The notes under the pieces are model-generated. The model saw only the letters and a program-made list of their open reading frames with translations, was not told the DNA's origin and did no database searches. The position numbers and the translations under genes were made by a program. DNA of 64,000 nucleotides from the NCBI GenBank assembly GCA_022846075.1, contig AP025582.1, positions 186,001 to 250,000 of the forward strand, given 5' to 3'. Of the stretch, positions 1-64,000 are shown one piece after another (within the stretch, counting starts at the first letter, position 1; each line of letters starts with the position of its first letter). The DNA is from Oscillospiraceae bacterium. Its GTDB lineage: Bacteria; Bacillota; Clostridia; Oscillospirales; Oscillospiraceae.

Positions 1-857
1 TAGCGGTGCTTGGCGGCGTCGCTGGGGTTGGAGGGGTCGGGCCTGGACATATAGATCCTGACCCGTCCGCCGCAGCACTGGTAGCTGGGATCAACGTAGT
101 AGCGCATTTCCGTGTCGGCGTCCGGGTGCTGGGCGTAATAAACCAAGGCGTTGGTGGCAATCTGCCCAGCCAGCGCTTGAGGTGAGAGCAGCAGCTTCAC
201 CGGATCAGAGGCTCCTTTTCGGCAAAAGGGGCTGATATAGACGATGGGGACCTTTCGCTCCGGGGCCATCAAAAGCCGCTGGAACCGCTCAAAGCCGCCG
301 GATTCCAGCTTGACCGGCTCCAGGCGGGCGGGCTGGCCGTCAATGGAACAGACCAGCTTGGGGTCTTCGATCAGGAACCGGATGATCTTTGGCACACTGG
401 GGGAGGGGGCGTCCTCACAGGGGCCGATAAAGCCAGGCACGTCCGTATAGGAGAGAACCAGGGAGAGGGTGGCCTTTCCGGGAACGATGCTCTCAAAACC
501 GATCTCTGTGATCCACTTTCGGGGGGCGTAACCGGGCCGGGTCGTCTGGGATTCCACCAGCTGGCAGGCCCAATACTCCTCCTCCGGGGTGGATGCCGGG
601 CGAAAATGCTCCGACTCGCAAAAAAGCGTTTTGGCCCGGTCTTTGGAGAAGATACGCCCTCCATTTTGAAAACGGGTCCACTGGTCGGGACGGGCGGAAA
701 GGATGCCTTTGGGGGCGTAACCTCTGGAGCGGGGCCCGTATTTTCCCAGCATCCAGCACCGGATCTTCTGCACCAGAATCTTGAGCAAATCGTCCCCCGC
801 CACCTTGACGGCAATGTCGAATTTTGTCTTAAAAAACAGGGTCGCATTTAGGTCCAT
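1..857 (-). CDS. Unrecognised protein, 3' end beyond window edge
   Basis: An open frame of 285 codons runs from an ATG at 857 leftwards off the window without a stop. The start is supported by AGGAGGGACATAAAATG and a TATAAT box at 886-891. The protein begins MDLNATLFFKTKFDIAV. It contains two short related stretches, RSRGYAPKG near residue 45 and RPGYAPRKW near residue 113. Later come PIVYISPFCRKGASDP near residue 218 and a Cys pair, QCCGG, near residue 263. No signal peptide or membrane segment is visible in this part. I do not recognise the family. It is divergent in origin from nothing nearby: the next gene upstream is read in the same direction and ends 51 bases away. No function is proposed. 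Confidence 0.75.
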   Translation of the reverse strand, partial: MDLNATLFFKTKFDIAVKVAGDDLLKILVQKIRCWMLGKYGPRSRGYAPKGILSARPDQWTRFQNGGRIFSKDRAKTLFCESEHFRPASTPEEEYWACQLVESQTTRPGYAPRKWITEIGFESIVPGKATLSLVLSYTDVPGFIGPCEDAPSPSVPKIIRFLIEDPKLVCSIDGQPARLEPVKLESGGFERFQRLLMAPERKVPIVYISPFCRKGASDPVKLLLSPQALAGQIATNALVYYAQHPDADTEMRYYVDPSYQCCGGRVRIYMSRPDPSNPSDAAKHR

Positions 858-908
858 TTTATGTCCCTCCTGGCTGTTTTTCCCCATTATAACACAAAAT
901 AATTTGGA

Positions 909-3539
909 TTACCAGGAATTCCCTTGTTTTTCCCCTTCCGCTTTTTCGAAGGCAGTTTTTACGTTTTGGCTGGGCAGGGCCCGGTTATTGGAGCGGAGGA
1001 TGGCGGAGATCTCTCCCTGGGTCTGCTCCAGCTCGGCCCGCAGCTCCAGGGCGGAGACCCGGAGGGAGCCGTGGCCCAGGATGATGAGCTGTTCCGCCCC
1101 GTCGGAGGTGGCCACCCGGACCCGGCGGCGCTCCTGGGAGAGCTGGTAGCTGGCCTTCTCGATATAGGCGTCCGCCGTCTCCGCCTCCTTGGTGTAGACC
1201 ACGTGGATGTTGTGGTATCTGCTCACCGAGCCGGTGCCCTGGGGGACCTTGTAGGCGTCGAAGACCAGGATGACCCGGCTGCCCCGGAAGCCCTGGTAGT
1301 TGCTCAAAAGGTCCATCAAAATCTTCCGGGCGGCGTCCAGGTTTTCCCGGGCCACCGCCTTCAAGTCCTCCCAGGCGAAGATGACGTTGTAGCCGTCCAC
1401 CAGCAGGTATTCCGGCCCGGTGGGCGGGGGGATGAAGCGCTTGCCCTCCGCCGGGGCGGGGCGGGACGGCTTGGGAGGCGGCTGGAAGGCCCGGGGCTTG
1501 ATGGCCCCGTAGGTCTTTTCAAAGATGCCCCGCAACTCCTTGTCCTGCTCCAGGTCCCCGGCGGGGGCGGCGGGGCGGCGGACGGGAGGCTCCGGGGTCG
1601 GGGCCTCCTTCGGGCCGGACAGGTCCAGGGCGGGGAGGTGCATATGCTCCGGCACCTCATTCCAGGGGACGTTGAAGCCAGCGCCGTGGGCGCAGAACAC
1701 CGAGCCGGCGGGGTTTTCCAGGTCCCGCTCCGGGTCGTAGGCCAGCGCCTCCACCACCTCCTCCTGCCGGGGGCGGGGGCGGTACCCGCCGGGGGTCAGG
1801 GAGAGCCGCCCCCGGCCCTTGGTGTAGGCCGCCACCTCCTGGTTGTAATCCCGGAGGGCGGACACCGGGGCGGCCCCGGTGAGGACGGTCTCCTCCCCCA
1901 CGGTGACGGGGGCCTCCGTGTCGCCTCCAAGCCGCTGGAGGTCGGCCAGGGCACGGCCCAGGTGGGCGGTGGGCAGCTCCAGGCGGAAGGCGTACCAGGG
2001 CTCCAGGAGGACGCTCTCGGCCCCCATCAGCCCTTGGCGCACCGCCCGGTAGGTGGCCTGCCGGAAGTCGCCCCCCTCGGTGTGCTTTTCGTGGGCCCTG
2101 CCCGTAACCAGGGTGAGCTTCATGTCGGTGATGGGGGAGCCGGTGAGCACCCCCAGGTGGGGCTTTTCCATCAGATGGGTGAGGATTAGCCGCTGCCAGT
2201 GGCCGTCCAGGGCGTCCTCGGGGCAGATGGAGCCGAATTGGAGGCCGCTGCCCAGGGGAAGGGGCTCTAAGAGGAGATGCACCTCGGCGTAGTGGCGCAG
2301 GGGTTCGAAGTGGCCCACCCCCTCCACCGGGGCGGCGATGGTCTCCAGGTAGACCACGCTGCCGGGGCCGAAGTCCACGGCCAGGGCGAAGCGGTCCAGG
2401 ATGACCCGCTTCAACACCTCCGCCTGGACCGCCCCCATGAGGCGGACGTGGATTTCCCCTAACCGCTCGTTCCACTGGATGTGGAGCTGGGGGTCCTCCT
2501 CCGCCAGCTCCCGGAGTCTTCGTAAGGCGGCGTGGGGGTCGCATCCGTCGGGGAGAATGAGCTGGTAGGAGAGGGCGGGCTCCAGCGCCGGGGCGGCCCA
2601 GGGCTTCTCGACTCCCAATGCCTGGCCGGGGTAGGTGGCGGTAAGGCCGGTGACGGCGCACACCGTCCCCGCCGGGGCCTCCTCCAGGGGGGTGAATTTG
2701 GCCCCGGAGTAAAGCCGGAGCTGGTCGGCCTTCTCCTCGACGCCGGGGAGGACGGACTTCACCCGCAGGGTGCCGCCGGTGATTTTCAGGTGGGTGAGGC
2801 GGGTGCCCTGGGGGTCCCGGGAAATCTTGAACACCCTGGCGGCGAAGGCCTCTGGCCACCGGGGCCGGGGGGCGAGGCGGGTCAAATCGGATAAAAGCTC
2901 GTCCACCCCCTCCACCTTGAGGGCGGAGCCGAAGCGGCAGGGGAAGACCTTCCGCTGGGCGATAAGGCGGCGGAGGGTGGCGTCGGAGAGGGCCTCGGTT
3001 TCCATGTACTCCTCCAACGCGGCCTCGTCGGTGAGGGCGGCCTCCTCCCAGAAGGCGGGCCGGCCCAGGAGGGAGAAGTCCAGGCAGGCGGGGGAGAGGG
3101 CGGCGCGGAGCTTGGTGAGCAGGGCATCCCGGTCCGTGCCCGGCTGGTCCATCTTGTTGAGGAAGAGGAAGGTGGGCACCCCGTGGCGCTCCAGCAGCTT
3201 CCAGAGGGTGAGGGTGTGGCCCTGGGGGCCGTCGGGGCCGGAGACCACCAGCACGGCGCAGTCCAGCACGGCCAGGGCCCGCTCCATCTCGGCGGAGAAG
3301 TCCACGTGGCCGGGGGTGTCCAGCAGGGTGAGGGTCACCCCGTCCAGAGGGAGCACCGCCTGCTTGGAGAAGATGGTGATGCCCCGCTCCCGCTCCTGGG
3401 CGTCGGTGTCCAGGAAGGCATCGGCGTGGTCCACCCGGCCCAGGCGGCGCAGGGCGCCGCCCCGGTAGAGGAGGGCTTCCGATAAGGTGGTTTTGCCGGC
3501 GTCCACGTGGGCGAGGACGCCCAGGGTGAGGTTGTCCAT
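909..3539 (-). CDS. TetM/EF-G-like ribosomal GTPase fused to NYN (Rae1/YacP-like) nuclease domain
   Basis: This is an 876-residue translational GTPase. G motifs are AHVDAGKTT (G1, about residue 10), RERGITI (G2), DTPGHVDF (G3) and NKMD (G4), followed by EF-G-like domains II to V up to about residue 635. A proline-rich linker with the segment ELRGIFEKTYGAIKPR follows. From about residue 708 there is a NYN/PIN-like domain: LLVDGYNVIF, VFDAYK, YTKEAETADAYIEK, ATSDGAEQ and GSLRVSA. These match the YacP/Rae1 family, whose B. subtilis member cuts mRNA in the ribosomal A site. In TetM the domain IV loop that displaces tetracycline reads YSPVS; here the aligned stretch is HEKHT. Classical tetracycline resistance is therefore doubtful. 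A ribosome-directed surveillance or rescue role is inference. Confidence 0.88.
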   Translation of the reverse strand: MDNLTLGVLAHVDAGKTTLSEALLYRGGALRRLGRVDHADAFLDTDAQERERGITIFSKQAVLPLDGVTLTLLDTPGHVDFSAEMERALAVLDCAVLVVSGPDGPQGHTLTLWKLLERHGVPTFLFLNKMDQPGTDRDALLTKLRAALSPACLDFSLLGRPAFWEEAALTDEAALEEYMETEALSDATLRRLIAQRKVFPCRFGSALKVEGVDELLSDLTRLAPRPRWPEAFAARVFKISRDPQGTRLTHLKITGGTLRVKSVLPGVEEKADQLRLYSGAKFTPLEEAPAGTVCAVTGLTATYPGQALGVEKPWAAPALEPALSYQLILPDGCDPHAALRRLRELAEEDPQLHIQWNERLGEIHVRLMGAVQAEVLKRVILDRFALAVDFGPGSVVYLETIAAPVEGVGHFEPLRHYAEVHLLLEPLPLGSGLQFGSICPEDALDGHWQRLILTHLMEKPHLGVLTGSPITDMKLTLVTGRAHEKHTEGGDFRQATYRAVRQGLMGAESVLLEPWYAFRLELPTAHLGRALADLQRLGGDTEAPVTVGEETVLTGAAPVSALRDYNQEVAAYTKGRGRLSLTPGGYRPRPRQEEVVEALAYDPERDLENPAGSVFCAHGAGFNVPWNEVPEHMHLPALDLSGPKEAPTPEPPVRRPAAPAGDLEQDKELRGIFEKTYGAIKPRAFQPPPKPSRPAPAEGKRFIPPPTGPEYLLVDGYNVIFAWEDLKAVARENLDAARKILMDLLSNYQGFRGSRVILVFDAYKVPQGTGSVSRYHNIHVVYTKEAETADAYIEKASYQLSQERRRVRVATSDGAEQLIILGHGSLRVSALELRAELEQTQGEISAILRSNNRALPSQNVKTAFEKAEGEKQGNSW

Positions 3540-3599
3540 GGTGGGGGGTACCTCCTGTGGTGGGATAGCTTTTATTATACCATAAGATTGGCCGCCTTG

Positions 3600-3827
3600 G
3601 GAGGTGGGGAAACGTGGGGGGCTATTCTTTCCAGAAAGAATAGCCCCCTACACCCCCCAAGAAAGCACCAGGGGGAGAGTTTCGACTCTCTCCCCCTGGA
3701 CCCCCTCTCAACGACCAAAGGAGAGGCACCTGCGGGCGCCCCTCCTTTGGAAACCTCCCCGGGTTGTCCACAAGAGCGTGAGAAAACCCCGGCGGCGCAC
3801 TTCGTAGCGCCGCCGGGGTTCGGTTTT
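3600..3827 (+). repeat. Dispersed repeat module A, copy 1
   Basis: The module has three hairpins: GGGGGCTATTCTTTC with its complement, a CAGGGGGAGAG / CTCTCCCCCTG stem, and a terminal AACCCCGGCGGCGC / GCGCCGCCGGGGTT stem at 3785-3820. Between them lies a conserved core, CTCAACGACCAAAGG ... CCTTTGGAAACCTCCCCGG ... TGTCCACAAGA. Close copies lie at 15194-15440 and 31151-31350. Confidence 0.8.
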
Positions 3828-3842
3828 ACGGGGGACGAGGGC

Positions 3843-3931
3843 CGGGCGGCTGATAGCCGCCCCTACATGGAAAACGCGAATCAGGCGCGGCGCAGTGCCA
3901 CGTATTCGTAGGGGCGGATAGTATCCGCCCG
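3843..3931 (+). repeat. Dispersed repeat module B, copy 1
   Basis: Two short palindromes, GGGCGGCTGATAGCCGCCC and GGGCGGATAGTATCCGCCC, with CCTAC and GTAGG next to them, bracket a variable centre of about 45 bases. Other copies are at 9152-9240 (inverted), 15793-15878 and 48448-48546. The ends are imperfect terminal inverted repeats, as in MITE-like elements. It carries no gene. Confidence 0.8.
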
Positions 3932-3959
3932 GTCCCATCTATCTGTACCGCACCTACGT

Positions 3960-4161
3960 AGCGGCAGCGGCGCAAAAAGGACCACCGGTCGCACAGACGC
4001 ACTCGTGCTTATACCCCTTCTTCGCGCAGCAGACCTTCTACAGGGAAGGGAGGCTGTGTTTAGGTTTGCACCAAAGACTTTTCTTTGGGGGTCTGGGGTG
4101 GTGTTTCTTTTCCTCGGGAAAAGAAACATCCCCCAGAACTGCACACGTTTGACGTGCAATC
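3960..4161 (+). repeat. Dispersed repeat module C, copy 1
   Basis: The module begins AGCGGCAGCGGCGC. It contains CACCAAAGACTTTTCTTTGG, then a long hairpin built on GTTTCTTTTCC / GGAAAAGAAAC flanked by CTGGGG and CCCCCAG, and ends in the small hairpin ACGTTTGACGT. The end lies 10 bases from the stop codon of the MarR gene. Copies are at 9258-9459, 15905-16107 and 31524-31797. Confidence 0.8.
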
Positions 4162-4170
4162 AGCCATAGA

Positions 4171-4623
4171 TTATGGCAATCTTATCCCCTCGCTGACCTC
4201 CGGCATCAGCTCGGTGGTGACGATCTGCAGCATCTCGGTGAGCTTTTCCTGCTCCTCCGGGGAAAACCGCTGGCGCATCCGGCCCACCACCGTCTTGACG
4301 TAATCGCTGGAGATGTTGTAGTAGCTCTGGTACTTCTCCGTCACCTCCAGGTGGTACTCCCGCTTGTCCGCCTGGGACTGGACCTTGCGCACGTACCCCT
4401 TTTTGATGAGGCTGTTCACCTTGTAGGCCGCGTTGGGCGGGGAGATGCGCATGAAGGTGGCGAACTCGTTGACGGTGGGGGAGCCAAGGGCCTGGATGGT
4501 CTCCATGGCGAAGGTCTCCACCGTGGTGAGGCTGGCCTCCCGCATCTGGAACCGCTCGAAGATCTCCTGATAAAAATGCAGCTTGAATTTGACGTACACT
4601 TCCTCAAACAGCCTTTCCAGCAT
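4171..4623 (-). CDS. MarR-family regulator, FabT-like, last gene of the fatty-acid cluster
   Basis: A 150-residue winged-helix protein that starts MLERLFEEVYVKFK. This ATG at 4623 is chosen because GGGAGGAACGGCACATG gives a good ribosome site; an ATG 21 codons upstream has none. The DNA-binding region spans roughly residues 50-105 (SPTVNEFATFMRISPPNAAYKVNSLIKKGYV). Streptococcal FabT is a MarR protein of similar length, encoded in a fab cluster, that represses fatty-acid genes when bound to acyl-ACP. Here the gene lies 63 bases downstream of fabZ in the same direction, so a similar role is likely. Its probable target is the palindrome in front of acpP. The MarR fold is clear; the FabT assignment rests on context. 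Confidence 0.8.
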   Translation of the reverse strand: MLERLFEEVYVKFKLHFYQEIFERFQMREASLTTVETFAMETIQALGSPTVNEFATFMRISPPNAAYKVNSLIKKGYVRKVQSQADKREYHLEVTEKYQSYYNISSDYVKTVVGRMRQRFSPEEQEKLTEMLQIVTTELMPEVSEGIRLP

Positions 4624-4686
4624 GTGCCGTTCCTCCCGCCGAATGTCGTTTGCTGTTAGTATAGCACAATTTTGTGTGGGAAACAC

Positions 4687-5127
4687 TCAATTTCCGTCCA
4701 CCAGGGCGAAGGTCATCTCGGCCACGGCGGCGGTCTTGCCGTTCACGAGGGCCTTCCCCTCCCCCATCACCAGGGGGCCTTTTTGGCCAGTGATGGTACA
4801 GGTCATCTCCAGCACGTCGCCGGGGGTGACCTGCTGCTTGAAGGTGGCGTTTTTGACTCCACGGAAGAGGGCCAGCCTGCCCCGGTTCTCCGGCAGGGAC
4901 ATGAGGGCCACCCCTCCCACCTGGGCCATGGCCTCGATGATGAGGACGCCGGGGAGGACGTGCTTTTGGGGGAAGTGGCCGCAGAACCACTGCTCCCCCA
5001 CGCTGACGCACTTGATGCCCGTGGCCCAGGCCCCGGCCTCCCCGTCGGTGATGCGGTCCACCAGGGCGAAGGGGAAGCGGTGGGGCAGGAGGGCGGCGAT
5101 CTCGTTGGAGTTATACTGCAAACCCAT
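4687..5127 (-). CDS. fabZ: 3-hydroxyacyl-ACP dehydratase FabZ
   Basis: A 146-residue hot-dog-fold protein that dehydrates 3-hydroxyacyl-ACP to trans-2-enoyl-ACP in the cytosol. The catalytic histidine lies in PHRFPFALVDRI (about residue 16) and the catalytic glutamate in PGVLIIEAMAQVGG (about residue 62), as in the family. Length is normal. The start lies three bases after the fabF stop, and its ribosome site, GGGAGGGCTGAGGGATG, overlaps the end of fabF, which suggests translational coupling. There is no fabA or fabM in the cluster, so the route to unsaturated fatty acids is not visible here. Confidence 0.95.
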   Translation of the reverse strand: MGLQYNSNEIAALLPHRFPFALVDRITDGEAGAWATGIKCVSVGEQWFCGHFPQKHVLPGVLIIEAMAQVGGVALMSLPENRGRLALFRGVKNATFKQQVTPGDVLEMTCTITGQKGPLVMGEGKALVNGKTAAVAEMTFALVDGN

Positions 5128-5130
5128 CCC

Positions 5131-6375
5131 TCAGCCCTCCCATCTCTTGAAGAGGAGGCAGGCGTTGTGCCCGCCGAAGCCCAGGGAGTTGGAGAGGGCG
5201 TAGTCCACCCGCTGGGTACGGCCCTCGTTCGGGATATAGTCCAGGTCGCAGGCGGGGTCGGGGACCTGGTAGTGGATGGTGGCGGGGAGGTAACCGTCCT
5301 TGAGGGCCATGGCGCAGAACACCGCCTCCACCGCCCCGGCGGCCCCCAGAAGGTGGCCGGTCATGGCCTTGGTGGAGGAGACGGCCATTTCATAGGCGTG
5401 GGGGCCGAACACCGTCTTGATGGCGGCGGTCTCCCCGGCGTCGTTGAGGGCGGTGGAGGTGCCGTGGGCGTTGACGTAGCCCACCGCCTCCGGGGCCACC
5501 CCGGCGTCCGCTAGGGCCTCGGCCATGGCCCGGGCGCCGCCCTCCCCCTCGGGGGCGGGGGCGGTCATGTGGTAGGCGTCGCAGGTGGCGCCATAGCCCA
5601 CCACCTCGGCGTAGATATGGGCGCCCCGGGCCTGGGCGTGCTCCAGGGTCTCCAGCACCAGGATGGCGGCCCCCTCCCCCATGACGAAGCCGGAGCGCTC
5701 GGCATCGAAGGGGATGGAGGCCCGGTCCGGGTCGGTGCCGGCGCACAGGGCCTTCATGGAGGTGAAGCCGCCGATGGCCAGGGCGTTCACCGAGGCCTCG
5801 GTGCCGCCGCAGACCATCACGTCGGCGTAGCCGTCCCGGACAGAGCGGAAGGCGTCCCCCACGGCGTTGCTGCCGCCGGCGCAGGCGGTCACCGGGCAGG
5901 TGCACATGCCCTTGAGGCCGAAGCGGATGGCCACCAGCCCCGCGGCCATGTTGGCGATGATCATGGGGATGAAGAAGGGGGAGACCCGGTCATAGCCCTT
6001 CTCCTCGGCCTTGAGGGTCTCGCCCACGGTGATGTCCATGCCGCCGATGCCGCTGGAAATGACGCAGCCCCAGCGGGTGCGGTCCTCTTCGCCATTTTCG
6101 GGCAGGCCCGCGTCGGCCATGGCCTCCACGGCGGCGGCCATGGCGAACTGGGCGTAGAGGCCCATGCGCTTGGCGTCCTTTTTCTCCATCCACCCCTCGG
6201 GGTCGAAGTCCTTGACCTCCCCCGCCAGGGTGACCTTGCGGCCTGTGGTGTCGTAGCGGGTGATGGGGGCGATGCCGCACACGCCCTGGCGGACGGCCTG
6301 CCAGCTCTCGGCCACGCTGTGGCCCAGGGGGTTCACCGTGCCCATGCCGGTGATGACGACCCGTTTTTTCTCCAT
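5131..6375 (-). CDS. fabF: 3-oxoacyl-ACP synthase II FabF
   Basis: A 414-residue condensing enzyme that extends acyl-ACP with malonyl-ACP. The active-site cysteine is in CPVTACAGGSNAVGDAF (about residue 165). The two histidines are in VNAHGTST and KAMTGHLLGAAG, giving the Cys-His-His triad of KAS I/II enzymes. It starts MEKKRVVITGMGTVNPLG with a strong AAAGGAGG site. It lies 13 bases after fabG in a tightly packed operon. Confidence 0.96.
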   Translation of the reverse strand: MEKKRVVITGMGTVNPLGHSVAESWQAVRQGVCGIAPITRYDTTGRKVTLAGEVKDFDPEGWMEKKDAKRMGLYAQFAMAAAVEAMADAGLPENGEEDRTRWGCVISSGIGGMDITVGETLKAEEKGYDRVSPFFIPMIIANMAAGLVAIRFGLKGMCTCPVTACAGGSNAVGDAFRSVRDGYADVMVCGGTEASVNALAIGGFTSMKALCAGTDPDRASIPFDAERSGFVMGEGAAILVLETLEHAQARGAHIYAEVVGYGATCDAYHMTAPAPEGEGGARAMAEALADAGVAPEAVGYVNAHGTSTALNDAGETAAIKTVFGPHAYEMAVSSTKAMTGHLLGAAGAVEAVFCAMALKDGYLPATIHYQVPDPACDLDYIPNEGRTQRVDYALSNSLGFGGHNACLLFKRWEG

Positions 6376-6388
6376 GGTGTTTCCTCCT

Positions 6389-7117
6389 TTAGACGGCCAT
6401 GCCGCCGTCCACGCAGACGACCTGGCCGGTGATGTAGCCGGCCTCCTCGGAGCACAGGAAGGCCACCAGGTGGGCCACGTCCTCCGGCTGGCCCAGGCGG
6501 GCCATGGGGATGGACTTCAAAAGCTCCTCCCGGGCCTTCTCGGGCAGGGCGGCGGTCATGTCGGTGTCGATAAAGCCGGGGGCCACGGCGTTCACCGTGA
6601 CGCCCCTTGTGGCCAGCTCCTTGGCGGCGGATTTGGTCAGGCCGATGACCCCCGCCTTGCTGGCGGAGTAGTTGGCCTGGCCGGCGTTGCCACGCAGGCC
6701 CACCACCGAGGAGAGATTCACGACGCGGCCCCACCGGGCCTTCATCATGGGGCGGCACACAGCCTTCATGGTGAGGAAGGCCCCCTTCAGGTTGGTGGCG
6801 ATGACGGCGTCGAAGGCGTCCTCCTTCATGGTCATGAGAAGGCCGTCCCGGGTAATGCCGGCGTTGTTCACCAGGATGTCCACCGAGCCAAAGGTACTCA
6901 CGGCGGCGTCCACCAAGGCCTGGGCCCCGGCGGGGTCGGCGGCGTCGGCCTTGACGGCCACGGCGCCGGTGGCAGCGGCAGTCTCTTCCGCGGCGTCGGC
7001 GTTCCCGGCGTACGAGAACACCACGTTGGCGCCCAGGGCACGCAGCTCGGCCACCACGGCCCTGCCGATGCCCCGGCTGCCGCCGGTGACCACGGCGGTC
7101 TTTCCTGCTAAGGTCAT
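6389..7117 (-). CDS. fabG: 3-oxoacyl-ACP reductase FabG
   Basis: A 242-residue short-chain dehydrogenase that reduces 3-oxoacyl-ACP with NADPH. The cofactor motif TGGSRGIGRAV is near residue 12, NNAG near residue 87, and the catalytic Ser and Tyr-x-x-x-Lys are in SSVVGLRGNAGQANYSASKAG. The start MTLAGKTAVV at 7117 overlaps the fabD stop by four bases (ATGA) and matches the usual N-terminus. A longer in-frame extension upstream lies inside fabD and was rejected. Confidence 0.95.
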   Translation of the reverse strand: MTLAGKTAVVTGGSRGIGRAVVAELRALGANVVFSYAGNADAAEETAAATGAVAVKADAADPAGAQALVDAAVSTFGSVDILVNNAGITRDGLLMTMKEDAFDAVIATNLKGAFLTMKAVCRPMMKARWGRVVNLSSVVGLRGNAGQANYSASKAGVIGLTKSAAKELATRGVTVNAVAPGFIDTDMTAALPEKAREELLKSIPMARLGQPEDVAHLVAFLCSEEAGYITGQVVCVDGGMAV

Positions 7118-8049
7118 AGGGCTGCCTCCTTCCAGGCGGTCAAAAATTTCTCCAGGTCTTCCGGCTTTTCCACCGGGAAGCACCGGATATCGGGGCAGGT
7201 CTTGCGGACGAAGCCGGTGAGGGCCTTGCCCGGGCCGATCTCCACCACGGTGTCCACCCTGTACTCAGACAGCTTGCGGATGGTGTCCTCCATGCGCACG
7301 GCGTGGCTCACCTGCTCCTCCAAAAGCCCCTGGATGGTGTCGCCGGGGCCCATCACGTCGCCCAAGCGGTTGAAGAGGACGGGGATTTGCATGGGGCCGA
7401 AGGTGATTTCCCGAAACTTCTCCCGCAGGGCCAGCCCCACGGCGGCCAGCAGGGAGGTGTGGAAGGGTCCGCTGACCTGGAGGGTCATGCACCGCTTGGC
7501 CCCCGCCTCCCCGCACAGGCGGGCGGCCTCCAGCACGGCGGGCTGCACGCCGCCGATGACGGTCTGGCCGGGGCAGTTGAGGTTGCACACCTCCACCACG
7601 CCCAGGCCGGAAGCCTGGGCGCAGCAGGCCCGGATGGCGTCCACGTCCAGGCCCAGCACGGCCACCATGGCGCTCTGGACGCCCAGGGAGGCGGCGGTCA
7701 TGGCCCGGCCCCGGAAGGCGGTGAGGGAGATGGCGGTGTCCGTGTCAAAGACCCCGGCGCAGTGGAGGGCGGAATACTCCCCCAGGCTGAGGCCCGCGGC
7801 GTAGGACGGGGTTACCCCCGCCTCCCGCAGCAGGGCGGTGACCCCCACGGCGAAGGCCGTCATGCAGGGCTGGGTGTACTCGGTCTGGTTCAGGACCCCC
7901 TGGGGGTCGGCAAGGCAGGTCTCCTTCAAATCGAAGTCCACCGGGGCGTCGTCGTAGACCTTGCGGAAGGCGGGGGAGGCGTCATAGAATTCCTGCCCCA
8001 TGCCCACCTTCTGGCTGCCCTGGCCGGCGTAGAGAAAGGCGAGTTTCAT
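7114..8049 (-). CDS. fabD: Malonyl-CoA:ACP transacylase FabD
   Basis: A 311-residue transacylase that loads malonyl groups from CoA onto ACP. It starts MKLAFLYAGQGSQKVGMG. The nucleophilic serine is in GLSLGEYSAL (about residue 92) and the catalytic histidine in SGPFHTSLL (about residue 201). The ATG at 8049 overlaps the fabK stop as ATGA, which fixes the start. Confidence 0.95.
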   Translation of the reverse strand: MKLAFLYAGQGSQKVGMGQEFYDASPAFRKVYDDAPVDFDLKETCLADPQGVLNQTEYTQPCMTAFAVGVTALLREAGVTPSYAAGLSLGEYSALHCAGVFDTDTAISLTAFRGRAMTAASLGVQSAMVAVLGLDVDAIRACCAQASGLGVVEVCNLNCPGQTVIGGVQPAVLEAARLCGEAGAKRCMTLQVSGPFHTSLLAAVGLALREKFREITFGPMQIPVLFNRLGDVMGPGDTIQGLLEEQVSHAVRMEDTIRKLSEYRVDTVVEIGPGKALTGFVRKTCPDIRCFPVEKPEDLEKFLTAWKEAAL

Positions 8050-8981
8050 GCCTCGTTCACCAAACCTTTCTTGCATTCTTGATACCCGGCGTATAGTTCC
8101 TCAAAAATATTACGTAGAGGCTTGATTTCGTGGAGCTGGCCCGCCACCTGGCCGGCCATCAGGCTGCCGGTGTCGGTGTCCCCGTCAAAGACCGCCCGGC
8201 GGAGGGACCCCAGGGTGAGCTTCTCCATCTCGGCCAGGGGAAGGCGGTCCTTTTCCATGCGGACGTACTCCCGGGCCATTTTGTTCTTGAGCACCCGGAC
8301 GGGGGCCCCGGTGGTGCGGCCGGTGACCATGGTGTCGGAGTCCTTGGCCTTCAAAAGGGCCTGCTTATAGTTGTCGTGGATGGGGCACTCGGCGCTGACC
8401 AGCAGGCAGGTGCCGATCTGCACCCCGCAGGCGCCCAGGGCCTCGGCGGCCAAAAGCTGGCGGCCGTCGGCGATGCCCCCGGCGGCGATGACAGGCACGT
8501 CCACCGCGTCCCGCACCTGGGGAACCAGGGCCATGGTGTTCATCTCCCCGATGTGGCCGCCGGACTCGCAGCCCTCGGCGATCACGCCGTCGATGCCGTA
8601 GCGGGTGAGCCGCTGGGCCAGGACGGCGGCGGCCACCACGGGGAAGACCTTCATGCCCGCGTCCTTCCACATGGGGATGTACTTGCCGGGGTTGCCCGCG
8701 CCGGTGGTGACCACCCGGACCCCCTCGTCCACCAGGAGGCGGGCCTGCTCCTCCACCTCGGGGTTCATCAGCATCAAATTGACGCCGAAGGGCTTGTCGG
8801 TGAGTTCCCGGCACTGGCGGATGTGGGAGCGCAGGGTCTCGGTGTCCATGCCGCCGGAGCCGATGAGACCCAAAGCCCCGGCGTTGGAGACGGCGGCGGC
8901 GAAGGCGCCGGTGGCGATATTGGCCATGCCGCCCTGGATGAAGGGGAATTCCGTCCCCAGGATGGTGTTGAGGTTCAGCAT
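8046..8981 (-). CDS. fabK: Enoyl-ACP reductase II (FMN-dependent) FabK
   Basis: A 311-residue FMN-binding TIM-barrel protein of the nitronate monooxygenase / FabK family. It reduces trans-2-enoyl-ACP in the last step of elongation. The N-terminal FMN motif is FIQGGMANIATG, followed by AAVSNAGALGLIGSGG. AEGCESGGHIGE and IAAGGIADGRQLLAAEALGA form the phosphate-binding part. No fabI is visible, so this is probably the enoyl reductase of the pathway; FabK enzymes are typically insensitive to triclosan. A spacer with repeats B2 and C2 separates it from fabH. Confidence 0.93.
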   Translation of the reverse strand: MLNLNTILGTEFPFIQGGMANIATGAFAAAVSNAGALGLIGSGGMDTETLRSHIRQCRELTDKPFGVNLMLMNPEVEEQARLLVDEGVRVVTTGAGNPGKYIPMWKDAGMKVFPVVAAAVLAQRLTRYGIDGVIAEGCESGGHIGEMNTMALVPQVRDAVDVPVIAAGGIADGRQLLAAEALGACGVQIGTCLLVSAECPIHDNYKQALLKAKDSDTMVTGRTTGAPVRVLKNKMAREYVRMEKDRLPLAEMEKLTLGSLRRAVFDGDTDTGSLMAGQVAGQLHEIKPLRNIFEELYAGYQECKKGLVNEA

Positions 8982-9151
8982 TGCGTGGTCCTCCTTTATG
9001 GTTCATGCGAAACAACGTGTATGGGTTCGTTCAACTAAACGGGGGCGGAACCCTCTCAGTCAGCTTCGCTGACAGCTCCCCCGGAGGGGAAGCCGTTGGC
9101 ATTGGCGGGGGCGGTTCCGTTTTACTTAGCTTTTCCTTGTTGATAGGCAGA

Positions 9152-9240
9152 GCGGGCGGATACTATCCGCCCCTACGAATCCGTGGTAGCACATACAGTT
9201 CGGGCTTTCCACGTAGGGGCGGCTATCAGCCGCCCGCCCC
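9152..9240 (-). repeat. Dispersed repeat module B, copy 2 (inverted)
   Basis: GGGCGGATACTATCCGCCC and GGGGCGGCTATCAGCCGCCC bracket a variable centre. The order of the two palindromes is reversed relative to copies 1, 3 and 4, so the module is inverted. Confidence 0.8.
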
Positions 9241-9257
9241 GCCGTCAAGCACATGTC

Positions 9258-9459
9258 AGCGGCAGCGGCGCAAGGGGGACCACGGGTTGACAGACGCGCC
9301 CGTGCTTTTACCCCCGACAACAAGCACAAGACCTTCTACAAAAAAGGAAGGCTGTGCCCAGGTCAGCACCAAAGACTTTTCTTTGGGGGTCTGGGGTGGT
9401 GTTTCTTTTCCTCGGGAAAAGAAACATCCCCCAGAATTGCGCACGTTTGACGTGCAATC
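9258..9459 (+). repeat. Dispersed repeat module C, copy 2
   Basis: Nearly identical to copy 1 from AGCGGCAGCGGCGC through the GTTTCTTTTCC / GGAAAAGAAAC hairpin to CACGTTTGACGTGCAATC. It ends 33 bases from the fabH stop codon. Confidence 0.82.
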
Positions 9460-9491
9460 CGTCAACAATCAAGCGGTACCGCTTGACCAAT

Positions 9492-10439
9492 TCACGCGAA
9501 CTCGATCAGCGCCCCCGCCCAGGTGAGCCCCCCGCCGAACCCGACGCACAGGGCCTTCTTCCCCGGTCCCAGCCGGCCGTCCCGGCACAGCTCGTCCAGC
9601 ACCAGCGGCACGCTGGCCGCCGAGGTGTTGCCGTAGCGGGAGAGATTCTTGTGCACCTTTTCGGTGGGCACGCCGAACTTTTTGACCACCAGATCCACGA
9701 TGCGCTCGTTGGCCTGGTGGAAGACCACCTGGTCCACGTCGTCGATGGCCGCGCCGGTCTTGTCCAGCACCGCCTGGATGCACTTGGGCACCGTCTCCAC
9801 GGCGAACTTGAAGACCGGCTGGCCCTCCATGTAGATCCGGGGTTTTCCCCCGGCCAGCACGCCGGTGACCCCCAGCACCTTGTCGTTGCCCCGCACGCCC
9901 AGGACGGCGGAGATGGAGGGCCACTCGGGGCGGAACTCCACCACCACGGCCCCGGCGGCGTCCCCGAAGAGGACGCAGGTGGAGCGGTCGGTGAAGTCGG
10001 TGAGGCGGCTCAGCACCTCGCCCCCCACCACGATGCCGTAGCGATTGGGGCTGGCGGAGAGGAGGCACTCCATGGTGTGCAGGCCGAAGAGAAAGCCGGA
10101 GCAGGCGGCGTTCAGGTCGAAGCAGACCGTGTCCTCGGCCAGGCCCAGCTCCCGCTGGAGCAGGCAGGCCGCCGCCGGGGAGAACTGGTCGGCGCACACG
10201 GTGCACACGACGCAGGCCCCCACTTCGGCGGGGTCCACCCCCGCCGCCTCCAAAGCGGCCTTGGCCGCCCCGGTACACAGGTCCAGGTGGCTCTCGGCCA
10301 CGCAGTGGTGCCGCTCTTTGATGCCGGTGCGGCTGGTGATCCACTCGTCGCTGGTGTCCACCATGCGGCTCAAATCGTCGTTGGTGGTCACCTTGGCGGG
10401 CACACGGCTGCCGGTGCCCCGTATTTTGATGCCGCTCAC
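9492..10439 (-). CDS. fabH: 3-oxoacyl-ACP synthase III FabH
   Basis: A 315-residue initiating condensing enzyme that joins an acyl-CoA primer to malonyl-ACP. The triad is Cys in DLNAACSGFLFGL (about residue 108), His in VVFHQANERI and Asn in RYGNTSAAS. The start is a GTG at 10439 (MSGIKIRGTG) overlapping the accA stop (GTGA). A much longer upstream extension in the same frame runs antisense to the sense of accA's product and is not coding. Confidence 0.93.
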   Translation of the reverse strand: MSGIKIRGTGSRVPAKVTTNDDLSRMVDTSDEWITSRTGIKERHHCVAESHLDLCTGAAKAALEAAGVDPAEVGACVVCTVCADQFSPAAACLLQRELGLAEDTVCFDLNAACSGFLFGLHTMECLLSASPNRYGIVVGGEVLSRLTDFTDRSTCVLFGDAAGAVVVEFRPEWPSISAVLGVRGNDKVLGVTGVLAGGKPRIYMEGQPVFKFAVETVPKCIQAVLDKTGAAIDDVDQVVFHQANERIVDLVVKKFGVPTEKVHKNLSRYGNTSAASVPLVLDELCRDGRLGPGKKALCVGFGGGLTWAGALIEFA

Positions 10440-11248
10440 GGCTTTTCCCTCCTGGTCACGCCCATGGCGCGGAATTTCTTGTAGCGCTGCTCGGCCAAGG
10501 CCGCCCCGTTCAGGCGCTTGAGGCCGTCCAAGGCCCGAAGGAGCGCCCGGTCCAGCACCCGGTAGAGGGCCTCGGGGTCGGTGTGAGCGCCCCCCTCCGG
10601 CTCGGGGATGATGCCGTCGATGACCCCCTCCGCCAGCAGGTCGGCGGCGGTGAGCTTCATCACCTCGCTGGCCTCCTCCGCCTTGGCGGAGTCCTTCCAC
10701 AGGATGGAGGCGAAGCCCTCGGGGGAGAGGACGGAGTAGACAGCGTTTTCCAGCATGAGGACGGTGTTCCCCACGCCGATGGCCAACGCCCCGCCGGAGC
10801 TGCCCTCCCCGGTGACCACGCACACCACCGGCACCGTCAGGGCCGACATGGCGGCCAGGTTCCGGGCGATGGCCTCCCCCTGGCCCCTGGCCTCGGCCTC
10901 CAGGCCGGGGTAGGCGCCGGGGGTGTCGATGAAGGTGATGACCGGCCGGCCGAACTTCTCGGCCTGGGCCATCATGCGAAGGGCCTTGCGGTAGCCCTCC
11001 GGCCCCGGCATCCCGAAGTTGTATTTCAGGTTTTCCTCCAGGTTCCGGCCCTTCCGGTGGCCCAGGACGGTGACGGGCCGGCCATGGAAGAGGGCCACGC
11101 CCCCCAGGATGGAGGGGTCCTCCCGGCACTGCCGGTCCCCCTTCTGCTCGAAGAAGTCGGTGAAGAGGGCGGAAATGAAGTCGGCGGTGCCGGGCCGGCC
11201 CGCATGGCGGGCCAGGGCCACCCGCTGGGCGGCGGTGAGATCGCTCAT
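10436..11248 (-). CDS. accA: Acetyl-CoA carboxylase carboxyltransferase subunit alpha
   Basis: A 270-residue subunit of the carboxyltransferase that moves the carboxyl group from carboxybiotin to acetyl-CoA. Family motifs are GRNLEENLKYNFGMPGPEGYRKA, shortened here to its first part GRNLEENLKYNFGMPGPEGY, then FIDTPGAYPG, and VTGEGSSGGALAIGVGN, the crotonase-like oxyanion region. It starts MSDLTAAQRVALARH at 11248, overlapping the accD stop by ATGA. It is shorter at the N-terminus than the E. coli protein (about 319 residues), as in many Firmicutes. Confidence 0.93.
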   Translation of the reverse strand: MSDLTAAQRVALARHAGRPGTADFISALFTDFFEQKGDRQCREDPSILGGVALFHGRPVTVLGHRKGRNLEENLKYNFGMPGPEGYRKALRMMAQAEKFGRPVITFIDTPGAYPGLEAEARGQGEAIARNLAAMSALTVPVVCVVTGEGSSGGALAIGVGNTVLMLENAVYSVLSPEGFASILWKDSAKAEEASEVMKLTAADLLAEGVIDGIIPEPEGGAHTDPEALYRVLDRALLRALDGLKRLNGAALAEQRYKKFRAMGVTRREKP

Positions 11249-12102
11249 ACCCTCTCCCCCTTTCCGTGGAGCTTTAAAAGGCGGGCCAGGGTGGCCCGCA
11301 GCTCGGTCCGGGGGACGATGGCGTCCACGAAGCCGTGCTCCTCCAAATATTCCGCCCGCTGAAAGCCGTCGGGCAAGGTCTGGCCGATGGTCTGCTGGAT
11401 GACCCGGGGCCCGGCGAAGCCGATGAGGGCCCCCGGCTCGGCCAGGGTGATGTCGCCCAGGCTCGCGAAGGAGGCGGTGACCCCGCCGGTGGTGGGGTCG
11501 GTGAGGACCGAGATGTAAAGCCCCCCCTTTTGGGAGAACCGCTCCAGGGCGGCGGAGGTCTTGGCCATCTGCATCAGGGATAAAATGACCTCCTGCATCC
11601 GCGCCCCGCCGCTGGCGGAGAAAATGATGAGGGGCAGCTTGTTTTTCCCGGCGTACTCGATGAGCCGGGTGACCTTCTCCCCCACAGCGGCGGACATGCT
11701 GCCCATAAAAAAGCGGCTGTCCAGCACGCCGATGGCCACCTTGCGGCCCTCGATGGTCCCGGCAGCGGTGACCACCGCCTCGTTGAGGCCCGTGCGGGCC
11801 TTGGCCTCGGCCAGCTTCTTGCCGTAGCCGGGGAAGCGGAAGGGGTCGGTGGCGGTGAGCCGTTCGTCCAGCTCCCGGAAGGAGCCTGCGTCCAGAATAA
11901 GGCTCAATCGGTAATAGGCCCCCACGGGGTAGTGGTGGCCGCACTTGGGGCAGACGTACCGGGCGTGGACCAGGTCCCGCCGGGGCACCGTCTCCCCGCA
12001 CTTGGGGCAGGGGGAGGCCTGGGAGAGCTGGGGGGCCTGGCCGTCCCGCATGGCCTTCAGGGCCAGCAAATGCTGGCGGCGTCTGGCGAAGGCGCTGTTC
12101 AT
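11245..12102 (-). CDS. accD: Acetyl-CoA carboxylase carboxyltransferase subunit beta
   Basis: A 285-residue partner of AccA. An N-terminal four-cysteine zinc ribbon, CPKCGETV ... CPKCGHHYP, lies at about residues 33-62. The carboxyltransferase core includes FSASGGARMQE and DPTTGGVTASFASLGD. Both gene ends overlap their neighbours by four bases (ATGA with accC and accA), indicating coupled translation of a fixed subunit ratio. Confidence 0.95.
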   Translation of the reverse strand: MNSAFARRRQHLLALKAMRDGQAPQLSQASPCPKCGETVPRRDLVHARYVCPKCGHHYPVGAYYRLSLILDAGSFRELDERLTATDPFRFPGYGKKLAEAKARTGLNEAVVTAAGTIEGRKVAIGVLDSRFFMGSMSAAVGEKVTRLIEYAGKNKLPLIIFSASGGARMQEVILSLMQMAKTSAALERFSQKGGLYISVLTDPTTGGVTASFASLGDITLAEPGALIGFAGPRVIQQTIGQTLPDGFQRAEYLEEHGFVDAIVPRTELRATLARLLKLHGKGERV

Positions 12103-13484
12103 GCCTCGGCCTCCTCTCCCACGCTGTCATACCATTTCAACAGTTCGTCCAGGTTCCGCTCCAGGAAGCCGGTGTCCACGCTGCCCTTGACGAACTCCGG
12201 GTGGTACATGATGAGGTGGGCCAGGGAGGAATTGGTGGTGCAGCCCTCGATGACCAGCTCCTCCAGGGCCCTGCGCATCTTCCGCACCGCCTCCAGCCGG
12301 GTGGGGGCGTGGACCACCACCTTGGCGCACAGGGAATCGTAATAGGGGGGCAGGGTGTAGCCGGTAAAGAGGTGGGTGTCCACCCGGACGCCCTGGCCGC
12401 CGGGGAGGTGGAGGAAATCCACCTTGCCCGGGCAGGGGGCGAAGCCCCGGCGGGGGTCCTCGGCGTTGATGCGGCACTCCATGGCGTGGCCGGTGAGGGT
12501 CACCTCCTCCTGAGTCTTGGACAGGGGCAGCCCCGCTGCGATGCGGAGCTGTTCCCGCACCAGATCCATGCCGGTGACGAACTCGGTCACCGGGTGCTCC
12601 ACCTGGATGCGGGTATTCATCTCAATGAAGTAGAAGTTGCCGTCCTTGTCCAGCACGAATTCGATGGTGCCGGCGTTTTCATACCCGGCGGCCTTGGCGG
12701 CTAGGACGGCGGCGGCCCCCATCTTTTCCCGCAGCTCGGGAGTCAGGGCCTTGGAAGGGGATTCCTCAATCAGCTTTTGGTTCTTGCGCTGGATGGAGCA
12801 GTCCCGCTCCCCCAGCTGGATGACGTTCCCCTGCTGGTCGGCCAGGATTTGAAACTCAATGTGCCGGGGGGAGAGGATGAGCTTTTCCAGGTACATCTCC
12901 CCGTCGCCGAAGTTGGCCACCGCCTCGCCGCGGGCCTCCTCGAATTTGGCCTCCACCTCCTCGGGGGTGAAGGCCCGGCGCATCCCCCGCCCGCCGCCGC
13001 CCGCGGCGGCCTTGATGAGGACGGGGTAGCCAATGGCGTCGGCCACGGCCTTGGCCTGGGCGGCGTCCAAAACGGCCCCGTCGGAGCCGGGGACCACGGG
13101 CACGCCCACGGACTTCATCAGCTCCCGGGCGGCGGCCTTGTTGCCCATTTTACGGATGACGTCCCCGGAAGGGCCGATGAATTTCAGCCCCGCCTGCCCG
13201 CAGGCGTCGGCGAAGTCGGCGTTCTCCGAGAGGAAGCCGTAGCCGGGGTGGACGGCGTCGCACCCCGTGGCCTGGGCCACGGTGAGGATGGCGGCGGTGT
13301 TCAGGTAGCTGTCGGCGGCACGAGGCCCGCCCACGCACACCGCCCGCCCCGCGAACTGGACGGCCAGGGAGTCGGCGTCGGCGGTGGAGTGGATCACCAC
13401 CGTGTCGATGTCCAAATCCCGGCAGGCCCGGAGGACCCGGAGGGCGATCTCCCCCCGGTTGGCAATCAAAACCCGCTTGAACAT
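12099..13484 (-). CDS. accC: Acetyl-CoA carboxylase biotin carboxylase subunit
   Basis: A 461-residue ATP-grasp enzyme that carboxylates biotin on AccB with bicarbonate. It starts MFKRVLIANRGEIALRVLRA. The glycine-rich ATP loop is KAAAGGGGRGMR (about residue 160). The metal and catalytic region is FIEMNTRIQVEHPVTE (about residue 288). The length is slightly above the typical 447-450 residues because of a short acidic C-terminal tail. Only two bases separate it from accB. Confidence 0.95.
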   Translation of the reverse strand: MFKRVLIANRGEIALRVLRACRDLDIDTVVIHSTADADSLAVQFAGRAVCVGGPRAADSYLNTAAILTVAQATGCDAVHPGYGFLSENADFADACGQAGLKFIGPSGDVIRKMGNKAAARELMKSVGVPVVPGSDGAVLDAAQAKAVADAIGYPVLIKAAAGGGGRGMRRAFTPEEVEAKFEEARGEAVANFGDGEMYLEKLILSPRHIEFQILADQQGNVIQLGERDCSIQRKNQKLIEESPSKALTPELREKMGAAAVLAAKAAGYENAGTIEFVLDKDGNFYFIEMNTRIQVEHPVTEFVTGMDLVREQLRIAAGLPLSKTQEEVTLTGHAMECRINAEDPRRGFAPCPGKVDFLHLPGGQGVRVDTHLFTGYTLPPYYDSLCAKVVVHAPTRLEAVRKMRRALEELVIEGCTTNSSLAHLIMYHPEFVKGSVDTGFLERNLDELLKWYDSVGEEAEA

Positions 13485-13486
13485 GG

Positions 13487-13909
13487 TTACACCGCCCGGT
13501 AGCGGAGAATGGCGTCCCCGAAGGCCACCAGTTCTCCGTCAGACCGCAGAAGCTCCTCCACGACGAGGTCACAGGGGGCGGGGACCTCGCTCATCATCTT
13601 CATGGCCTCCATCAGGCACACGGTCTGCCCCTTTTTCACCTTGTCCCCCGCCTTCACGAAGGGGGGCTGGTCCGGGGCGGCGGAGGCGTAGTAGGTGCCC
13701 ACCAGGGGGGCGGTGACAAAAAGCCCTTCCGGCTTCTCCGGCGCGGGGGCGGCGGAGGCCGGGGCGGGGAAGGCAACCGGGGCCGAGGTGGGCGCGGAAG
13801 CCACAGCCTTGCCCAGCTCCAGGGAGAAGTCCTTCATGGTCAGCTTGAAGGTGGCGCAGGCGCTCTGCTCAAACCGGGCCATCAGGGCAAAAATTTCTTC
13901 GTTGGTCAT
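13487..13909 (-). CDS. accB: Biotin carboxyl carrier protein of acetyl-CoA carboxylase
   Basis: A 140-residue carrier. The N-terminal part (MTNEEIFALMARFEQS) is followed by an Ala/Pro-rich flexible linker at about residues 45-65. The biotinyl domain has the target lysine in CLMEAMKMMSEV (about residue 106). The start at 13909 has an AAAGGAGCATACCCCAATG site; a longer frame begins upstream inside the hairpin that separates it from acpP and is not used. Confidence 0.93.
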   Translation of the reverse strand: MTNEEIFALMARFEQSACATFKLTMKDFSLELGKAVASAPTSAPVAFPAPASAAPAPEKPEGLFVTAPLVGTYYASAAPDQPPFVKAGDKVKKGQTVCLMEAMKMMSEVPAPCDLVVEELLRSDGELVAFGDAILRYRAV

Positions 13910-13935
13910 TGGGGTATGCTCCTTTCTGAGTTGGA

Positions 13936-13967
13936 AAAGGCCCATCGGCGATTTCCGACGGGCCTTT
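13936..13967 (-). terminator. Hairpin between acpP and accB (leaky terminator or attenuator)
   Basis: On the minus strand the stem AAAGGCCCGTCGG pairs with CCGATGGGCCTTT across a short loop, followed by TTCCAACTC. The stem is terminator-like but the U tract is short. It probably lowers accB and downstream expression relative to acpP, whose product is needed in excess. This role is inferred. Confidence 0.65.
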
Positions 13968-13974
13968 GACGTTC

Positions 13975-14211
13975 TCAGTTGGCGTGGGTCTTGATGTAGT
14001 CCACAATGTCGCCCACGGTCTTAAAGTTGGCCACGTCCTCGTCGGGGATGGTCACGCCGAAGGCCTCCTCCAGCGCCATGGACAGCTCCACGGCGGCCAG
14101 GGAGTCGGCCTCCAGGTCGTCGGCCAGGTTGGCCTCCAGCACCACCTTGTCGGCGTCGCAGCTCAGGGTCTCCACAATGATGTCGCGCACTTTCTCGAAT
14201 TCCATTGTCAT
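13975..14211 (-). CDS. acpP: Acyl carrier protein
   Basis: A 78-residue acidic four-helix carrier. The serine that receives the 4'-phosphopantetheine arm is in LEADSLAAVELSMALEE (about residue 36). It is the first gene of the fatty-acid cluster, with ribosome site AAGGAGTATATGACAATG. A consensus promoter and a 36-bp palindrome lie immediately upstream. Nearly all other enzymes of the cluster act on acyl chains attached to this protein. Confidence 0.96.
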   Translation of the reverse strand: MTMEFEKVRDIIVETLSCDADKVVLEANLADDLEADSLAAVELSMALEEAFGVTIPDEDVANFKTVGDIVDYIKTHAN

Positions 14212-14221
14212 ATACTCCTTA

Positions 14222-14257
14222 TTAGTTCAATGATTTTAATTAAAAACTTTTAACTAA
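14222..14257. promoter_or_regulatory. 36-bp palindromic operator in front of acpP (FabT-like site)
   Basis: The sequence from TTAGTTCAATGATTTT to AAAACTTTTAACTAA is symmetrical about TTTTAATTAAAA. Thirty of the 36 positions match their mirror complement. It lies between the acpP promoter and its ribosome site, so a bound dimer would block early transcription. The cluster's own MarR protein at 4171-4623 is the obvious candidate binder. Protein binding is inferred, not seen. Confidence 0.75.
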
Positions 14258-14270
14258 AAAAGCTGAAGTA

Positions 14271-14298
14271 ATGATATCATGGATTTCCCGTTTGTCAA
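14271..14298 (-). promoter_or_regulatory. Promoter of the acpP operon
   Basis: On the minus strand TTGACA (14298-14293), a 16-base spacer and TATCAT (14276-14271). The expected start site near 14264 lies just before the palindrome. Confidence 0.75.
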
Positions 14299-14331
14299 GA
14301 AAAAGTTTTCGACCCCGGAGGCGAAAAATGT

Positions 14332-14337
14332 TATAAT
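14332..14337 (+). promoter_or_regulatory. Probable -10 box of the acetyltransferase gene
   Basis: TATAAT, with TTCGAC 18 bases upstream as a weak -35. It would start transcription just before the series of hairpins at 14347-14565, making these a transcribed leader. Confidence 0.5.
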
Positions 14338-14346
14338 AATGTCCGA

Positions 14347-14431
14347 TGAATCAACCGCAATGCGGTTGATTCACGCGGCGATGCCGCGCAATTTCATAAA
14401 AGCGGCTGAAAGCAGCCGTTTTTATGAAATT
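14347..14431 (+). other. Three consecutive hairpins in the acetyltransferase leader
   Basis: First, TGAATCAACCGCA (14347-14359) pairs with TGCGGTTGATTCA (14361-14373). Second, CGCGGC (14374-14379) pairs with GCCGCG (14383-14388). Third, a stem of about 19 base pairs with a four-base AAAG loop joins AATTTCATAAAAGCGGCTG (14390-14408) to its partner at 14413-14431. None is followed by a U tract, so they are not simple terminators. Confidence 0.75.
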
Positions 14432-14436
14432 CGGCC

Positions 14437-14565
14437 ATTGTTTCAATGCGTACCCACAGGCGCCTTTTAAAAAGGCACCTGTGGAGTGCAAGGTTTTTCC
14501 GCATTTGCGGGAAAAACCTTGCACTTGAACAAGACCAAATGGCCTTGTTCAGTACGCATTACAAT
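14437..14565 (+). other. Cloverleaf-like four-helix element upstream of the acetyltransferase gene
   Basis: A closing helix pairs AATGCGTAC (14445-14453) with GTACGCATT (14552-14560) and extends, past a three-base bulge, as ATTGT/ACAAT. Inside are three hairpins: CCACAGG..GCC / GGC.CCTGTGG (14454-14484), an 18-bp stem GTGCAAGGTTTTTCCGCA with its complement carrying one bulged G (14486-14524), and TGAACAAG / CTTGTTCA (14526-14551). The element ends just before the AAAAAGGAGGGG ribosome site. The geometry suggests a folded RNA or a DNA repeat; its identity is unknown. Confidence 0.75.
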
Positions 14566-14587
14566 AAGGAAAAAGGAGGGGATATTT

Positions 14588-15193
14588 ATGACCCAGCACC
14601 AGCGGGCGCTGGCCGGAAAGCTCTTTGACGCCAGGAGCCAGGAGCTGCGGGACTTGAAGCACAAGGCCCATGTTTTGTGCCAGAGATTCAACGCCATGGA
14701 CGAGTATGACCCGGAGCGGCTGCCCATCGTCCGGAAATTTATTGGCGCCATCGGGGAGAACTACTATTTCCAGGGGCCCATCCAGTTCAACTACGGCTGT
14801 CATACCAAGATCGGGGACAACTTTTTCGCCAACTTCAACCTGACGGTGATGGACGACGGGCCCATCGTCATCGGGGACCGGGTGATGTTCGGGCCCAACG
14901 TGTCCCTGATGGCCACCACCCACCCGCTGATTTCCAGCGAGCGGGAGACCATGACCTACCCCGACGGACACGTGTCCACCTCGGAGTACGCCCCCGGCAT
15001 CGTCATCGGCAGCCACGTGTGGCTGGCGTGCAACGTGGTGGTGTGCGGCGGGGTCACCATCGGGGACGGGGCCGTGGTGGGGGCTGGGAGCGTGGTCACC
15101 AAGGATGTCCCCGCCGGGTGGCTGGCGTACGGGAACCCCTGCCGGACGGTGCGGCCCATTACGGAGGCGGACAGCAAACTGGATTTGCTGTGA
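14588..15193 (+). CDS. Sugar O-acetyltransferase, maltose/galactoside family (LbH fold)
   Basis: A 201-residue left-handed beta-helix acetyltransferase that uses acetyl-CoA. An N-terminal Mac-type helical region (about residues 5-55) is followed by hexapeptide repeats: IGDNFFANFNLTVMDDGPIVIGDRVMFGPNV, cited here as IGDNFFANFN and IGDRVMFGPNV, then the catalytic histidine in TTHPL and IVIGSHVWLACNVVVCGGVTIG given as IGSHVWLACNVVVCGG. It matches maltose/galactoside O-acetyltransferases in length and order, but the substrate cannot be read from sequence. The start at 14588 follows AAAAAGGAGGGGATATTT. A long structured leader lies upstream. Confidence 0.88.
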   Translation: MTQHQRALAGKLFDARSQELRDLKHKAHVLCQRFNAMDEYDPERLPIVRKFIGAIGENYYFQGPIQFNYGCHTKIGDNFFANFNLTVMDDGPIVIGDRVMFGPNVSLMATTHPLISSERETMTYPDGHVSTSEYAPGIVIGSHVWLACNVVVCGGVTIGDGAVVGAGSVVTKDVPAGWLAYGNPCRTVRPITEADSKLDLL

Positions 15194-15440
15194 GGCCACC
15201 TTAGGGAAGGTGGGAAGGCCTGGGGGACCATCTTTTCCACGTGGAAAAGATGGCACCCCCAGACCCCCCAGAAAAGACGCCAGGGGGAGAGAGTTCCGAC
15301 TCTCTCTCCCCCTGGACCTCCACTCTCAACGGCCAAAGGAGGGGGACTGAGGTCCCCCTCGCTTTGGAAACCTCCCCGGGCTGTCCACAAGAGGGTGGGA
15401 TGACCCCGGCGGCTTACTTTGTAACGCCGCCGGGGTTCGG
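15194..15440 (+). repeat. Dispersed repeat module A, copy 2
   Basis: It begins directly after the acetyltransferase stop codon. It contains hairpin CCATCTTTTCCACGTGGAAAAGATGG, a GGGGGAGAGAG stem, the conserved CAAAGG ... CTTTGGAAACCTCCCCGGGCTGTCCACAAGA core and the terminal ACCCCGGCGGC / GCCGCCGGGGT stem (15403-15436). The terminal stem also encodes the C-terminus of the HTH protein read on the other strand. Confidence 0.8.
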
Positions 15441-15674
15441 CTGTGGGGGAGCGTCCGCAATCAGGGAGTCGGAGGATGTGTGGAAAACTCTGGATAGTGC
15501 AAGCAAATCTTTTGCGTAGACCTTGCAAACCTGGTCTTCAATGCGCTTCAAGCGGCGGGGGGATATGATAAAGCCGTTTTCGCGCAGAAGGCGGGAGAGG
15601 GCGGCGTAGGAGAGCCCTGCTTGGGTGCGGTAATAGTGAAGGTTGATGCCGGTAATGTTTTTGGGGCCTGTCAT
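15414..15674 (-). CDS. Small XRE-like helix-turn-helix protein
   Basis: An 86-residue protein starting MTGPKNITGINLHYYRTQAG. The ATG at 15674 is preceded by AGAGGTAATTAAA. The helix-turn-helix spans about residues 9-65, with LSYAALSRLLRENGF, then SPRRLKRIEDQVCKVYAKDLLALSRVF, given here as SPRRLKRIEDQV and KDLLALSRVF. It resembles phage-type XRE regulators. The last residues, PPQPNPGGVTK, are encoded by the terminal stem of repeat module A2, so the gene's end seems to have been set by the repeat. A palindrome upstream may be its own operator. Confidence 0.7.
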   Translation of the reverse strand: MTGPKNITGINLHYYRTQAGLSYAALSRLLRENGFIISPRRLKRIEDQVCKVYAKDLLALSRVFHTSSDSLIADAPPQPNPGGVTK

Positions 15675-15719
15675 TTTAATTACCTCTGGCATAGTATAGA
15701 TGATAACGGCCCGAAAGCA

Positions 15720-15741
15720 TATAGTCATTATTTTGACTATA
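15720..15741. promoter_or_regulatory. Inverted repeat upstream of the small HTH gene
   Basis: TATAGTCA and TGACTATA are separated by six bases, 46 bases upstream of the HTH start codon. An autoregulatory operator is plausible. Confidence 0.55.
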
Positions 15742-15792
15742 CAATACAGGCCACAGATAGTATGTTCGAAACATTGCCCCATAGGGGCACGG

Positions 15793-15878
15793 GGCGGGCG
15801 GCTGATAGCCGCCCCTACAAGGAAAATCCGAATCATGGGCGGCTCCCCATATCTGTAGGGGCGGATAGCATCCGCCCG
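15793..15878 (+). repeat. Dispersed repeat module B, copy 3
   Basis: GGGCGGCTGATAGCCGCCC and GGGCGGATAGCATCCGCCC bracket a centre that includes AAGGAAAATCCGAATCA, close to copy 1. Confidence 0.8.
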
Positions 15879-15904
15879 AACCCACCCATCCATCAAGAAC
15901 ACGT

Positions 15905-16107
15905 CAGCGGCAGCGGCGCAAGAGGGACCACGGGTTGACAGACGCACCCGTGCTTGTACCCCTATCAACGGGCACAAGACCTTCTACTGGAAAGGGAGGC
16001 TGTGTCCAGGTCAGCACCAAAGACCTTTCTTTGGGGGTCTGGGGCGGCGTTTCTTTTCCTCGGGAAAAGAAACGTCCCCCAGATTTACGCACGTCTCGAC
16101 GTGCAAG
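15905..16107 (+). repeat. Dispersed repeat module C, copy 3
   Basis: Matches copies 1 and 2 along its length. The last hairpin reads GCACGTCTCGACGTGC, differing in the loop from the GCACGTTTGACGTGC form while keeping the stem. It lies just beyond the pnp terminator. Confidence 0.8.
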
Positions 16108-16120
16108 CACGCAAATAAAG

Positions 16121-16154
16121 AAGGGCCACCCGCCAACAAAAGCGGGTGGCCCTT
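16121..16154 (-). terminator. Terminator of rpsO-pnp
   Basis: On the minus strand a 13-bp stem, AAGGGCCACCCGC / GCGGGTGGCCCTT, is followed by CTTTATTTG. It starts 13 bases after the pnp stop. Confidence 0.88.
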
Positions 16155-16166
16155 TTAAGGTAAACC

Positions 16167-18308
16167 TTACTTCTTAATCCCAGGGTTATCCTTCATTTCC
16201 TTCAACGCGTCCTTATAGGAGAGGTTGACCCGACCCTTCTCGTCGATTTCGGTGACCTTCACCCAAATCATATCGCCGATGTTGACCACGTCCTCCACCT
16301 TCTCCACCCGGCGGTCGGCCAGCTTGGAGATATGCACCATGCCGTCCTTGCCGGGGGCCAGCTCCACGAAGGCGCCGAAGGTCATGATGCGCACCACCTT
16401 GCCATAATAGAGGGCGCCCACCTCGGGCACGAACACGATGGTTTCGATCATCTTCTTGGCCACGTCGCAGGCGGCGGAATCGGGAGAGGCGATGTGGATG
16501 GTGCCGTCGTCCTCAATGTCGATCTGGGCGCCGGACTCGGCGGTGATCTTCTGGATGACGGAGCCGCCCTTGCCGATGACCTCCCGAATCTTGTCGGAGT
16601 CAATCTTCATGGTGATCATCTTGGGGGCGTACTTGCTCACCTCGGACCGGGGGGCGGAGATGCAGGGGAGCATGATCTCGTCCAGGATGGCGAACCGGGC
16701 GTCCTTGGTGATCTCCAGGGCCTCCTTGATGATGGCGTGGGACAGGCCGTCGTTCTTGATGTCCATCTGGATGGCGGTGATGCCGGCCTTGGTGCCGGCC
16801 ACCTTGAAGTCCATCTCGCCGTGGAAGTCCTCCACCCCCTGGATGTCGATGAAGGTGGTGAAGCCGCCGTCATCGTCCTGGATGAGGCCGCAGGAGATGC
16901 CGGCCACGGGGGCCTTGATGGGCACGCCGGCGTCCATCAGCGCCAGGGTGGAGCCGCAGATGGAGCCCTGGGAGGTGGAGCCGTTGGAGCTCACCACCTC
17001 GGAGACCACCCGGATGGCGTAGGGGAACTCGTCCACGGAGGGGATGACGGGGTCCAGGGCCCGCTCGGCCAGGGCGCCGTGTCCCTTTTCCCGGCGGTTG
17101 GTGGACCGGGCGCCCCGGGCCTCGCCCACGGAGTAGGAGGGGAAGTTGTAGTGGTGCATGTACCGCTTCTCGGTGTCCTCCCAGATGGTGTCCAGCTTCT
17201 GGTTGGCGGAGAGGGTGTTCAGGGTGCAGATGGAGAGCACCTGGGTCTGGCCGCGGGTGAAGAGGCCGGAGCCGTGGACCCGGGGCAGGACGCCCACCTC
17301 GGCGCCCAGGGGCCGGATCTCGTTCTTGGCCCGTCCGTCCACCCGGTGGCCCTCCAGGAGCCAGGCCTTGACGATTTTCTTCTGGAACTTGTAGGTGATT
17401 TCCTCCAGATACTTGTCCATGTCGGGGTACTCTTCCAGGAACAGCTCGTGCCAGTGGTCGATGAGGGCGTTCCACCGGGTCTCCCGGACGTTCTTGTCGT
17501 CGGTGTCCATGGCGGCCTTGGCCTCGTCCATGGTAGCGGCCACGATTTTGTCGAAGAGCTCCTGGTTGAAGTCGGCGTGGTCGTAGGTCATCTTCTCCCG
17601 GCCGATCTCGGCCACGATGCGGTTGATGAGGGCCACCTGGGCCTTGATCTCCTCGTGGGCCTTCACGATGGCGTCGTACATGATGTCGTCGGGCAGCTCG
17701 CTGGCGCCGGCCTCGATCATGATGACCTTCTCCTGGGAGGCGGCCACGGTCAGGTCCAGCTTGGAGTTGTGGCGCTGCTCCTGGTTGGGGTTCATGACGA
17801 TTTGGCCGTCCACGTAGCCCACCTCCAGGCAGCCGATGGGGCCGGCCCAGGGGATGTCGGAGAAGGCCAGGCATGCGGACACGCCGATCATGGCGGTGAC
17901 CTCGGGAGAGCAGTCCCGGTCCACGCTCATGACGGTGCAGGTGACCACCACGTCGTTGCGGAAGTCATAGGGGAACAGGGGCCGGATGGACCGGTCGATG
18001 ACCCGGCTGGCCAGCACGGCGGGCAGAGAGGGCTGGCCCTCCCGGCGCATGAAGGAGCCGGGGATGCGGCCCACGGCGTAGAGCTTCTCCTCGAAGTCCA
18101 CGGACAGGGGGAAGAAGTCGATGCCGTCCCGGGGACGGGCGGAGGCGGTGACGGCCACCAGCACGGTGGTCTCGCCGTAGGTGACCATGGCGGAGGCGTT
18201 GGCCAGCTCGGCCACCTTGCCGATCTCCAGCTTCAGGGGGCGGCCGGCCAGGTCCATCTCGTAGACCTTGCGGTTGGGGAACTGCTTGTGGGTGATGACG
18301 GTTGACAT
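16167..18308 (-). CDS. pnp: Polyribonucleotide nucleotidyltransferase (PNPase)
   Basis: A 713-residue phosphorolytic 3'-5' exoribonuclease. Two RNase PH domains (about residues 10-230 and 315-545) carry GSFMRREGQPS and SEVVSSNGSTSQGSICGS. A KH domain with REVIGKGGSVIQKITAES lies near residue 570. An S1 domain, GKVVRIMTFGAFVELAPGK, lies near residue 630. It starts MSTVITHKQFPNRK at 18308 after CAAAGGAGGACAAAATC; a longer N-terminal frame lacks a ribosome site. It follows rpsO, the order conserved across bacteria. A long hairpin sits in its leader. Confidence 0.96.
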   Translation of the reverse strand: MSTVITHKQFPNRKVYEMDLAGRPLKLEIGKVAELANASAMVTYGETTVLVAVTASARPRDGIDFFPLSVDFEEKLYAVGRIPGSFMRREGQPSLPAVLASRVIDRSIRPLFPYDFRNDVVVTCTVMSVDRDCSPEVTAMIGVSACLAFSDIPWAGPIGCLEVGYVDGQIVMNPNQEQRHNSKLDLTVAASQEKVIMIEAGASELPDDIMYDAIVKAHEEIKAQVALINRIVAEIGREKMTYDHADFNQELFDKIVAATMDEAKAAMDTDDKNVRETRWNALIDHWHELFLEEYPDMDKYLEEITYKFQKKIVKAWLLEGHRVDGRAKNEIRPLGAEVGVLPRVHGSGLFTRGQTQVLSICTLNTLSANQKLDTIWEDTEKRYMHHYNFPSYSVGEARGARSTNRREKGHGALAERALDPVIPSVDEFPYAIRVVSEVVSSNGSTSQGSICGSTLALMDAGVPIKAPVAGISCGLIQDDDGGFTTFIDIQGVEDFHGEMDFKVAGTKAGITAIQMDIKNDGLSHAIIKEALEITKDARFAILDEIMLPCISAPRSEVSKYAPKMITMKIDSDKIREVIGKGGSVIQKITAESGAQIDIEDDGTIHIASPDSAACDVAKKMIETIVFVPEVGALYYGKVVRIMTFGAFVELAPGKDGMVHISKLADRRVEKVEDVVNIGDMIWVKVTEIDEKGRVNLSYKDALKEMKDNPGIKK

Positions 18309-18347
18309 GATTTTGTCCTCCTTTGTTCTCCCCGCGCGGCCTCCTCC

Positions 18348-18404
18348 TTTAGCACTTGAATCCATGCCTCCCCCGGCGGACGGGGCCCAGATTCAACTGC
18401 TAAA
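18348..18404 (-). promoter_or_regulatory. Long hairpin in the pnp leader
   Basis: TTTAGCA.TTGAATC (complement 18404-18390) pairs with GATTCAA.TGCTAAA (18362-18348) over 15 positions with one mismatch. A GC-rich loop can form an inner stem. It lies between the rpsO terminator and the pnp ribosome site. E. coli pnp is autoregulated through a leader stem cut by RNase III; a comparable role here is inference. Confidence 0.65.
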
Positions 18405-18448
18405 TCGGCGGCTTTGCGGAGGTAAGTTTGCCTCTCGAAATAGGGGAA

Positions 18449-18477
18449 CAGGGTGGCGGGTCAAACCCGCCACCCTG
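18449..18477 (-). terminator. Leaky terminator between rpsO and pnp
   Basis: A perfect 13-bp stem, CAGGGTGGCGGGT / ACCCGCCACCCTG, lies 11 bases after the rpsO stop and is followed by TTCCCCTATTTCG. The weak U tract should allow some transcripts to continue into pnp. Confidence 0.7.
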
Positions 18478-18488
18478 ATTCACGTTTC

Positions 18489-18755
18489 TTACTTACGGAT
18501 GCCCAGCTTGGCGATGAGGGCACGATAGCGCTCCACGTCCTTGTTGGCCAGATAGTCCAGCAGCTTGCGGCGCTTGCCGATCATCTTGTACAGGCCACGA
18601 CGGGAGTGGTTGTCGTGGATGTGGGTGCGCAGATGCTCGGTGAGCTCGTTGATGCGGGCGGTGAGAATGGCGATCTGGACCTCGGGAGAGCCGGTGTCCG
18701 TGGCGTGGGTGCGATTGGCCTCGATAACGGCCGTCTTTTCGTCCTTACGGATCAT
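18489..18755 (-). CDS. rpsO: 30S ribosomal protein S15
   Basis: An 88-residue protein of the small subunit platform that binds 16S rRNA early in assembly. Family motifs are [20 protein letters not shown] and [20 protein letters not shown], with [21 protein letters not shown] as the last helix, given here only by position (about residues 63-83). The start [11 protein letters not shown] at 18755 has an AAAGGTGG site. The length is one residue shorter than the usual 89. Confidence 0.96.
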
Positions 18756-18876
18756 GTTTGGGTTCCACCTTTCATTTTTCATTGCCCAGAGGGCTGAGGG
18801 ATGGGTGGGTGAACACCTCCTGGAAAGAGGCCGTCTCCCGATCTCTAAGCCGGCGGGCAGGTTGGCGTGCTTTCAA

Positions 18877-18905
18877 AATATATCATAGATTTTCCCCATT
18901 GTAAA
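18877..18905 (-). promoter_or_regulatory. Promoter of rpsO-pnp
   Basis: On the minus strand TTTACA (18905-18900), a 17-base spacer and TATATT (18882-18877). The predicted leader before rpsO is about 115 bases. Confidence 0.65.
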
Positions 18906-18938
18906 GGGAAAATATCGCTTTGGGGCGGAAAAATGTGG

Positions 18939-20015
18939 CTATCCGGCGGCCCCGCTTAGTTCGGCGGGGGCGCCGGCCCACTGGTAGCCCACGACCGCCA
19001 GCTCCTGGTCGGTGTGGAGCAGGCCGTCGCCGTAGACCGCGTCCAGGTAGAGCCGCTCCCCGGAGCTGGTCTGCACCACGTTCCAAAACCAGCTCTGGCC
19101 CAGGCGGGTGCCCTCCACCACCTCGCAGGTCACGTCGGCCTGCTGGCAGAGAAGCTCGTAGGCCAGGGCAAGCCCCTCCGCGTTGGCGGAGCCCCCCACC
19201 AGGGCGTCGTAGGCGGTGGAGCCCCCCTCGGGGTCATAGGCGGCGTAGCCCCGCAGCTCCGAGGCGGCCCGGAGGGCGGTGGAGCGGGCGTCCAGCCCCC
19301 GGAAGGCGGCCGAGATGGTCCCGGCCTGGGCGGAGAGAAGGTCGCTCTTGCGCCACAGTGCCTCGCTCTCCTCGGGGTAGGTGAGCAGGATCTCCACCAC
19401 CCGCTGGCTGCCGCTGTCGGGGTAGAGGGTGATCTCGGACGCGGGCATCCCCAGGGCGGCCACGGGGGTGTCGTAGTAGGCCTGACGGATGAGCTGGGCG
19501 ATGGAGGCCTCGTCCTCGGCGAAGTAGGCCACCCGCAGCACCACCTCGCTGGAGAAAGCGGCCAGGGCGTCCTGGAGCTGGTCCCGGATGGCGCTGGCGC
19601 CGGTGACGTTGACGATGGAGCGCACCTGCTCCGGGGTGCGCCGGTAGCGGATGGACACGGTGGCCTGGTAATAGGACACCACCCGGGTGTACTCGTGCTT
19701 GATGTAGTCCACGGCGTAGGCCCCCAGGGGGTCCTCCTTGGCCACCTCCAGGCAGGCGTCGGTCAGGTCCCGCTCCACGTCTCCCTGGTAGTCGTAGAGC
19801 TGGATGGCCCCCTCCTCCTGGCACTGGGTGACCAGGTAGAGGACGGCGGAGACCAGCTCCTGGTAGTTTTCCACCCGCAGCACCGAGGAGTCCTCGGCGG
19901 TGACGGGCTTGTCCACGTGGGCGGCGGTGGACTCATAGGACCGCTCCAGCATGGCCGAGCACCCGGTGAGGGCGAGACACCCGCACAGGGCCAGGGCCAG
20001 GACCCGCTTTTTCAT
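18939..20015 (-). CDS. Lipoprotein with degenerate transglutaminase-like C-terminus
   Basis: A 358-residue exported protein. The signal peptide MKKRVLALALCGCLALTGC ends in a lipobox, so the cysteine at about residue 19 should carry lipid and anchor it to the outer face of the membrane. The C-terminal part (about residues 270-345: SANAEGLALAYELLC, GQSWFWNVV, RLYLDAVYGD) aligns by eye with transglutaminase-like domains. The usual catalytic Cys aligns with Ala and His with Trp; only the Asp remains. It is probably a non-enzymatic binding protein. Substrate and partner are unknown. Confidence 0.65.
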   Translation of the reverse strand: MKKRVLALALCGCLALTGCSAMLERSYESTAAHVDKPVTAEDSSVLRVENYQELVSAVLYLVTQCQEEGAIQLYDYQGDVERDLTDACLEVAKEDPLGAYAVDYIKHEYTRVVSYYQATVSIRYRRTPEQVRSIVNVTGASAIRDQLQDALAAFSSEVVLRVAYFAEDEASIAQLIRQAYYDTPVAALGMPASEITLYPDSGSQRVVEILLTYPEESEALWRKSDLLSAQAGTISAAFRGLDARSTALRAASELRGYAAYDPEGGSTAYDALVGGSANAEGLALAYELLCQQADVTCEVVEGTRLGQSWFWNVVQTSSGERLYLDAVYGDGLLHTDQELAVVGYQWAGAPAELSGAAG

Positions 20016-20042
20016 TCCGCCGCCTCCTTTCCGCCCGTGGGC

Positions 20043-20648
20043 TCAGTATCCCAGGTCTTCCTCCACCAGCACCACTTCCATCCGGCCGATGCCCCCCGGC
20101 TTGCGCCACAGGGTGACCAGGCTGCCGCAGACCCGCTCCGGGCTGTCGCAGTCATAGCAGCGGTCGCCCTTCACGGCGCAGGGGGTCTTTCGGCCCAAGC
20201 GCTGGGCGTTTTTGGGGGAGGCCACGTTCCGGGCCCGCCAGAGGGCGGCCTCGGCGTCTGGGGCGATCTTGTTGGCCCCCACCACCAGATAGACCTCCTC
20301 GTGTCCATAGAGGAGGGAGGCCACCCGGTTGCAGGTGCCGTCGATGTTGATGATTTCCCCGGTCTCGGCCAGGGCGTTGACGGAGGAGAGATAGACCTGG
20401 GCGCCCACGGCCAGGTCCCGGGCCCGGGCGGGCTGTCCGTCCCCGCTCCAGTGCCAGTGGACGGTGTTGTGGGCGGCCAGGAGCTCATAGAGCCCCAGGT
20501 CCTTCAGGGTGATGGAGCCGCCCATGCCCACGGTCTTTCCATCGATTTTCCCGTCTATGTAGGCGGCGGCCTCTCTCCCGGTGGCGAAGCGGGAGACGGT
20601 GAAGCCGTGGCGCTCCAGGGTTTGGGTCAGAGCATCCCAGTTTGTCAT
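20043..20648 (-). CDS. LUD-domain protein (LutC/YkgG-like)
   Basis: A 201-residue cytosolic protein with LUD fold motifs: TVGMGGSITLKDLG (about residue 40), AQVYLSSVNALAETGEIINI and YLVVGANKIAPDAE. A cluster of four cysteines, CAVKGDRCYDCDSPERVC, lies at about residues 157-174 and is common in clostridial members. LutC-type proteins occur in lactate-oxidation operons, but no lutA or lutB is nearby, so the role is open. The start MTNWDALTQ at 20648 has AAAGGAGG eight bases upstream; a GTG two codons earlier is too close to that site. Confidence 0.8.
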   Translation of the reverse strand: MTNWDALTQTLERHGFTVSRFATGREAAAYIDGKIDGKTVGMGGSITLKDLGLYELLAAHNTVHWHWSGDGQPARARDLAVGAQVYLSSVNALAETGEIINIDGTCNRVASLLYGHEEVYLVVGANKIAPDAEAALWRARNVASPKNAQRLGRKTPCAVKGDRCYDCDSPERVCGSLVTLWRKPGGIGRMEVVLVEEDLGY

Positions 20649-20668
20649 GAGCACAACCTCCTTTTTGT

Positions 20669-20693
20669 CCTTCCGCCTTCGAGGCGGAAGGAC
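20669..20693. other. Hairpin between yitT-like gene and LUD gene
   Basis: A perfect palindromic stem, TCCTTCCGCC TCGAA GGCGGAAGGA, lies just upstream of the LUD ribosome site. There is no U tract on either strand, so termination is uncertain. Confidence 0.5.
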
Positions 20694-20695
20694 CC

Positions 20696-21565
20696 TTATA
20701 ATTCGTTTTGATGGTAGCTGCGGAATCCCTCGCCCAGCACCTCGTGGGCCGCGGCGACGATCATAAAGGCGTTGGGGTCCACCTGCCGCACCGTCTCCTT
20801 GATGGCGACGATCTGCCGCTGCTTAAAGGCGCAGAGAATGACCTTCTTGGCGGATCCGGAGTAGCCCCCCTCCCCGTCCAGATAGGTGACGCTGCGGTCC
20901 AAATCGTCGATGATGACCCGGGCGATCTCCTCGGGCTTGTCGCTGATGATATAGCACACCCGGGCGTTGTCCAGCCCGTAGAGCACCCCGTCCATCACCA
21001 GGGTGGAGATATAGAGGGCCACCACGCCGTAGAGGGCGGTCTCCAGGCTGCGGAAGGCCACGGCCACCGCCACGATGACCGTCAGGTCGATGACCATGAG
21101 GAGCTTGCCCATGGGCAGCCACGCCAGCTTGAGCTTCAAAAGCCGGGCCACGATGTCGGTGCCGCCGGTGGTGGCCCCCTGGAGGAAGATGACACCCAGC
21201 CCGGCCCCCAGCAGCACCCCGCCGAAGATGCAGCCCAGCAGCGGCTCCATGGTGGGGAACTCACACACCAGGGCCAGGCCGTCGATCATGAGGGAGGACA
21301 CCGCCATGGACACCAGGGAGGACACCAGCAGGTGCCCGCCCAGGAAGCGCCACCCCAGCAGGAAGAGGGGCACGTTCAGGACGATGACCACCGTGCCCAC
21401 CGGGGCCCAGGGCAGCAGGGAATTGATGATCTGGGCCAGGCCCGTGATGCCGCCGAAGGCGATGCCGTTGGGCACGAAGCACCAGTCGAAGGCCAGGGCG
21501 TAGAGGGCGGAGCCCAGCAGGATGAGGATATAGTTTTGGACCAGTTTCCGGGCGGAACGCTTCAT
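20696..21565 (-). CDS. YitT-family membrane protein
   Basis: A 289-residue protein with five or six N-terminal hydrophobic helices (about residues 10-205) typical of DUF161, with GIAFGGITGLAQIIN and LQGATTGGTDIVARLL. A soluble C-terminal DUF2179 domain follows: YIISDKPEEIARVI, GGYSGSAKKVILCAF and DPNAFMIVAAAHEVLGEGF. Some relatives have been linked to small-molecule transport, but no substrate is established. It lies 13 bases after the topoisomerase A-subunit gene in the same direction. Confidence 0.88.
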   Translation of the reverse strand: MKRSARKLVQNYILILLGSALYALAFDWCFVPNGIAFGGITGLAQIINSLLPWAPVGTVVIVLNVPLFLLGWRFLGGHLLVSSLVSMAVSSLMIDGLALVCEFPTMEPLLGCIFGGVLLGAGLGVIFLQGATTGGTDIVARLLKLKLAWLPMGKLLMVIDLTVIVAVAVAFRSLETALYGVVALYISTLVMDGVLYGLDNARVCYIISDKPEEIARVIIDDLDRSVTYLDGEGGYSGSAKKVILCAFKQRQIVAIKETVRQVDPNAFMIVAAAHEVLGEGFRSYHQNEL

Positions 21566-21578
21566 GTGGACGCCTCCG

Positions 21579-23828
21579 TTATTCCTCCAGCAGGGAGAGC
21601 TGCTTCTCCCCCCGGTCGGTCTCCCTCAAAAGGGCCCCGGCCACGGGGAGGGAGCGGGCCCGGTACCGGGCGGGGTCCTGGATGGCGGTGTCGGCCAGGG
21701 GCCGGGCGGTCTCCAGGTGATACTTGGGCTTGAGGGTCATCACGTTGACCCCCTGGGTGGAGCGGGTGGCCTTGGGGGCCAGGACGGCGGTGTGGAAGAT
21801 CACGCACCGGCCCTCGGAGGAGGTGAGGGCCATCTCCAGGTCCTCCTTCAGATGGTAGGCCGCCGCCAGGGGGGACTTGTCGGAGTAGGCCCCCGTCAGC
21901 TTCTTGCGCCTTGTCTGGGTCTGGTAGGCCGCCAGCTCCACCCGGGCCGCCTTGCCGTTCTGGAAGAAGAACAGCAGGTGGCCGGAGTAGTCGCCGGTGA
22001 CGCAGGCCCACACCACGCTCTCCCCGGGGTCCATGCCCAGCTTTGTGGGGAGGTAATCCCCCAGGACGCTGGCCTTGGCGTCGTCGAAGTCGCAAAGCCG
22101 GGTCTTGTAGCACTGCTGGGTGTCGGTAAAGACCAGCAGCTCGTCCCGGTTGCTGCCGTCCCAGCGCAGGTAGGGGCCGTCCCCCTCCTTGTACTTCTGG
22201 TCGGAGCTCATCCGAAGGGACTGGGGGGTGATCTTCTTCAAGTATCCCTCTTTGGAGAGGAAGACATGCACCGGGTAGTCGGGGACCTCCTCCTCGGGCT
22301 CGGGCTCGTCGGAGCGCTGATGCTCGTAGACGATCTCGGTGTGCCGGGGGGCGGGGTACTTTTTCTCCACCTCCTTGAGCTCGCCGGCGATGATGCTCTT
22401 CACCCGCTGGGGGTGGTCCAGGATGTCCTGGAGGTCCTCGATCTCCTTCTCCAGGTCCTCGGTCTCGGCCACCCGTTTGAGGATGTACTCCTTGTTGATG
22501 TTCCGCAGGCGGATGTCCGCCACATACTCGGCCTGGATCTGGTCGATGCCGAAGCCGATCATCAGGTTGGGAATGACCTCGGCGTCAGCCTCGGTGTCCC
22601 GGATGATCTTGATGGCCCGGTCGATGTCCAGCAGGATCTTTTTAAGGCCCTTCAAAAGGTGGAGCTTGTCCTTTTTCTTTTTCTGGATGAAATAGGTCCG
22701 GCGGCGGATGCTCTCCACCCGCCAGGCCACCCACTCCTCCAAGATCTGCCGCACCCCCATCACCCGGGGCATCCCGGCGATGAGGATGTTGAAGTTGCAG
22801 CCGAAGGAGTCCTGGAGGGGGGTGGACTTGAAGAGCCGGGCCATCAGCTTGTCCGGGTCGGTGCCCCGCTTCAGGTCGATGGTGAGCTTGAGGCCGTTCA
22901 GGTCGGTCTCATCCCGCATGTCGGCGATCTCCTTGAGCTTTCCCGCCTTCACCAGCTCCGTCACCTTGTCCATGATGGCCTCGACGGTGGTGGTATAGGG
23001 GATCTCAAAGATCTCGATGACGTTCTCTTCCTTCACGTAGCGCCACTTGGCCCGGACCTGGAAGGAGCCCCGGCCGGTGTTGTAGATAGCGGCCATGGCC
23101 GCCCCGTCGTAGAGAAGCTGGCCGCCGGTGGGGAAATCGGGGGCCTTCAGGATGGACAGCAGGTCGCATTCCGGGTCCTTCATAAAGGCGATGGTGGCCT
23201 CGCAGACCTCGTGGAGGTTGAAGCCGCACAGGTTGGAGGCCATGCCCACGGCGATGCCCATGTTGGAGGACACCAGCACGTTGGGGAAGGTGGTGGGCAG
23301 AAGAGTGGGCTCGGTGAGGGAGCCGTCATAGTTGGGCACGAAGTCCACGGCGTCCTGGTCGATGTCCCGGAAGAACTCGGCGCAGATGGGGTCCAGCCGG
23401 GCCTCGGTGTACCGGCTGGCGGCCCAGGCCATGTCCCGGGAGTAGACTTTGCCGAAGTTGCCCTTGGAGTCCACCAGGGGGTGGAGAAGGGCCCCGTAGC
23501 CCCGGGAGAGGCGCACCATGGTGTCGTAGATGGCCTGGTCCCCGTGGGGGTTCAGCTTCATAGTCTGGCCCACGATGTTGGCCGACTTGATCCGCCCGCC
23601 CCCCAGCAGCTTCATCTGGTACATGGTGTAGAGGAGCTTGCGGTGGGAGGGCTTGAAGCCGTCGATCTCGGGGATGGCCCGGGAGATGATGACGCTCATG
23701 GCGTAGGGCATGTAGTTGATCTCCAGGGTTTGGGTGATGGGCTGCTCCAGCACCTCGGGCCGAAGGCCCATCACATTGGGGTCGGCGGGGCGGTGCTTCA
23801 CCTCATCGGGGCTCTTTTTCTTTGCCAT
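21579..23828 (-). CDS. Type IIA topoisomerase subunit A (GyrA/ParC family)
   Basis: A 749-residue DNA-cleaving subunit. The winged-helix region has RAIPEIDGFKPSHRKLLYTM (about residue 50). The catalytic tyrosine is in AASRYTEARLDP (about residue 138). A coiled-coil gate lies near residues 395-470, and a shorter C-terminal domain follows from about 515. No GyrA box (QRRGGKG) was seen, so ParC-like or a clostridial second enzyme is more likely than gyrase. Where E. coli GyrA has HGDSAVYD, this protein has HGDQAIYD. The matching B subunit lies 4 kb upstream at 27808-29793. Confidence 0.9.
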   Translation of the reverse strand: MAKKKSPDEVKHRPADPNVMGLRPEVLEQPITQTLEINYMPYAMSVIISRAIPEIDGFKPSHRKLLYTMYQMKLLGGGRIKSANIVGQTMKLNPHGDQAIYDTMVRLSRGYGALLHPLVDSKGNFGKVYSRDMAWAASRYTEARLDPICAEFFRDIDQDAVDFVPNYDGSLTEPTLLPTTFPNVLVSSNMGIAVGMASNLCGFNLHEVCEATIAFMKDPECDLLSILKAPDFPTGGQLLYDGAAMAAIYNTGRGSFQVRAKWRYVKEENVIEIFEIPYTTTVEAIMDKVTELVKAGKLKEIADMRDETDLNGLKLTIDLKRGTDPDKLMARLFKSTPLQDSFGCNFNILIAGMPRVMGVRQILEEWVAWRVESIRRRTYFIQKKKKDKLHLLKGLKKILLDIDRAIKIIRDTEADAEVIPNLMIGFGIDQIQAEYVADIRLRNINKEYILKRVAETEDLEKEIEDLQDILDHPQRVKSIIAGELKEVEKKYPAPRHTEIVYEHQRSDEPEPEEEVPDYPVHVFLSKEGYLKKITPQSLRMSSDQKYKEGDGPYLRWDGSNRDELLVFTDTQQCYKTRLCDFDDAKASVLGDYLPTKLGMDPGESVVWACVTGDYSGHLLFFFQNGKAARVELAAYQTQTRRKKLTGAYSDKSPLAAAYHLKEDLEMALTSSEGRCVIFHTAVLAPKATRSTQGVNVMTLKPKYHLETARPLADTAIQDPARYRARSLPVAGALLRETDRGEKQLSLLEE

Positions 23829-23859
23829 TGGTATCAGTCCTTGTCGTCAGGTTTCTGTC

Positions 23860-25431
23860 TCACTCCGGCAGTCCGAGGACGCCGGTTTGAAAGAGGGTGT
23901 CGTCGAAGATGGGGGCGGTGGCGGGGTCGGCCTTTAACTGCTGATAGACAAGGCCCCGTTCGGTCTGCCAGACGTCCTGGCCCGGCTCGTAGGTCCCGGC
24001 CCAGCGGGTATAGCCGTTCAGGTAGTCCTCATAGGCGTCGTCCCAGGAGGAAAAATCCTCACACAGCAGCCTTGCGGCGGGCTCCACCAGCTCCAGGGCC
24101 TCGGGGTAGGTCACGTAGCCGGCCAGGTAGCCCCACTGGGCCAGACTGCTGACGCGGAACAGGTCCCAGGCGGGGTAAGCGCCGGGGGCGGCCAGAAGTC
24201 CGTCGATGGAGGCGGTCAATGTCTCCCGGCTGTCGATGGGCCAGCCGTTGCGGAAGCTCTGGCGGGCGAAGTCGGGGCCGGTGGTCTCCAGCGCGTTTGT
24301 CACCGCGCTGCCTACCGGGGCGGCGCCGAAGCGGCGCTTGCCGCCGAAGAGGGCGGTGTCGCCGCTGTGGTTCTCGGCGCTGAGGACGGCCCCCATGCCC
24401 AGGGCCCACGCCTCCAGATTGGAGTCCCCCGCCGCCGATTTGTCCTCAGTGATGGCCACCTGCCGCTTCTCCGGCAGCCATTCCACCTTCTGGCCGAAAA
24501 ACTCGGCGATGTAGCGGATGGGGATGTAGGTGCGGCTGTTTTCGGCGTAGGGGGCCACATCCATCTGGAGGGGGACGCCGTTTTGCAGGGCGGTGGTCTC
24601 GCCCAGGGTCATAACGATGGTGTCCCCGGCCCGGGTGATGGTGACCTGCCCGGTGGAGGCGTCGTAGTCCACCGTGGCCCCCATCAGCTCGGCCAGACGG
24701 CGCACGGGGACCATGGTGCGGTCATTGCGGGTCTGGGCGGTGGAGGTGTCCACGTAATTGGCGTCGTAGCGGACGGCGCGGGGGTGGACCACATCGCCGT
24801 CCAGGGTGACCAGAAGCAGATTTTCCGCCACGTCCCGTTTTTCCTGGGGCAGCTGGGCCAGCAGGGGGCAGTCCAGCAGGGCGGACATGGTGAACTGAGG
24901 GTAGTCCAGCAGATAGCTCAGCGCGCCCACGAAGAAGCTCAGGCCCTTGCCCTCCAGACCCCCGGTCACGTCCTGGTCCCAGAGGTTGGCCCTGGCGTTC
25001 CAGAGATAGGCCAGATAGCGCCCGGGCTCCTGGCCGGGGGCGTAGTGGGCGGCCAGCTCGAAGTCGCTTCCGATTTTCTCCGTCTGCCCCCGGGATGCCG
25101 CGTTGACGGCAAACTGGAGGGACAGCAGGCCCAGTTCGAAGCGGACGCCGGGGTCATTAGAGTAGGTCAGGGCCCGGCGGCGGTTGTAGAGGACGGTATC
25201 CGTGCCGCTCTGGGGCGCCGGGTTCCCCGCCTCCGCGTGGGCGCGGAGCTGTAAAATGGTGTCCCAGGTCTCGCCGTCATAGGCCGTGCTGCCCTCAAAC
25301 ACGGCGTATTCCTCCTCGGGGCACCAGGGGGGCGGCGTGGGGGTGACGGAATCGGCCGCCCGGGCGGCGGGGAAGAGCGCCAGCAGCAGGGCCAATACCA
25401 GGGACAGCGGGAGAAACGAATTGCGCCTCAT
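23860..25431 (-). CDS. Secreted stalk-domain (copper amine oxidase N-like) protein
   Basis: A 523-residue protein with signal peptide MRRNSFLPLSLVLALLLALF ending near PAARA. The start at 25431 has GGAGGAAGG. At about residues 212-330 two copies of a stalk (Cu-amine-oxidase N-terminal) fold are visible: DRTMVPVRRLAELMGATVDYD and RTYIPIRYIAEFFGQKVEWL, cited by their cores MVPVRRLAELMGA and YIPIRYIAEFFGQ. These domains bind cell-surface components in Gram-positive bacteria. The flanking regions are unknown helical sequence. The gene lies between the two topoisomerase subunits. Confidence 0.75.
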   Translation of the reverse strand: MRRNSFLPLSLVLALLLALFPAARAADSVTPTPPPWCPEEEYAVFEGSTAYDGETWDTILQLRAHAEAGNPAPQSGTDTVLYNRRRALTYSNDPGVRFELGLLSLQFAVNAASRGQTEKIGSDFELAAHYAPGQEPGRYLAYLWNARANLWDQDVTGGLEGKGLSFFVGALSYLLDYPQFTMSALLDCPLLAQLPQEKRDVAENLLLVTLDGDVVHPRAVRYDANYVDTSTAQTRNDRTMVPVRRLAELMGATVDYDASTGQVTITRAGDTIVMTLGETTALQNGVPLQMDVAPYAENSRTYIPIRYIAEFFGQKVEWLPEKRQVAITEDKSAAGDSNLEAWALGMGAVLSAENHSGDTALFGGKRRFGAAPVGSAVTNALETTGPDFARQSFRNGWPIDSRETLTASIDGLLAAPGAYPAWDLFRVSSLAQWGYLAGYVTYPEALELVEPAARLLCEDFSSWDDAYEDYLNGYTRWAGTYEPGQDVWQTERGLVYQQLKADPATAPIFDDTLFQTGVLGLPE

Positions 25432-25508
25432 AAAAACCTTCCTCCTTCTCACCACGCGGGGTGGTATGAAAAAAGCCGGGATACGGAGACAGGGGAAAAA
25501 TCAGCATT

Positions 25509-25541
25509 GCCGGCCCGCCCCCTTCTGAGGGGCGGGCCGGC
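25509..25541 (-). terminator. Terminator after the 706-residue stalk-domain gene
   Basis: On the minus strand GCCGGCCCGCCCC and GGGGCGGGCCGGC form a long stem followed by AATGCTGATTTTTCC. Confidence 0.85.
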
Positions 25542-25580
25542 GGCGCTGTTTGGGTCGCGGGGAAAGGGAAGCTCCTTCGA

Positions 25581-27701
25581 TCAGAAGCTGCCCAGCTCCA
25601 CCAGCTCGGCTCCCTCGGGAGGCGCGGCGGTGGGCACGTCGGAGGTCTTTTTCCGGCTGGACTGGGTGTCCATCTTTAGGGAGAACTGGTTCTTCCAGTG
25701 GAATTCGGCGGTGCCGGAGGCCTGGTCGGCGGTGCCGGAGGAGGAGGAGGCCATGCGGAAATCGAAGAGGTTCATGGCCCAGGTGATGGCGGCGGTCTCG
25801 GCGGCGCCGGTGGCATACCAACTGCTGTCGGCGATCATGGCGGCCGCGGCGTCCATGTCCATCCGGAAGGCGGCCTTGGCGGAGAACTTCCCGTTCTCGC
25901 TCACGGAGATGGCCATGTCATACTCCTTGAAGATGGAGACGTCCTGCCCGGCCAGCTCGGACATCAGGCCGTTGACGGTCTTGGCGTCGATCTTCCAGGT
26001 GAGGGTGCCGCCGCTCTCGGTGAACCGGTCGGCGCCGAAGAGGAGGGCCAAGGTGTCCAGGGAGCTGGTGAAGGAGTAATAAGAGTAGGTGGGGCTCCAG
26101 CTGGACTCGCTCTGGGCGACCAGCTCGTCGTAGAGGATGTCGGCGGTGTTCCACTCCCCGGCCATCATCTTCTTGAGGCTGTCGGCGGTGAGGCCCAGGT
26201 CCAGGGCGTACCAGGTGTCGGCGCTGACGCTGTCGTCAAAGGAGGCCAGGATGGGGGCGTTCCAGTAGACCATCCCGGTGTCCAGGTTCATGATAAGCTC
26301 CACCTTGATGCCGGTGAGCAGGGTCTTTAGGTCCTTGAGGGTGAACTTGGGCATGTCGGCGGCCAGCTTGTCGAGGGTCTGCTGGCTCAGAAGGCCCAGC
26401 AGGTCGGCCACGCTCACCGTCACGGTCACGTCGTACACATTGTCCCGGAAGAGAGCCTCGCTCTTCACCGTGGCGTGGTAGGTCTTGTCGCCGTCGATGG
26501 AGTTGAAGGCGGTAAAGGAGATGTCGGAGGTGCCGGTGGTACGGTAGCTCTGGCCGGCTTCGCCCATCTGGGCCTTCATCAGCCGGTTCATCAGCTTGTC
26601 AAAGGAGGAGAAGTCGGTCCCGGCCATCATGGTCTCCCGGTTCAAAAGCACCACCTGGTTTTGGTTGGCGTTCCACACCACGTCCCAGCCGTTGGACTCG
26701 GCGGCGGTGCGGAGGGGGACGCTCTCCTCGGTGAAGTGGGCGCCGAAGAGGGTGTTGGCGGTCTCGGCGGAGACGTAGGTCACGCCGTCCACGGCGGTGA
26801 GCTCGGTGTCCACATACTCGCCGTTGGACACCAGGGTCAGGGGGCGGTCGCCGGAGCTTTGACCGGGATACCAGTTGGAGTCATAGTTGTAATAGGTCAT
26901 GTACTCCACGTACATATCCTCGGCAAATTCCTCCTGACTCAGGAGGGTATAGAGGTCCATGTAAGCGTCCTTGCCGTCATAGAAGTAGAAGCTCTCCTCA
27001 AAAAAGGTGTCGGCGTCAAAGTTCTCCCAGCTCTCCGGGTCGGCGGCCCGGTAGGCCTCCGCCTTGGCGTGGGTCTCGGCCACGTTCAGACGGTCGTTGA
27101 TATAGAGGAACTTCGCACGGGCGGGCACCTGGTCCGGGCTGTCCAAGCCGTAATCCTCCATGAACGCCTCCGTCGGGTCCTGATAACCCTGGGAGACCAG
27201 ATAGGCGTTTACGTCAAAATTGGCCATCTCCTCGGGGTGGGCGGCCTCGTAAGACGTCACCACGTAGCTGGAGTAGGCGTCGTAAACCTGGTCGCTGAGG
27301 TACTCCCGCCACATGGCGTCCTTGAAGCCGGCGTCGTCGACCTCGAAGAAGGTCATGTACTCCTCCTTGGTCCAGACGGCACAGCCGCTTCCCCAGCTCT
27401 CGGCGAACCAGGCGTCGGCGTCAAAGGCGGCGTACTCCTCGGGGTGGGCGGCGGTATAATCGGCGATGAACTGGGTCTCAAAAGCCTCGTAGTCCGACAC
27501 GGTGTTGGCGCTGACGGAGATCCCGACGTCAGCCTCCGCCTCGGGGACAAGCAGCGGCGCGGGGATGTCCAAGTCATAGGCCTCGGTAATGGCCTGGATC
27601 TCCTCAGGGGTGGGCTCCGCCTCCTCGGCAAAGGCGGGAACGGACAGGGACAGCCCCAGCGTCAGGGCGGTGAGGGCGGCGAGAAAACGACGATGCTTCA
27701 T
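25581..27701 (-). CDS. Large exported protein with stalk-like domain
   Basis: A 706-residue protein with signal peptide MKHRRFLAALTALTLGLSLS ... AFA. The acidic N-terminal half (about residues 60-290) has several repeats of the pattern tyrosine-aspartate followed by AHPEE, as in TAAHPEEYAAF and EAAHPEEMANF. A copper-amine-oxidase-like segment follows (VSAETANTLFGAHF, TAAESNGWDVVWN; about residues 300-350). The C-terminal half resembles long beta-rich surface domains. I do not recognise a function; surface location is likely. Confidence 0.7.
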   Translation of the reverse strand: MKHRRFLAALTALTLGLSLSVPAFAEEAEPTPEEIQAITEAYDLDIPAPLLVPEAEADVGISVSANTVSDYEAFETQFIADYTAAHPEEYAAFDADAWFAESWGSGCAVWTKEEYMTFFEVDDAGFKDAMWREYLSDQVYDAYSSYVVTSYEAAHPEEMANFDVNAYLVSQGYQDPTEAFMEDYGLDSPDQVPARAKFLYINDRLNVAETHAKAEAYRAADPESWENFDADTFFEESFYFYDGKDAYMDLYTLLSQEEFAEDMYVEYMTYYNYDSNWYPGQSSGDRPLTLVSNGEYVDTELTAVDGVTYVSAETANTLFGAHFTEESVPLRTAAESNGWDVVWNANQNQVVLLNRETMMAGTDFSSFDKLMNRLMKAQMGEAGQSYRTTGTSDISFTAFNSIDGDKTYHATVKSEALFRDNVYDVTVTVSVADLLGLLSQQTLDKLAADMPKFTLKDLKTLLTGIKVELIMNLDTGMVYWNAPILASFDDSVSADTWYALDLGLTADSLKKMMAGEWNTADILYDELVAQSESSWSPTYSYYSFTSSLDTLALLFGADRFTESGGTLTWKIDAKTVNGLMSELAGQDVSIFKEYDMAISVSENGKFSAKAAFRMDMDAAAAMIADSSWYATGAAETAAITWAMNLFDFRMASSSSGTADQASGTAEFHWKNQFSLKMDTQSSRKKTSDVPTAAPPEGAELVELGSF

Positions 27702-27766
27702 GGAAAATACCTCCTTTTTATTGGGGACTCGCTCCGCACGGTTTCAGCAGCTTCTATGGATACCCT

Positions 27767-27795
27767 ATCATAAACACAAACAAATTGTGTATCAA
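27767..27795 (-). promoter_or_regulatory. Promoter of the 706-residue exported protein gene
   Basis: On the minus strand TTGATA (27795-27790), a 17-base spacer and TATGAT (27772-27767). It begins right after the end of the topoisomerase B gene, so the exported proteins form their own transcription unit. Confidence 0.65.
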
Positions 27796-27807
27796 ACCGT
27801 TTACAGA

Positions 27808-29793
27808 TCAGGAGATGTCGGCCAGCTCCAGGAATTTGTACCCATTTTCCGCGATGTGGTCCTTCCGGCCCTGGAGGTTGTCCCCCAGAAGAAGGTCGAA
27901 CATCCGGGCGGTGGCCTCCACGTCCTCGGGCATCACCTTGATGAGCCGCCGGGTGTCCGGGTTCATGGTGGTCAGCCACATCATCTCCGGCTCGTTCTCG
28001 CCCAGGCCCTTGGAGCGCTGGATGCTGATTTTCTTGTCCGCGCCGATTTCGGCCACGATGTCGTCCTTCTCCTTGTTGGAATAGGCGAACCAGGTCTTTT
28101 CCTTGTAATTGATCTCGTAGAGGGGGGACTCGGCGATATACACGTACCCCCGGCGGATGAGGGTGGGGGTGAGCCGCCAGAGCATGGTCAGGATGAGGGT
28201 CCTGATCTGGTAGCCGTCCACGTCGGCGTCGGTACAGATGACCACCTTGCTCCAGCGAAGGTTCATCAAATCGAAGGAGGCCAGGTCCTTGGCGTGCTTG
28301 TCGTTGACCTCGATGCCGCAGCCCAGGACCTTCAAAAGGTCGGTGATGATCTCCGACTTGAAGATCTTGGCGTAGTCGGCCTTGAGGCAGTTCAGGATCT
28401 TACCCCGGACGGGCATGATGCCCTGGAACTCCGCGTCCCGGGACAGCTTGACCGAGCCCAGGGCGGAGTCGCCCTCCACGATGTAGAGCTCCCGGCGCTC
28501 GGCGTCCTTGGTGCGGCAGTCCACGAACTTCTGGACCCGGTTTGACAGGTCCATGTTCCCCGTCAGCTTTTTCTTGATGTTCAGCCGGGCCTTCTCGGCG
28601 GACTCCCGGGAGCGCTTGTTGATGAGCACCTGCTCGCCGATCTTCTCCGCGTCGAAGGGGTTTTCGATGAAGTAGACCTGCATCTGCTCCTTGAGGAAGT
28701 CGGTCATGGCCTCCTGGACGAACTTGTTGTTGATGGCCTTCTTGGTCTGGTTTTCGTAGGAGGTCTGGGTGGAGAAGTTGTTGGACACCATCACCAGACA
28801 GTCCATGATGTCGTTCCAGGTGATCTTACTCTCGTTCTTCTGGTACTTCCCCTGCTGGCGGAGGTACCCGTCGATGGCGGAGACGAAGGCGGACTTGGCC
28901 GCCTTCTCCGGGCTGCCGCCGTGCTCCAGCCAGGAGGAGTTGTGGTAATACTCGATGATATTCACCGTGTTGGAAAAACAGAAGGAGACCGACAGCTTTA
29001 CCTTATATTCCGGCTTGTCCTCCCGGTCCCGGCCTTTGCGCTCGGTCTGCCAGAACACCGGCTGGGTCAGGGACTTTTCCCCCGCCAGCTCCTTGACGTA
29101 GTCCTGGATGCCGTTTTCGTAGAGAAAATCGGTAGTCTCGAACCTGCCGGGGGTGGTCTCGTTCTTGAACCGGAAGGTGACCCCGGCGTTGACCACCGCC
29201 TGGCGCTTCATCACATCGGTGTAATATTCCGTTGGGATATCAATGTCCGTAAACACGTCCAGGTCGGGCTTCCAGTGGAAGGTGGAGCCGGTCTTTTTCC
29301 CGGCATAGGGCTCTTTCTTGAGCCCGCCCACGTTCTCGCCTTTTTCAAAGTGGAGGGTGTACTCGAAGCCGTCCCGGCGGATGAGGGCGTCAAAGTATTC
29401 GCTGGCGTACTGGGTGGCGCAGGAGCCCAGGCCGTTGAGGCCGAGGGAGTACTCGTAGTTGTCGTCCCCGCCGCCGTACTTGCCGCCGGCGTAGAGCTCG
29501 CAGAACACCAGCTCCCAGTTGAACTTGCCCTCTTTTTCGTTCCAGTCCACCGGGCAGCCCCGGCCCAGGTCCTCCACCTGGATGGAGTGGTCCAGGAAAC
29601 GGGTGACCGTGATGAGGTTGCCGTGGCCCTCCTTGGCTTCGTCGATGGCGTTGGAGAGGATCTCAAAGACGGCGTGCTCACAGCCGTCCAGCCCGTCGGA
29701 GCCGAAGATGACGCCGGGGCGCTTGCGGACCCGGTCGGCCCCCTTCAGGGAGGTGATGGATGAGTTGTCGTATTGGGGTTTTCTGCTTGCCAT
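27808..29793 (-). CDS. Type IIA topoisomerase subunit B (GyrB/ParE family)
   Basis: A 661-residue ATPase subunit. GHKL motifs are FEILSNAIDEAKEG (about residue 43), VEDLGRGCPVD (about residue 73) and LGLNGLGSCATQYAS. The TOPRIM domain has ELYIVEGDSALGSVK (about residue 427) and VVICTDADVDGYQIRTL (about residue 508), keeping the Glu and Asp metal ligands. Length fits ParE-like enzymes without the insert of E. coli GyrB. The final part (EMMWLTTMNPDTRRLIKV) is typical. It is paired with the A subunit at 21579-23828. Confidence 0.9.
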   Translation of the reverse strand: MASRKPQYDNSSITSLKGADRVRKRPGVIFGSDGLDGCEHAVFEILSNAIDEAKEGHGNLITVTRFLDHSIQVEDLGRGCPVDWNEKEGKFNWELVFCELYAGGKYGGGDDNYEYSLGLNGLGSCATQYASEYFDALIRRDGFEYTLHFEKGENVGGLKKEPYAGKKTGSTFHWKPDLDVFTDIDIPTEYYTDVMKRQAVVNAGVTFRFKNETTPGRFETTDFLYENGIQDYVKELAGEKSLTQPVFWQTERKGRDREDKPEYKVKLSVSFCFSNTVNIIEYYHNSSWLEHGGSPEKAAKSAFVSAIDGYLRQQGKYQKNESKITWNDIMDCLVMVSNNFSTQTSYENQTKKAINNKFVQEAMTDFLKEQMQVYFIENPFDAEKIGEQVLINKRSRESAEKARLNIKKKLTGNMDLSNRVQKFVDCRTKDAERRELYIVEGDSALGSVKLSRDAEFQGIMPVRGKILNCLKADYAKIFKSEIITDLLKVLGCGIEVNDKHAKDLASFDLMNLRWSKVVICTDADVDGYQIRTLILTMLWRLTPTLIRRGYVYIAESPLYEINYKEKTWFAYSNKEKDDIVAEIGADKKISIQRSKGLGENEPEMMWLTTMNPDTRRLIKVMPEDVEATARMFDLLLGDNLQGRKDHIAENGYKFLELADIS

Positions 29794-29908
29794 TCAAGTT
29801 CCCTCACAGTATAATTGATAAATATGCCGCAGAACGGCATACAGATATTATTACAGTCTAATATTATATCACATCGGGTCAATCGTCAAGGAAAGGAAGC
29901 CGTTCAAT

Positions 29909-31150
29909 ATGGATATAAAAGCCCTTCTTCCCCAATACGCCAAGCTCCTGGTGGAAACCGGCTGCGCCCTGAAGCCGGGCCAGCCCCTCCTCCTCACCGC
30001 CCCCGTGGAGGCCGCCCCCTTCGCCCGGATGGTGGCCGAGGCGGCCTGGGCCGCCGGCGCCGGGGAGGTGACCGTGGAGTGGGCCGACCAGGGGGTGAGC
30101 CGCCTTCGCTACCTTCACGCCCCCATGTCCGCCTTCGAGGCGGTGCCCGCCTGGAAGCAGGCCCTTTTGAACGGGGCCGCCCAGGCCGGGGCCGCCATCC
30201 TCACCCTGGACGGGGAGGACCCCGACGGCATGGCGGGCATCGACCCCGCCCGGTTCACCGCCTGGGCCCGGGCCTCCCACCGGGACTGCAAGCCCTTCTA
30301 TGAGGGGATGGACATGGGCCGGAACGTCTGGTGCATCGCCGGGGCGGCCACCCCCGCCTGGGCGAGGAAGGTCTTTCCCGGCCTGCCGGAGGGGGAGGCC
30401 GTGGAACAGCTGTGGGAGGCCATCCTCTCCACCGCCCGGGCGGACGGCCCCGACCCGGCGGGGGCCTGGAGGACCCACTCCGCCGCCCTCCAGCGGCGGA
30501 TTCGGCTTTTGAACGCCAAGGGCTTCGACGCCCTCCATTACACCGCCGCCAACGGCACCGACTTCACCGTGGGCATGAACCCCGGCCACATCTGGGCCGG
30601 GGGCGGGGCCGAGACGGTGGACGGCACCTGGTTTTTCCCCAACATGCCCACCGAGGAGATTTTCACCTCCCCCCACCGGGACCGGGCGGACGGGGTGGTC
30701 CACTCCGCCCTGCCGCTCAATTACCAGGGCGGGCTCATCGAGGACTTCTGGATCCGGTTTGAGAACGGCGCGGCGGTGGACTGCGGGGCTAAGGCCGGAC
30801 TGGACCGGCTCCGGAGCATCCTGGACACCGACGAGGGGGCGCGGCACTTGGGTGAGGTGGCCCTGGTGCCCCACGCCTCCCCCATCGCCCAGTCGGGCAT
30901 CCTCTTCTACTCCACGCTCTATGACGAGAACGCCGCCTGCCACCTGGCCCTGGGGAAGGGCTTTCCCCACTGCGTGGCCGGGGGGCTAGAAATGGACGAG
31001 AAGGGGCTGGCCGAGCACCATGTGAATTTGTCCGCCGCCCACGTGGACTTCATGATCGGCACCGCCGATTTGTCCATTACCGGGGTTTCCGCCGACGGGG
31101 CGGAGGTGCCGGTGTTCCGGGAGGGGAACTGGGCGGGGGAGTTTGTTTGA
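29909..31150 (+). CDS. Aminopeptidase, M29 family
   Basis: A 413-residue metallo-aminopeptidase of the AmpS/PepS/aminopeptidase T type. Likely metal ligands are the glutamates in NMPTEEIFTSP (about residue 250) and HLGEVALVP (about residue 317), the histidine in DENAACHLALG, and HVDFMIGT near residue 380. These match the M29 pattern. It is cytosolic and should release N-terminal residues from peptides. The ATG at 29909 follows GGAAAGGAAG. It is transcribed away from the topoisomerase B gene. Confidence 0.9.
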   Translation: MDIKALLPQYAKLLVETGCALKPGQPLLLTAPVEAAPFARMVAEAAWAAGAGEVTVEWADQGVSRLRYLHAPMSAFEAVPAWKQALLNGAAQAGAAILTLDGEDPDGMAGIDPARFTAWARASHRDCKPFYEGMDMGRNVWCIAGAATPAWARKVFPGLPEGEAVEQLWEAILSTARADGPDPAGAWRTHSAALQRRIRLLNAKGFDALHYTAANGTDFTVGMNPGHIWAGGGAETVDGTWFFPNMPTEEIFTSPHRDRADGVVHSALPLNYQGGLIEDFWIRFENGAAVDCGAKAGLDRLRSILDTDEGARHLGEVALVPHASPIAQSGILFYSTLYDENAACHLALGKGFPHCVAGGLEMDEKGLAEHHVNLSAAHVDFMIGTADLSITGVSADGAEVPVFREGNWAGEFV

Positions 31151-31350
31151 TAACACCTTTCCGAAGGTGGGGGAGCCGTGGGGGGCTATTCTTTCTAAAA
31201 AGAACAGCCTCCATACCCCCCCGAGACCCCCTCTCTCAACGACCAAAGAGGGACCCCCGCAGGTGCCCCTCCTTTGGAAACCTCCCCGAGCTGTCCACAA
31301 GAACGTAATAAAACCCCGGGGCCGCACTTCGTAGCGGCCCCGGGGTTCGT
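31151..31350 (+). repeat. Dispersed repeat module A, copy 3 (internal hairpin missing)
   Basis: It begins immediately after the aminopeptidase stop. It keeps the GGGGGCTATTCTTTC hairpin, the CAACGACCAAAG ... CCTTTGGAAACCTCCCCGAGCTGTCCACAAGA core and the terminal AACCCCGGGGCCGC stem. It lacks the CAGGGGGAGAG / CTCTCCCCCTG stem of copies 1 and 2. Confidence 0.78.
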
Positions 31351-31351
31351 T

Positions 31352-31497
31352 TCTAAAGGCTTCCCCTGGGGGAAGCTGTCGAGCGTAGCGAGACGGATGA
31401 GGGGAACTTATCGCTTTTGTAGAGCCTTTCCCATTATCCTCAGTTCCCCTCATCCGTCAGCCCTTCGGGCTGCCACCTTCCCCCAAGGGGAAGGCTA
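31352..31497. repeat. Dispersed repeat module D, copy 1
   Basis: Near-palindromic element with outer arms CTTCCCCTGGGGGAAG and CTTCCCCCAAGGGGAAGG and inner arms GACGGATGAGGGGAAC and GTTCCCCTCATCCGTC. A related copy is at 51105-51270. Confidence 0.75.
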
Positions 31498-31523
31498 AAG
31501 ACCAGTCCTTATCAAGAAGCTGT

Positions 31524-31797
31524 CAGCGGCAGCGGCGCTGGGGGAACCACGTGTCGCACAGACGTTCCCGTGCTTTTCCCCCAAGCAACTGGCAGTAGAC
31601 CTCCTACTAACAAGGGGAATCTGCGTACAGGACAGCACCCAAGACTTTTCTTTGGGGGGTCTGGGGCCGCAGCGTTAAGAAAATGCGCCGGTGGCGCATT
31701 TTTAGCGGAGGCTGGCCGGCTATGCCGGCCAGGTCACCCTTTCCTGAGACCGAAAAGAAATGTCCCCCAGAGATACGCACGTCCCGACGTGCAATCA
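31524..31797 (+). repeat. Dispersed repeat module C, copy 4 (rearranged)
   Basis: It keeps the AGCGGCAGCGGCGC start, the CACCCAAGACTTTTCTTTGGGG part and the CCCCCAGAG ... GCACGTCCCGACGTGC end. The left arm of the long hairpin is replaced by about 80 bases (31676-31756) with two other hairpins, AAAATGCGCC / GGCGCATTTT and TGGCCGGC / GCCGGCCA. It ends 23 bases from the livF stop. Confidence 0.75.
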
Positions 31798-31820
31798 TTC
31801 AATGGAAGAAAAAATATTGC

Positions 31821-32516
31821 TCACCCAAGATACGCCTTCTTGACCGCCTCGTTTGACAGCAGCTCCGCCCCCGTCCCGGACAGGGTGAGCCGCCCGGTCT
31901 CCAGCACGTAGGCGGTATCGGCCACATGAAGGGCCATATTGGCGTTCTGCTCGATGAGGAGAATTGTGACCCCCTGCTCGTTGACCTTCCGAATGATGGA
32001 GAAGATGTCTTTCACCACCAGGGGGGCCAGACCCAGAGAGGGCTCATCCATCATCATCAGGGCGGGCCGGGACATGAGGGCCCGGCCCACGGCCAGCATT
32101 TGCTGCTCGCCGCCGGAGAGGGTGCCCGCCGCCTGCCAGGAGCGCTCCTTCAGCCGGGGAAAGAGGGAGTAGACCCACTCGATGTCCTCCTCCAGGCTGT
32201 CCTTGCGCAGGTAGGCGCCGATTTTCAGGTTCTCCAGCACCGTCAGGTCGGGAAAGACCCGCCGGCCCTCGGGTACCAGGGTGATGCCCTTGGAGACGAT
32301 GCGGTCGGGGGACACTCCGGTGATGTCCTCCCCGTTCCAGGTGATGGTCCCGGCGGAGGGTTTCACCAGCCCCGCCACGCTGCGCAGGGTGGTGGACTTG
32401 CCCGCGCCGTTGGCCCCGATGAGGGTGACGATCTGGCCGTCGGGGACGGCGAAGGAGATGCCCTTCACCGCCTCGATGCCGCCGTAGTTCACCTTCAGGT
32501 TTTCAATGTTAAGCAT
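31821..32516 (-). CDS. livF: Branched-chain amino acid ABC transporter ATPase LivF
   Basis: A 231-residue ATP-binding subunit. Walker A is GANGAGKSTT (about residue 33), the signature is LSGGEQQMLAVGRAL, and Walker B is LMMDEPSLGLAP. LivF-type proteins have this short form. It overlaps livG by eight bases and is the last gene of a five-gene importer operon. Confidence 0.93.
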   Translation of the reverse strand: MLNIENLKVNYGGIEAVKGISFAVPDGQIVTLIGANGAGKSTTLRSVAGLVKPSAGTITWNGEDITGVSPDRIVSKGITLVPEGRRVFPDLTVLENLKIGAYLRKDSLEEDIEWVYSLFPRLKERSWQAAGTLSGGEQQMLAVGRALMSRPALMMMDEPSLGLAPLVVKDIFSIIRKVNEQGVTILLIEQNANMALHVADTAYVLETGRLTLSGTGAELLSNEAVKKAYLG

Positions 32517-33387
32517 CTTCCGCCACCCCCAGATAGGCCGCGATCACCCGCGGGTCGTTCTGCACCTCCGCCGGAGTCCCCTGGGCGATGAGCCTGCCGA
32601 AGTCCAGCACGTAGATGCGGTCGGAGATCTGCATCACCAGGTCCATGTGGTGCTCGATCATGAAAATGGTCAGGTCGTACTCCTCCCGGATCTTCCGGAT
32701 GAAGTCGGTGAGCTCCTGAGTCTCCTGGGGGTTCATGCCCGCGGCGGGCTCATCCAGCAGCAGGAGCCGGGGGCTGGTGGCCAGGGCCCGGGCGATCTCC
32801 AGCCGGCGCTGGAGGCCGTAGGGCAGGGAGGAGGCCACCTCGTCCTTCAGGTGGGCCAGCCCTTGCTCCTCCAGCAGGGCCATGGCCTCCTCCCGCATCC
32901 GCTTCTCCTCCTTGGCGTTGGCCCGAAAGGTAGCGGAAAAGACGTTCTGTTTGGCCCGCATGTGCTTGGCGATGAGGACGTTCTCAAACACGGTGAGGGC
33001 CCCAAAAAGGCGGATGTTCTGGAAGGTGCGGGCGATGCCCAGCTGGGTCACCCGGTCGGGGGTGGGGTGGATGGCGTTGGTGTACTTGCCCAGGTCGCTG
33101 CCCGCGTAAAGCTTGCGCATCTTGCCCTGGGGGTGGTTTTCGATGATGGTGTCCTGGCAGAAATCCACCCGGCCGTTGGTGGGCTCGTAGACCCCGGTGA
33201 TGCAGTTGAAGGCGGTGGTCTTGCCCGCGCCGTTGGGGCCGATGAGGGCCACAATCTCCCCCTTGTCCACATGGAGGGTCAGGTCGTTGACGGCCACCAC
33301 GCCGCCGAACTGCATGGTGATGTGCTCCAAACTGAGCACGATGTTCTTGTTGCGCAGGATGGGTTCTTTATGCTCGAAGCCGCTCAT
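32509..33387 (-). CDS. livG: Branched-chain amino acid ABC transporter ATPase LivG
   Basis: A 292-residue ATP-binding subunit. Walker A is GPNGAGKTTAFN (about residue 45), the signature is the LivG form LPYGLQRRLEIARAL, and Walker B is LLLDEPAAGMNP. The insert between Walker A and the signature is longer than in LivF, as usual for LivG. The start overlaps the livM stop as ATGA. Confidence 0.93.
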   Translation of the reverse strand: MSGFEHKEPILRNKNIVLSLEHITMQFGGVVAVNDLTLHVDKGEIVALIGPNGAGKTTAFNCITGVYEPTNGRVDFCQDTIIENHPQGKMRKLYAGSDLGKYTNAIHPTPDRVTQLGIARTFQNIRLFGALTVFENVLIAKHMRAKQNVFSATFRANAKEEKRMREEAMALLEEQGLAHLKDEVASSLPYGLQRRLEIARALATSPRLLLLDEPAAGMNPQETQELTDFIRKIREEYDLTIFMIEHHMDLVMQISDRIYVLDFGRLIAQGTPAEVQNDPRVIAAYLGVAEDA

Positions 33388-34823
33388 TTCGCCGCCTCCT
33401 CATCCAGTTTTCTGCCCTTCCGGCGGAAGAGGTCGGACAGTTCCTTGTCCCCCATGATGCCCCGGCGGAAGAAGAGGACCACGATCATGATGATGATGGA
33501 GAACACCACCATGCGGAAACCGTTGCGCAGCAGAGGCAGTTTCATCCCGGCGCTGAGGGCGAATACTACGTCCCAGATGAGGAACCCGGCCGCCAGCACC
33601 AGCAGGGCCAGCAGGCCCCAGTTGACCTGGAGCCGCTCCCGCTTCTGCCCGGGGGCTGGGGCGGGGGGCTGGGTGATGAGCTTTCTGCCCTTGCGCTTCT
33701 GGCTGAGGAAGGCCAGGGCGGCAATGGCGGTGACCGCCAGGGCGAAGACCACGTTGAAGACCAGCTTGGAAGCGCCCGACTTCATCACCACCTCGGTGTC
33801 CAGGAACCTGAGCCACCACTCCGAGCAGGCCACGTAGAGGAAGGTGGCGATGCAGGAGCCGGAGATGGAGCCGATGCCGCCGATGACCACGATGAGCAGC
33901 AGCTCGTAGGTCATGGTGGAGGTGAAGACCTTGGCCTGGGCGTTGGCGGCGTACATGGCGAAGAGGGCGCCGCCCACCCCGGCGAAGAAGGAGGAGATGC
34001 AGAAGGAGAGCATCTTGTGGTGGGCCAGGTTGATGCCCATGGCCTCGGCGGCGATCTCGTCCTCCCGGATTGCCTTGAAGGCCCGGCCATAGGAGGAGTT
34101 GATGAGCAGGACGATGACGGCGATGCAGAGGATGGCCACCAGGAAGGGGAAGAAGGTGGACAGCCGTAGAATGATCTTGCCGTCGGCCCCGGTGATGTTG
34201 AAGCTGGAGAAGGAGGGGAAGCTCTTGAGCATGTTGGCCCCGTTGGTGATGGGGCCAAGGGGCTGCCACTGGAAGACGGCCCGCAAAATCTCGGCGAAGC
34301 CCAGGGTGGCGATGGCCAGGTAGTCGGACTTGAGCCGCAGCACGGGCAGGCCGATGAGGAAGGCGAAGAGGGCGGCCACCAGACCGGCCAGCACCATGGC
34401 GATGACCACGCTGAGGCCCAGGCTCACCGCCCCGCCCGCGCCGGAGGCGCCGAAGACGCCGTTGAGGATGTCCTGGATGGAGCAGGGGACGGCCGAGCCG
34501 CCGAAGAGGTAGTAGACCGTGGCCTTGTCGGCGGCGGGGACCATGAGGATGGCGTAGGTATAGGCCCCCAGGAGCATGAAGCCCGCCTGCCCCAGGGAGA
34601 AGAGGCCGGTAAAGCCGTTGAGCAGGTTCATGGACACCGCCACCAGGGAGTACACCGCGCCCTTTTTCAGCACGGTGAACAGCAGGCTGGTGGGGGCAAA
34701 GACCTTGGGCGCGCCGGGGAAGAGGGCGGTGAGGTTCTCCAGCAGGATCACCAGGACCAGCACCCCCGCGGCGGCGGCCAGGGCGGCGAAGGCGCCCTTC
34801 TTGCTTTTTTCTTGTTTCAGCAT
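33384..34823 (-). CDS. livM: Branched-chain amino acid ABC transporter permease LivM
   Basis: A 479-residue permease. Hydrophobic helices fill about residues 15-390, with GLFSLGQAGFMLLGAYTYAI near residue 80 and the cytoplasmic coupling loop GRAFKAIREDEIAAEAMGIN near residue 255. The C-terminus (about 390-479) is unusual: a basic loop, QKRKGRKLI, then two more hydrophobic helices and a charged tail. That makes it longer than many LivM proteins. The start at 34823 has AAGGGGGGAG. Confidence 0.9.
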   Translation of the reverse strand: MLKQEKSKKGAFAALAAAAGVLVLVILLENLTALFPGAPKVFAPTSLLFTVLKKGAVYSLVAVSMNLLNGFTGLFSLGQAGFMLLGAYTYAILMVPAADKATVYYLFGGSAVPCSIQDILNGVFGASGAGGAVSLGLSVVIAMVLAGLVAALFAFLIGLPVLRLKSDYLAIATLGFAEILRAVFQWQPLGPITNGANMLKSFPSFSSFNITGADGKIILRLSTFFPFLVAILCIAVIVLLINSSYGRAFKAIREDEIAAEAMGINLAHHKMLSFCISSFFAGVGGALFAMYAANAQAKVFTSTMTYELLLIVVIGGIGSISGSCIATFLYVACSEWWLRFLDTEVVMKSGASKLVFNVVFALAVTAIAALAFLSQKRKGRKLITQPPAPAPGQKRERLQVNWGLLALLVLAAGFLIWDVVFALSAGMKLPLLRNGFRMVVFSIIIMIVVLFFRRGIMGDKELSDLFRRKGRKLDEEAAK

Positions 34824-34838
34824 ATGTCCGCTCCCCCC

Positions 34839-35714
34839 TTAAACCTTGTCCGTGGCCTTCTCACCAAAGAGCCCGGTGGGTTTGAACACCAGGATGACGA
34901 TGAGCAGGGCGAAGGTGAAGGCGTCGGAGAACACGGTGAAGTCGGTGGACTTGATGAGGTTCTCGCAGATGCCGATGAGGAAGGCGCCGATGACCGCCCC
35001 GGGGATGGAGCCGATGCCGCCGAAAACGGCGGCCACGAAGGCCTTCAGCCCCGGCATGGCCCCCGCGGTGGGGGTGATGGCGGGGTAGTTGGTGAAGTAG
35101 AGGATGGAGCCCACCGCCGCCAGGGCGGAGCCGATGATAAAGGTGGTGGAGATGACCGAGTTGATCTTGATGCCCATAAGCTGGCTGGTCTCAAAGTCCT
35201 TGGCCACCGCCCGCATGGCCATGCCGATCTTGGTGCGGTTGATGAGCTGGGTGAGGGCCAGCACCAGGAACACCACCAGGAAGGGGGTCAGGATGACCAC
35301 CCACTTGGTGGGGGTGCCCGCGATGGTCACGGTATCGGCCAGGCCCGGGATGGTGGGATAGCTCATGGGCTGGCCGCCGGTGATGTAGGTGGCGGTGTTC
35401 TGCAGCAGGTAGCTCACGCCGATGGCGGAGATCATGACGCTCATCCGGGGGGCGGAGCGCAGGGGCTTGTAGGCCACCCGCTCGATGGCGAAGCCCAGCA
35501 GCACCGTGAGGATGAGCACCAGGGGAAGGGCCAGGTAGAGGGGCAGGGCGGCGGAGATGTAGATGCCCAGCAGGCCCGCCACCATGAACACGTCGCCGTG
35601 GGCGAAGTTGATGAGCCGCAGGATGCCGTAGACCATGGTGTAGCCGATGGCGATGAGGGCATACTGCCCGCCCACCGAGATGCCGGAGAGCAGGATGGAG
35701 ATAAAGAATTCCAT
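34839..35714 (-). CDS. livH: Branched-chain amino acid ABC transporter permease LivH
   Basis: A 291-residue permease with about eight hydrophobic helices. It starts MEFFISILLSGISVGGQYAL. Family motifs are RLINFAHGDVFMVAGLLG (about residue 35) and the coupling loop GMAMRAVAKDFETSQLMGI (about residue 185). It pairs with LivM to form the channel. GGGAGGATACC provides the ribosome site. Confidence 0.93.
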   Translation of the reverse strand: MEFFISILLSGISVGGQYALIAIGYTMVYGILRLINFAHGDVFMVAGLLGIYISAALPLYLALPLVLILTVLLGFAIERVAYKPLRSAPRMSVMISAIGVSYLLQNTATYITGGQPMSYPTIPGLADTVTIAGTPTKWVVILTPFLVVFLVLALTQLINRTKIGMAMRAVAKDFETSQLMGIKINSVISTTFIIGSALAAVGSILYFTNYPAITPTAGAMPGLKAFVAAVFGGIGSIPGAVIGAFLIGICENLIKSTDFTVFSDAFTFALLIVILVFKPTGLFGEKATDKV

Positions 35715-35809
35715 ATGGTATCCTCCCTTAAAAGTGGGACATACAGCGGTGGGCCGTCTCGAAAAAAGGGAACGGACCTTCTTTCGAGGCGGTCCAAAAG
35801 CGGGGCATA

Positions 35810-35844
35810 CGAGCGGCGGGGGCCCCAGGCCCCCGCCGGCTCGT
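35810..35844 (-). other. Hairpin between livJ and livH
   Basis: A strong stem, GAGC.GGCGGGGGCC / GGCCCCCGCCGCTC, follows the binding-protein gene, without a U tract on the minus strand. Such stems often stabilise the upstream mRNA, so the binding protein is made in excess. This role is inferred. Confidence 0.55.
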
Positions 35845-35871
35845 TTTTATCCCGTGAAAAAAGGGGCTTGC

Positions 35872-37077
35872 TTACTTAACAGTCTGGACGGTCTCCAGCT
35901 CCCAGAAGCCGGTGTTGGTGGAGTGCTTGATGTAGGCGGTGTCACGGACGGCGTCGCCCACGTCGTCGAAGGCGATGGCGCCGGAGACCCCCTTGTCGTA
36001 GGACACCCCGGGCAGGGCGGCCTTGATGTCGGCGGGGTCCACGCTGCCGGCGGCCTTCATGGCCTCCAAGGCCACGTAATAGGCGTCGTAGCCCATGGCG
36101 GTGACGGCGGCGATGGTGTCGTTGCCGCCGTTGGCGGCCTTGGCGTCGGCGTTGGAGTTGATGTAGTTCTTTACGCCCTCGTCGAAGTCAGGGGAGCCGC
36201 CCTCCTGGTAGAAGGTGGAGACGTAGAGCTGCACGTCGGTGTCCTTGGCGGCGTCCAGCACCATGTTGTCGTCCAGGGTGTCGGAGCCCAGGAAGGGGGC
36301 GGTGATGCCCAGGGAAGAGGCCTGGGAGATGATCTGGGTGGCGTAGGCGATGGACACGGGGGTGAAGATGACGTCGGCCCCGGCCTCCTTGGCCTTGTTC
36401 AGGTAGGTGGTGAAGTCGGAGTTGTTGGTGGGGAAGGAGTCCTTGACCACCTTGCCGCCGGCGGCGGTGAAGGCCTGCTCAAAGAAAGTGATGAGGCCCT
36501 GGTCGTACTCGTTGCCCGTCTCGCCCAGGCAGTAGGCGGTCTGGGCGGAGAACTTCTCCTGGGCGAAGTTGGCCAGTACGGTGCCCTGGAAGGGGTCCAG
36601 GAAGCAGATGCGGAAGTAGTAGTCATTGCCGGCGGTGACGTTGGGGTTGGTGCAGGTCACGCCGATGGCGGCCAGCCCGGCCTCCTCGAACTTGGGTCCG
36701 CCGGCGATGGACACGCCGGAGCCGTAGGAGCCCAAGACCAGGGCCACGCCCTCGCTCACCAGCTGGGAGGCGGCGGAGGGGGCCTTATCGGTAGTGGAGC
36801 CGTTGTCGGCGTAGACCAGCTGGACCTGATAGGTCTCGCCGCCCACCTCCACGGTGGGGGTCTCCTGGTTGGCGTACTGCATGCCCAGGGTCTCCTTCTT
36901 GCCGCCGGAGGCGGAGTCGCCGGTGGAGGGCTCAAAGACGCCGATCTTGACCACCTTGCCGCCGGAGGCGGCCTGGCTTTCGGCAGGGGCCTGGCTCTCG
37001 GTGGTACCGCCGCCGCCGCAGCCGGCCATGCCGGCCATCAGGGCGCCCGCCAGGAGCAGAGAGAGTGCTTTCTTCAT
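35872..37077 (-). CDS. livJ: Branched-chain amino acid ABC transporter substrate-binding lipoprotein
   Basis: A 401-residue type I periplasmic-binding-fold lipoprotein. The signal peptide MKKALSLLLAGALMAGMAGC ends in a lipobox and a Gly/Ser-rich tether. The binding fold begins VKIGVFEPSTGDSASGG, with the typical GSYGSGVSIAGGPKFEEAG near residue 115. It is the first gene of the operon and has a strong promoter. Ligand could be Leu/Ile/Val or another amino acid; the sequence does not decide. Confidence 0.9.
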   Translation of the reverse strand: MKKALSLLLAGALMAGMAGCGGGGTTESQAPAESQAASGGKVVKIGVFEPSTGDSASGGKKETLGMQYANQETPTVEVGGETYQVQLVYADNGSTTDKAPSAASQLVSEGVALVLGSYGSGVSIAGGPKFEEAGLAAIGVTCTNPNVTAGNDYYFRICFLDPFQGTVLANFAQEKFSAQTAYCLGETGNEYDQGLITFFEQAFTAAGGKVVKDSFPTNNSDFTTYLNKAKEAGADVIFTPVSIAYATQIISQASSLGITAPFLGSDTLDDNMVLDAAKDTDVQLYVSTFYQEGGSPDFDEGVKNYINSNADAKAANGGNDTIAAVTAMGYDAYYVALEAMKAAGSVDPADIKAALPGVSYDKGVSGAIAFDDVGDAVRDTAYIKHSTNTGFWELETVQTVK

Positions 37078-37153
37078 AATTCATTTCCTCCTTAATCCCA
37101 TATATGGCCAAGCTGTCCGTGATACACAAACAACTGTCCACAACTTAGGCTTT

Positions 37154-37182
37154 ATTATAGCAGGGCGCTGAAGAAAAATCAA
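37154..37182 (-). promoter_or_regulatory. Promoter of the liv operon
   Basis: On the minus strand TTGATT (37182-37177), a 17-base spacer and a perfect TATAAT (37159-37154). Confidence 0.8.
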
Positions 37183-37316
37183 TGGGAAAATGCAAGGGAA
37201 ATTCGCGTGGGAAGCAAAAAGTTTTGGACAAAGTGGACCCGGGGCAGAAAAACAGGAAAACGGTCCCAATCAAAATGAAGGCCAAACAATTTCGGGTTTC
37301 ATAGCGTTCCTTTTCT

Positions 37317-37345
37317 TTGAAATCCATTCCCATCCATGGTAAAAT
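37317..37345 (+). promoter_or_regulatory. Promoter of the TetR-family gene
   Basis: TTGAAA, a 17-base spacer and TAAAAT, 45 bases before the start codon. The rest of the 312-base spacer 37078-37389 holds the divergent liv promoter and nothing else I recognise. Confidence 0.7.
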
Positions 37346-37389
37346 AAACGCAATACTCATCATACGTCGGCTGGAGAAGAGGTGTTTCC

Positions 37390-37953
37390 ATGTCCCAGAC
37401 CACCAAGCGGGCCCTGGCGGCGTCGCTGAAAAAGCTCCTGGAGCAAAAGCCCCTGGACAAGATTACCGTCACCGATATCGCCGAGGACTGCGGCGTGAAC
37501 CGCCAAACCTTCTACTACCACTTCCAGGACATCTACGACCTGGTGGAGTGGATCTACACCAGCGAGGCCACGGCCGCCATCGGCGGCAAAAAGACCTACG
37601 ACACCTGGCAGGAGGGCTTCCTCCACATCTTCCAGTACGTCCTGGACAACCGGGCCTTTGTCACCCGGACCTACCACTCCCTGAGCCGGGAGCACCTGGA
37701 GCGCTACCTCTACCACGAGGTCTACGACCTTCTGTGGGGGGTGGTGGAGGAGAAGGCGGCGGGCCTGTCCGTCCGGGAGGAGGACCGGGCTTTCATCGCC
37801 CACCTCTACAAATACGCCCTGGTGGGCCTGGTGCTGGAGTGGATCGGGGGCGGCATGAAGGGGGAGCCCCGGGAGATCATCGACCGGCTGGAGCTGGTGA
37901 TCCGGGGGAGCATCCCCCAGGCGTTGGAGCGGTTCTCCACCCGGAAAAACTGA
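37390..37953 (+). CDS. TetR-family transcriptional regulator
   Basis: A 187-residue regulator. The N-terminal helix-turn-helix is KITVTDIAEDCGVNRQTFYYHF (about residues 25-46; core DIAEDCGVNRQTFYYHF). The C-terminal part (YSLSREHLERYLYHEVYDLL, GLVLEWIGGGMKGEP) resembles the DhaS-like subgroup of TetR proteins. It is followed by a terminator and then the oleate hydratase gene, so it probably controls that gene in response to a fatty acid. That link is inferred from adjacency. Confidence 0.85.
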   Translation: MSQTTKRALAASLKKLLEQKPLDKITVTDIAEDCGVNRQTFYYHFQDIYDLVEWIYTSEATAAIGGKKTYDTWQEGFLHIFQYVLDNRAFVTRTYHSLSREHLERYLYHEVYDLLWGVVEEKAAGLSVREEDRAFIAHLYKYALVGLVLEWIGGGMKGEPREIIDRLELVIRGSIPQALERFSTRKN

Positions 37954-37971
37954 ATTTTTTTGACACACCGG

Positions 37972-38005
37972 CCCCTCTGTCTGGTTTTCGGACAGAGGGG
38001 TTTTT
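37972..38005 (+). terminator. Terminator after the TetR gene
   Basis: CCCCTCTGTC (37972-37981) pairs with GACAGAGGGG (37991-38000) and is followed by five Ts. Confidence 0.9.
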
Positions 38006-38084
38006 CTGTCTATGGCGGGAAACCTTGGGCGGGCTTATGATAGGGCCATGGAAGAAAACCACAACACTTTAGGAGGTCATCTGT

Positions 38085-39860
38085 ATGTATCATTCCAATG
38101 GTAATTACGAAGCCTTTGCCCGCCCCGAGAAGCCCCGCGACGTGGACAAAAAGTCCGCCTACATCGTGGGTTCCGGCCTGGCGGCCCTGTCCGCCGCCTG
38201 CTTCCTGGTCCGGGACGGCCAGATGAAGGGGGAGCGCATCCACATCCTGGAGGCCGGGAAGCTCCCCGGCGGCGCCTGCGACGGCATCAACGACCCCACC
38301 CGGGGCTACGTCATGCGGGGCGGCCGGGAGATGGAGAACCACTTCGAGTGCCTGTGGGACCTGTTCCGCTCCATCCCCTCCCTGGAGGACCCGGAGCTCA
38401 CCGTCCTGGACGAGTACTACCGCCTCAATAAAAAGGACCCCAACTACTCCCTGTGCCGGGCCACCCACAACCGGGGGGAGGACCTCCACACCGAAAATAA
38501 GTTCACCCTCTCCGACGAGGCCAGCATGGAGCTCATCAAGCTCTTCATGACCCCCAACGAGCAGCTCTACGACAAGACCATCGACGACGTCTTCGACGAG
38601 GAGTTCTACAAGTCCAACTTCTGGCTCTACTGGCAGACCATGTTCGCCTTCGAGACCTGGCACTCCGCCCTGGAGATGAAGCTCTACATCCAGCGCTTCA
38701 TCCACCACATCGGCGGCCTGCCCGACTTCTCCGCCCTGAAGTTCACCCGCTACAACCAGTACGAGTCCCTCATCCTCCCCATGGTGAAGTACCTGGAATC
38801 CCACAACGTCCACTTCCAGTACGACACCAAGGTGACGAACGTCCTCTTCGACATCACCCCGGACAAGAAGGTGGCCAAGCAGATCCTCTGCCTCCACGCC
38901 GGGAAGGAGGAGGCCATCGACCTCATCGAGGACGACCTGGTGTTCCTCACCAACGGCTCCTGCACCGACTCCTCCGCCTACGGCGACCAGGACCACGCCC
39001 CCGTGGTGAACGTCAAGGACGGCGAGGGGGAGTGCTGGAAGCTGTGGAAGAACATCGCCGCCCAGGACCCCGCCTTCGGCCGGCCGGAGAAGTTCTGCTC
39101 GGACATCCACAAGACCAACTGGGAGTCCGCCACCGTCACCACCCTGGACGGCAAGATTCTGCCCTACATCCAGAACATCTGCAAGCGCGACCCCCTCTCC
39201 GGCCGCACCGTCACCGGCGGCATCGTCACCTGCAAGGACTCCGGCTGGTACATGTCCTGGACCATCAACCGCCAGGGCCAGTTCAAGTCCCAGCCCAAGG
39301 ACCAGTGCTGTGTCTGGGTCTATGGCCTCTTCACCGACCGCCCCGGCGACTTTGTGAAGAAGCCCATGAAGGACTGCACCGGCGAGGAGATTTGCCAGGA
39401 GTGGCTCTACCACATCGGCGTGCCCGAGGACCAGATTTTGGACCTGGCCCGCAATTCCGCCCGCACCGTCCCCGTGATGATGCCCTATATCACCGCCTTC
39501 TTCATGCCCCGCGCCAAGGGCGACCGGCCCCTGGTGGTCCCCGAGGGCTGCGTGAACTTCGCCTTCCTGGGCCAGTTCTGCGAGACCCCCCGGGACACCG
39601 TCTTCACCACCGAGTACTCCGTCCGCACCGCAATGGAGGCCGTCTACACCCTCCTGGACGTGGACCGGGGCGTCCCCGAGGTCTGGGGCAGCGTCTACGA
39701 CGTCCGGGCCCTGCTGGACGCCACCTCCAAGATGATGGACGGCAAGAAGCTGGAGGACATCGCCCTCCCCTTCGGCGCCCGGTTCGTGGGGAAAAAGGCC
39801 CTCAAAAAGGTGGAGGGCACCATCGTGCCCGAGCTGCTGGAGCGGTACCACCTCATCTGA
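38085..39860 (+). CDS. ohyA: Oleate hydratase (myosin-cross-reactive antigen family)
   Basis: A 591-residue FAD-dependent enzyme that adds water to the cis-9 double bond of oleate and related fatty acids to give 10-hydroxy fatty acids. The FAD-binding GxGxxA motif is [15 protein letters not shown] (about residue 28). The conserved [17 protein letters not shown] (about residue 84) contains the catalytic glutamate of the family. Later conserved blocks include [15 protein letters not shown] and [16 protein letters not shown]. Length is normal. AGGAGG lies 14 bases upstream. In gut bacteria it is considered to detoxify unsaturated fatty acids. It has its own terminator. Confidence 0.95.
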
Positions 39861-39871
39861 AGATAAAAAGG

Positions 39872-39909
39872 AAGCCCCCGGCGGCGCTCACGCGCCGCCG
39901 GGGGCTTTT
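39872..39909 (+). terminator. Terminator after ohyA
   Basis: AAGCCCCCGGCGGCG pairs with CGCCGCCGGGGGCTT, followed by TTTTG. Confidence 0.9.
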
Positions 39910-39944
39910 GCTATGATAAGGGGAACCAGGAAAAAACATAAAAA

Positions 39945-40229
39945 TTATAACATCATTTTCAAAAAGTCCGACAAGGCTTGTTTCTGCGCTTGGTTGAGCC
40001 GTTCGATTTGCTCCATCAGCTCATCCTGCTCATCCGATGTGGTAAAGAAGTCCCTGAGCGTGATTCCCAAGGTACTGCAAATCAGTTCCAGGTTTTCCAC
40101 GGAGATGCCCTTCTCCCCAAGTTCCACCGAGCGCAAAAAACTCTGGGACAGGCCGCTCTCATTGGCCAGGCGGTTGGTGGTCCAGTTGCGGGCCATACGG
40201 TATTGTGCGATACGGCCGCCTATCTCCAT
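39945..40229 (-). CDS. XRE-family helix-turn-helix regulator
   Basis: A 94-residue protein. The XRE domain spans about residues 5-60: RIAQYRMARNWTTNRLANES, SQSFLRSVELGEKGIS and LELICSTLGITLRDFF. A short helical C-terminus follows. It is divergently transcribed from a membrane protein gene, and the AT-rich region between them has inverted repeats over the promoter. Base composition is much more AT-rich than the neighbours, suggesting acquisition by transfer. Confidence 0.85.
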   Translation of the reverse strand: MEIGGRIAQYRMARNWTTNRLANESGLSQSFLRSVELGEKGISVENLELICSTLGITLRDFFTTSDEQDELMEQIERLNQAQKQALSDFLKMML

Positions 40230-40281
40230 AAAAATACCCCATTTGCTTTTTTTATAACTTTAGCAAATTTATATCCCATTA

Positions 40282-40317
40282 TTTACATCTATAAAAATTT
40301 ATGCTATCTTTATAGAT
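40282..40317 (+). promoter_or_regulatory. Promoter with overlapping operator-like repeat for the membrane protein gene
   Basis: TTTACA (40282-40287), a 17-base spacer and TATCTT (40305-40310). The inverted repeat ATCTATAAA (40287-40295) / TTTATAGAT (40309-40317) covers the promoter, a classic repressor arrangement. A second repeat, ATTTGCT / AGCAAAT, lies at about 40240-40267. Confidence 0.65.
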
Positions 40318-40340
40318 ATAAATATGAGAGGGGCGAGAAC

Positions 40341-40829
40341 ATGATTGAAAACATTACATGGATACTTGCTGTTGTGTATGCTGTGATTCTGTTTATTTTA
40401 TACCACAAAATCTTTCATGTCATATATTTTGACTTTACAAATGGATTTTTGGGTGAATTGATAACCTGTTTTTTCGGAGGGATTTTGCTGGCGGGGGGTA
40501 CAATGAAGCTGTTGGGCGGCCTAATTGGCGGTGTTACCGGCATTGTGGCCGGCATCCTGCATATTGTTTTGAGAATTTTATCTTTTGCCGTTTTGCTCAT
40601 CGCGCTTGCGATGGTGGTCTGGACTGTCAGGTTCTTTTTGTTTTTAAAAAAGGAGCATATCAATCCCTTTAAAAGTGAGCCAATTTCCAGCCTTAGCGAA
40701 AAGCCGGAAGAGAATGCGAGCAGTTTTTTGAAAATGGCATATTTTATTTACCATAACCGAGTGCAAGGTATCATTGCCGGGCTTGCTGGCATCGTGTTTG
40801 TCCTCTTTGCAGTCCGGGCTTTTTTCTGA
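40341..40829 (+). CDS. Unrecognised integral membrane protein
   Basis: A 162-residue protein with four or five hydrophobic segments: ITWILAVVYAVILFILY (residues 4-20), GELITCFFGGILLAGGTMKL, GGLIGGVTGIVAGILHIVL, FAVLLIALAMVVWTVRFFLF and a C-terminal GIIAGLAGIVFVLFAVRAF. A cytosolic loop of about 45 residues precedes the last helix. The start at 40341 follows GAGAGGGGCG. No family is recognised. It shares an AT-rich island and regulatory region with the XRE gene; the two probably form one regulated unit. Confidence 0.7.
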   Translation: MIENITWILAVVYAVILFILYHKIFHVIYFDFTNGFLGELITCFFGGILLAGGTMKLLGGLIGGVTGIVAGILHIVLRILSFAVLLIALAMVVWTVRFFLFLKKEHINPFKSEPISSLSEKPEENASSFLKMAYFIYHNRVQGIIAGLAGIVFVLFAVRAFF

Positions 40830-40982
40830 TTTCGCCGCGATTCTAAACATATTACACCAGTAAAGGCCCCCGGAGAATTCATTTTCCGGGGGCTTTTCAT
40901 TGTGCCTGTACTCAAAATCTCCCCTTGCCCTTGCGTTCCTTCTGCGCTACAATATCCCCATCCCAAGAAGGAGGCCCCAACC

Positions 40983-41537
40983 ATGAAACTCCTGCTCCAC
41001 ATCTGCTGTGCCCCCTGCTCGGTGGCCTGCGTCAAGCAGCTGCGCGCCGAGGGCATCGAGCCCACGGGCTTTTGGTACAACCCCAATATCCACCCCTTCA
41101 CCGAGTACCGCGCCCGCCGCAACTGCCTCACCGACTACGCCAAGTCCATCGGCCTGGAGCTGGTGATGGAGGACGAGTACGGCCTGCGGCCCTTCGTGAA
41201 GGCGGTGTGCGGCGACATCGACGGCCGCTGCGGCTACTGCTACGCCTGCCGCCTGGCGGAAACCGCCCGGTACGCCGCCGAGAACGGCTTCGACGCCTTC
41301 TGCACCACCCTCACCGTCAGCCCCTACCAGAACACTCCCCTCATCTTCGAGACGGGGGAAAAGCTGGCGAGACAGTACGGCGTGAAGTTCGCCCCCTACG
41401 ACTTCTCCTCCCGCTACCGGGAGGGCCAGGACGAGGCCCGGGCCCTGGGGCTCTACATGCAGAAGTACTGCGGGTGCGTGTTCAGCGAAGAGGACCGCTA
41501 CCGCAAAAAGAAGAAAAAGAAAGCGGAGGCCTGTTGA
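40983..41537 (+). CDS. queH: Epoxyqueuosine reductase QueH
   Basis: A 184-residue enzyme of the DUF208/QueH family that reduces epoxyqueuosine to queuosine in tRNA, the last step of this wobble modification. Conserved cysteines are HICCAPCSVAC (about residue 7) and CGYCYACRL (about residue 81), as well as KYCGCVFSEEDRY near the C-terminus, expected to bind iron-sulfur and metal. The start MKLLLHICC at 40983 follows AAGAAGGAGG. It ends in a highly basic tail, RKKKKKKAEAC. No other queuosine genes lie nearby. Confidence 0.92.
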   Translation: MKLLLHICCAPCSVACVKQLRAEGIEPTGFWYNPNIHPFTEYRARRNCLTDYAKSIGLELVMEDEYGLRPFVKAVCGDIDGRCGYCYACRLAETARYAAENGFDAFCTTLTVSPYQNTPLIFETGEKLARQYGVKFAPYDFSSRYREGQDEARALGLYMQKYCGCVFSEEDRYRKKKKKKAEAC

Positions 41538-41553
41538 GGCCTCCGCTTTTTTC
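41521..41553. terminator. Bidirectional terminator between queH and the SLH/FG-GAP gene
   Basis: AAAGCGGAGGCC pairs with GGCCTCCGCTTT, followed by TTTTC. The stem overlaps the queH stop codon and ends just before the stop of the convergent gene. Confidence 0.85.
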
Positions 41554-41554
41554 G

Positions 41555-43732
41555 TCAGTCCAGGTCGTATACCGTCACCCCGGACAGGTAGGTGTGCAGC
41601 AGGATCTCCATTTTTTCGTCCCCGTCCACGTCGGCGATGACCGGGGAGATGCAGCAGCCGTTGGGGATGGGGTCACCCAGGGAGTCGGGCAGCTCCACCC
41701 GCTGGAGCACGTTGCCCTGGGTGTCGGCGATGAGGAGGGAGCCCTTTTTGCTTCCGTTCTTCTGGGTGTGGGTGGCGAAAACGATCTCGGGGGTGCCGTC
41801 GCCGTTGAAGTCATATACCGCCGGGGCGGTGGCGTACTCCATGGTTGTGCCGTCGTAGACGTTGATGGGCCAGCTCCCGTGCTGGGTGTGGTCCAGCCAG
41901 TAGCAGTTGAGCTTGCCGGAGAAGTCGGGGTAGAGGATCTCCAGCTTCCCGTCCCCGTCCAGATCCGCGCACACCGGGTCGGGGGTGCACCGCTCGATGA
42001 CCGACCAGTCCTCGGAGAGGGGGGCGCCCAGGCGGTCGGGGGCGGACATCCAGCCGGCGTCGAACCGGGTACGGTCGCCCCGGTAGAGGTAGAGCTCCTG
42101 GTAGAGGCTGGGCAGGGGGCCCACCGCCCGGTCGTGGACCGCGCCCACTACGGCAACCTCGCTCTTCCCGTCCCCGTCCACGTCGGCGATGACGGCCTTG
42201 GAGTGGGTGAAGGTGGCGATGCGCCGCTCGTTCATGGGCAGGGAAAAGAGGTCAATGGGGTACCCCATGCGGTCATTCTGGATGCCCCAGCCGCCGTTGG
42301 GGACCTGATACTCGTAGGCGGCGTCGGAAAAGGCCCCCACCCGGCCCCAGACCACGCCGCCCCGGAGGGCGGCGGCGGAGCGGACCTGGGTGCCGTCGGG
42401 CTTGTAGGCGCAGATCTGGGGCACGTCGGCGGGCACCACGATCTCGGGGACGCCGTCGCCGTCGATGTCCCCGATGGCGATGTTGTCGTTGAACACGCCC
42501 CAGGCGAAGGCGGTTCCGGCGGCCTGGGGGTCGGTCTCCTTGCGCTGGAACTTCTGGCCGTCCACGCTGGGGTCCAGCTGGGGCCAGCCGGGGCGGACGC
42601 TGCCGTCATGCTCGTAGACCCAGACGTTGATCCCGTCGGCCTCGCCGATGCCCGCGGCGATCTCCAGGGTGCCGTCCCCGTCCAGGTCGGCCACCGCCAC
42701 GCTGTAAATGTCCCCGGGCAGAGTCACGGGCCAGCCGGGCTTGAAGTAGCCGTAGCGGTCGTATACCGCCAGGGTGCCGTTGGAGTGGCCGGTGACGATC
42801 TCGTTGAGGCCGTCGCCGTCCACGTCCCCCACGAACACGTCGGCCCAGGTCCGGCCCAGGTATTGGGCGTTCGGATTGCTTCGGTCGTAGCCCGAGGGCA
42901 CCCGCCACTTGAGGGCGCCGGTGGCGGCGTCCAGGCAGGTAATGGAGTAGGAGGCGGCGATGATCTCCAGGGTGCCGTCCCCCTCCAGGTCGCAGACGGC
43001 GGGCTGGGCGTTGTACGCCTCCTCCACCCAGCCGGTGTCGTATTTCCCGGCCCCGGTGTACTTCAGGGAGAGGGTCCCCAGGGCCCCGGCGGAGATGGAG
43101 CGGGTCTGCCCGGCGGCAATGGCGTCCCGGTTGGTGTATATGTTGTAGAGGAGCTGGTAGGCCTGCTCCAGGGTGACGGGGGCCTGGGGGGACATGGAGT
43201 TGCCCCCGGTGCCGTTCATGATCTGGATAAGGTAGGCCCGCTTCACGCTCCCGGCGGCCCAGGAGCTCAGCTCGGCCTCGTCGGAAAAGGTGACGGCGGA
43301 CACGTCGGCCCCGCTGTACGGCAGGCCGCAGGCGTCCAGCACCCGCAGGAGCATGACGGCGATCTGCTCCCGGTTCACCGCCGCGTCGGGGGAGAAGGTG
43401 GTGCCGTCCCCGGTGCCGTTGACCAGCCCCAGCTTGTAGGCCCGCAGGACGTTCACGTCATCGGTGTCGGTGAAGGGGTTTTTCGTCTGGGAGACGTCCG
43501 GGGTGGGCATCACGGTGATGAGCTCGTAGAGGACGACCCCCAGCCGGGCAAAGTCCGCCCGGGTGACGGTCCTGTCATAGCCGCTGAAGTCGGCGTCGGT
43601 GAGCTTTCCGGTGCCCTGAAGCCAGGTGACGGCGTTCCCCGCCCAGGGGGAGGGCGTATCGGAGGCCCCGGCGGCGGGGAGGGCGGACAGGATCAGGGCG
43701 GCGCTGAGCAGAAGGGCGGCGGCGCGTTTCAT
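41555..43732 (-). CDS. SLH-anchored protein with eight FG-GAP/VCBS repeats
   Basis: A 725-residue exported protein. The signal peptide starts MKRAAALLLSAALILSALPA; this ATG at 43732 has GAGGGAC, while an upstream extension lacks both. Three SLH domains (about residues 30-215) bind the cell-wall polymer; FTDTDDVNVLRAYKLGLVNG is a typical one. The rest holds eight repeats of the pattern Asp-x-Asp-Gly-Asp-Gly ... Glu-Ile, for example DVDGDGLNEIVTG and DLDGDGKLEILYP. These calcium-binding loops build beta-propellers. Adhesion or surface binding is likely. The ligand is unknown. Confidence 0.88.
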   Translation of the reverse strand: MKRAAALLLSAALILSALPAAGASDTPSPWAGNAVTWLQGTGKLTDADFSGYDRTVTRADFARLGVVLYELITVMPTPDVSQTKNPFTDTDDVNVLRAYKLGLVNGTGDGTTFSPDAAVNREQIAVMLLRVLDACGLPYSGADVSAVTFSDEAELSSWAAGSVKRAYLIQIMNGTGGNSMSPQAPVTLEQAYQLLYNIYTNRDAIAAGQTRSISAGALGTLSLKYTGAGKYDTGWVEEAYNAQPAVCDLEGDGTLEIIAASYSITCLDAATGALKWRVPSGYDRSNPNAQYLGRTWADVFVGDVDGDGLNEIVTGHSNGTLAVYDRYGYFKPGWPVTLPGDIYSVAVADLDGDGTLEIAAGIGEADGINVWVYEHDGSVRPGWPQLDPSVDGQKFQRKETDPQAAGTAFAWGVFNDNIAIGDIDGDGVPEIVVPADVPQICAYKPDGTQVRSAAALRGGVVWGRVGAFSDAAYEYQVPNGGWGIQNDRMGYPIDLFSLPMNERRIATFTHSKAVIADVDGDGKSEVAVVGAVHDRAVGPLPSLYQELYLYRGDRTRFDAGWMSAPDRLGAPLSEDWSVIERCTPDPVCADLDGDGKLEILYPDFSGKLNCYWLDHTQHGSWPINVYDGTTMEYATAPAVYDFNGDGTPEIVFATHTQKNGSKKGSLLIADTQGNVLQRVELPDSLGDPIPNGCCISPVIADVDGDEKMEILLHTYLSGVTVYDLD

Positions 43733-43759
43733 AGCAGGTCCCTCGTTTCCTATATAGTT

Positions 43760-43788
43760 ATCATATAGGATAGCAAATTTATTTCCAA
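43760..43788 (-). promoter_or_regulatory. Promoter of the SLH/FG-GAP gene
   Basis: On the minus strand TTGGAA (43788-43783), a 17-base spacer and TATGAT (43765-43760). Confidence 0.6.
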
Positions 43789-43841
43789 ATGTAAATAAAA
43801 ATGGGAGAGATCTCCTAAAAGAGAAAAAAGGAAAGAAAAAA

Positions 43842-43870
43842 CGCCCCGGGACCACAAGGGTCCCGGGGCG
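43842..43870 (-). terminator. Terminator after the large SLH protein gene
   Basis: On the minus strand CGCCCCGGGACC pairs with GGTCCCGGGGCG and is followed by six Ts. Confidence 0.9.
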
Positions 43871-43891
43871 GTCTGGGGTTCAGCGGGCGGT

Positions 43892-46225
43892 TCAGTTCTG
43901 CTTGATGACGATGGTGGCCACGAAGGCGGCGCCGTCATAGCTGCCGTAGGCGGTGATGACGTCCCCGGCGGTGAAGCCGGAGGACAGGCTCAGGCTGGAG
44001 CCGGACAGGCTCATAAGGCTGGCGTTCTTCACGTCCACGGTGACCAGGTTGGTATTTCCCAGGGAATCGGTGACCTGGACGGTCATGGTCCGGGTGCCGC
44101 CGGAGGAGTTGGTGAGGAGCACCGTGCCCTTCAGCTCCGTGGCGGAGGAGGAGGTGGCGGTGATCTCGATGGAGATGACCTGGTCCCCGTTGGTCACGAG
44201 GCCCACGGTGTAGCCGGGCTTCAGGCTGTAAATATTGGAGGAAGCGCTCCCCTGGGTGACCGACACGCCCTCGGAGACGGAATAGGTGGCGGTGGTGCCG
44301 TCGGTGAGCTTCACTTCCATGGTGACGCCGTTGGTCTCCATGGTGATCTTGTTGATGGTGCCGTTCAGGTTGGCGGTCTGGGGGGTGGCGTCGATCTTCT
44401 CCACCTCGTTGTAGCGGATGGTCACCACCACACTGTCGCCGGTGCGCAGCTGGTCGATGGAGCTGGTCTTATTGCTGCGGTTGATGGTGGGCAGGTCGGT
44501 GATGTCCAGGGAATAGGTCACCACGCTGTCGTCGGCCTGGGTGATCTGGATCACGGTGGTGGTGCCGTAGGTGATGGAGGTCAGGGTACCCTCCACGGTG
44601 ACGGAGCCGGAGTAGGCCTCCATCTGGGTGATCATATTGCCCGACACCAGGACGGTGACGTACCAGCCGCTCTCAATCTGGGAGACAGTCTTCACATCGC
44701 CGTTGTAGGTGATGACGGCGCTCTGGCTCACGTTATAGGAGACCTCTTTGCCGGTGAACTGGTCCACGATGTAGACGCTCCGGGCGGTGCCCACGGTGCC
44801 CAGCCGCTTGATGGGCCCCTGAATGTAGTTGCTGACGGTGTCCACGGCGATGGAGGCGGCCTCCGCGGTGTCGTTGCTCACCCGGACCTGGACGTAGTCG
44901 CCCACGTTGCCGGTGGTGAGGGAGCCCAGCACCCCGTTGACGGTGACGGCGATGCCGGTGGGCACGGAGTAGCGGTAGACCACGCCGTTGAACTGGGTGA
45001 CCCCCAAGGTGGTGGTGCCGCCTACGGTGGTGACGCTCTCCACCAGGCCGCTGACCAGCTGGGTGCCGCCGGCGAACTTCACACCCGCCAGATGGCCCAT
45101 CTCGTCCACGTAACACACCGCGGAGGTGTACCCGGCGTCCTCGTCGATGATGCTGCGGTCCCCCACGGTCTTGCCCACCATCACCTCGGTGAAGCGGTCG
45201 ATGGTCAGGTTCCTGGCCGCGCCGTTGACCAGCAGGGAGAGCTGGCCGTCGGCCAGGCTGGAGACGCTGCCGTTATAAGTGGTGAGGGCGCCGCTGAGCC
45301 GGGCCTCCCGCACCGCGCCGCCGGAGGTCAGGTTCAGCCTGACGTACTGGCCGGTCTTCAGGGCGGTGGAGGTGGTGAGCATGTTGTCCTCGTAGATCTT
45401 CACGGTGGAGGGCAGGGAGTAGGAGCGGTTGCCCGAGATGTCGCTGGAGAGGGTGAGGATGATGGCGCCGTCGGCGGAGGAGGTGACGGCGGCGATGGTG
45501 CCCCCCTGCCAGTCGTAGGTGGTATATTCGGGAAGCTCGGTGACGATGCCGGAGGTCTTCATGAAGTCCAGGGCCCGGCTGAGCATGGTGGTCATCTGGG
45601 CCCGGGTCACCGCGCCCTTGGGGTCAAAGTCCCCGGTGTCGGTACCCTTGACGATGCCGAAGTTGGTGAGGACATAGACATAGGGCTGCAGGGCGGCGGA
45701 GATGTCACTCTTGTCCTTATAGGTCAGGGAGTAGGTGGTCAGGCTCTTGGCCAGGGGCTCCAGCTGCATGGCCCGCACCAGGTACATGCAGATGTTTTCC
45801 CGGGTGATGGTCTTGGCCAGGGCGCCCGCCTCGGACAGGGCCTCCAGCTCCGGAACGGTGAGGACCCCGGCCTCCACGGCCACGGCCATCTCCTTGGCGG
45901 CCCAGGAGACCATGCTCTCGGGGAGGATCTCCTCCATCTGCTCGGCCCGGGCCTGGGCGATCTTGGTCTGGGTGGAGGACTCCACCCCCGTGGCCCTGGC
46001 GCAGAACAGGAGGGTCTCGGCCGCGGTCATCTTGCCCTCGGGCTTGAAGGTGCCGTCCTCGTAGCCCTTGGCGTAGCCCTGGTTGGACATCTTGCTGATG
46101 TCGGAATAGCCCCAATAGGTGCTGGGCACGTCGGTAAACTCAATGGCGGCGGCGGGCAGCGCCGTCATGGAGAGGGTGAGCGCCAGTGTGGTGGCAAGCG
46201 CCCCGAGCCGTTTCAATTTCATCAT
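43892..46225 (-). CDS. Large SLH-domain surface protein
   Basis: A 777-residue exported protein with signal peptide MMKLKRLGALATTLALTLSM ... AAA. The start at 46225 is five bases after GGAGG; the next codon is also ATG. SLH-type domains occupy about residues 28-245, with FTDVPSTYWGYSDISKMSNQ and FDPKGAVTRAQMTTMLSRAL. From about residue 260 onward it is a Thr/Ser/Val-rich beta protein, with many phrases such as TYNGSVSSL, VTYNGDVKTVSQI and TYSLDITDLP, typical of S-layer bodies. It may be an S-layer or major surface protein. A consensus promoter suggests strong expression. Confidence 0.85.
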   Translation of the reverse strand: MMKLKRLGALATTLALTLSMTALPAAAIEFTDVPSTYWGYSDISKMSNQGYAKGYEDGTFKPEGKMTAAETLLFCARATGVESSTQTKIAQARAEQMEEILPESMVSWAAKEMAVAVEAGVLTVPELEALSEAGALAKTITRENICMYLVRAMQLEPLAKSLTTYSLTYKDKSDISAALQPYVYVLTNFGIVKGTDTGDFDPKGAVTRAQMTTMLSRALDFMKTSGIVTELPEYTTYDWQGGTIAAVTSSADGAIILTLSSDISGNRSYSLPSTVKIYEDNMLTTSTALKTGQYVRLNLTSGGAVREARLSGALTTYNGSVSSLADGQLSLLVNGAARNLTIDRFTEVMVGKTVGDRSIIDEDAGYTSAVCYVDEMGHLAGVKFAGGTQLVSGLVESVTTVGGTTTLGVTQFNGVVYRYSVPTGIAVTVNGVLGSLTTGNVGDYVQVRVSNDTAEAASIAVDTVSNYIQGPIKRLGTVGTARSVYIVDQFTGKEVSYNVSQSAVITYNGDVKTVSQIESGWYVTVLVSGNMITQMEAYSGSVTVEGTLTSITYGTTTVIQITQADDSVVTYSLDITDLPTINRSNKTSSIDQLRTGDSVVVTIRYNEVEKIDATPQTANLNGTINKITMETNGVTMEVKLTDGTTATYSVSEGVSVTQGSASSNIYSLKPGYTVGLVTNGDQVISIEITATSSSATELKGTVLLTNSSGGTRTMTVQVTDSLGNTNLVTVDVKNASLMSLSGSSLSLSSGFTAGDVITAYGSYDGAAFVATIVIKQN

Positions 46226-46267
46226 AGGTACCTCCAAAATAATCTTGAAAATGGGTACTTTACATAA

Positions 46268-46296
46268 ATTATACGCTTTCACCGGGGAAAATGCAA
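46268..46296 (-). promoter_or_regulatory. Promoter of the large SLH protein gene
   Basis: On the minus strand TTGCAT (46296-46291), a 17-base spacer and a perfect TATAAT (46273-46268). Confidence 0.78.
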
Positions 46297-46351
46297 TCAT
46301 TTCCCATGGGCGGGCCAATATTTCCCAGCAAAAAGAGGGGAAATCGGCCGA

Positions 46352-47356
46352 TCAGAGCCGCTGCTTGCGTTTGAGGCGGATATCCTCCCCGTAAAACCGC
46401 AGGACCCGGTACTCCCCCTCCAGCCGGGAGGCGGTCTGTCCGGCGTACCGGGCGCGCACCCCGTCCATGGACAGGTTGGAGGAGATGACGGTGGCCCTGC
46501 CGTGGAGCAGGCGGGAGTTGACCAGGGTGTAGAGGGCGGACTGGACGAAGGGGGTGGTCATCTCGCTGCCCAGGTCGTCCAGGATGAGCAGATCGCAGTT
46601 CAGGTACCGCCGGGTCTCCCGGCCGGCCTCCTGTCCCTCTTCGACGTCTCTGGAAAATTTTTGTTCCTCAAACCGGGCAAAGACGCTCACCGCCGTATCA
46701 TAGACCACGGAAAAGCCGTTCTCCGCCACCGTCCGGGCGATGCAGGCCGAGAGGAAGGTCTTGCCAAGGCCGGGATCGCCGGTAAGGAAGAGGTTTTTGA
46801 AATAAAATTTTCCGAACTTCTGGGCGTAGTTGAGGCACAGCTCATAGAGAAACTCCATGTTCTCCCGGGGGGACATGGCCTCTCCCGGCCAGGGGAGGGG
46901 GGAGTACCAGTCCAGGGAGAAGGCGTCGAAGCACTGCTCCCCCAGGTCCAGGAGCTTGGACAGCTCCTTCACCTGCTCCTCGGCGCACAGGGCCTTCAGG
47001 CAGTCGCACATCCGGGCGCCCACCCAGCCGGAGTCGCCGCATTTGCGGCAGGCGGGGGCGTCGCTGAGGGCGTCGGGGGAGTAGCCCGCGGCCTGGAGCA
47101 GGTCGGCCTGCCGGGCCTGGAGGGCCATGTTTTTGTCCTTGATGACCCCCAGGGCGGGGCCGGGGTCGGTGCCTGAGCGCAGGCAGGAGCTGATGATGTC
47201 CAGGATGGTCCCCTTAAGCTGGCGGTCGATGTCGGCCAGCTCGGGCACCTGGGCGTAGATGGCCTTCCGGCGGCGGGACAGGTCCTCCTGCCGGGCTTTC
47301 CGGGCCCCTTCCAGCCGGGCGGAGGCCCGGCGGAGGACGGCGGGATCATATGCCAT
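46352..47356 (-). CDS. DnaC/DnaI-like replicative helicase loader
   Basis: A 334-residue AAA+ ATPase. The N-terminal helical region (about residues 1-100) is followed by a cysteine cluster, CRKCGDSGWVGARMCDCLK (about residue 102), as in DnaI-type loaders. Walker A is GDPGLGKTFLSACIA (about residue 192) and Walker B is LLILDDLGSE (about residue 256). ISSNLSMDGVRARY is the sensor region. It should load the DnaB helicase at origins. The start codon directly follows the stop of the upstream DnaD gene (TGAATG), so both are co-translated. Confidence 0.9.
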   Translation of the reverse strand: MAYDPAVLRRASARLEGARKARQEDLSRRRKAIYAQVPELADIDRQLKGTILDIISSCLRSGTDPGPALGVIKDKNMALQARQADLLQAAGYSPDALSDAPACRKCGDSGWVGARMCDCLKALCAEEQVKELSKLLDLGEQCFDAFSLDWYSPLPWPGEAMSPRENMEFLYELCLNYAQKFGKFYFKNLFLTGDPGLGKTFLSACIARTVAENGFSVVYDTAVSVFARFEEQKFSRDVEEGQEAGRETRRYLNCDLLILDDLGSEMTTPFVQSALYTLVNSRLLHGRATVISSNLSMDGVRARYAGQTASRLEGEYRVLRFYGEDIRLKRKQRL

Positions 47357-48340
47357 TCAGGTTCCCTCCTCGCTGTGCTGTCTCAAAAAGGCCCGCATCC
47401 GCTCCATATCCTCCCGGGCCCTTCGGTCGGCCTCGCCGGGGGCGGCGGGCTGGGGAGCGGTGGCCCCGGCGGCGGAGGCGGGGCGCTGGGGGCGGACGCT
47501 GTCCCCGGCGGTGATCTGGGCCAGGGTGTGCAGGCCCTTCTGGTGCCAGTTCTTCAAAATGGAATTCATATAAGGCCAGTTGAGGGACTGCTTTTTCAGC
47601 ACCGTTTTCTCGTAGGCCAGGCGGATGGCCTCGTCGTCGAAGCCCATGTCCACCCAGGCGGCGATGTATTCCTTTTCCCGGGCCACCGGGGGCCGGTCCC
47701 GGATGTCCAGCAGGGCCATGATCTGCCCCGCCCGGGAGCGCAGCATGGCCAGCCGTTTCAGGTGGGCCTCCGCCCCCTCCATGGTGTCCACCCCCCGCTC
47801 CTTCCAGCGCAGGGCCTCCTTCTGGATCTGGGGGAGCCGGGGCTTTCGGCCGGGGCCGTATTTCCGCTCGCTCTCCTCCACGCACCAGCTCACCACCAGT
47901 AGGATCACCTCGGCGGGGAGGCCGGCGAAGTCGTAGATGGTGTAGAGGCACTTGAGGTCGGCGGTGGACAGCACCTTCCCCAGACGGCGCTGGACCTCCC
48001 CCACCAGGGCGGGGAAGGGGGAATCCTTGTTCTCCAGCTCCCGGTTCAGGTCGGCGGCGGTGTACTCCGGCGGCTCCTCAGAGGGCTGGAGGGCGGGGGC
48101 CGGGGCCTGGGGGGCGGCCTCGGCCAGGCCCATCCCTACCAGGAGGGAGAGGGCGGCCTCGGTCCGGGCGGGGTCCCAGCGCAGGGCGTGGGCGGCGGGG
48201 CCGGCCTGATAGGCGCCCCCCGCCTTCAAAAGCCACAGGTAGAGGAGGGCCGCGTCCCCGTTCCCGGCGGCGATGAGCCGGTCGGCGGCCCCGGCGGCCA
48301 GGGAGAGGATATTGCCGGGCAGGAACACGCTGTCGGCCAT
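47357..48340 (-). CDS. DnaD-domain replication initiation protein
   Basis: A 327-residue protein. The N-terminal winged-helix region (about residues 10-80) is followed by a Pro/Ala-rich linker and two DnaD-type helical domains: KVLSTADLKCLYTIYDFAGL with VILLVVSWCVEE (about residues 118-150), and EYIAAWVDMGFDDEAIRLAYE with NWPYMNSILKNWHQKG (about residues 220-265). The YxxxI-type motif and NWxYxxxIL are family hallmarks. It acts with the helicase loader next to it in primosome assembly. Confidence 0.88.
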   Translation of the reverse strand: MADSVFLPGNILSLAAGAADRLIAAGNGDAALLYLWLLKAGGAYQAGPAAHALRWDPARTEAALSLLVGMGLAEAAPQAPAPALQPSEEPPEYTAADLNRELENKDSPFPALVGEVQRRLGKVLSTADLKCLYTIYDFAGLPAEVILLVVSWCVEESERKYGPGRKPRLPQIQKEALRWKERGVDTMEGAEAHLKRLAMLRSRAGQIMALLDIRDRPPVAREKEYIAAWVDMGFDDEAIRLAYEKTVLKKQSLNWPYMNSILKNWHQKGLHTLAQITAGDSVRPQRPASAAGATAPQPAAPGEADRRAREDMERMRAFLRQHSEEGT

Positions 48341-48378
48341 GGGAAGGCCCTCCTTTCGACGAAATCTTCTATTATCTC

Positions 48379-48407
48379 ATTCTACACGAAATCGCCCCTG
48401 GCGTAAA
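48379..48407 (-). promoter_or_regulatory. Promoter of the DnaD / helicase loader pair
   Basis: On the minus strand TTTACG (48407-48402), a 17-base spacer and TAGAAT (48384-48379). Confidence 0.65.
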
Positions 48408-48447
48408 GTGGGAATGTGGGGGGATGCGGCCCTGCGGGGGACGAGGG

Positions 48448-48546
48448 GCGGGCGGCTGATAGCCGCCCCTACAGATACGGCCTGCCGCGCGGGTACGCGA
48501 GTAATTTGTGCGTCCCATGTAGGGGCGGATATTATCCGCCCGCCCC
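48448..48546 (+). repeat. Dispersed repeat module B, copy 4
   Basis: GGGCGGCTGATAGCCGCCC and GGGCGGATATTATCCGCCC bracket a centre unlike the other copies. It stands alone, without A or C modules. Confidence 0.78.
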
Positions 48547-48607
48547 CGTCCCCCGCCTTTCGCGGCGGCCTGCCGCCCCAAAGAATAAAAAATTCACGAT
48601 TTTTTAT

Positions 48608-48636
48608 TTTTCAACCGCCCCTACCTATGATATAAT
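48608..48636 (+). promoter_or_regulatory. Promoter of the zapA-led gene series
   Basis: TTTTCA, a 17-base spacer and a perfect TATAAT at 48631-48636. Confidence 0.7.
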
Positions 48637-48685
48637 AACTCTAATCGCATCCGTGAAACAAAAACAGACAGAGGAGGGGCTCAGT

Positions 48686-49003
48686 GTGAAAAACCGGGTG
48701 ACCGTGACCATTGCCAACCAGGAATACACCCTGGTGGCGACCGAGGACGCCGCCTATATGGAGAAGGTGGCCCACCACGTGGACGCCAAACTGCGGGAAG
48801 TGCTGGAGGGCTCGAAGGTCTCCACCACCGAGGCCGCCGTCCTGGCCGCCCTCAACGTGGCCGACGAGTACTTTAAAGAGGTGGAGGCCGCTGAGAACCT
48901 GCGGGGCCAGCTCAAGGAGTACCTGGAGGAGGCCACCGACCTGAAGATGCAGCTGTCCGAGGCCAAGCGGGAGATCTTCAAGCTTCAGAACAAGAAGAGC
49001 TGA
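48686..49003 (+). CDS. zapA: Cell division protein ZapA
   Basis: A 105-residue protein that bundles FtsZ at the division site. The N-terminal globular part (VKNRVTVTIANQEYTLVATE, EKVAHHVDAKLREV) leads into a long coiled coil from about residue 50. The start is a GTG at 48686 with GAGGAGGGGC upstream. An ATG-initiated longer frame begins inside repeat B4 and was rejected. Confidence 0.9.
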   Translation: MKNRVTVTIANQEYTLVATEDAAYMEKVAHHVDAKLREVLEGSKVSTTEAAVLAALNVADEYFKEVEAAENLRGQLKEYLEEATDLKMQLSEAKREIFKLQNKKS

Positions 49004-49004
49004 C

Positions 49005-51086
49005 ATGCTGGAACTCCTGTCGCCCGCGGGGTCTATGGACTCCCTTACCGCCGCCGTACAGAACGGGGCGGACGCTGTCTATATGGGCTACGGCGACTTC
49101 AACGCCCGCCGGAACGCCAAAAATTTCACCGAGGAGGATTTCGCCTCGGCGATCTCTTATTGCCATTTGCGGGGGGTGAAGGTCTACCTGACCCTCAACA
49201 CCCTCCTTACCGACCGGGAGCTTCCCGCCGCCGCCGGCCTGGCGAGAAGGGCCAGCGAGCTGGGGGCGGACGCCGTGCTGGTCCAAGACCTGGGGGTCCT
49301 CCGGGCGGTGCGCCAGGCGGCCCCCGACCTCACCGTCCACGCCTCCACCCAGATGACCGTCCACAACCTGGACGGGGTGAAGGCCTGCGCCGACCTGGGG
49401 ATGAAGCGGGCGGTGCTCTCCCGGGAGCTGCCCGCCAGCGAGATCGAGTACATCTGCGACCGCTCCCCCATCGAGATCGAGGTGTTCGGCCACGGGGCCC
49501 TTTGCATGTGCTACTCCGGCCAGTGCTTCTTCTCCGCCGTGGTGGGGGAGCGCAGCGGCAACCGGGGGCTGTGCGCCCAGCCCTGCCGCATGAAATACGG
49601 CTGGGGGGGCCGCCCCGACGGCTATCCCCTCTCCCTCAAGGACGCCTGCCTCATCGATAAGCTGCGCCAGCTCAGAAAGATGGGGGTGGCCTGCCTCAAA
49701 TTGGAAGGGCGGATGAAGCGGGCGGAGTATGTGGCGGTCATCACCCGGATCTACGCCACCGTCCTCAAGGAGGACCGGCTGCCCACCGACCAGGAGCTGC
49801 GGGACCTGGAGGCGGCCTTCTCCCGCCAGGGCTTCACCCAGGGTTATTTTGAGGACAGGACCGGGCCGGACATGTTCGGCGTCCGGCCGGAGAACACCCC
49901 CGAGCCCAAGGAGCTGTTCGCCCAGGCACGTCAAACTTATGTCAACCAGGAAAACCCCCTGGTGGATGTGAATTTTTACGCCATGGTCCGCAAAGGGGAA
50001 CCGGTGCGGGTTGGGGTGGAGGATCCGGACGGCCGGGTGGCCACCGCCGCGGGGGATGTCCCCGAGGCCGCCCTCACCCGGTCCATCACCGCCGACCAGG
50101 TGGAGAAGCAGCTGGCCCGGACCGGCGGGACCCCCTACCGGTGCGGAAAGGTGAAGGCCCTGGTGGAGGAGGGACTCTCGGTGCCCCTCTCCGCCCTCAA
50201 CGCCCTGCGCCGCCAAGTATTGGAGGACCTCTCCGCCCAGCGCCGGGCCCTTCCGCCCCGGGGGAGCGGGGAATATCACGCCGGAGCCCGGTATGAGAAT
50301 CCCACGGCGCCCCCCGCCCTCACCGTCTCGGTGCGGAAGGCCGCGCAGGTGAGCCCGGAGCTGCTGGGGCGGGCCCCCGCCATACTCTATCTTCCCGCGG
50401 AGGAGCTCTCCCAGCACCCCGAGTGCCTCAAGGGCCTGCGGCCGGAGACGGCGGTGGGGGTCATCCTCCCCCGGGTCATCTGGGACCGGGAGTGGCCCGG
50501 CGTGCTGGATCAGCTGAAGCGGGCCCGGGAGCTGGGGGCCACCGAGGCTTTGGTGGGCAATCTGGGGATGATCTCCGCCGCCCGGGCGCTGGGCTTCACC
50601 CTCCGGGCCGACTACGGCCTGCCGGTGTTCAACGCCCAGGCCCTCAAGGAGTACAAGCGCCTGGGGTTTGCCTCGGCCACCCTGTCCTTTGAGCTGAAGC
50701 TGGCCCAGATCCGGGACCTGTCCAAGGCCATCCCGGCGGAGGCCCTGGTCTATGGGCGGCTGCCGCTGATGATCGTGGAGAACTGCATCGTGAAAAACCG
50801 CTCGGGACAGTGCACCTGCGAGGGGGAGAACATCCTCACCGACCGCAAGGGCGAGCGTTTCCCGGTGGTGAAGGCCGCCGGGTGCCGCAACGAGATTTTG
50901 AACAGCAAAAAACTGTTCCTGGCGGACAAGCCGGAGTGGAAGAAGGCGGGGCTGACCTACGCCCGGCTGGCCTTCACCACGGAGAACCCCTGGGAGTGCG
51001 TCCAGGCCTTGGAGCGGTATCAGGGCGGGAGCGAGTGGGCGCCGGGGGCCTTTACCCGGGGCCTCTACTACCGGGGCGTGGAATAG
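49005..51086 (+). CDS. U32-family peptidase / RlhA-like protein with C-terminal extension
   Basis: A 693-residue protein. The N-terminal U32 barrel has ELLSPAGSMDSLTAAVQNGA (about residue 3), the signature FGHGALCMCYSGQCFFSA (about residue 165), and the cysteines GLCAQPCRMKY, likely iron-sulfur ligands. A DUF3656-like region and a second part with further cysteines (ENCIVKNRSGQCTCEGE, about residue 590) follow. E. coli RlhA of this family makes 5-hydroxycytidine in 23S rRNA; other members are called collagenase-like proteases. The exact reaction is uncertain. It begins one base after the zapA stop. Confidence 0.88.
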   Translation: MLELLSPAGSMDSLTAAVQNGADAVYMGYGDFNARRNAKNFTEEDFASAISYCHLRGVKVYLTLNTLLTDRELPAAAGLARRASELGADAVLVQDLGVLRAVRQAAPDLTVHASTQMTVHNLDGVKACADLGMKRAVLSRELPASEIEYICDRSPIEIEVFGHGALCMCYSGQCFFSAVVGERSGNRGLCAQPCRMKYGWGGRPDGYPLSLKDACLIDKLRQLRKMGVACLKLEGRMKRAEYVAVITRIYATVLKEDRLPTDQELRDLEAAFSRQGFTQGYFEDRTGPDMFGVRPENTPEPKELFAQARQTYVNQENPLVDVNFYAMVRKGEPVRVGVEDPDGRVATAAGDVPEAALTRSITADQVEKQLARTGGTPYRCGKVKALVEEGLSVPLSALNALRRQVLEDLSAQRRALPPRGSGEYHAGARYENPTAPPALTVSVRKAAQVSPELLGRAPAILYLPAEELSQHPECLKGLRPETAVGVILPRVIWDREWPGVLDQLKRARELGATEALVGNLGMISAARALGFTLRADYGLPVFNAQALKEYKRLGFASATLSFELKLAQIRDLSKAIPAEALVYGRLPLMIVENCIVKNRSGQCTCEGENILTDRKGERFPVVKAAGCRNEILNSKKLFLADKPEWKKAGLTYARLAFTTENPWECVQALERYQGGSEWAPGAFTRGLYYRGVE

Positions 51087-51104
51087 AAAAAGCCCCCCAA
51101 AAGC

Positions 51105-51270
51105 CTTCCCCTGGGGGGAAGGTGTCGGCGGCAAAGCCGCTGACGGATGAGGGGAACCTTGCGGCAAGAAGGGCTCTGCGGCAAGAGGGGCCCGAGCGAA
51201 ACGGTACGTTCCCCTCATTCGTCATTTGCCCCGCAAATGCCGCCTTCCCCCAGGGGAAGGCAATTCAGGA
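51105..51270. repeat. Dispersed repeat module D, copy 2
   Basis: GCCTTCCCCTGGGG.GAAGG and CCTTCCCCCAGGGGAAGG form the outer arms and GACGGATGAGGGGAAC / GTTCCCCTCATTCGTC the inner arms. It fills the spacer between the U32 gene and dut. Confidence 0.75.
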
Positions 51271-51280
51271 GGCAGCCAAC

Positions 51281-51763
51281 ATGGATATGGAATTGAAAAT
51301 CAAAGCTCTGTCCCCCAAGATCGGGACGGAGATCGAGTACCCGTCCTACGCCACCCCCGGTTCCGCCGGGATGGACCTGCGGGCCTGTATTGACGAGCCC
51401 TTCTATCTCCCCGGCCAGAAGCAGATGAAGTACGGCACCTGGATGCCCCGGCTGGTGCCCACCGGCCTTGCCATCTCCCTGCCGGGGCCGGAGTACGTGG
51501 CCCTGGTCTTTGCCCGGTCGGGCCTGGCCTCCAAGCACGGGGTGGCTCTGGCCAACGGCGTGGGAGTCATCGACAGCGATTACCGGGGGGAGATCCAGGT
51601 GGCCCTCTTCAACCAGGGCTGGGAGGACTATCTGATCCAGCCCGGCGAGCGCATCGCCCAGCTGGTGGTCATGCCCGTGGCCCAGGCCCGGATCACCGTC
51701 ACCGACACCCTGGACGATACCCAGCGGGGCGCGGGCGGGTTCGGCTCCACCGGGAAATCATAA
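51281..51763 (+). CDS. dut: dUTP diphosphatase
   Basis: A 160-residue trimeric dUTPase that converts dUTP to dUMP. Motif 1 is TPGSAGMDLRAC (about residue 25), motif 3 is NGVGVIDSDYRGEIQVALFN (about residue 87), and the C-terminal motif 5 is RGAGGFGSTGK. The start MDMELKIKALSP at 51281 follows CAGGAGGCAGCC. A longer in-frame extension reaching back through repeat D2 is not coding. Confidence 0.93.
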   Translation: MDMELKIKALSPKIGTEIEYPSYATPGSAGMDLRACIDEPFYLPGQKQMKYGTWMPRLVPTGLAISLPGPEYVALVFARSGLASKHGVALANGVGVIDSDYRGEIQVALFNQGWEDYLIQPGERIAQLVVMPVAQARITVTDTLDDTQRGAGGFGSTGKS

Positions 51764-51786
51764 GATAATTAAGAGGGATTCAGAAT

Positions 51787-52389
51787 ATGGATATCATTTT
51801 GGCCTCCGGTTCCCCCCGGCGGCGGGAGCTGCTGGAGCGGATGGGCCTGCGGGACTTCCGCATCGTTACCCCCGACATCGACGAGCGCTCCGACCGACCC
51901 CTGCCCCCCCACCGGCTGGTGGAGACCATCTCCGCCGAAAAGGCCCGGGCGGTGGCCGCCCAGTTGGGCGGGGACGCGCTGATCATCGCCGCCGACACGG
52001 TGGTGGCCCTGGACGGGGCCGTGCTGGGCAAGCCGGGGGACGCCGCCGGCGCGGTGGAGATGCTCACCGCCCTAGCCGGGCGGCGCCATGAGGTGTACAC
52101 CGGCTTTACCGTCCTCCGGGGCGGGGAGGCGGTCACCCGCAGCGAGCGCACGGAGGTCTCCTTCCGAAGTTTGACGGCGGAGGAGATCGGGCACTATGTG
52201 AGTACCGGCGAGCCCATGGACAAGGCGGGAGCCTATGGCATCCAGGGCTTTGGGGCCCTGCTGGTGGACGGCATCCGGGGGGACTATTTCAACGTGATGG
52301 GTCTGCCGGTGTGCGCCCTGGGCCGGGTGCTGGCCGGGTTCGGCGTGGACTGCCTGACCCTGGCCGCCGGCGGGACGAAACAAGGGTAA
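51787..52389 (+). CDS. maf: Maf-family nucleoside triphosphate pyrophosphatase
   Basis: A 200-residue protein. It starts MDIILASGSPRRRELLERMG, the conserved Maf N-terminus. IIAADTVVALDGAVLGKPGD (about residue 63) and YVSTGEPMDKAGAYGIQGFG (about residue 138) are the other conserved blocks. It hydrolyses non-canonical or modified nucleotides such as dTTP/UTP, and in Bacillus affects septum formation. It sits directly upstream of mreC, a common arrangement in Firmicutes. Confidence 0.93.
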   Translation: MDIILASGSPRRRELLERMGLRDFRIVTPDIDERSDRPLPPHRLVETISAEKARAVAAQLGGDALIIAADTVVALDGAVLGKPGDAAGAVEMLTALAGRRHEVYTGFTVLRGGEAVTRSERTEVSFRSLTAEEIGHYVSTGEPMDKAGAYGIQGFGALLVDGIRGDYFNVMGLPVCALGRVLAGFGVDCLTLAAGGTKQG

Positions 52390-52407
52390 GATAGGGAGAC
52401 AAGGGCT

Positions 52408-53262
52408 GTGAAGGACTTTCTCAAACACAATGGAATTTTGATCCTGGTGATCGCCCTTCTGCTGGCCCTCATCACGGCGGTGGTCTCCCTCACCTTCGGG
52501 GGGGTGGCCAATCCCCTGGCCAACGTGGCCGGGGTCATCGCCACCCCCTTCCGAAACGGCATCAACGCCTTCGTCAACTGGACCGAGGGGGTCTACTCCG
52601 ACGCCTTCCAGCGGGAGAACGAGCGGGAGGAGCTGGAGGCGCTGAAGAAGGAAAACGCCGACCTGCGCCGCCAGGCCCGGGAGGGGGAGGCGGCCAGCCG
52701 GGAGAACGAGCGGCTGCGCAACCTGCTGGGGCTGAAGATCGAGCGGCCCGACTTCGACTTCCAGGAGGCCACCGTCACCGCCCACACCAGCTCCAACTGG
52801 TCCTCCACCCTCACCATCAGCAGGGGCTCCGCCGCTGGCGTGGAGGCGGGGGACTGCGTGGTGGACGAGTACGGGAACCTGGTGGGTGTCATCTCTGTGG
52901 TGGGGGCCAACTGGTCCACCCTCATCACTGTGGTGGACGTGGACCTGGAGATGGGCGGGCTCATCGCCCGCACCGACGGGGCCGCCATCCTGGAGGGGGA
53001 TTTCGAGCTCATGGGCCAGGGGAAGCTGAAGCTGACCTATCTGCCCGAGGACACCCAACTGCTGGCGGGGGACACCATCCTCACCTCCGGGCTGGTGTCC
53101 GGGGGAACGGCCACCTACCCCTCGGGGCTGGTGGTGGGCTATGTGGAAGAGGTGCGCAGCGACGACAGCGGCATGAGCGATTACGCCGTGCTCACCCCCG
53201 CCGCCCAGCTGGGGACGCTGGAACAGGTATTCGTCATCAAGGCGTTCGACATGGTGGGGTGA
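52408..53262 (+). CDS. mreC: Rod shape-determining protein MreC
   Basis: A 284-residue protein with one N-terminal membrane helix (LILVIALLLALITAVVSLTF, residues 10-29), a coiled coil at about residues 68-110, and a periplasm-side beta domain (AGDCVVDEYGNLVGVISVVG; LTSGLVSGGTATYPSGLVVG). It is a GTG start at 52408. MreC links the MreB cytoskeleton to PBP2 in lateral wall synthesis. mreB is not in this cluster. Confidence 0.92.
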   Translation: MKDFLKHNGILILVIALLLALITAVVSLTFGGVANPLANVAGVIATPFRNGINAFVNWTEGVYSDAFQRENEREELEALKKENADLRRQAREGEAASRENERLRNLLGLKIERPDFDFQEATVTAHTSSNWSSTLTISRGSAAGVEAGDCVVDEYGNLVGVISVVGANWSTLITVVDVDLEMGGLIARTDGAAILEGDFELMGQGKLKLTYLPEDTQLLAGDTILTSGLVSGGTATYPSGLVVGYVEEVRSDDSGMSDYAVLTPAAQLGTLEQVFVIKAFDMVG

Positions 53263-53305
53263 GCCACCCGCCGGGACAATACACATGGAGAGTGGAGGCC
53301 GGAGC

Positions 53306-53818
53306 GTGACGACCAAGGATTTTTCCATCAAATGGCTGGCCTATGCCCTGGCCCTGCTGCCGGTGTGGTTTGCCCAGTCCTTTTTATTGAACCGCTTTCC
53401 CCTGTTCGGGGTGGTGCCCATGCTGCTGCCCCTGGCGGCGGTGGCGGTGGCCACTCTGGAGGGGGCCACCGCCGGGGCCGGGTTCGGCCTGGCGGTGGGA
53501 GTGCTCTTCGATGCCGTGACCCCCGGCGCCGCCGGGGTCATGACCTTCGCCATGGCTTTGGTGGGGCTGGGGACGGGGCTGCTGGCCCAGTACGTGCTGC
53601 GTCAGGACTTGATCGGCTGCCTGATCTGCTCGGCCCTGGCCCTGTGCGTGATCGACGCCGGCCGGGTGGCCGGCCGGCTTTTCCTGGCCTCGGCGCCGCT
53701 GGAGCCCATGCTGGCGGTGGCGGGCAAGGAGATTTTGTGGTCGCTGTGCTTTGTGCCCCTGGTGTATCTGCTCTTCCGCTGGGTCTTTCGGCGGGTGCCC
53801 AAGGCCACGGTATTTTAG
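53306..53818 (+). CDS. mreD: Rod shape-determining protein MreD
   Basis: A 170-residue integral membrane protein with about five helices. The start chosen is GTG at 53306 (MTTKDFSIKWLAYALALLPV), seven bases after GGAGG; an ATG at 53285 would add seven residues but has no clear ribosome site. Helices lie around residues 12-35, 35-70, 75-95, 100-125 and 140-160. It works with MreC and PBP2. Confidence 0.85.
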   Translation: MTTKDFSIKWLAYALALLPVWFAQSFLLNRFPLFGVVPMLLPLAAVAVATLEGATAGAGFGLAVGVLFDAVTPGAAGVMTFAMALVGLGTGLLAQYVLRQDLIGCLICSALALCVIDAGRVAGRLFLASAPLEPMLAVAGKEILWSLCFVPLVYLLFRWVFRRVPKATVF

Positions 53819-53819
53819 C

Positions 53820-53896
53820 CCTTGTTTGAAAATTGCCGGCATGCCTGATCGGCGGGCCTTTTGGCCCCTGGGCATACCGCCGATTTTCAAACAAGG
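53820..53896. repeat. Long inverted repeat between mreD and the PBP2 gene
   Basis: Arms of about 26 bases, CCTTGTTTGAAAATTGCCGG.. and its imperfect complement ..CCGATTTTCAAACAAGG, enclose a second hairpin, GGGCC TTTT GGCCC. The element fills the whole gap up to the PBP2 ribosome site. Confidence 0.8.
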
Positions 53897-53914
53897 TCTT
53901 GTTAAGGAGATACG

Positions 53915-56008
53915 ATGGACGGAAAACAATTTCATCTCCGCTCCCGGCTGGTGGTGGCCGCCCTGGCCGCCGTCCTGCTGACCTTCGCCTGGGTGCTCTA
54001 TGACCTCCAGGTGGTCCACGGGAGCTATTATCTGGAGCAGTCCACCCGGAAGATCGCCAACACCGAGACGGTGCAGGCCGCCCGGGGGGAGATTTTGGAC
54101 CGGTATGGCCGGGTGCTGGTGTCCAACCGGGCCGGCTACCAGGTGACGCTGGACACGAAGCTCATGGGGAATGTCCAGGGCCGGAACGACACGGTGCTGG
54201 AGCTGCTGGAGATCTGCCGGGAGCAGGGGGTGGCGTGGAGCGACACCCTGCCGGTAAGCGGCCGCGTCCCCTTCGGCTACACCGAGTCCCGGCCCTTTGA
54301 GAATGTGACCGCCGACGACAGCGGTGTGGAAACGACCTCCCCCTCCCAGCTGCGGCGGCTGGCTGACATCCTAAAGCTGAAAATGCCGGCGGACCCCTCC
54401 GCCAAGGAGCTGGTGGCCGCCCTCAGGACCTATTTTGAGGTGGACGAGGCGGTGGGCGAGGAGGAGGGCCGGGCCCTGGTGGGGGTCCTCTACGAGCTGG
54501 CCCTCCGCTCCAAGGACGTGGCCCGCACCGGCTATGTCTTTGCCCAGGATGTGGATATTCAATTCATCACGGCGGTGAAGGAGCGGGGCCTGGCGGGAGT
54601 GAAGATCGAGACCGTCACCGTCCGGCAGTACGAGACCGCCTCCGCCGCCCACCTGCTGGGCCAGGTGGGGCCCATCTACGCCGAGGAGTGGGACCAGTAC
54701 AAGGACAAGGGCTACTCCATGAACGACACGGTGGGGAAGGACGGGGTGGAGGCCGCCTTTGAAAGCGTCCTCCGGGGGACCCCCGGCGTGAAGGACATCG
54801 AGCTCAACCAAAGCGGCAAGATTGTCAGCGAGAACTGGCACGTGAACCAGGAGACCGGTGAGGTGGAGGCCCCCGCCCCCGGCGACAACGTGATGCTCAC
54901 CGTGGACATCAAGCTCCAGGAGGTGGTGGAGGAGGCGCTGGAGCGCCATGTCCCCGGCATGACCGACGAGACCGAGGGGGCCGCCTGCGTGGTCACCGAC
55001 ATGACCGGCGGCGTACTGGCGATGGCCTCCTACCCCGGCTTTGACCCCGCCACCTATTCCCAGGACTTCGCCGACCTGCGGGACGACCCGCTGAAGCCCC
55101 TTCTGAACCGGGCCCTCCAGGGGCTTTACGCCCCCGGCTCCACCATCAAGATGGCGGTGGCGGCGGGCGCGCTGGAGGAGGGGGCCATCACCCGGACGGA
55201 GAAGATTTTGGACACGGGCCGGTATAAGCACTACGACCGGATCCAGGATCAGCCCATGTGCTGGTACTTCCGCCAGTACGGCCGCACTCACGGCTGGGAG
55301 AACGTGTCCGAGGCCATCCGGGACTCCTGCAACGTGTTTTTCTACGAGACCGGCCTGCGCATGGGCATTGAGAAGATCGACACCTACGCCGCCCTCTTCG
55401 GCCTGGGGCAGAAGACCGGTTTGGAACTCTACGAGGAGGCCGGGGAGGTGGCCGGGCCCGAGGTCAGCGCCAAGCACGGCCAGACCTGGTACGAGGGGGA
55501 CACCATGTACGCCGCCATCGGCCAGGGCAACACCAAGGTCACCCCCATCCAGCTGGCCAACTATATCGCCACCCTGGTCAACGGGGGCTCCCACTACCCC
55601 ACCCACCTGTTAAAGACGGTGAAGTCCAGCGACTTTTCCCAGGTGGTGGAGGAGTACCGCCCTGAGGCCCGGGATGAGATCAACCTGGACCCCGCCAACC
55701 TGGAGGCGGTGAAGTACGGTATGGGCATGGTGGCCAGCGAGGGCTCCGCCGCCGGGTACTTCAAGGACCTGGGCGTCAAGATCGGCGTCAAGACGGGCAC
55801 CGCCCAGGTGGCCCGGAACAGCGAGGCCAACGCCCTTCTGGTGGCCTTCGCCCCCTACGACAACCCGGAGATCGCCGTCTCCCTGGTGGTGGAGAAGGGC
55901 GGCTCGGGCACTCTGGTGGCGGCCATCGCCGCCGAGATATTGGACTACTATTTCTCCGCCAAGGACACCATGGACGCCGCCCCGGTGGAGAATACCCTGA
56001 CCCGGTGA
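53915..56008 (+). CDS. mrdA: Class B penicillin-binding protein 2 (elongasome transpeptidase)
   Basis: A 697-residue protein with an N-terminal anchor (LVVAALAAVLLTFAWVLYDL, about residues 12-31), a dimerisation domain with ARGEILDRYGRVLVSN (about residue 53), and a transpeptidase domain. Active-site motifs are APGSTIKM (Ser-x-x-Lys, about residue 411), RDSCNVFF (Ser-Cys-Asn, about residue 470) and GVKTGTAQ (Lys-Thr-Gly, about residue 628). It cross-links lateral wall peptidoglycan with MreC and MreD. The start at 53915 follows TTAAGGAGATACG. No rodA is present nearby. Confidence 0.93.
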   Translation: MDGKQFHLRSRLVVAALAAVLLTFAWVLYDLQVVHGSYYLEQSTRKIANTETVQAARGEILDRYGRVLVSNRAGYQVTLDTKLMGNVQGRNDTVLELLEICREQGVAWSDTLPVSGRVPFGYTESRPFENVTADDSGVETTSPSQLRRLADILKLKMPADPSAKELVAALRTYFEVDEAVGEEEGRALVGVLYELALRSKDVARTGYVFAQDVDIQFITAVKERGLAGVKIETVTVRQYETASAAHLLGQVGPIYAEEWDQYKDKGYSMNDTVGKDGVEAAFESVLRGTPGVKDIELNQSGKIVSENWHVNQETGEVEAPAPGDNVMLTVDIKLQEVVEEALERHVPGMTDETEGAACVVTDMTGGVLAMASYPGFDPATYSQDFADLRDDPLKPLLNRALQGLYAPGSTIKMAVAAGALEEGAITRTEKILDTGRYKHYDRIQDQPMCWYFRQYGRTHGWENVSEAIRDSCNVFFYETGLRMGIEKIDTYAALFGLGQKTGLELYEEAGEVAGPEVSAKHGQTWYEGDTMYAAIGQGNTKVTPIQLANYIATLVNGGSHYPTHLLKTVKSSDFSQVVEEYRPEARDEINLDPANLEAVKYGMGMVASEGSAAGYFKDLGVKIGVKTGTAQVARNSEANALLVAFAPYDNPEIAVSLVVEKGGSGTLVAAIAAEILDYYFSAKDTMDAAPVENTLTR

Positions 56009-56038
56009 CGCCGGGTCCCTTGAACCTACATGAAATGA

Positions 56039-57871
56039 GTGATCATTTTGACCCAAGGACCTCAATACTTTGACCCCGCGGACCCCAGGTGCAAGGCCCC
56101 CTACGGGGCCGCCCCCTCGGGCACGCGGGTGCGCTTTACCCTGCGTCCCCCCTGCTCGGCCGGGTTTTCCAGGGGCTTCCTCACCGCCCGGTGGGAGTTC
56201 GACGGGGACAGGGTCACCGAGCTGGCCCTGCCCTGGACCGGGCGGGACGGGGCCGTGGACTGCTTCTCCGGGGAGTTGGACACGGCGGGCTACGTGGGCC
56301 TTGTGTGGTACACCCTCCGGCTGGAGGGGATCGACGGGCGGAGCTGGCAGTCGCCGGAATTCCAGCTCACGGTCTACGACGCCGAGGAGCGGGTGCCCGG
56401 CTGGTTCGGGGAGGGGGTCACCTATCAGATCTTTCCCGACCGGTTCCGCCGCCTGACGGTCCCCGACCCCGCCGGGATGGTGGGGGGACGCTGGGTCCAC
56501 CAGGGCTGGGAGGAGGAGCCGGAGTACCGCCCCGACCACAATGGGGAGGTGCGCAACCGGGACTTTTTCGGCGGCAGCCTGGCCGGCATCGTGGAGAAGC
56601 TGCCCTATCTGAAGAAGCTGGGGGTGGACACCCTCTACCTCTGCCCCATCTTCGAGGCCGCCGAGAACCACCGCTACGGGGCGGCGGACTACGAGAAGAT
56701 CGACCCCATGCTGGGGACGGGGGAGGACTTCGCCGCCCTGTGCGATGGGGCCCACGCCCTGGGGATGCGGGTGATGCTGGACGGGGTGTTCAACCACACG
56801 GGCTTCGTGTCCAAATACTTTAACGGGGACGGCTTTTACCCCGGCCCGGGGGCCTTCCAGAGCAAGGACTCCCCCTATTACGACTGGTTCACCTTCCAGG
56901 ACTGGCCCCAGAAATACACCTCCTGGTGGGGCATCTACTCCCTGCCCACCACCCGGAAGGAGAGCGGGGCCTGGCTGGAGTACATCACCGGGGAGAACGG
57001 GATCATCCGCTCCTGGCTCCGGGCCGGGGCGGACGGCTGGCGGCTGGACGTGGCCGACGAGCTGCCCGATTTCGTGGTGGCGGCCATCCACGCCGCCGCC
57101 CGGGCGGAGAAGCCCGACGCCGTGGTCATCGGCGAGGTGTGGGAGGACGGCTCCAACAAGATCGCCTACTCTGTCCGCCGCCGCCACCTGCTGGGGGGAC
57201 ACTGCGACGGGCTGATGAACTACCCTCTGCGCTCCGCCCTGCTGGACTACCTCCTGGGCTCTGACGCCAGGAATTTTCGGGCGGGGATGGAGGCGCTCCG
57301 GCAGAATTACCCCGGATGGGCCTTCTCCTCCGCCATGAACGCCCTGGGGACCCACGACACCCCCCGGGTCCTCACCCTCCTGGGGGTGGGGAGCGACAAA
57401 AAGGACCAGTCCAGGGATTGGCGGGCGGGATACCGCATGACCCAGGCCGAGCGGGAGCGGGGGCTGGCCCGGCTGAAGCTGGGGGCCCTGGTGCTCTATG
57501 CCTTTCCTGGTTCCCCCACCCTTTATTACGGCGACGAGGCGGGCTTGGAGGGCTTCGAGGACCCCTTCAACCGCCGTACCTTCCCCTGGGGGCGGGAGGA
57601 CGCGGGCCTGACGGCCTGGTTCACCGCCCTGGGCCGGGCCAGAAAAGAGCTGGAGCCCCTGCGCCGGGGAGAGCTGGAGTGGCTGCGCTGCGAGGGGCGG
57701 GTCCTCTCCTTTGCCCGCCGGCTGGGGGAGGAGACCGTGGTGGCCGCCGTCAACGCCGGGGAGAAGCCGGCCCGGCTGGACCTGCCCTGGGACGGCCGGG
57801 TGGCCCTGGGGGCCATGGAGGGGCGGCTCCTGCGGTTCGGGCCCTCCGGCGACTGCCTTACGATTTTATAA
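56039..57871 (+). CDS. GH13 alpha-amylase-family enzyme (neopullulanase/cyclomaltodextrinase-like)
   Basis: A 610-residue enzyme without a signal peptide, so cytosolic. An N-terminal beta domain (about residues 1-120) precedes the barrel. GH13 motifs are region I MLDGVFNHTG, region II GWRLDVADEL with the nucleophile Asp (about residue 342), region III VVIGEVWED with the acid/base Glu (about residue 372), and region IV LGTHDTPR. The N-terminal domain and motif VTYQIFPDRF fit the neopullulanase / maltogenic type that cleaves imported maltodextrins. The start is a GTG at 56039 with no strong ribosome site, so it is the least certain part. Confidence 0.9.
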   Translation: MIILTQGPQYFDPADPRCKAPYGAAPSGTRVRFTLRPPCSAGFSRGFLTARWEFDGDRVTELALPWTGRDGAVDCFSGELDTAGYVGLVWYTLRLEGIDGRSWQSPEFQLTVYDAEERVPGWFGEGVTYQIFPDRFRRLTVPDPAGMVGGRWVHQGWEEEPEYRPDHNGEVRNRDFFGGSLAGIVEKLPYLKKLGVDTLYLCPIFEAAENHRYGAADYEKIDPMLGTGEDFAALCDGAHALGMRVMLDGVFNHTGFVSKYFNGDGFYPGPGAFQSKDSPYYDWFTFQDWPQKYTSWWGIYSLPTTRKESGAWLEYITGENGIIRSWLRAGADGWRLDVADELPDFVVAAIHAAARAEKPDAVVIGEVWEDGSNKIAYSVRRRHLLGGHCDGLMNYPLRSALLDYLLGSDARNFRAGMEALRQNYPGWAFSSAMNALGTHDTPRVLTLLGVGSDKKDQSRDWRAGYRMTQAERERGLARLKLGALVLYAFPGSPTLYYGDEAGLEGFEDPFNRRTFPWGREDAGLTAWFTALGRARKELEPLRRGELEWLRCEGRVLSFARRLGEETVVAAVNAGEKPARLDLPWDGRVALGAMEGRLLRFGPSGDCLTIL

Positions 57872-57945
57872 AGATTGCCGTTGTTCAGAAATATTTAAAG
57901 AATGTGTGCTACCATAATTCTATTCTGACGCGTGAGGTGACCGTG

Positions 57946-58569
57946 ATGAATGTGAAAAAACGGGCCGTTTCCCTGGCCTGCGCCCTGTGCCTGCTGGCGG
58001 GGCCCGCCCTGGCGGCGGGGGAGAGCGGCTATGCCGATATCGAGGGCGGGGAGTGGTTTGCCCCCGCCGTGGCTGAGATGACGGAAAAAGGGATCATGAC
58101 CGGGGTGGCCGACGGCCTGTTCGCCCCCTATGAGGCCATTACCCGGGCCACGGTGGTCACCGTGCTGTGGCGGATGGCCGGCGCCCCCGACGCCGCGGTG
58201 GAGGTCCCCTTCACCGACGCCGCGGGCACCTGGTACGATACGGCGGCCGCCTGGGGCAAGGGCACCGGCATCGCCACCGGCTATGGGGACGGCAGCTTCG
58301 GCGGGGGAGATCTGGTGACCCGGGAACAGCTGGCCACCTTCCTCTACCGGTATGCCTACGCCATGGGCCAGCCCGTGGCCGAGGGGGCATTGGGCCTTTT
58401 CAGCGACGCCGGCTCCATCTCCCCCTGGGCGGAGGACGCCATGCGCCACGCTGTGGGGGCGGGCATCCTCCAGGGCACCACCGCGGGCACCGTGGAGCCC
58501 CAGGGCATCGCAAACCGGGCGGCCCTGGCCGTCACCCTCCAGCGGATGCTCACCCCGGCGGCGGGGTAA
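57946..58569 (+). CDS. Small exported protein made of three SLH domains
   Basis: A 207-residue protein. The signal peptide starts MNVKKRAVSLACALCLLAGP. The mature part consists almost only of three SLH domains: YADIEGGEWFAPAVAEMTEK, FTDAAGTWYDTAAAWGKGTG and FSDAGSISPWAEDAMRHAVG, each followed by a hydrophobic helix with a TRA/TRE-type turn. No other domain is attached, so it may coat the wall or compete with other SLH proteins for binding sites. The start at 57946 follows TGAGGTGACCGTG. Confidence 0.87.
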   Translation: MNVKKRAVSLACALCLLAGPALAAGESGYADIEGGEWFAPAVAEMTEKGIMTGVADGLFAPYEAITRATVVTVLWRMAGAPDAAVEVPFTDAAGTWYDTAAAWGKGTGIATGYGDGSFGGGDLVTREQLATFLYRYAYAMGQPVAEGALGLFSDAGSISPWAEDAMRHAVGAGILQGTTAGTVEPQGIANRAALAVTLQRMLTPAAG

Positions 58570-58718
58570 GGGCCCGGGGTTCGGTTCCCTGACCCTTAGG
58601 GATGGGGTTTTATGTCCGAACTGGAAACGTTTTGTAAATCTTGCGCCTGATTCCTTGACGGGGCCGGAAGTTTGAGATATGCTTCGTTCGAAAAGCAACA
58701 AAGAAAGGACGGACCGCC

Positions 58719-59153
58719 ATGGACCATATCCTGATGTACTATCTCCGGGTGAGCCAGCACCTCTCCCAGCAGTTTCGCGCTCACTTCGGAAAATTGAATC
58801 TGACCTTTCCCCAGGCGCTGGTGCTCAGTGTGCTGGGTTCCGAGGGGCCTATGCCCATCAGCCAGCTGGCCGAGCGGACGGGGAGCGCCAACTCCACCGT
58901 CTCCGGGATCGTGGACCGGCTGGAGAAGCTGGAGCTGGCCAAACGCACCCGCTCCGACGCGGACCGGCGGGTCATCTACGTGGAGGCGACCCCCAGGTAC
59001 AATGAGATGCGGGTCAAGGTCCAGACCGGTGTCGACGAGTATTTTGACGGCTTGCTGGACACGCTGGAACCAGGGGACCGGGAAGCCATCGGCCACGCGC
59101 TGGAACTGCTGGACCGCGCCCTGACGGAGGAGAGGACTTCGGCGGAAGGGTAA
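58719..59153 (+). CDS. MarR-family transcriptional regulator
   Basis: A 144-residue winged-helix protein. The recognition region is MPISQLAERTGSANSTVSGI (about residues 45-64), with the wing SDADRRVIYVEATP. The start MDHILMYYLRVSQHL at 58719 has AAGAAAGGACGGACCGCC upstream. It is different from the FabT-like MarR protein at 4171-4623. Its targets are unknown; no neighbouring gene makes a clear case. Confidence 0.87.
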   Translation: MDHILMYYLRVSQHLSQQFRAHFGKLNLTFPQALVLSVLGSEGPMPISQLAERTGSANSTVSGIVDRLEKLELAKRTRSDADRRVIYVEATPRYNEMRVKVQTGVDEYFDGLLDTLEPGDREAIGHALELLDRALTEERTSAEG

Positions 59154-59267
59154 AGCTTTCCTTTTTTTTCATATTGTGCTATTATAACTGCGAAAACGCT
59201 GTGATTACGGGCCTGCGCCCCGCCCTTGCTGAGGGGAGCGTCCGTTGGGCCGAACAGTGGAGAGGGG

Positions 59268-60380
59268 ATGGAGCGGTTGCGGTCATCTTATGGGTACGGG
59301 TCCTATCGGGGCCGGTCCAAGCTGAGAACCTTTCTGACAGTCGTCATCGTGATCCTGCTGGTGGTCCTGCTGCTGGCCGTGGCCGCCTTCTTCCTGCTGC
59401 AAAAATACATCGTCTACACCGACGACGGCCGGGCCCGTCTTGAGCTGCCCTTCCTCCAGCGGCAGGAGGAGACGGCGCCCCCCGTCTCGCCCTCCGCCGA
59501 TGATGTGGTGGTGGTGACGGCCGAGCCCACCCCCGAGCCCCGGGAGGAGATCCTGAGGGCTGCGGCCCTGCCCCGCAGTGCCCTCTACGACGGCACAGCG
59601 GCGGACCAGGTGGCCGCCGCGGGGGGCAATGCCGCCTGGTTTGATATGAAGGCGGACGACGGCACCCTGGGCTATGTCTCCAGCCTCCCCGCCGCCATCA
59701 GCTTCGGCTCCTCCGACGCCAACCCCGCCCTCAACGCGGCCATCACCGCCCTCAACGGCGGCGGGCTCTACACGGTGGCCCGGGTGTCCTGCTTCCGGGA
59801 CAACCTGGCTCCCCGTCAGGACAATTCTCTGGCGGTAAAGACCAACAGCGGCTACAACTGGCGGGACGCCGGGGACATCCGCTGGCTGAGCCCCACCATC
59901 GAGGGCGCCCAGGACTACGTGGCGGGGGTCTGCCGGGAGCTGGCCGCCCTGGGCTTTGACGAGATCTGGCTGGACAACGCCGCCTATCCCACCACGGGGC
60001 ACCTGGAGTATATCAAGCCGGGGGCTAACTATGACGAGAGCCAGTTTACCCAAGTGCTGGACGGCTTTTACGGCAAGGTGAGGGAGGCGCTGAAGGACTA
60101 CCCGGAGGTGAAGCTCTCCCTGTCCGCGGGCGGCGGGGTGCTGACCGGGGAGGGGGACAAAAGCGGCCAGACCACCGGGCTGCTGGGGAAGTACGCCGAC
60201 CGGATCTATGCCCCCGGCCCGGAGAGTGAAGAGGTCTCCCGCCAGTACGACCGGGCGCTGGAGGGGATGGGACTGTCCCCCGCCCGGATGGTCTTTACCT
60301 CGCTCCCCTACGTGCCTGAGCTCACCTCGTCTTATATCCCGATGGGAGGCGCGCTTCTCTCCGCCGCGCCCACCCAGTGA
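59268..60380 (+). CDS. Membrane-anchored glycoside-hydrolase-like protein (DUF4015-like)
   Basis: A 370-residue protein with a basic N-terminus and one membrane helix (FLTVVIVILLVVLLLAVAAF, about residues 23-42), so its bulk is outside the cell. After an acidic, Pro-rich tether (about residues 60-100), a barrel-like domain follows: GGNAAWFDMKADDGTLGYVS, YTVARVSCFRDN and GFDEIWLDNAAYP. The last resembles the FDEIQFDYVRFP motif of DUF4015 putative glycosyl hydrolases, with Asn replacing Tyr. No catalytic activity can be claimed. ATG at 59268 follows GGAGAGGGG. Confidence 0.72.
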   Translation: MERLRSSYGYGSYRGRSKLRTFLTVVIVILLVVLLLAVAAFFLLQKYIVYTDDGRARLELPFLQRQEETAPPVSPSADDVVVVTAEPTPEPREEILRAAALPRSALYDGTAADQVAAAGGNAAWFDMKADDGTLGYVSSLPAAISFGSSDANPALNAAITALNGGGLYTVARVSCFRDNLAPRQDNSLAVKTNSGYNWRDAGDIRWLSPTIEGAQDYVAGVCRELAALGFDEIWLDNAAYPTTGHLEYIKPGANYDESQFTQVLDGFYGKVREALKDYPEVKLSLSAGGGVLTGEGDKSGQTTGLLGKYADRIYAPGPESEEVSRQYDRALEGMGLSPARMVFTSLPYVPELTSSYIPMGGALLSAAPTQ

Positions 60381-60385
60381 ATCCA

Positions 60386-60426
60386 GCGCCGGGACCCATG
60401 GAAAACCATGGGCCCCGGCGTTTTTT
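60386..60426 (+). terminator. Terminator after the DUF4015-like gene
   Basis: CGCCGGGACCCATGG pairs with CCATGGGCCCCGGCG and is followed by six Ts. Confidence 0.9.
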
Positions 60427-60630
60427 GCTTTCCAGGCGAAAGAGATTTATTTAAAATGACGAAATAATAAGTTTAAACTGAACGGTTTATGTGAAAAATG
60501 GCGGCTCCATTTTTGACAAAAGTGGATAAGTGTCGTATTTTGGTGAAATAAATGAGGAAAAACTGGATAAATTTTTGTTTTTACCCCGTTCATTTGGAGA
60601 GTAGTGCATTTTGACGGGGATAAAATAAAC

Positions 60631-60659
60631 TTGCTTTCTAAACCCCTTTCTAGTATGAT
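60631..60659 (+). promoter_or_regulatory. Promoter of the V-type ATPase operon
   Basis: TTGCTT (60631-60636), a 17-base spacer and TATGAT (60654-60659). Confidence 0.7.
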
Positions 60660-60715
60660 AGGAGAGCAGTAATTTCCATTTTCAGAACGAGGACCATGAA
60701 GAAGGCGGTGAGATA

Positions 60716-61030
60716 ATGTCGATGGACGCGATCAAGCAAGTGACCGATACCGAGGCGGAGGCCAAGGAGCGCAGGGCGAAGGCCCAGGCGGAGGCCCAGG
60801 CCATGGTGGCCGGGGCGGAAAAGGCCGGGCGTGAAGCCCTGGCCCAGGCCCGGAAGGAGGCCCAGGCGGGCGCCAGGGAGCTGCTCTCCCAGGCCGAAAG
60901 CCAGGCCGAGGTCAAGACCCGGGAGGCTTTGGCGGAGTATGAAAAGGACTGCCAGGCCCTCAAGGCCAGAGCGGCGGAAAAACTGGACGAGGCCGCGGCG
61001 CTGATCGTCAGAAGGGTCGTGAATACCTGA
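60716..61030 (+). CDS. V-type ATPase subunit G/H (stalk)
   Basis: A 104-residue, almost fully helical protein rich in Ala, Glu and Arg (KERRAKAQAEAQAMVAGAEK, REALAEYEKDCQALKARAAE). It matches the small peripheral-stalk subunit (NtpF/AhaH type) that pairs with subunit E. It is the first gene of the operon, one base before the subunit I gene. The start MSMDAIKQVTDTE at 60716 is preceded by a weak GGCGGTGAG site. Confidence 0.82.
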   Translation: MSMDAIKQVTDTEAEAKERRAKAQAEAQAMVAGAEKAGREALAQARKEAQAGARELLSQAESQAEVKTREALAEYEKDCQALKARAAEKLDEAAALIVRRVVNT

Positions 61031-61031
61031 T

Positions 61032-63513
<2,482 letters not shown>

Positions 63514-63544
63514 TGACGCCCCAACTTGGAAAGGCGGAAACCAC

Positions 63545-64000
63545 ATGAACGGATTGGAAAAAATTACACAGCGCATTGAGCAGGACGCCCAGGCCGAGGC
63601 CGGCCAGGTCCTTGCCGACGCCCGTGCCAGGGCGGACGCCATCGCCGCGGAGTGGGCCGAGAAGGCCCGGAAGGAGCGGGAGGACATCCTGGAGCGGGGG
63701 CGGAAGAACGCCGGGGAGCGCGCCGAGCGGCTGGCCAGCGTGGCCCAGCTGGAAGGGCGCAAGCAGATTTTGGCCGCCAAGCAGGAGATGATCGGCCAGG
63801 CCTTCGACCGGGCGCTGGAGGAGCTGCTGGCCCTCCCCGAGGAGGAGTACGCCGAGCTGCTGGCCGCCCTGTGCGCCAAGGCGGCCGTCACCGGCCGTGA
63901 GGCCGTCATCTTTTCCAAAAAGGACCGGCAGCGGGTGGGCAAGCAGGTGGTCACCAAGGCCAACGAGATCCTGGCCAAACAGGTGGCCCCCAAGCTCCCC
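63545..64000 (+). CDS. V-type ATPase subunit E, 3' end beyond window edge
   Basis: The first 152 codons of a stalk subunit; the frame is still open at the last base. The N-terminus (MNGLEKITQRIEQDAQAEAG) leads into a long Ala/Glu/Arg-rich coiled coil to about residue 90, then a globular domain begins (FDRALEELLALPEEEYAELL, REAVIFSKKDRQRVG). Position after subunit K and the heptad-rich start fit NtpE. Together with the subunit G/H gene it forms the peripheral stalk. Confidence 0.85.
   Translation, partial: MNGLEKITQRIEQDAQAEAGQVLADARARADAIAAEWAEKARKEREDILERGRKNAGERAERLASVAQLEGRKQILAAKQEMIGQAFDRALEELLALPEEEYAELLAALCAKAAVTGREAVIFSKKDRQRVGKQVVTKANEILAKQVAPKLP

Follow-up and report, generated by a model that had tools for sequence, protein, structure and literature searches.

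A Rae1-type nuclease joined to an EF-G/TetM-like GTPase stands in place of stand-alone Rae1 in Clostridia and may act on stalled ribosomes

A gene of an Oscillospiraceae bacterium, located in a 64,000-nucleotide stretch of contig AP025582.1 (hereafter the window), joins an EF-G/TetM-like GTPase to a NYN nuclease domain of the Rae1 (YacP) type, and we have found that this fusion stands in place of the stand-alone Rae1 in the clostridial genomes which carry it. We tentatively read the product as an mRNA endonuclease of the Rae1 type which is carried on its own GTPase and acts on stalled ribosomes, an interpretation to which we give somewhat less than an even chance. The fusion itself is not new and has been in print since 2015. 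In a passage of a few sentences, Atkinson 2015 (PMC4342817) reported a YacP-like NYN domain in Tet proteins of ten Clostridiales species and guessed at RNase-based resistance. These proteins, like ours, have both domains in one frame and come from Clostridia, and they are very probably the same protein group, although they were treated there as resistance proteins and are likened here by description, not by sequence. No later account of the fusion was found among the matches listed, and the key Rae1 literature may mention it. The present analysis adds its distribution, the replacement of stand-alone Rae1, the single clade of fused GTPases and the constraint on the tip of domain IV. To our knowledge, the targeting of Rae1 to the right ribosomes is an unsettled matter. 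A fusion with a GTPase of the type that enters the A site, being the only Rae1 in 122 of 391 class genomes, makes Rae1 targeting testable with one purified protein.

The fusion is real and no artefact, because 56 of the 65 fetched loci have the same unbroken fusion. The initial annotation had claimed a GTPase and a NYN domain in one frame, which is borne out by the intact frame and by its Pfam matches from GTP_EFTU to EFG_C and to NYN_YacP (Table 1). The three NYN motifs quoted there all lie in this frame, and the objection that a sequencing error at the linker might split it fails on the unbroken joins. The loci were fetched from named genome contigs, and the 56 complete single-frame fusions together with the window sequence made up a 57-row alignment. 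Five loci with frames open at the contig end, two with an interrupted frame or a missing start, one unfused gene and one gene for another protein were left out. The two interrupted or start-less relatives are from metagenome-derived assemblies and were also excluded from the intact-fusion counts. The closest named relatives belong to Oscillospiraceae (Pseudoflavonifractor-type), with GTPase parts at most 79% identical, and named records with the same fusion come from Oscillospiraceae, Lachnospiraceae and other Clostridia. A TATAAT hexamer was noticed by eye upstream of the gene at positions 3574–3579; a consensus scan of the upstream sequence did not find a complete promoter.

Table 1. Features of the fusion gene and its surroundings in the window
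Feature	Position	Strand	Remarks
Whole fusion gene	909..3539	(-)	ATG at 3539, stop 909-911; 876 aa; no internal stops
Ribosome-binding site AGGAGG	3551..3556	(-)	5' of the ATG; by eye
GTP-binding domain, aa 4-224	2868..3530	(-)	Pfam GTP_EFTU 1.4e-47
Domain II, aa 232-304	2628..2846	(-)	Pfam EF-G_D2 27.4 bits (cut-off 27)
Domain III, aa 341-391	2367..2519	(-)	Pfam EFG_III 22.5 bits, below cut-off 27
Domain IV, aa 394-507	2019..2360	(-)	Pfam EFG_IV 1.6e-14
Domain IV tip loop I, aa 407-419, GVGHFEPLRHYAE	2283..2321	(-)	contains the best-conserved 13-aa window of the GTPase (n=77)
Domain IV tip loop III, aa 480-493, GRAHEKHTEGGDFR	2061..2102	(-)	replaces TetM YSPVS; Lys-485 in 77/77
Domain V, aa 510-592	1764..2012	(-)	Pfam EFG_C 1.8e-14
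C-terminal extension, aa 593-634, SxFCxHG...W...MH	1638..1763	(-)	common to unfused relatives; ordered in model
Linker, aa 635-711	1407..1637	(-)	recurrent helix-like ELxxIF..T motif
YacP/Rae1-type NYN nuclease domain, aa 712-866	942..1406	(-)	Pfam NYN_YacP 8.7e-48; YacP 5mq9 2.7e-28
Dispersed repeats	3718-3891, 3935-4148, 9233-9446, 15335-15445, 15784-15843, 15881-16094, 31245-31355, 48438-48497

The GTPase motifs are present, including His-78 of DTPGH, which occurs in 57 of 57 alignment rows, and the domain III stretch of the predicted model aligns with EF-G/TetM. The linker is long and predicted to be disordered, with pLDDT below 50 over aa 642–707 (one residue excepted). The stretch equivalent to aa 635–708 measures 64–118 aa across the 57 rows, and 53 of them have the ELxxIF..T motif. 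By eye, the helix-like motif may resemble the C-terminal helix of TetM.

The NYN_YacP match scored 162.9 bits against a cut-off of 24.6, while the fold comparison of the predicted model barely tests this part of the protein. None of the residues D715, D761, D790 and D813 varies among the 57 rows, and all four are kept in all 63 fused and all 27 stand-alone NYN domains, which disposes of the objection that conserved acidic nuclease residues might be absent. D715 and D790 align with D7 and D81 of YacP, which we take to be the mutated catalytic residues of Rae1. The domain resembles Rae1/YacP of B. subtilis and relatives in its family, its acidic residues and its match to YacP structures. In contrast to these proteins, which stand alone and are mostly encoded next to rlmB, the NYN domain of the fusion is attached to a GTPase and is encoded about 507 kb from an rlmB-type gene (both on one contig, the fusion at 186.9–189.5 kb and the rlmB-type gene at 696.5 kb). 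A profile search of the window's genome found no second NYN_YacP. In 21 of 27 cases, the gene directly ahead of a stand-alone yacP encodes a SpoU-family (rlmB-type) rRNA methylase (flanks mostly about 1.5 kb), and passages of PMC6613710 show the same yacO-rae1 neighbourhood in B. subtilis. Four stand-alone yacP genes of one family, which also has fused genes, showed no rlmB within the short flanks. B. subtilis Rae1 is described as a translation-dependent endonuclease which destabilises mRNAs and cuts in the A site, and its entry into stalled ribosomes has been proposed (PMC6613710, PMC10100781).

The distribution was determined in genome samples which were drawn evenly and do not represent full counts. 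NYN_YacP was matched in 249 of the 391 class genomes (248 over the cut-off), and 142 were without any match. The GTPase family was matched in 157 of them at E 1e-160, and rows were available for 148: 124 fused-length frames (above 840 aa), 21 unfused-length frames (645–700 aa) and three intermediate or partial ones, as judged by frame length alone. The domain search across Clostridia, which the initial annotation had proposed as a check, thus recovered a fused-length gene in at least 124 of 391 class genomes; two of the 124 genes have one stop each inside the matched stretch. All 124 genomes have NYN_YacP and 122 have it as a single copy over the cut-off, and the fusion therefore takes the place of a separate Rae1. 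Five of the 124 showed two matches, the second of which was under the cut-off in three (about 21 bits). A true second copy, linked to rlmB, was found in one genome, and another genome (61% complete) has two fused copies. In a sample of the phylum (149 genomes), 86 matched NYN_YacP, once each. Ten of these 86 matches lie in fused-length frames and the same ten genomes have a fused-length GTPase; seven of them are outside the class. In the window's own order, NYN_YacP was matched in eight of 18 sampled genomes (the window's included), all eight with a fused-length GTPase. The gene is dispensable, since 142 of 391 class genomes and ten of 18 in this order have no NYN_YacP.

Each of the two parts also occurs alone. 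NYN_YacP is present in 14 of the 21 genomes that have an unfused GTPase and absent from the other seven, and it also occurs in 100 of the 234 genomes without the GTPase at E 1e-160. Neither part therefore needs the other. A possible association of NYN_YacP with an unfused GTPase (14/21 vs 100/234) has a p value of 0.04, uncorrected for kinship and with ten of the 14 genomes from a single family. A separate task of the GTPase itself is probable, because the family exists unfused and does so in seven of 21 genomes without NYN_YacP.

The fused GTPases form one clade against a Tet-type outgroup. Support for this clade is SH-aLRT 99 in a quick tree (82 rows) and 99/99 in a careful one, whose 42 rows include 22 fused members out of 60 and 15 unfused members out of 17. 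The unfused relatives group beside this clade with weaker support (90 and 82/63, respectively); inner support in both trees is weak and branches are long. Since the unfused proteins end just past the common C-terminal extension, the linker and the NYN domain were either gained downstream of an already complete GTPase or lost from that position. Two genomes (G243 and G262) have an unfused GTPase and a separate NYN gene of the fusion type, with no rlmB in the fetched flanks. Their state may reflect fission or precede the fusion, so tethering was not always kept or came later. In a tree of NYN domains, calculated without six long-branched fused rows and two stand-alone ones, a single clade for the fused domains was not rejected (p 0.306).

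The strongest constraint in the GTPase lies in the tips of domain IV. In a conservation set of 77 proteins of the family, of which 60 are fused and 17 unfused, the top twelve of 627 windows of 13 aa all start at 405–410 or 485–491 and correspond to the two tips, GHFEPLRHYAEVH and HTEGGDFRQATYR. Conservation of the tips (0.968 and 0.948) exceeds that of the GTP-binding motifs (0.925 and 0.895), and the peptides used to fetch the 65 loci did not include the tips. In the EF-Gs of the class (29 of 30 EF-G loci), the motifs of the G domain come first and the two tips are found at ranks 204 and 36 among 684; only the rank within each family was compared, as mean conservation is 0.813 in EF-G and 0.647 in the present family of fused and unfused members. 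One EF-G locus with a wrong-strand frame was disregarded in the loop alignment. The initial annotation had stated that HEKHT replaces the TetM loop YSPVS, and the two do align, at aa 483–487, with TetM Pro-509 falling on Lys-485. This lysine is present in 77 of 77 family members, and His-483, at the position of the EF-G tip histidine, in 74 of 77. The best conservation of the tips and the invariant exchange of Pro-509 for lysine suggest that the family is adapted to some feature of the A site and not in the manner of TetM. The nearly invariant tips are common to the unfused relatives, and the constraint on them therefore need not serve the nuclease. In one divergent fused member both tips depart from the family pattern (AHFEPIRHYAE and KHTEPPDFN).

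For the fusion protein, the best family model was tet_protect, with 371.8 bits, and TetO/TetM were the best sequence matches with a solved structure. The fusion shares the EF-G-like five-domain fold with TetM/TetO, whereas it differs in the KHT-type loop replacing YSPVS, another loop I, its own C-terminal extension and the added NYN domain. With EF-G/EF-G2 it shares the fold, the GTPase motifs and the tip histidine of loop III, but it misses the cut-off of the EF-G model (222.6 vs 659.4 bits), and the genome's own EF-G is located elsewhere.

From these features we infer how a nuclease might be delivered to stalled ribosomes. The GTPase in its GTP form would dock at the factor site and domain IV would enter an A site left empty by stalling of the ribosome. 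Hydrolysis of GTP would make domain IV withdraw, and the nuclease, held beside that ribosome by its long flexible linker, could then enter the A site or reach the mRNA in the entry channel and cut it. As a sensor, the GTPase would keep a risky nuclease away from all ribosomes except those whose A site has long been vacant. The mRNA, once cut, would decay, and the ribosome would go to ordinary rescue. Sequential action is favoured because domain IV and Rae1, both thought to be users of the A site, would hardly fit there together. Against this reading, the sequential step must be assumed, neither part needs the other and the gene is dispensable. Moreover, the tips are common to unfused relatives, the two parts are untethered in G243 and G262, and no widely conserved neighbour gives a clue to a pathway. 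A more specific version, in which the fusion is a clostridial quality-control device for stalled ribosomes whose tips (GHFEPLRHYAE and KHTEGGDFR) test the A site and whose GTP hydrolysis licenses the tethered Rae1, seems to us on the unlikely side. If it were true, the unfused relative and the stand-alone Rae1 found together in 14 of 21 genomes would be its two-gene form. According to a passage of PMC10234816, stalled ribosomes in species of Clostridia and Negativicutes show a further protection located 2 nt upstream, for which extra cofactors are suspected. We guess that this footprint might be due to the present GTPase factor.

The main and serious rival to nuclease delivery is that two independent jobs are done by one chain, an EF-G-like GTPase against stalling or for translocation and an ordinary Rae1, with no gating of one by the other; the fusion would merely fix their ratio or keep Rae1 near ribosomes. 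This explanation is quite possible, if somewhat doubtful. It is in accordance with the occurrence of each part alone (7/21 and 100/234, as given above), with the histidine of loop III at the position of the EF-G tip histidine, with the long and probably disordered linker, and with the sharing of the constrained tips by unfused relatives. Independent jobs would not, however, readily explain why the fusion is retained, nearly always without a second, separate copy, in at least 124 of the 391 genomes, and why the fused GTPases make up one clade.

A role in ribosome assembly or in processing of rRNA or tRNA, in which the GTPase would bind pre-ribosomes and the NYN domain would trim the RNA, is improbable. 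Binding to pre-ribosomes has been proposed for BipA. The position of stand-alone yacP behind the rRNA methylase gene in 21 of 27 cases points in this direction, as does a proposal on rRNA/tRNA maturation for NYN domains cited in the passage of Atkinson 2015 (PMC4342817). On the other hand, B. subtilis Rae1 is described in the passages concerned as a translation-dependent mRNA endonuclease (PMC6613710, PMC10100781), and the strongest constraint in the GTPase is on the tips of domain IV.

It is highly improbable that the protein gives antibiotic resistance by ribosome protection and has the RNase as an add-on, as was proposed in the passage of Atkinson 2015 (PMC4342817): tet_protect is indeed the best model (371.8 bits against 222.6 for EF-G) and public annotation names some relatives as TetM/TetW/TetO/TetS family, but the score misses the tet_protect cut-off of 775, Pro-509 of TetM, which according to a passage of a review lies in the tetracycline site (PMC8161019), is lysine in 77 of 77 members, of the 1135 plasmid records matched, only two reach a query coverage of 80% or more among the matches listed, the distribution is clade-like, and three genomes have a Tet frame of canonical length beside the fused gene. 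Displacement of tetracycline is thus unlikely to be the role of the protein, as the initial annotation had already supposed, and the lysine together with the missed cut-off supports that view. In gut Clostridia, genes which bear the name TetM/TetW/TetO/TetS family may not confer resistance, and this matters for the counting of resistance genes.

The protein looks like a resident factor and not a mobile one. The two plasmid records with the required coverage are a 518-kb record from Monoglobus and a 252-kb record from Agathobacter rectalis, both typed as non-mobilizable. Viral contigs contained two loci, unfused 726-aa frames at contig starts, which are perhaps host flank, and a library of defence systems gave no match for the fusion. 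Megaplasmids of Ligilactobacillus salivarius carry an unfused relative. The member on pMP118 of strain UCC118 (positions 5986–7920), for which the annotation is TetM/TetW/TetO/TetS family, combines a loop I close to that of the family with the extension and a variant loop III. Passages of the L. salivarius literature contain no statement on whether this relative gives resistance.

Among neighbour clusters common to at least five of 37 loci, the widest was present in eight, and no widely conserved neighbour gene pointing to a pathway was found in the 37 loci. A gene resembling RNA methyltransferases by eye lies behind the fusion in eight of the 37 loci, on either strand and in one locus at a distance of 48 bases. 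An Rfam scan of positions 1–10000 of the window gave no match at gathering scores. Fatty-acid synthesis genes on the same strand lie upstream at 4171–8981, about 630 bp from the fusion gene, and by eye form a FabZ, FabF, FabG, FabD and FabK series behind a MarR-like regulator. Dispersed repeats of three families also occur in the window (repeat lengths 214, 111 and 60 nt, with copies 68–88% like the reference), and one set of them is located just upstream of the fusion gene.
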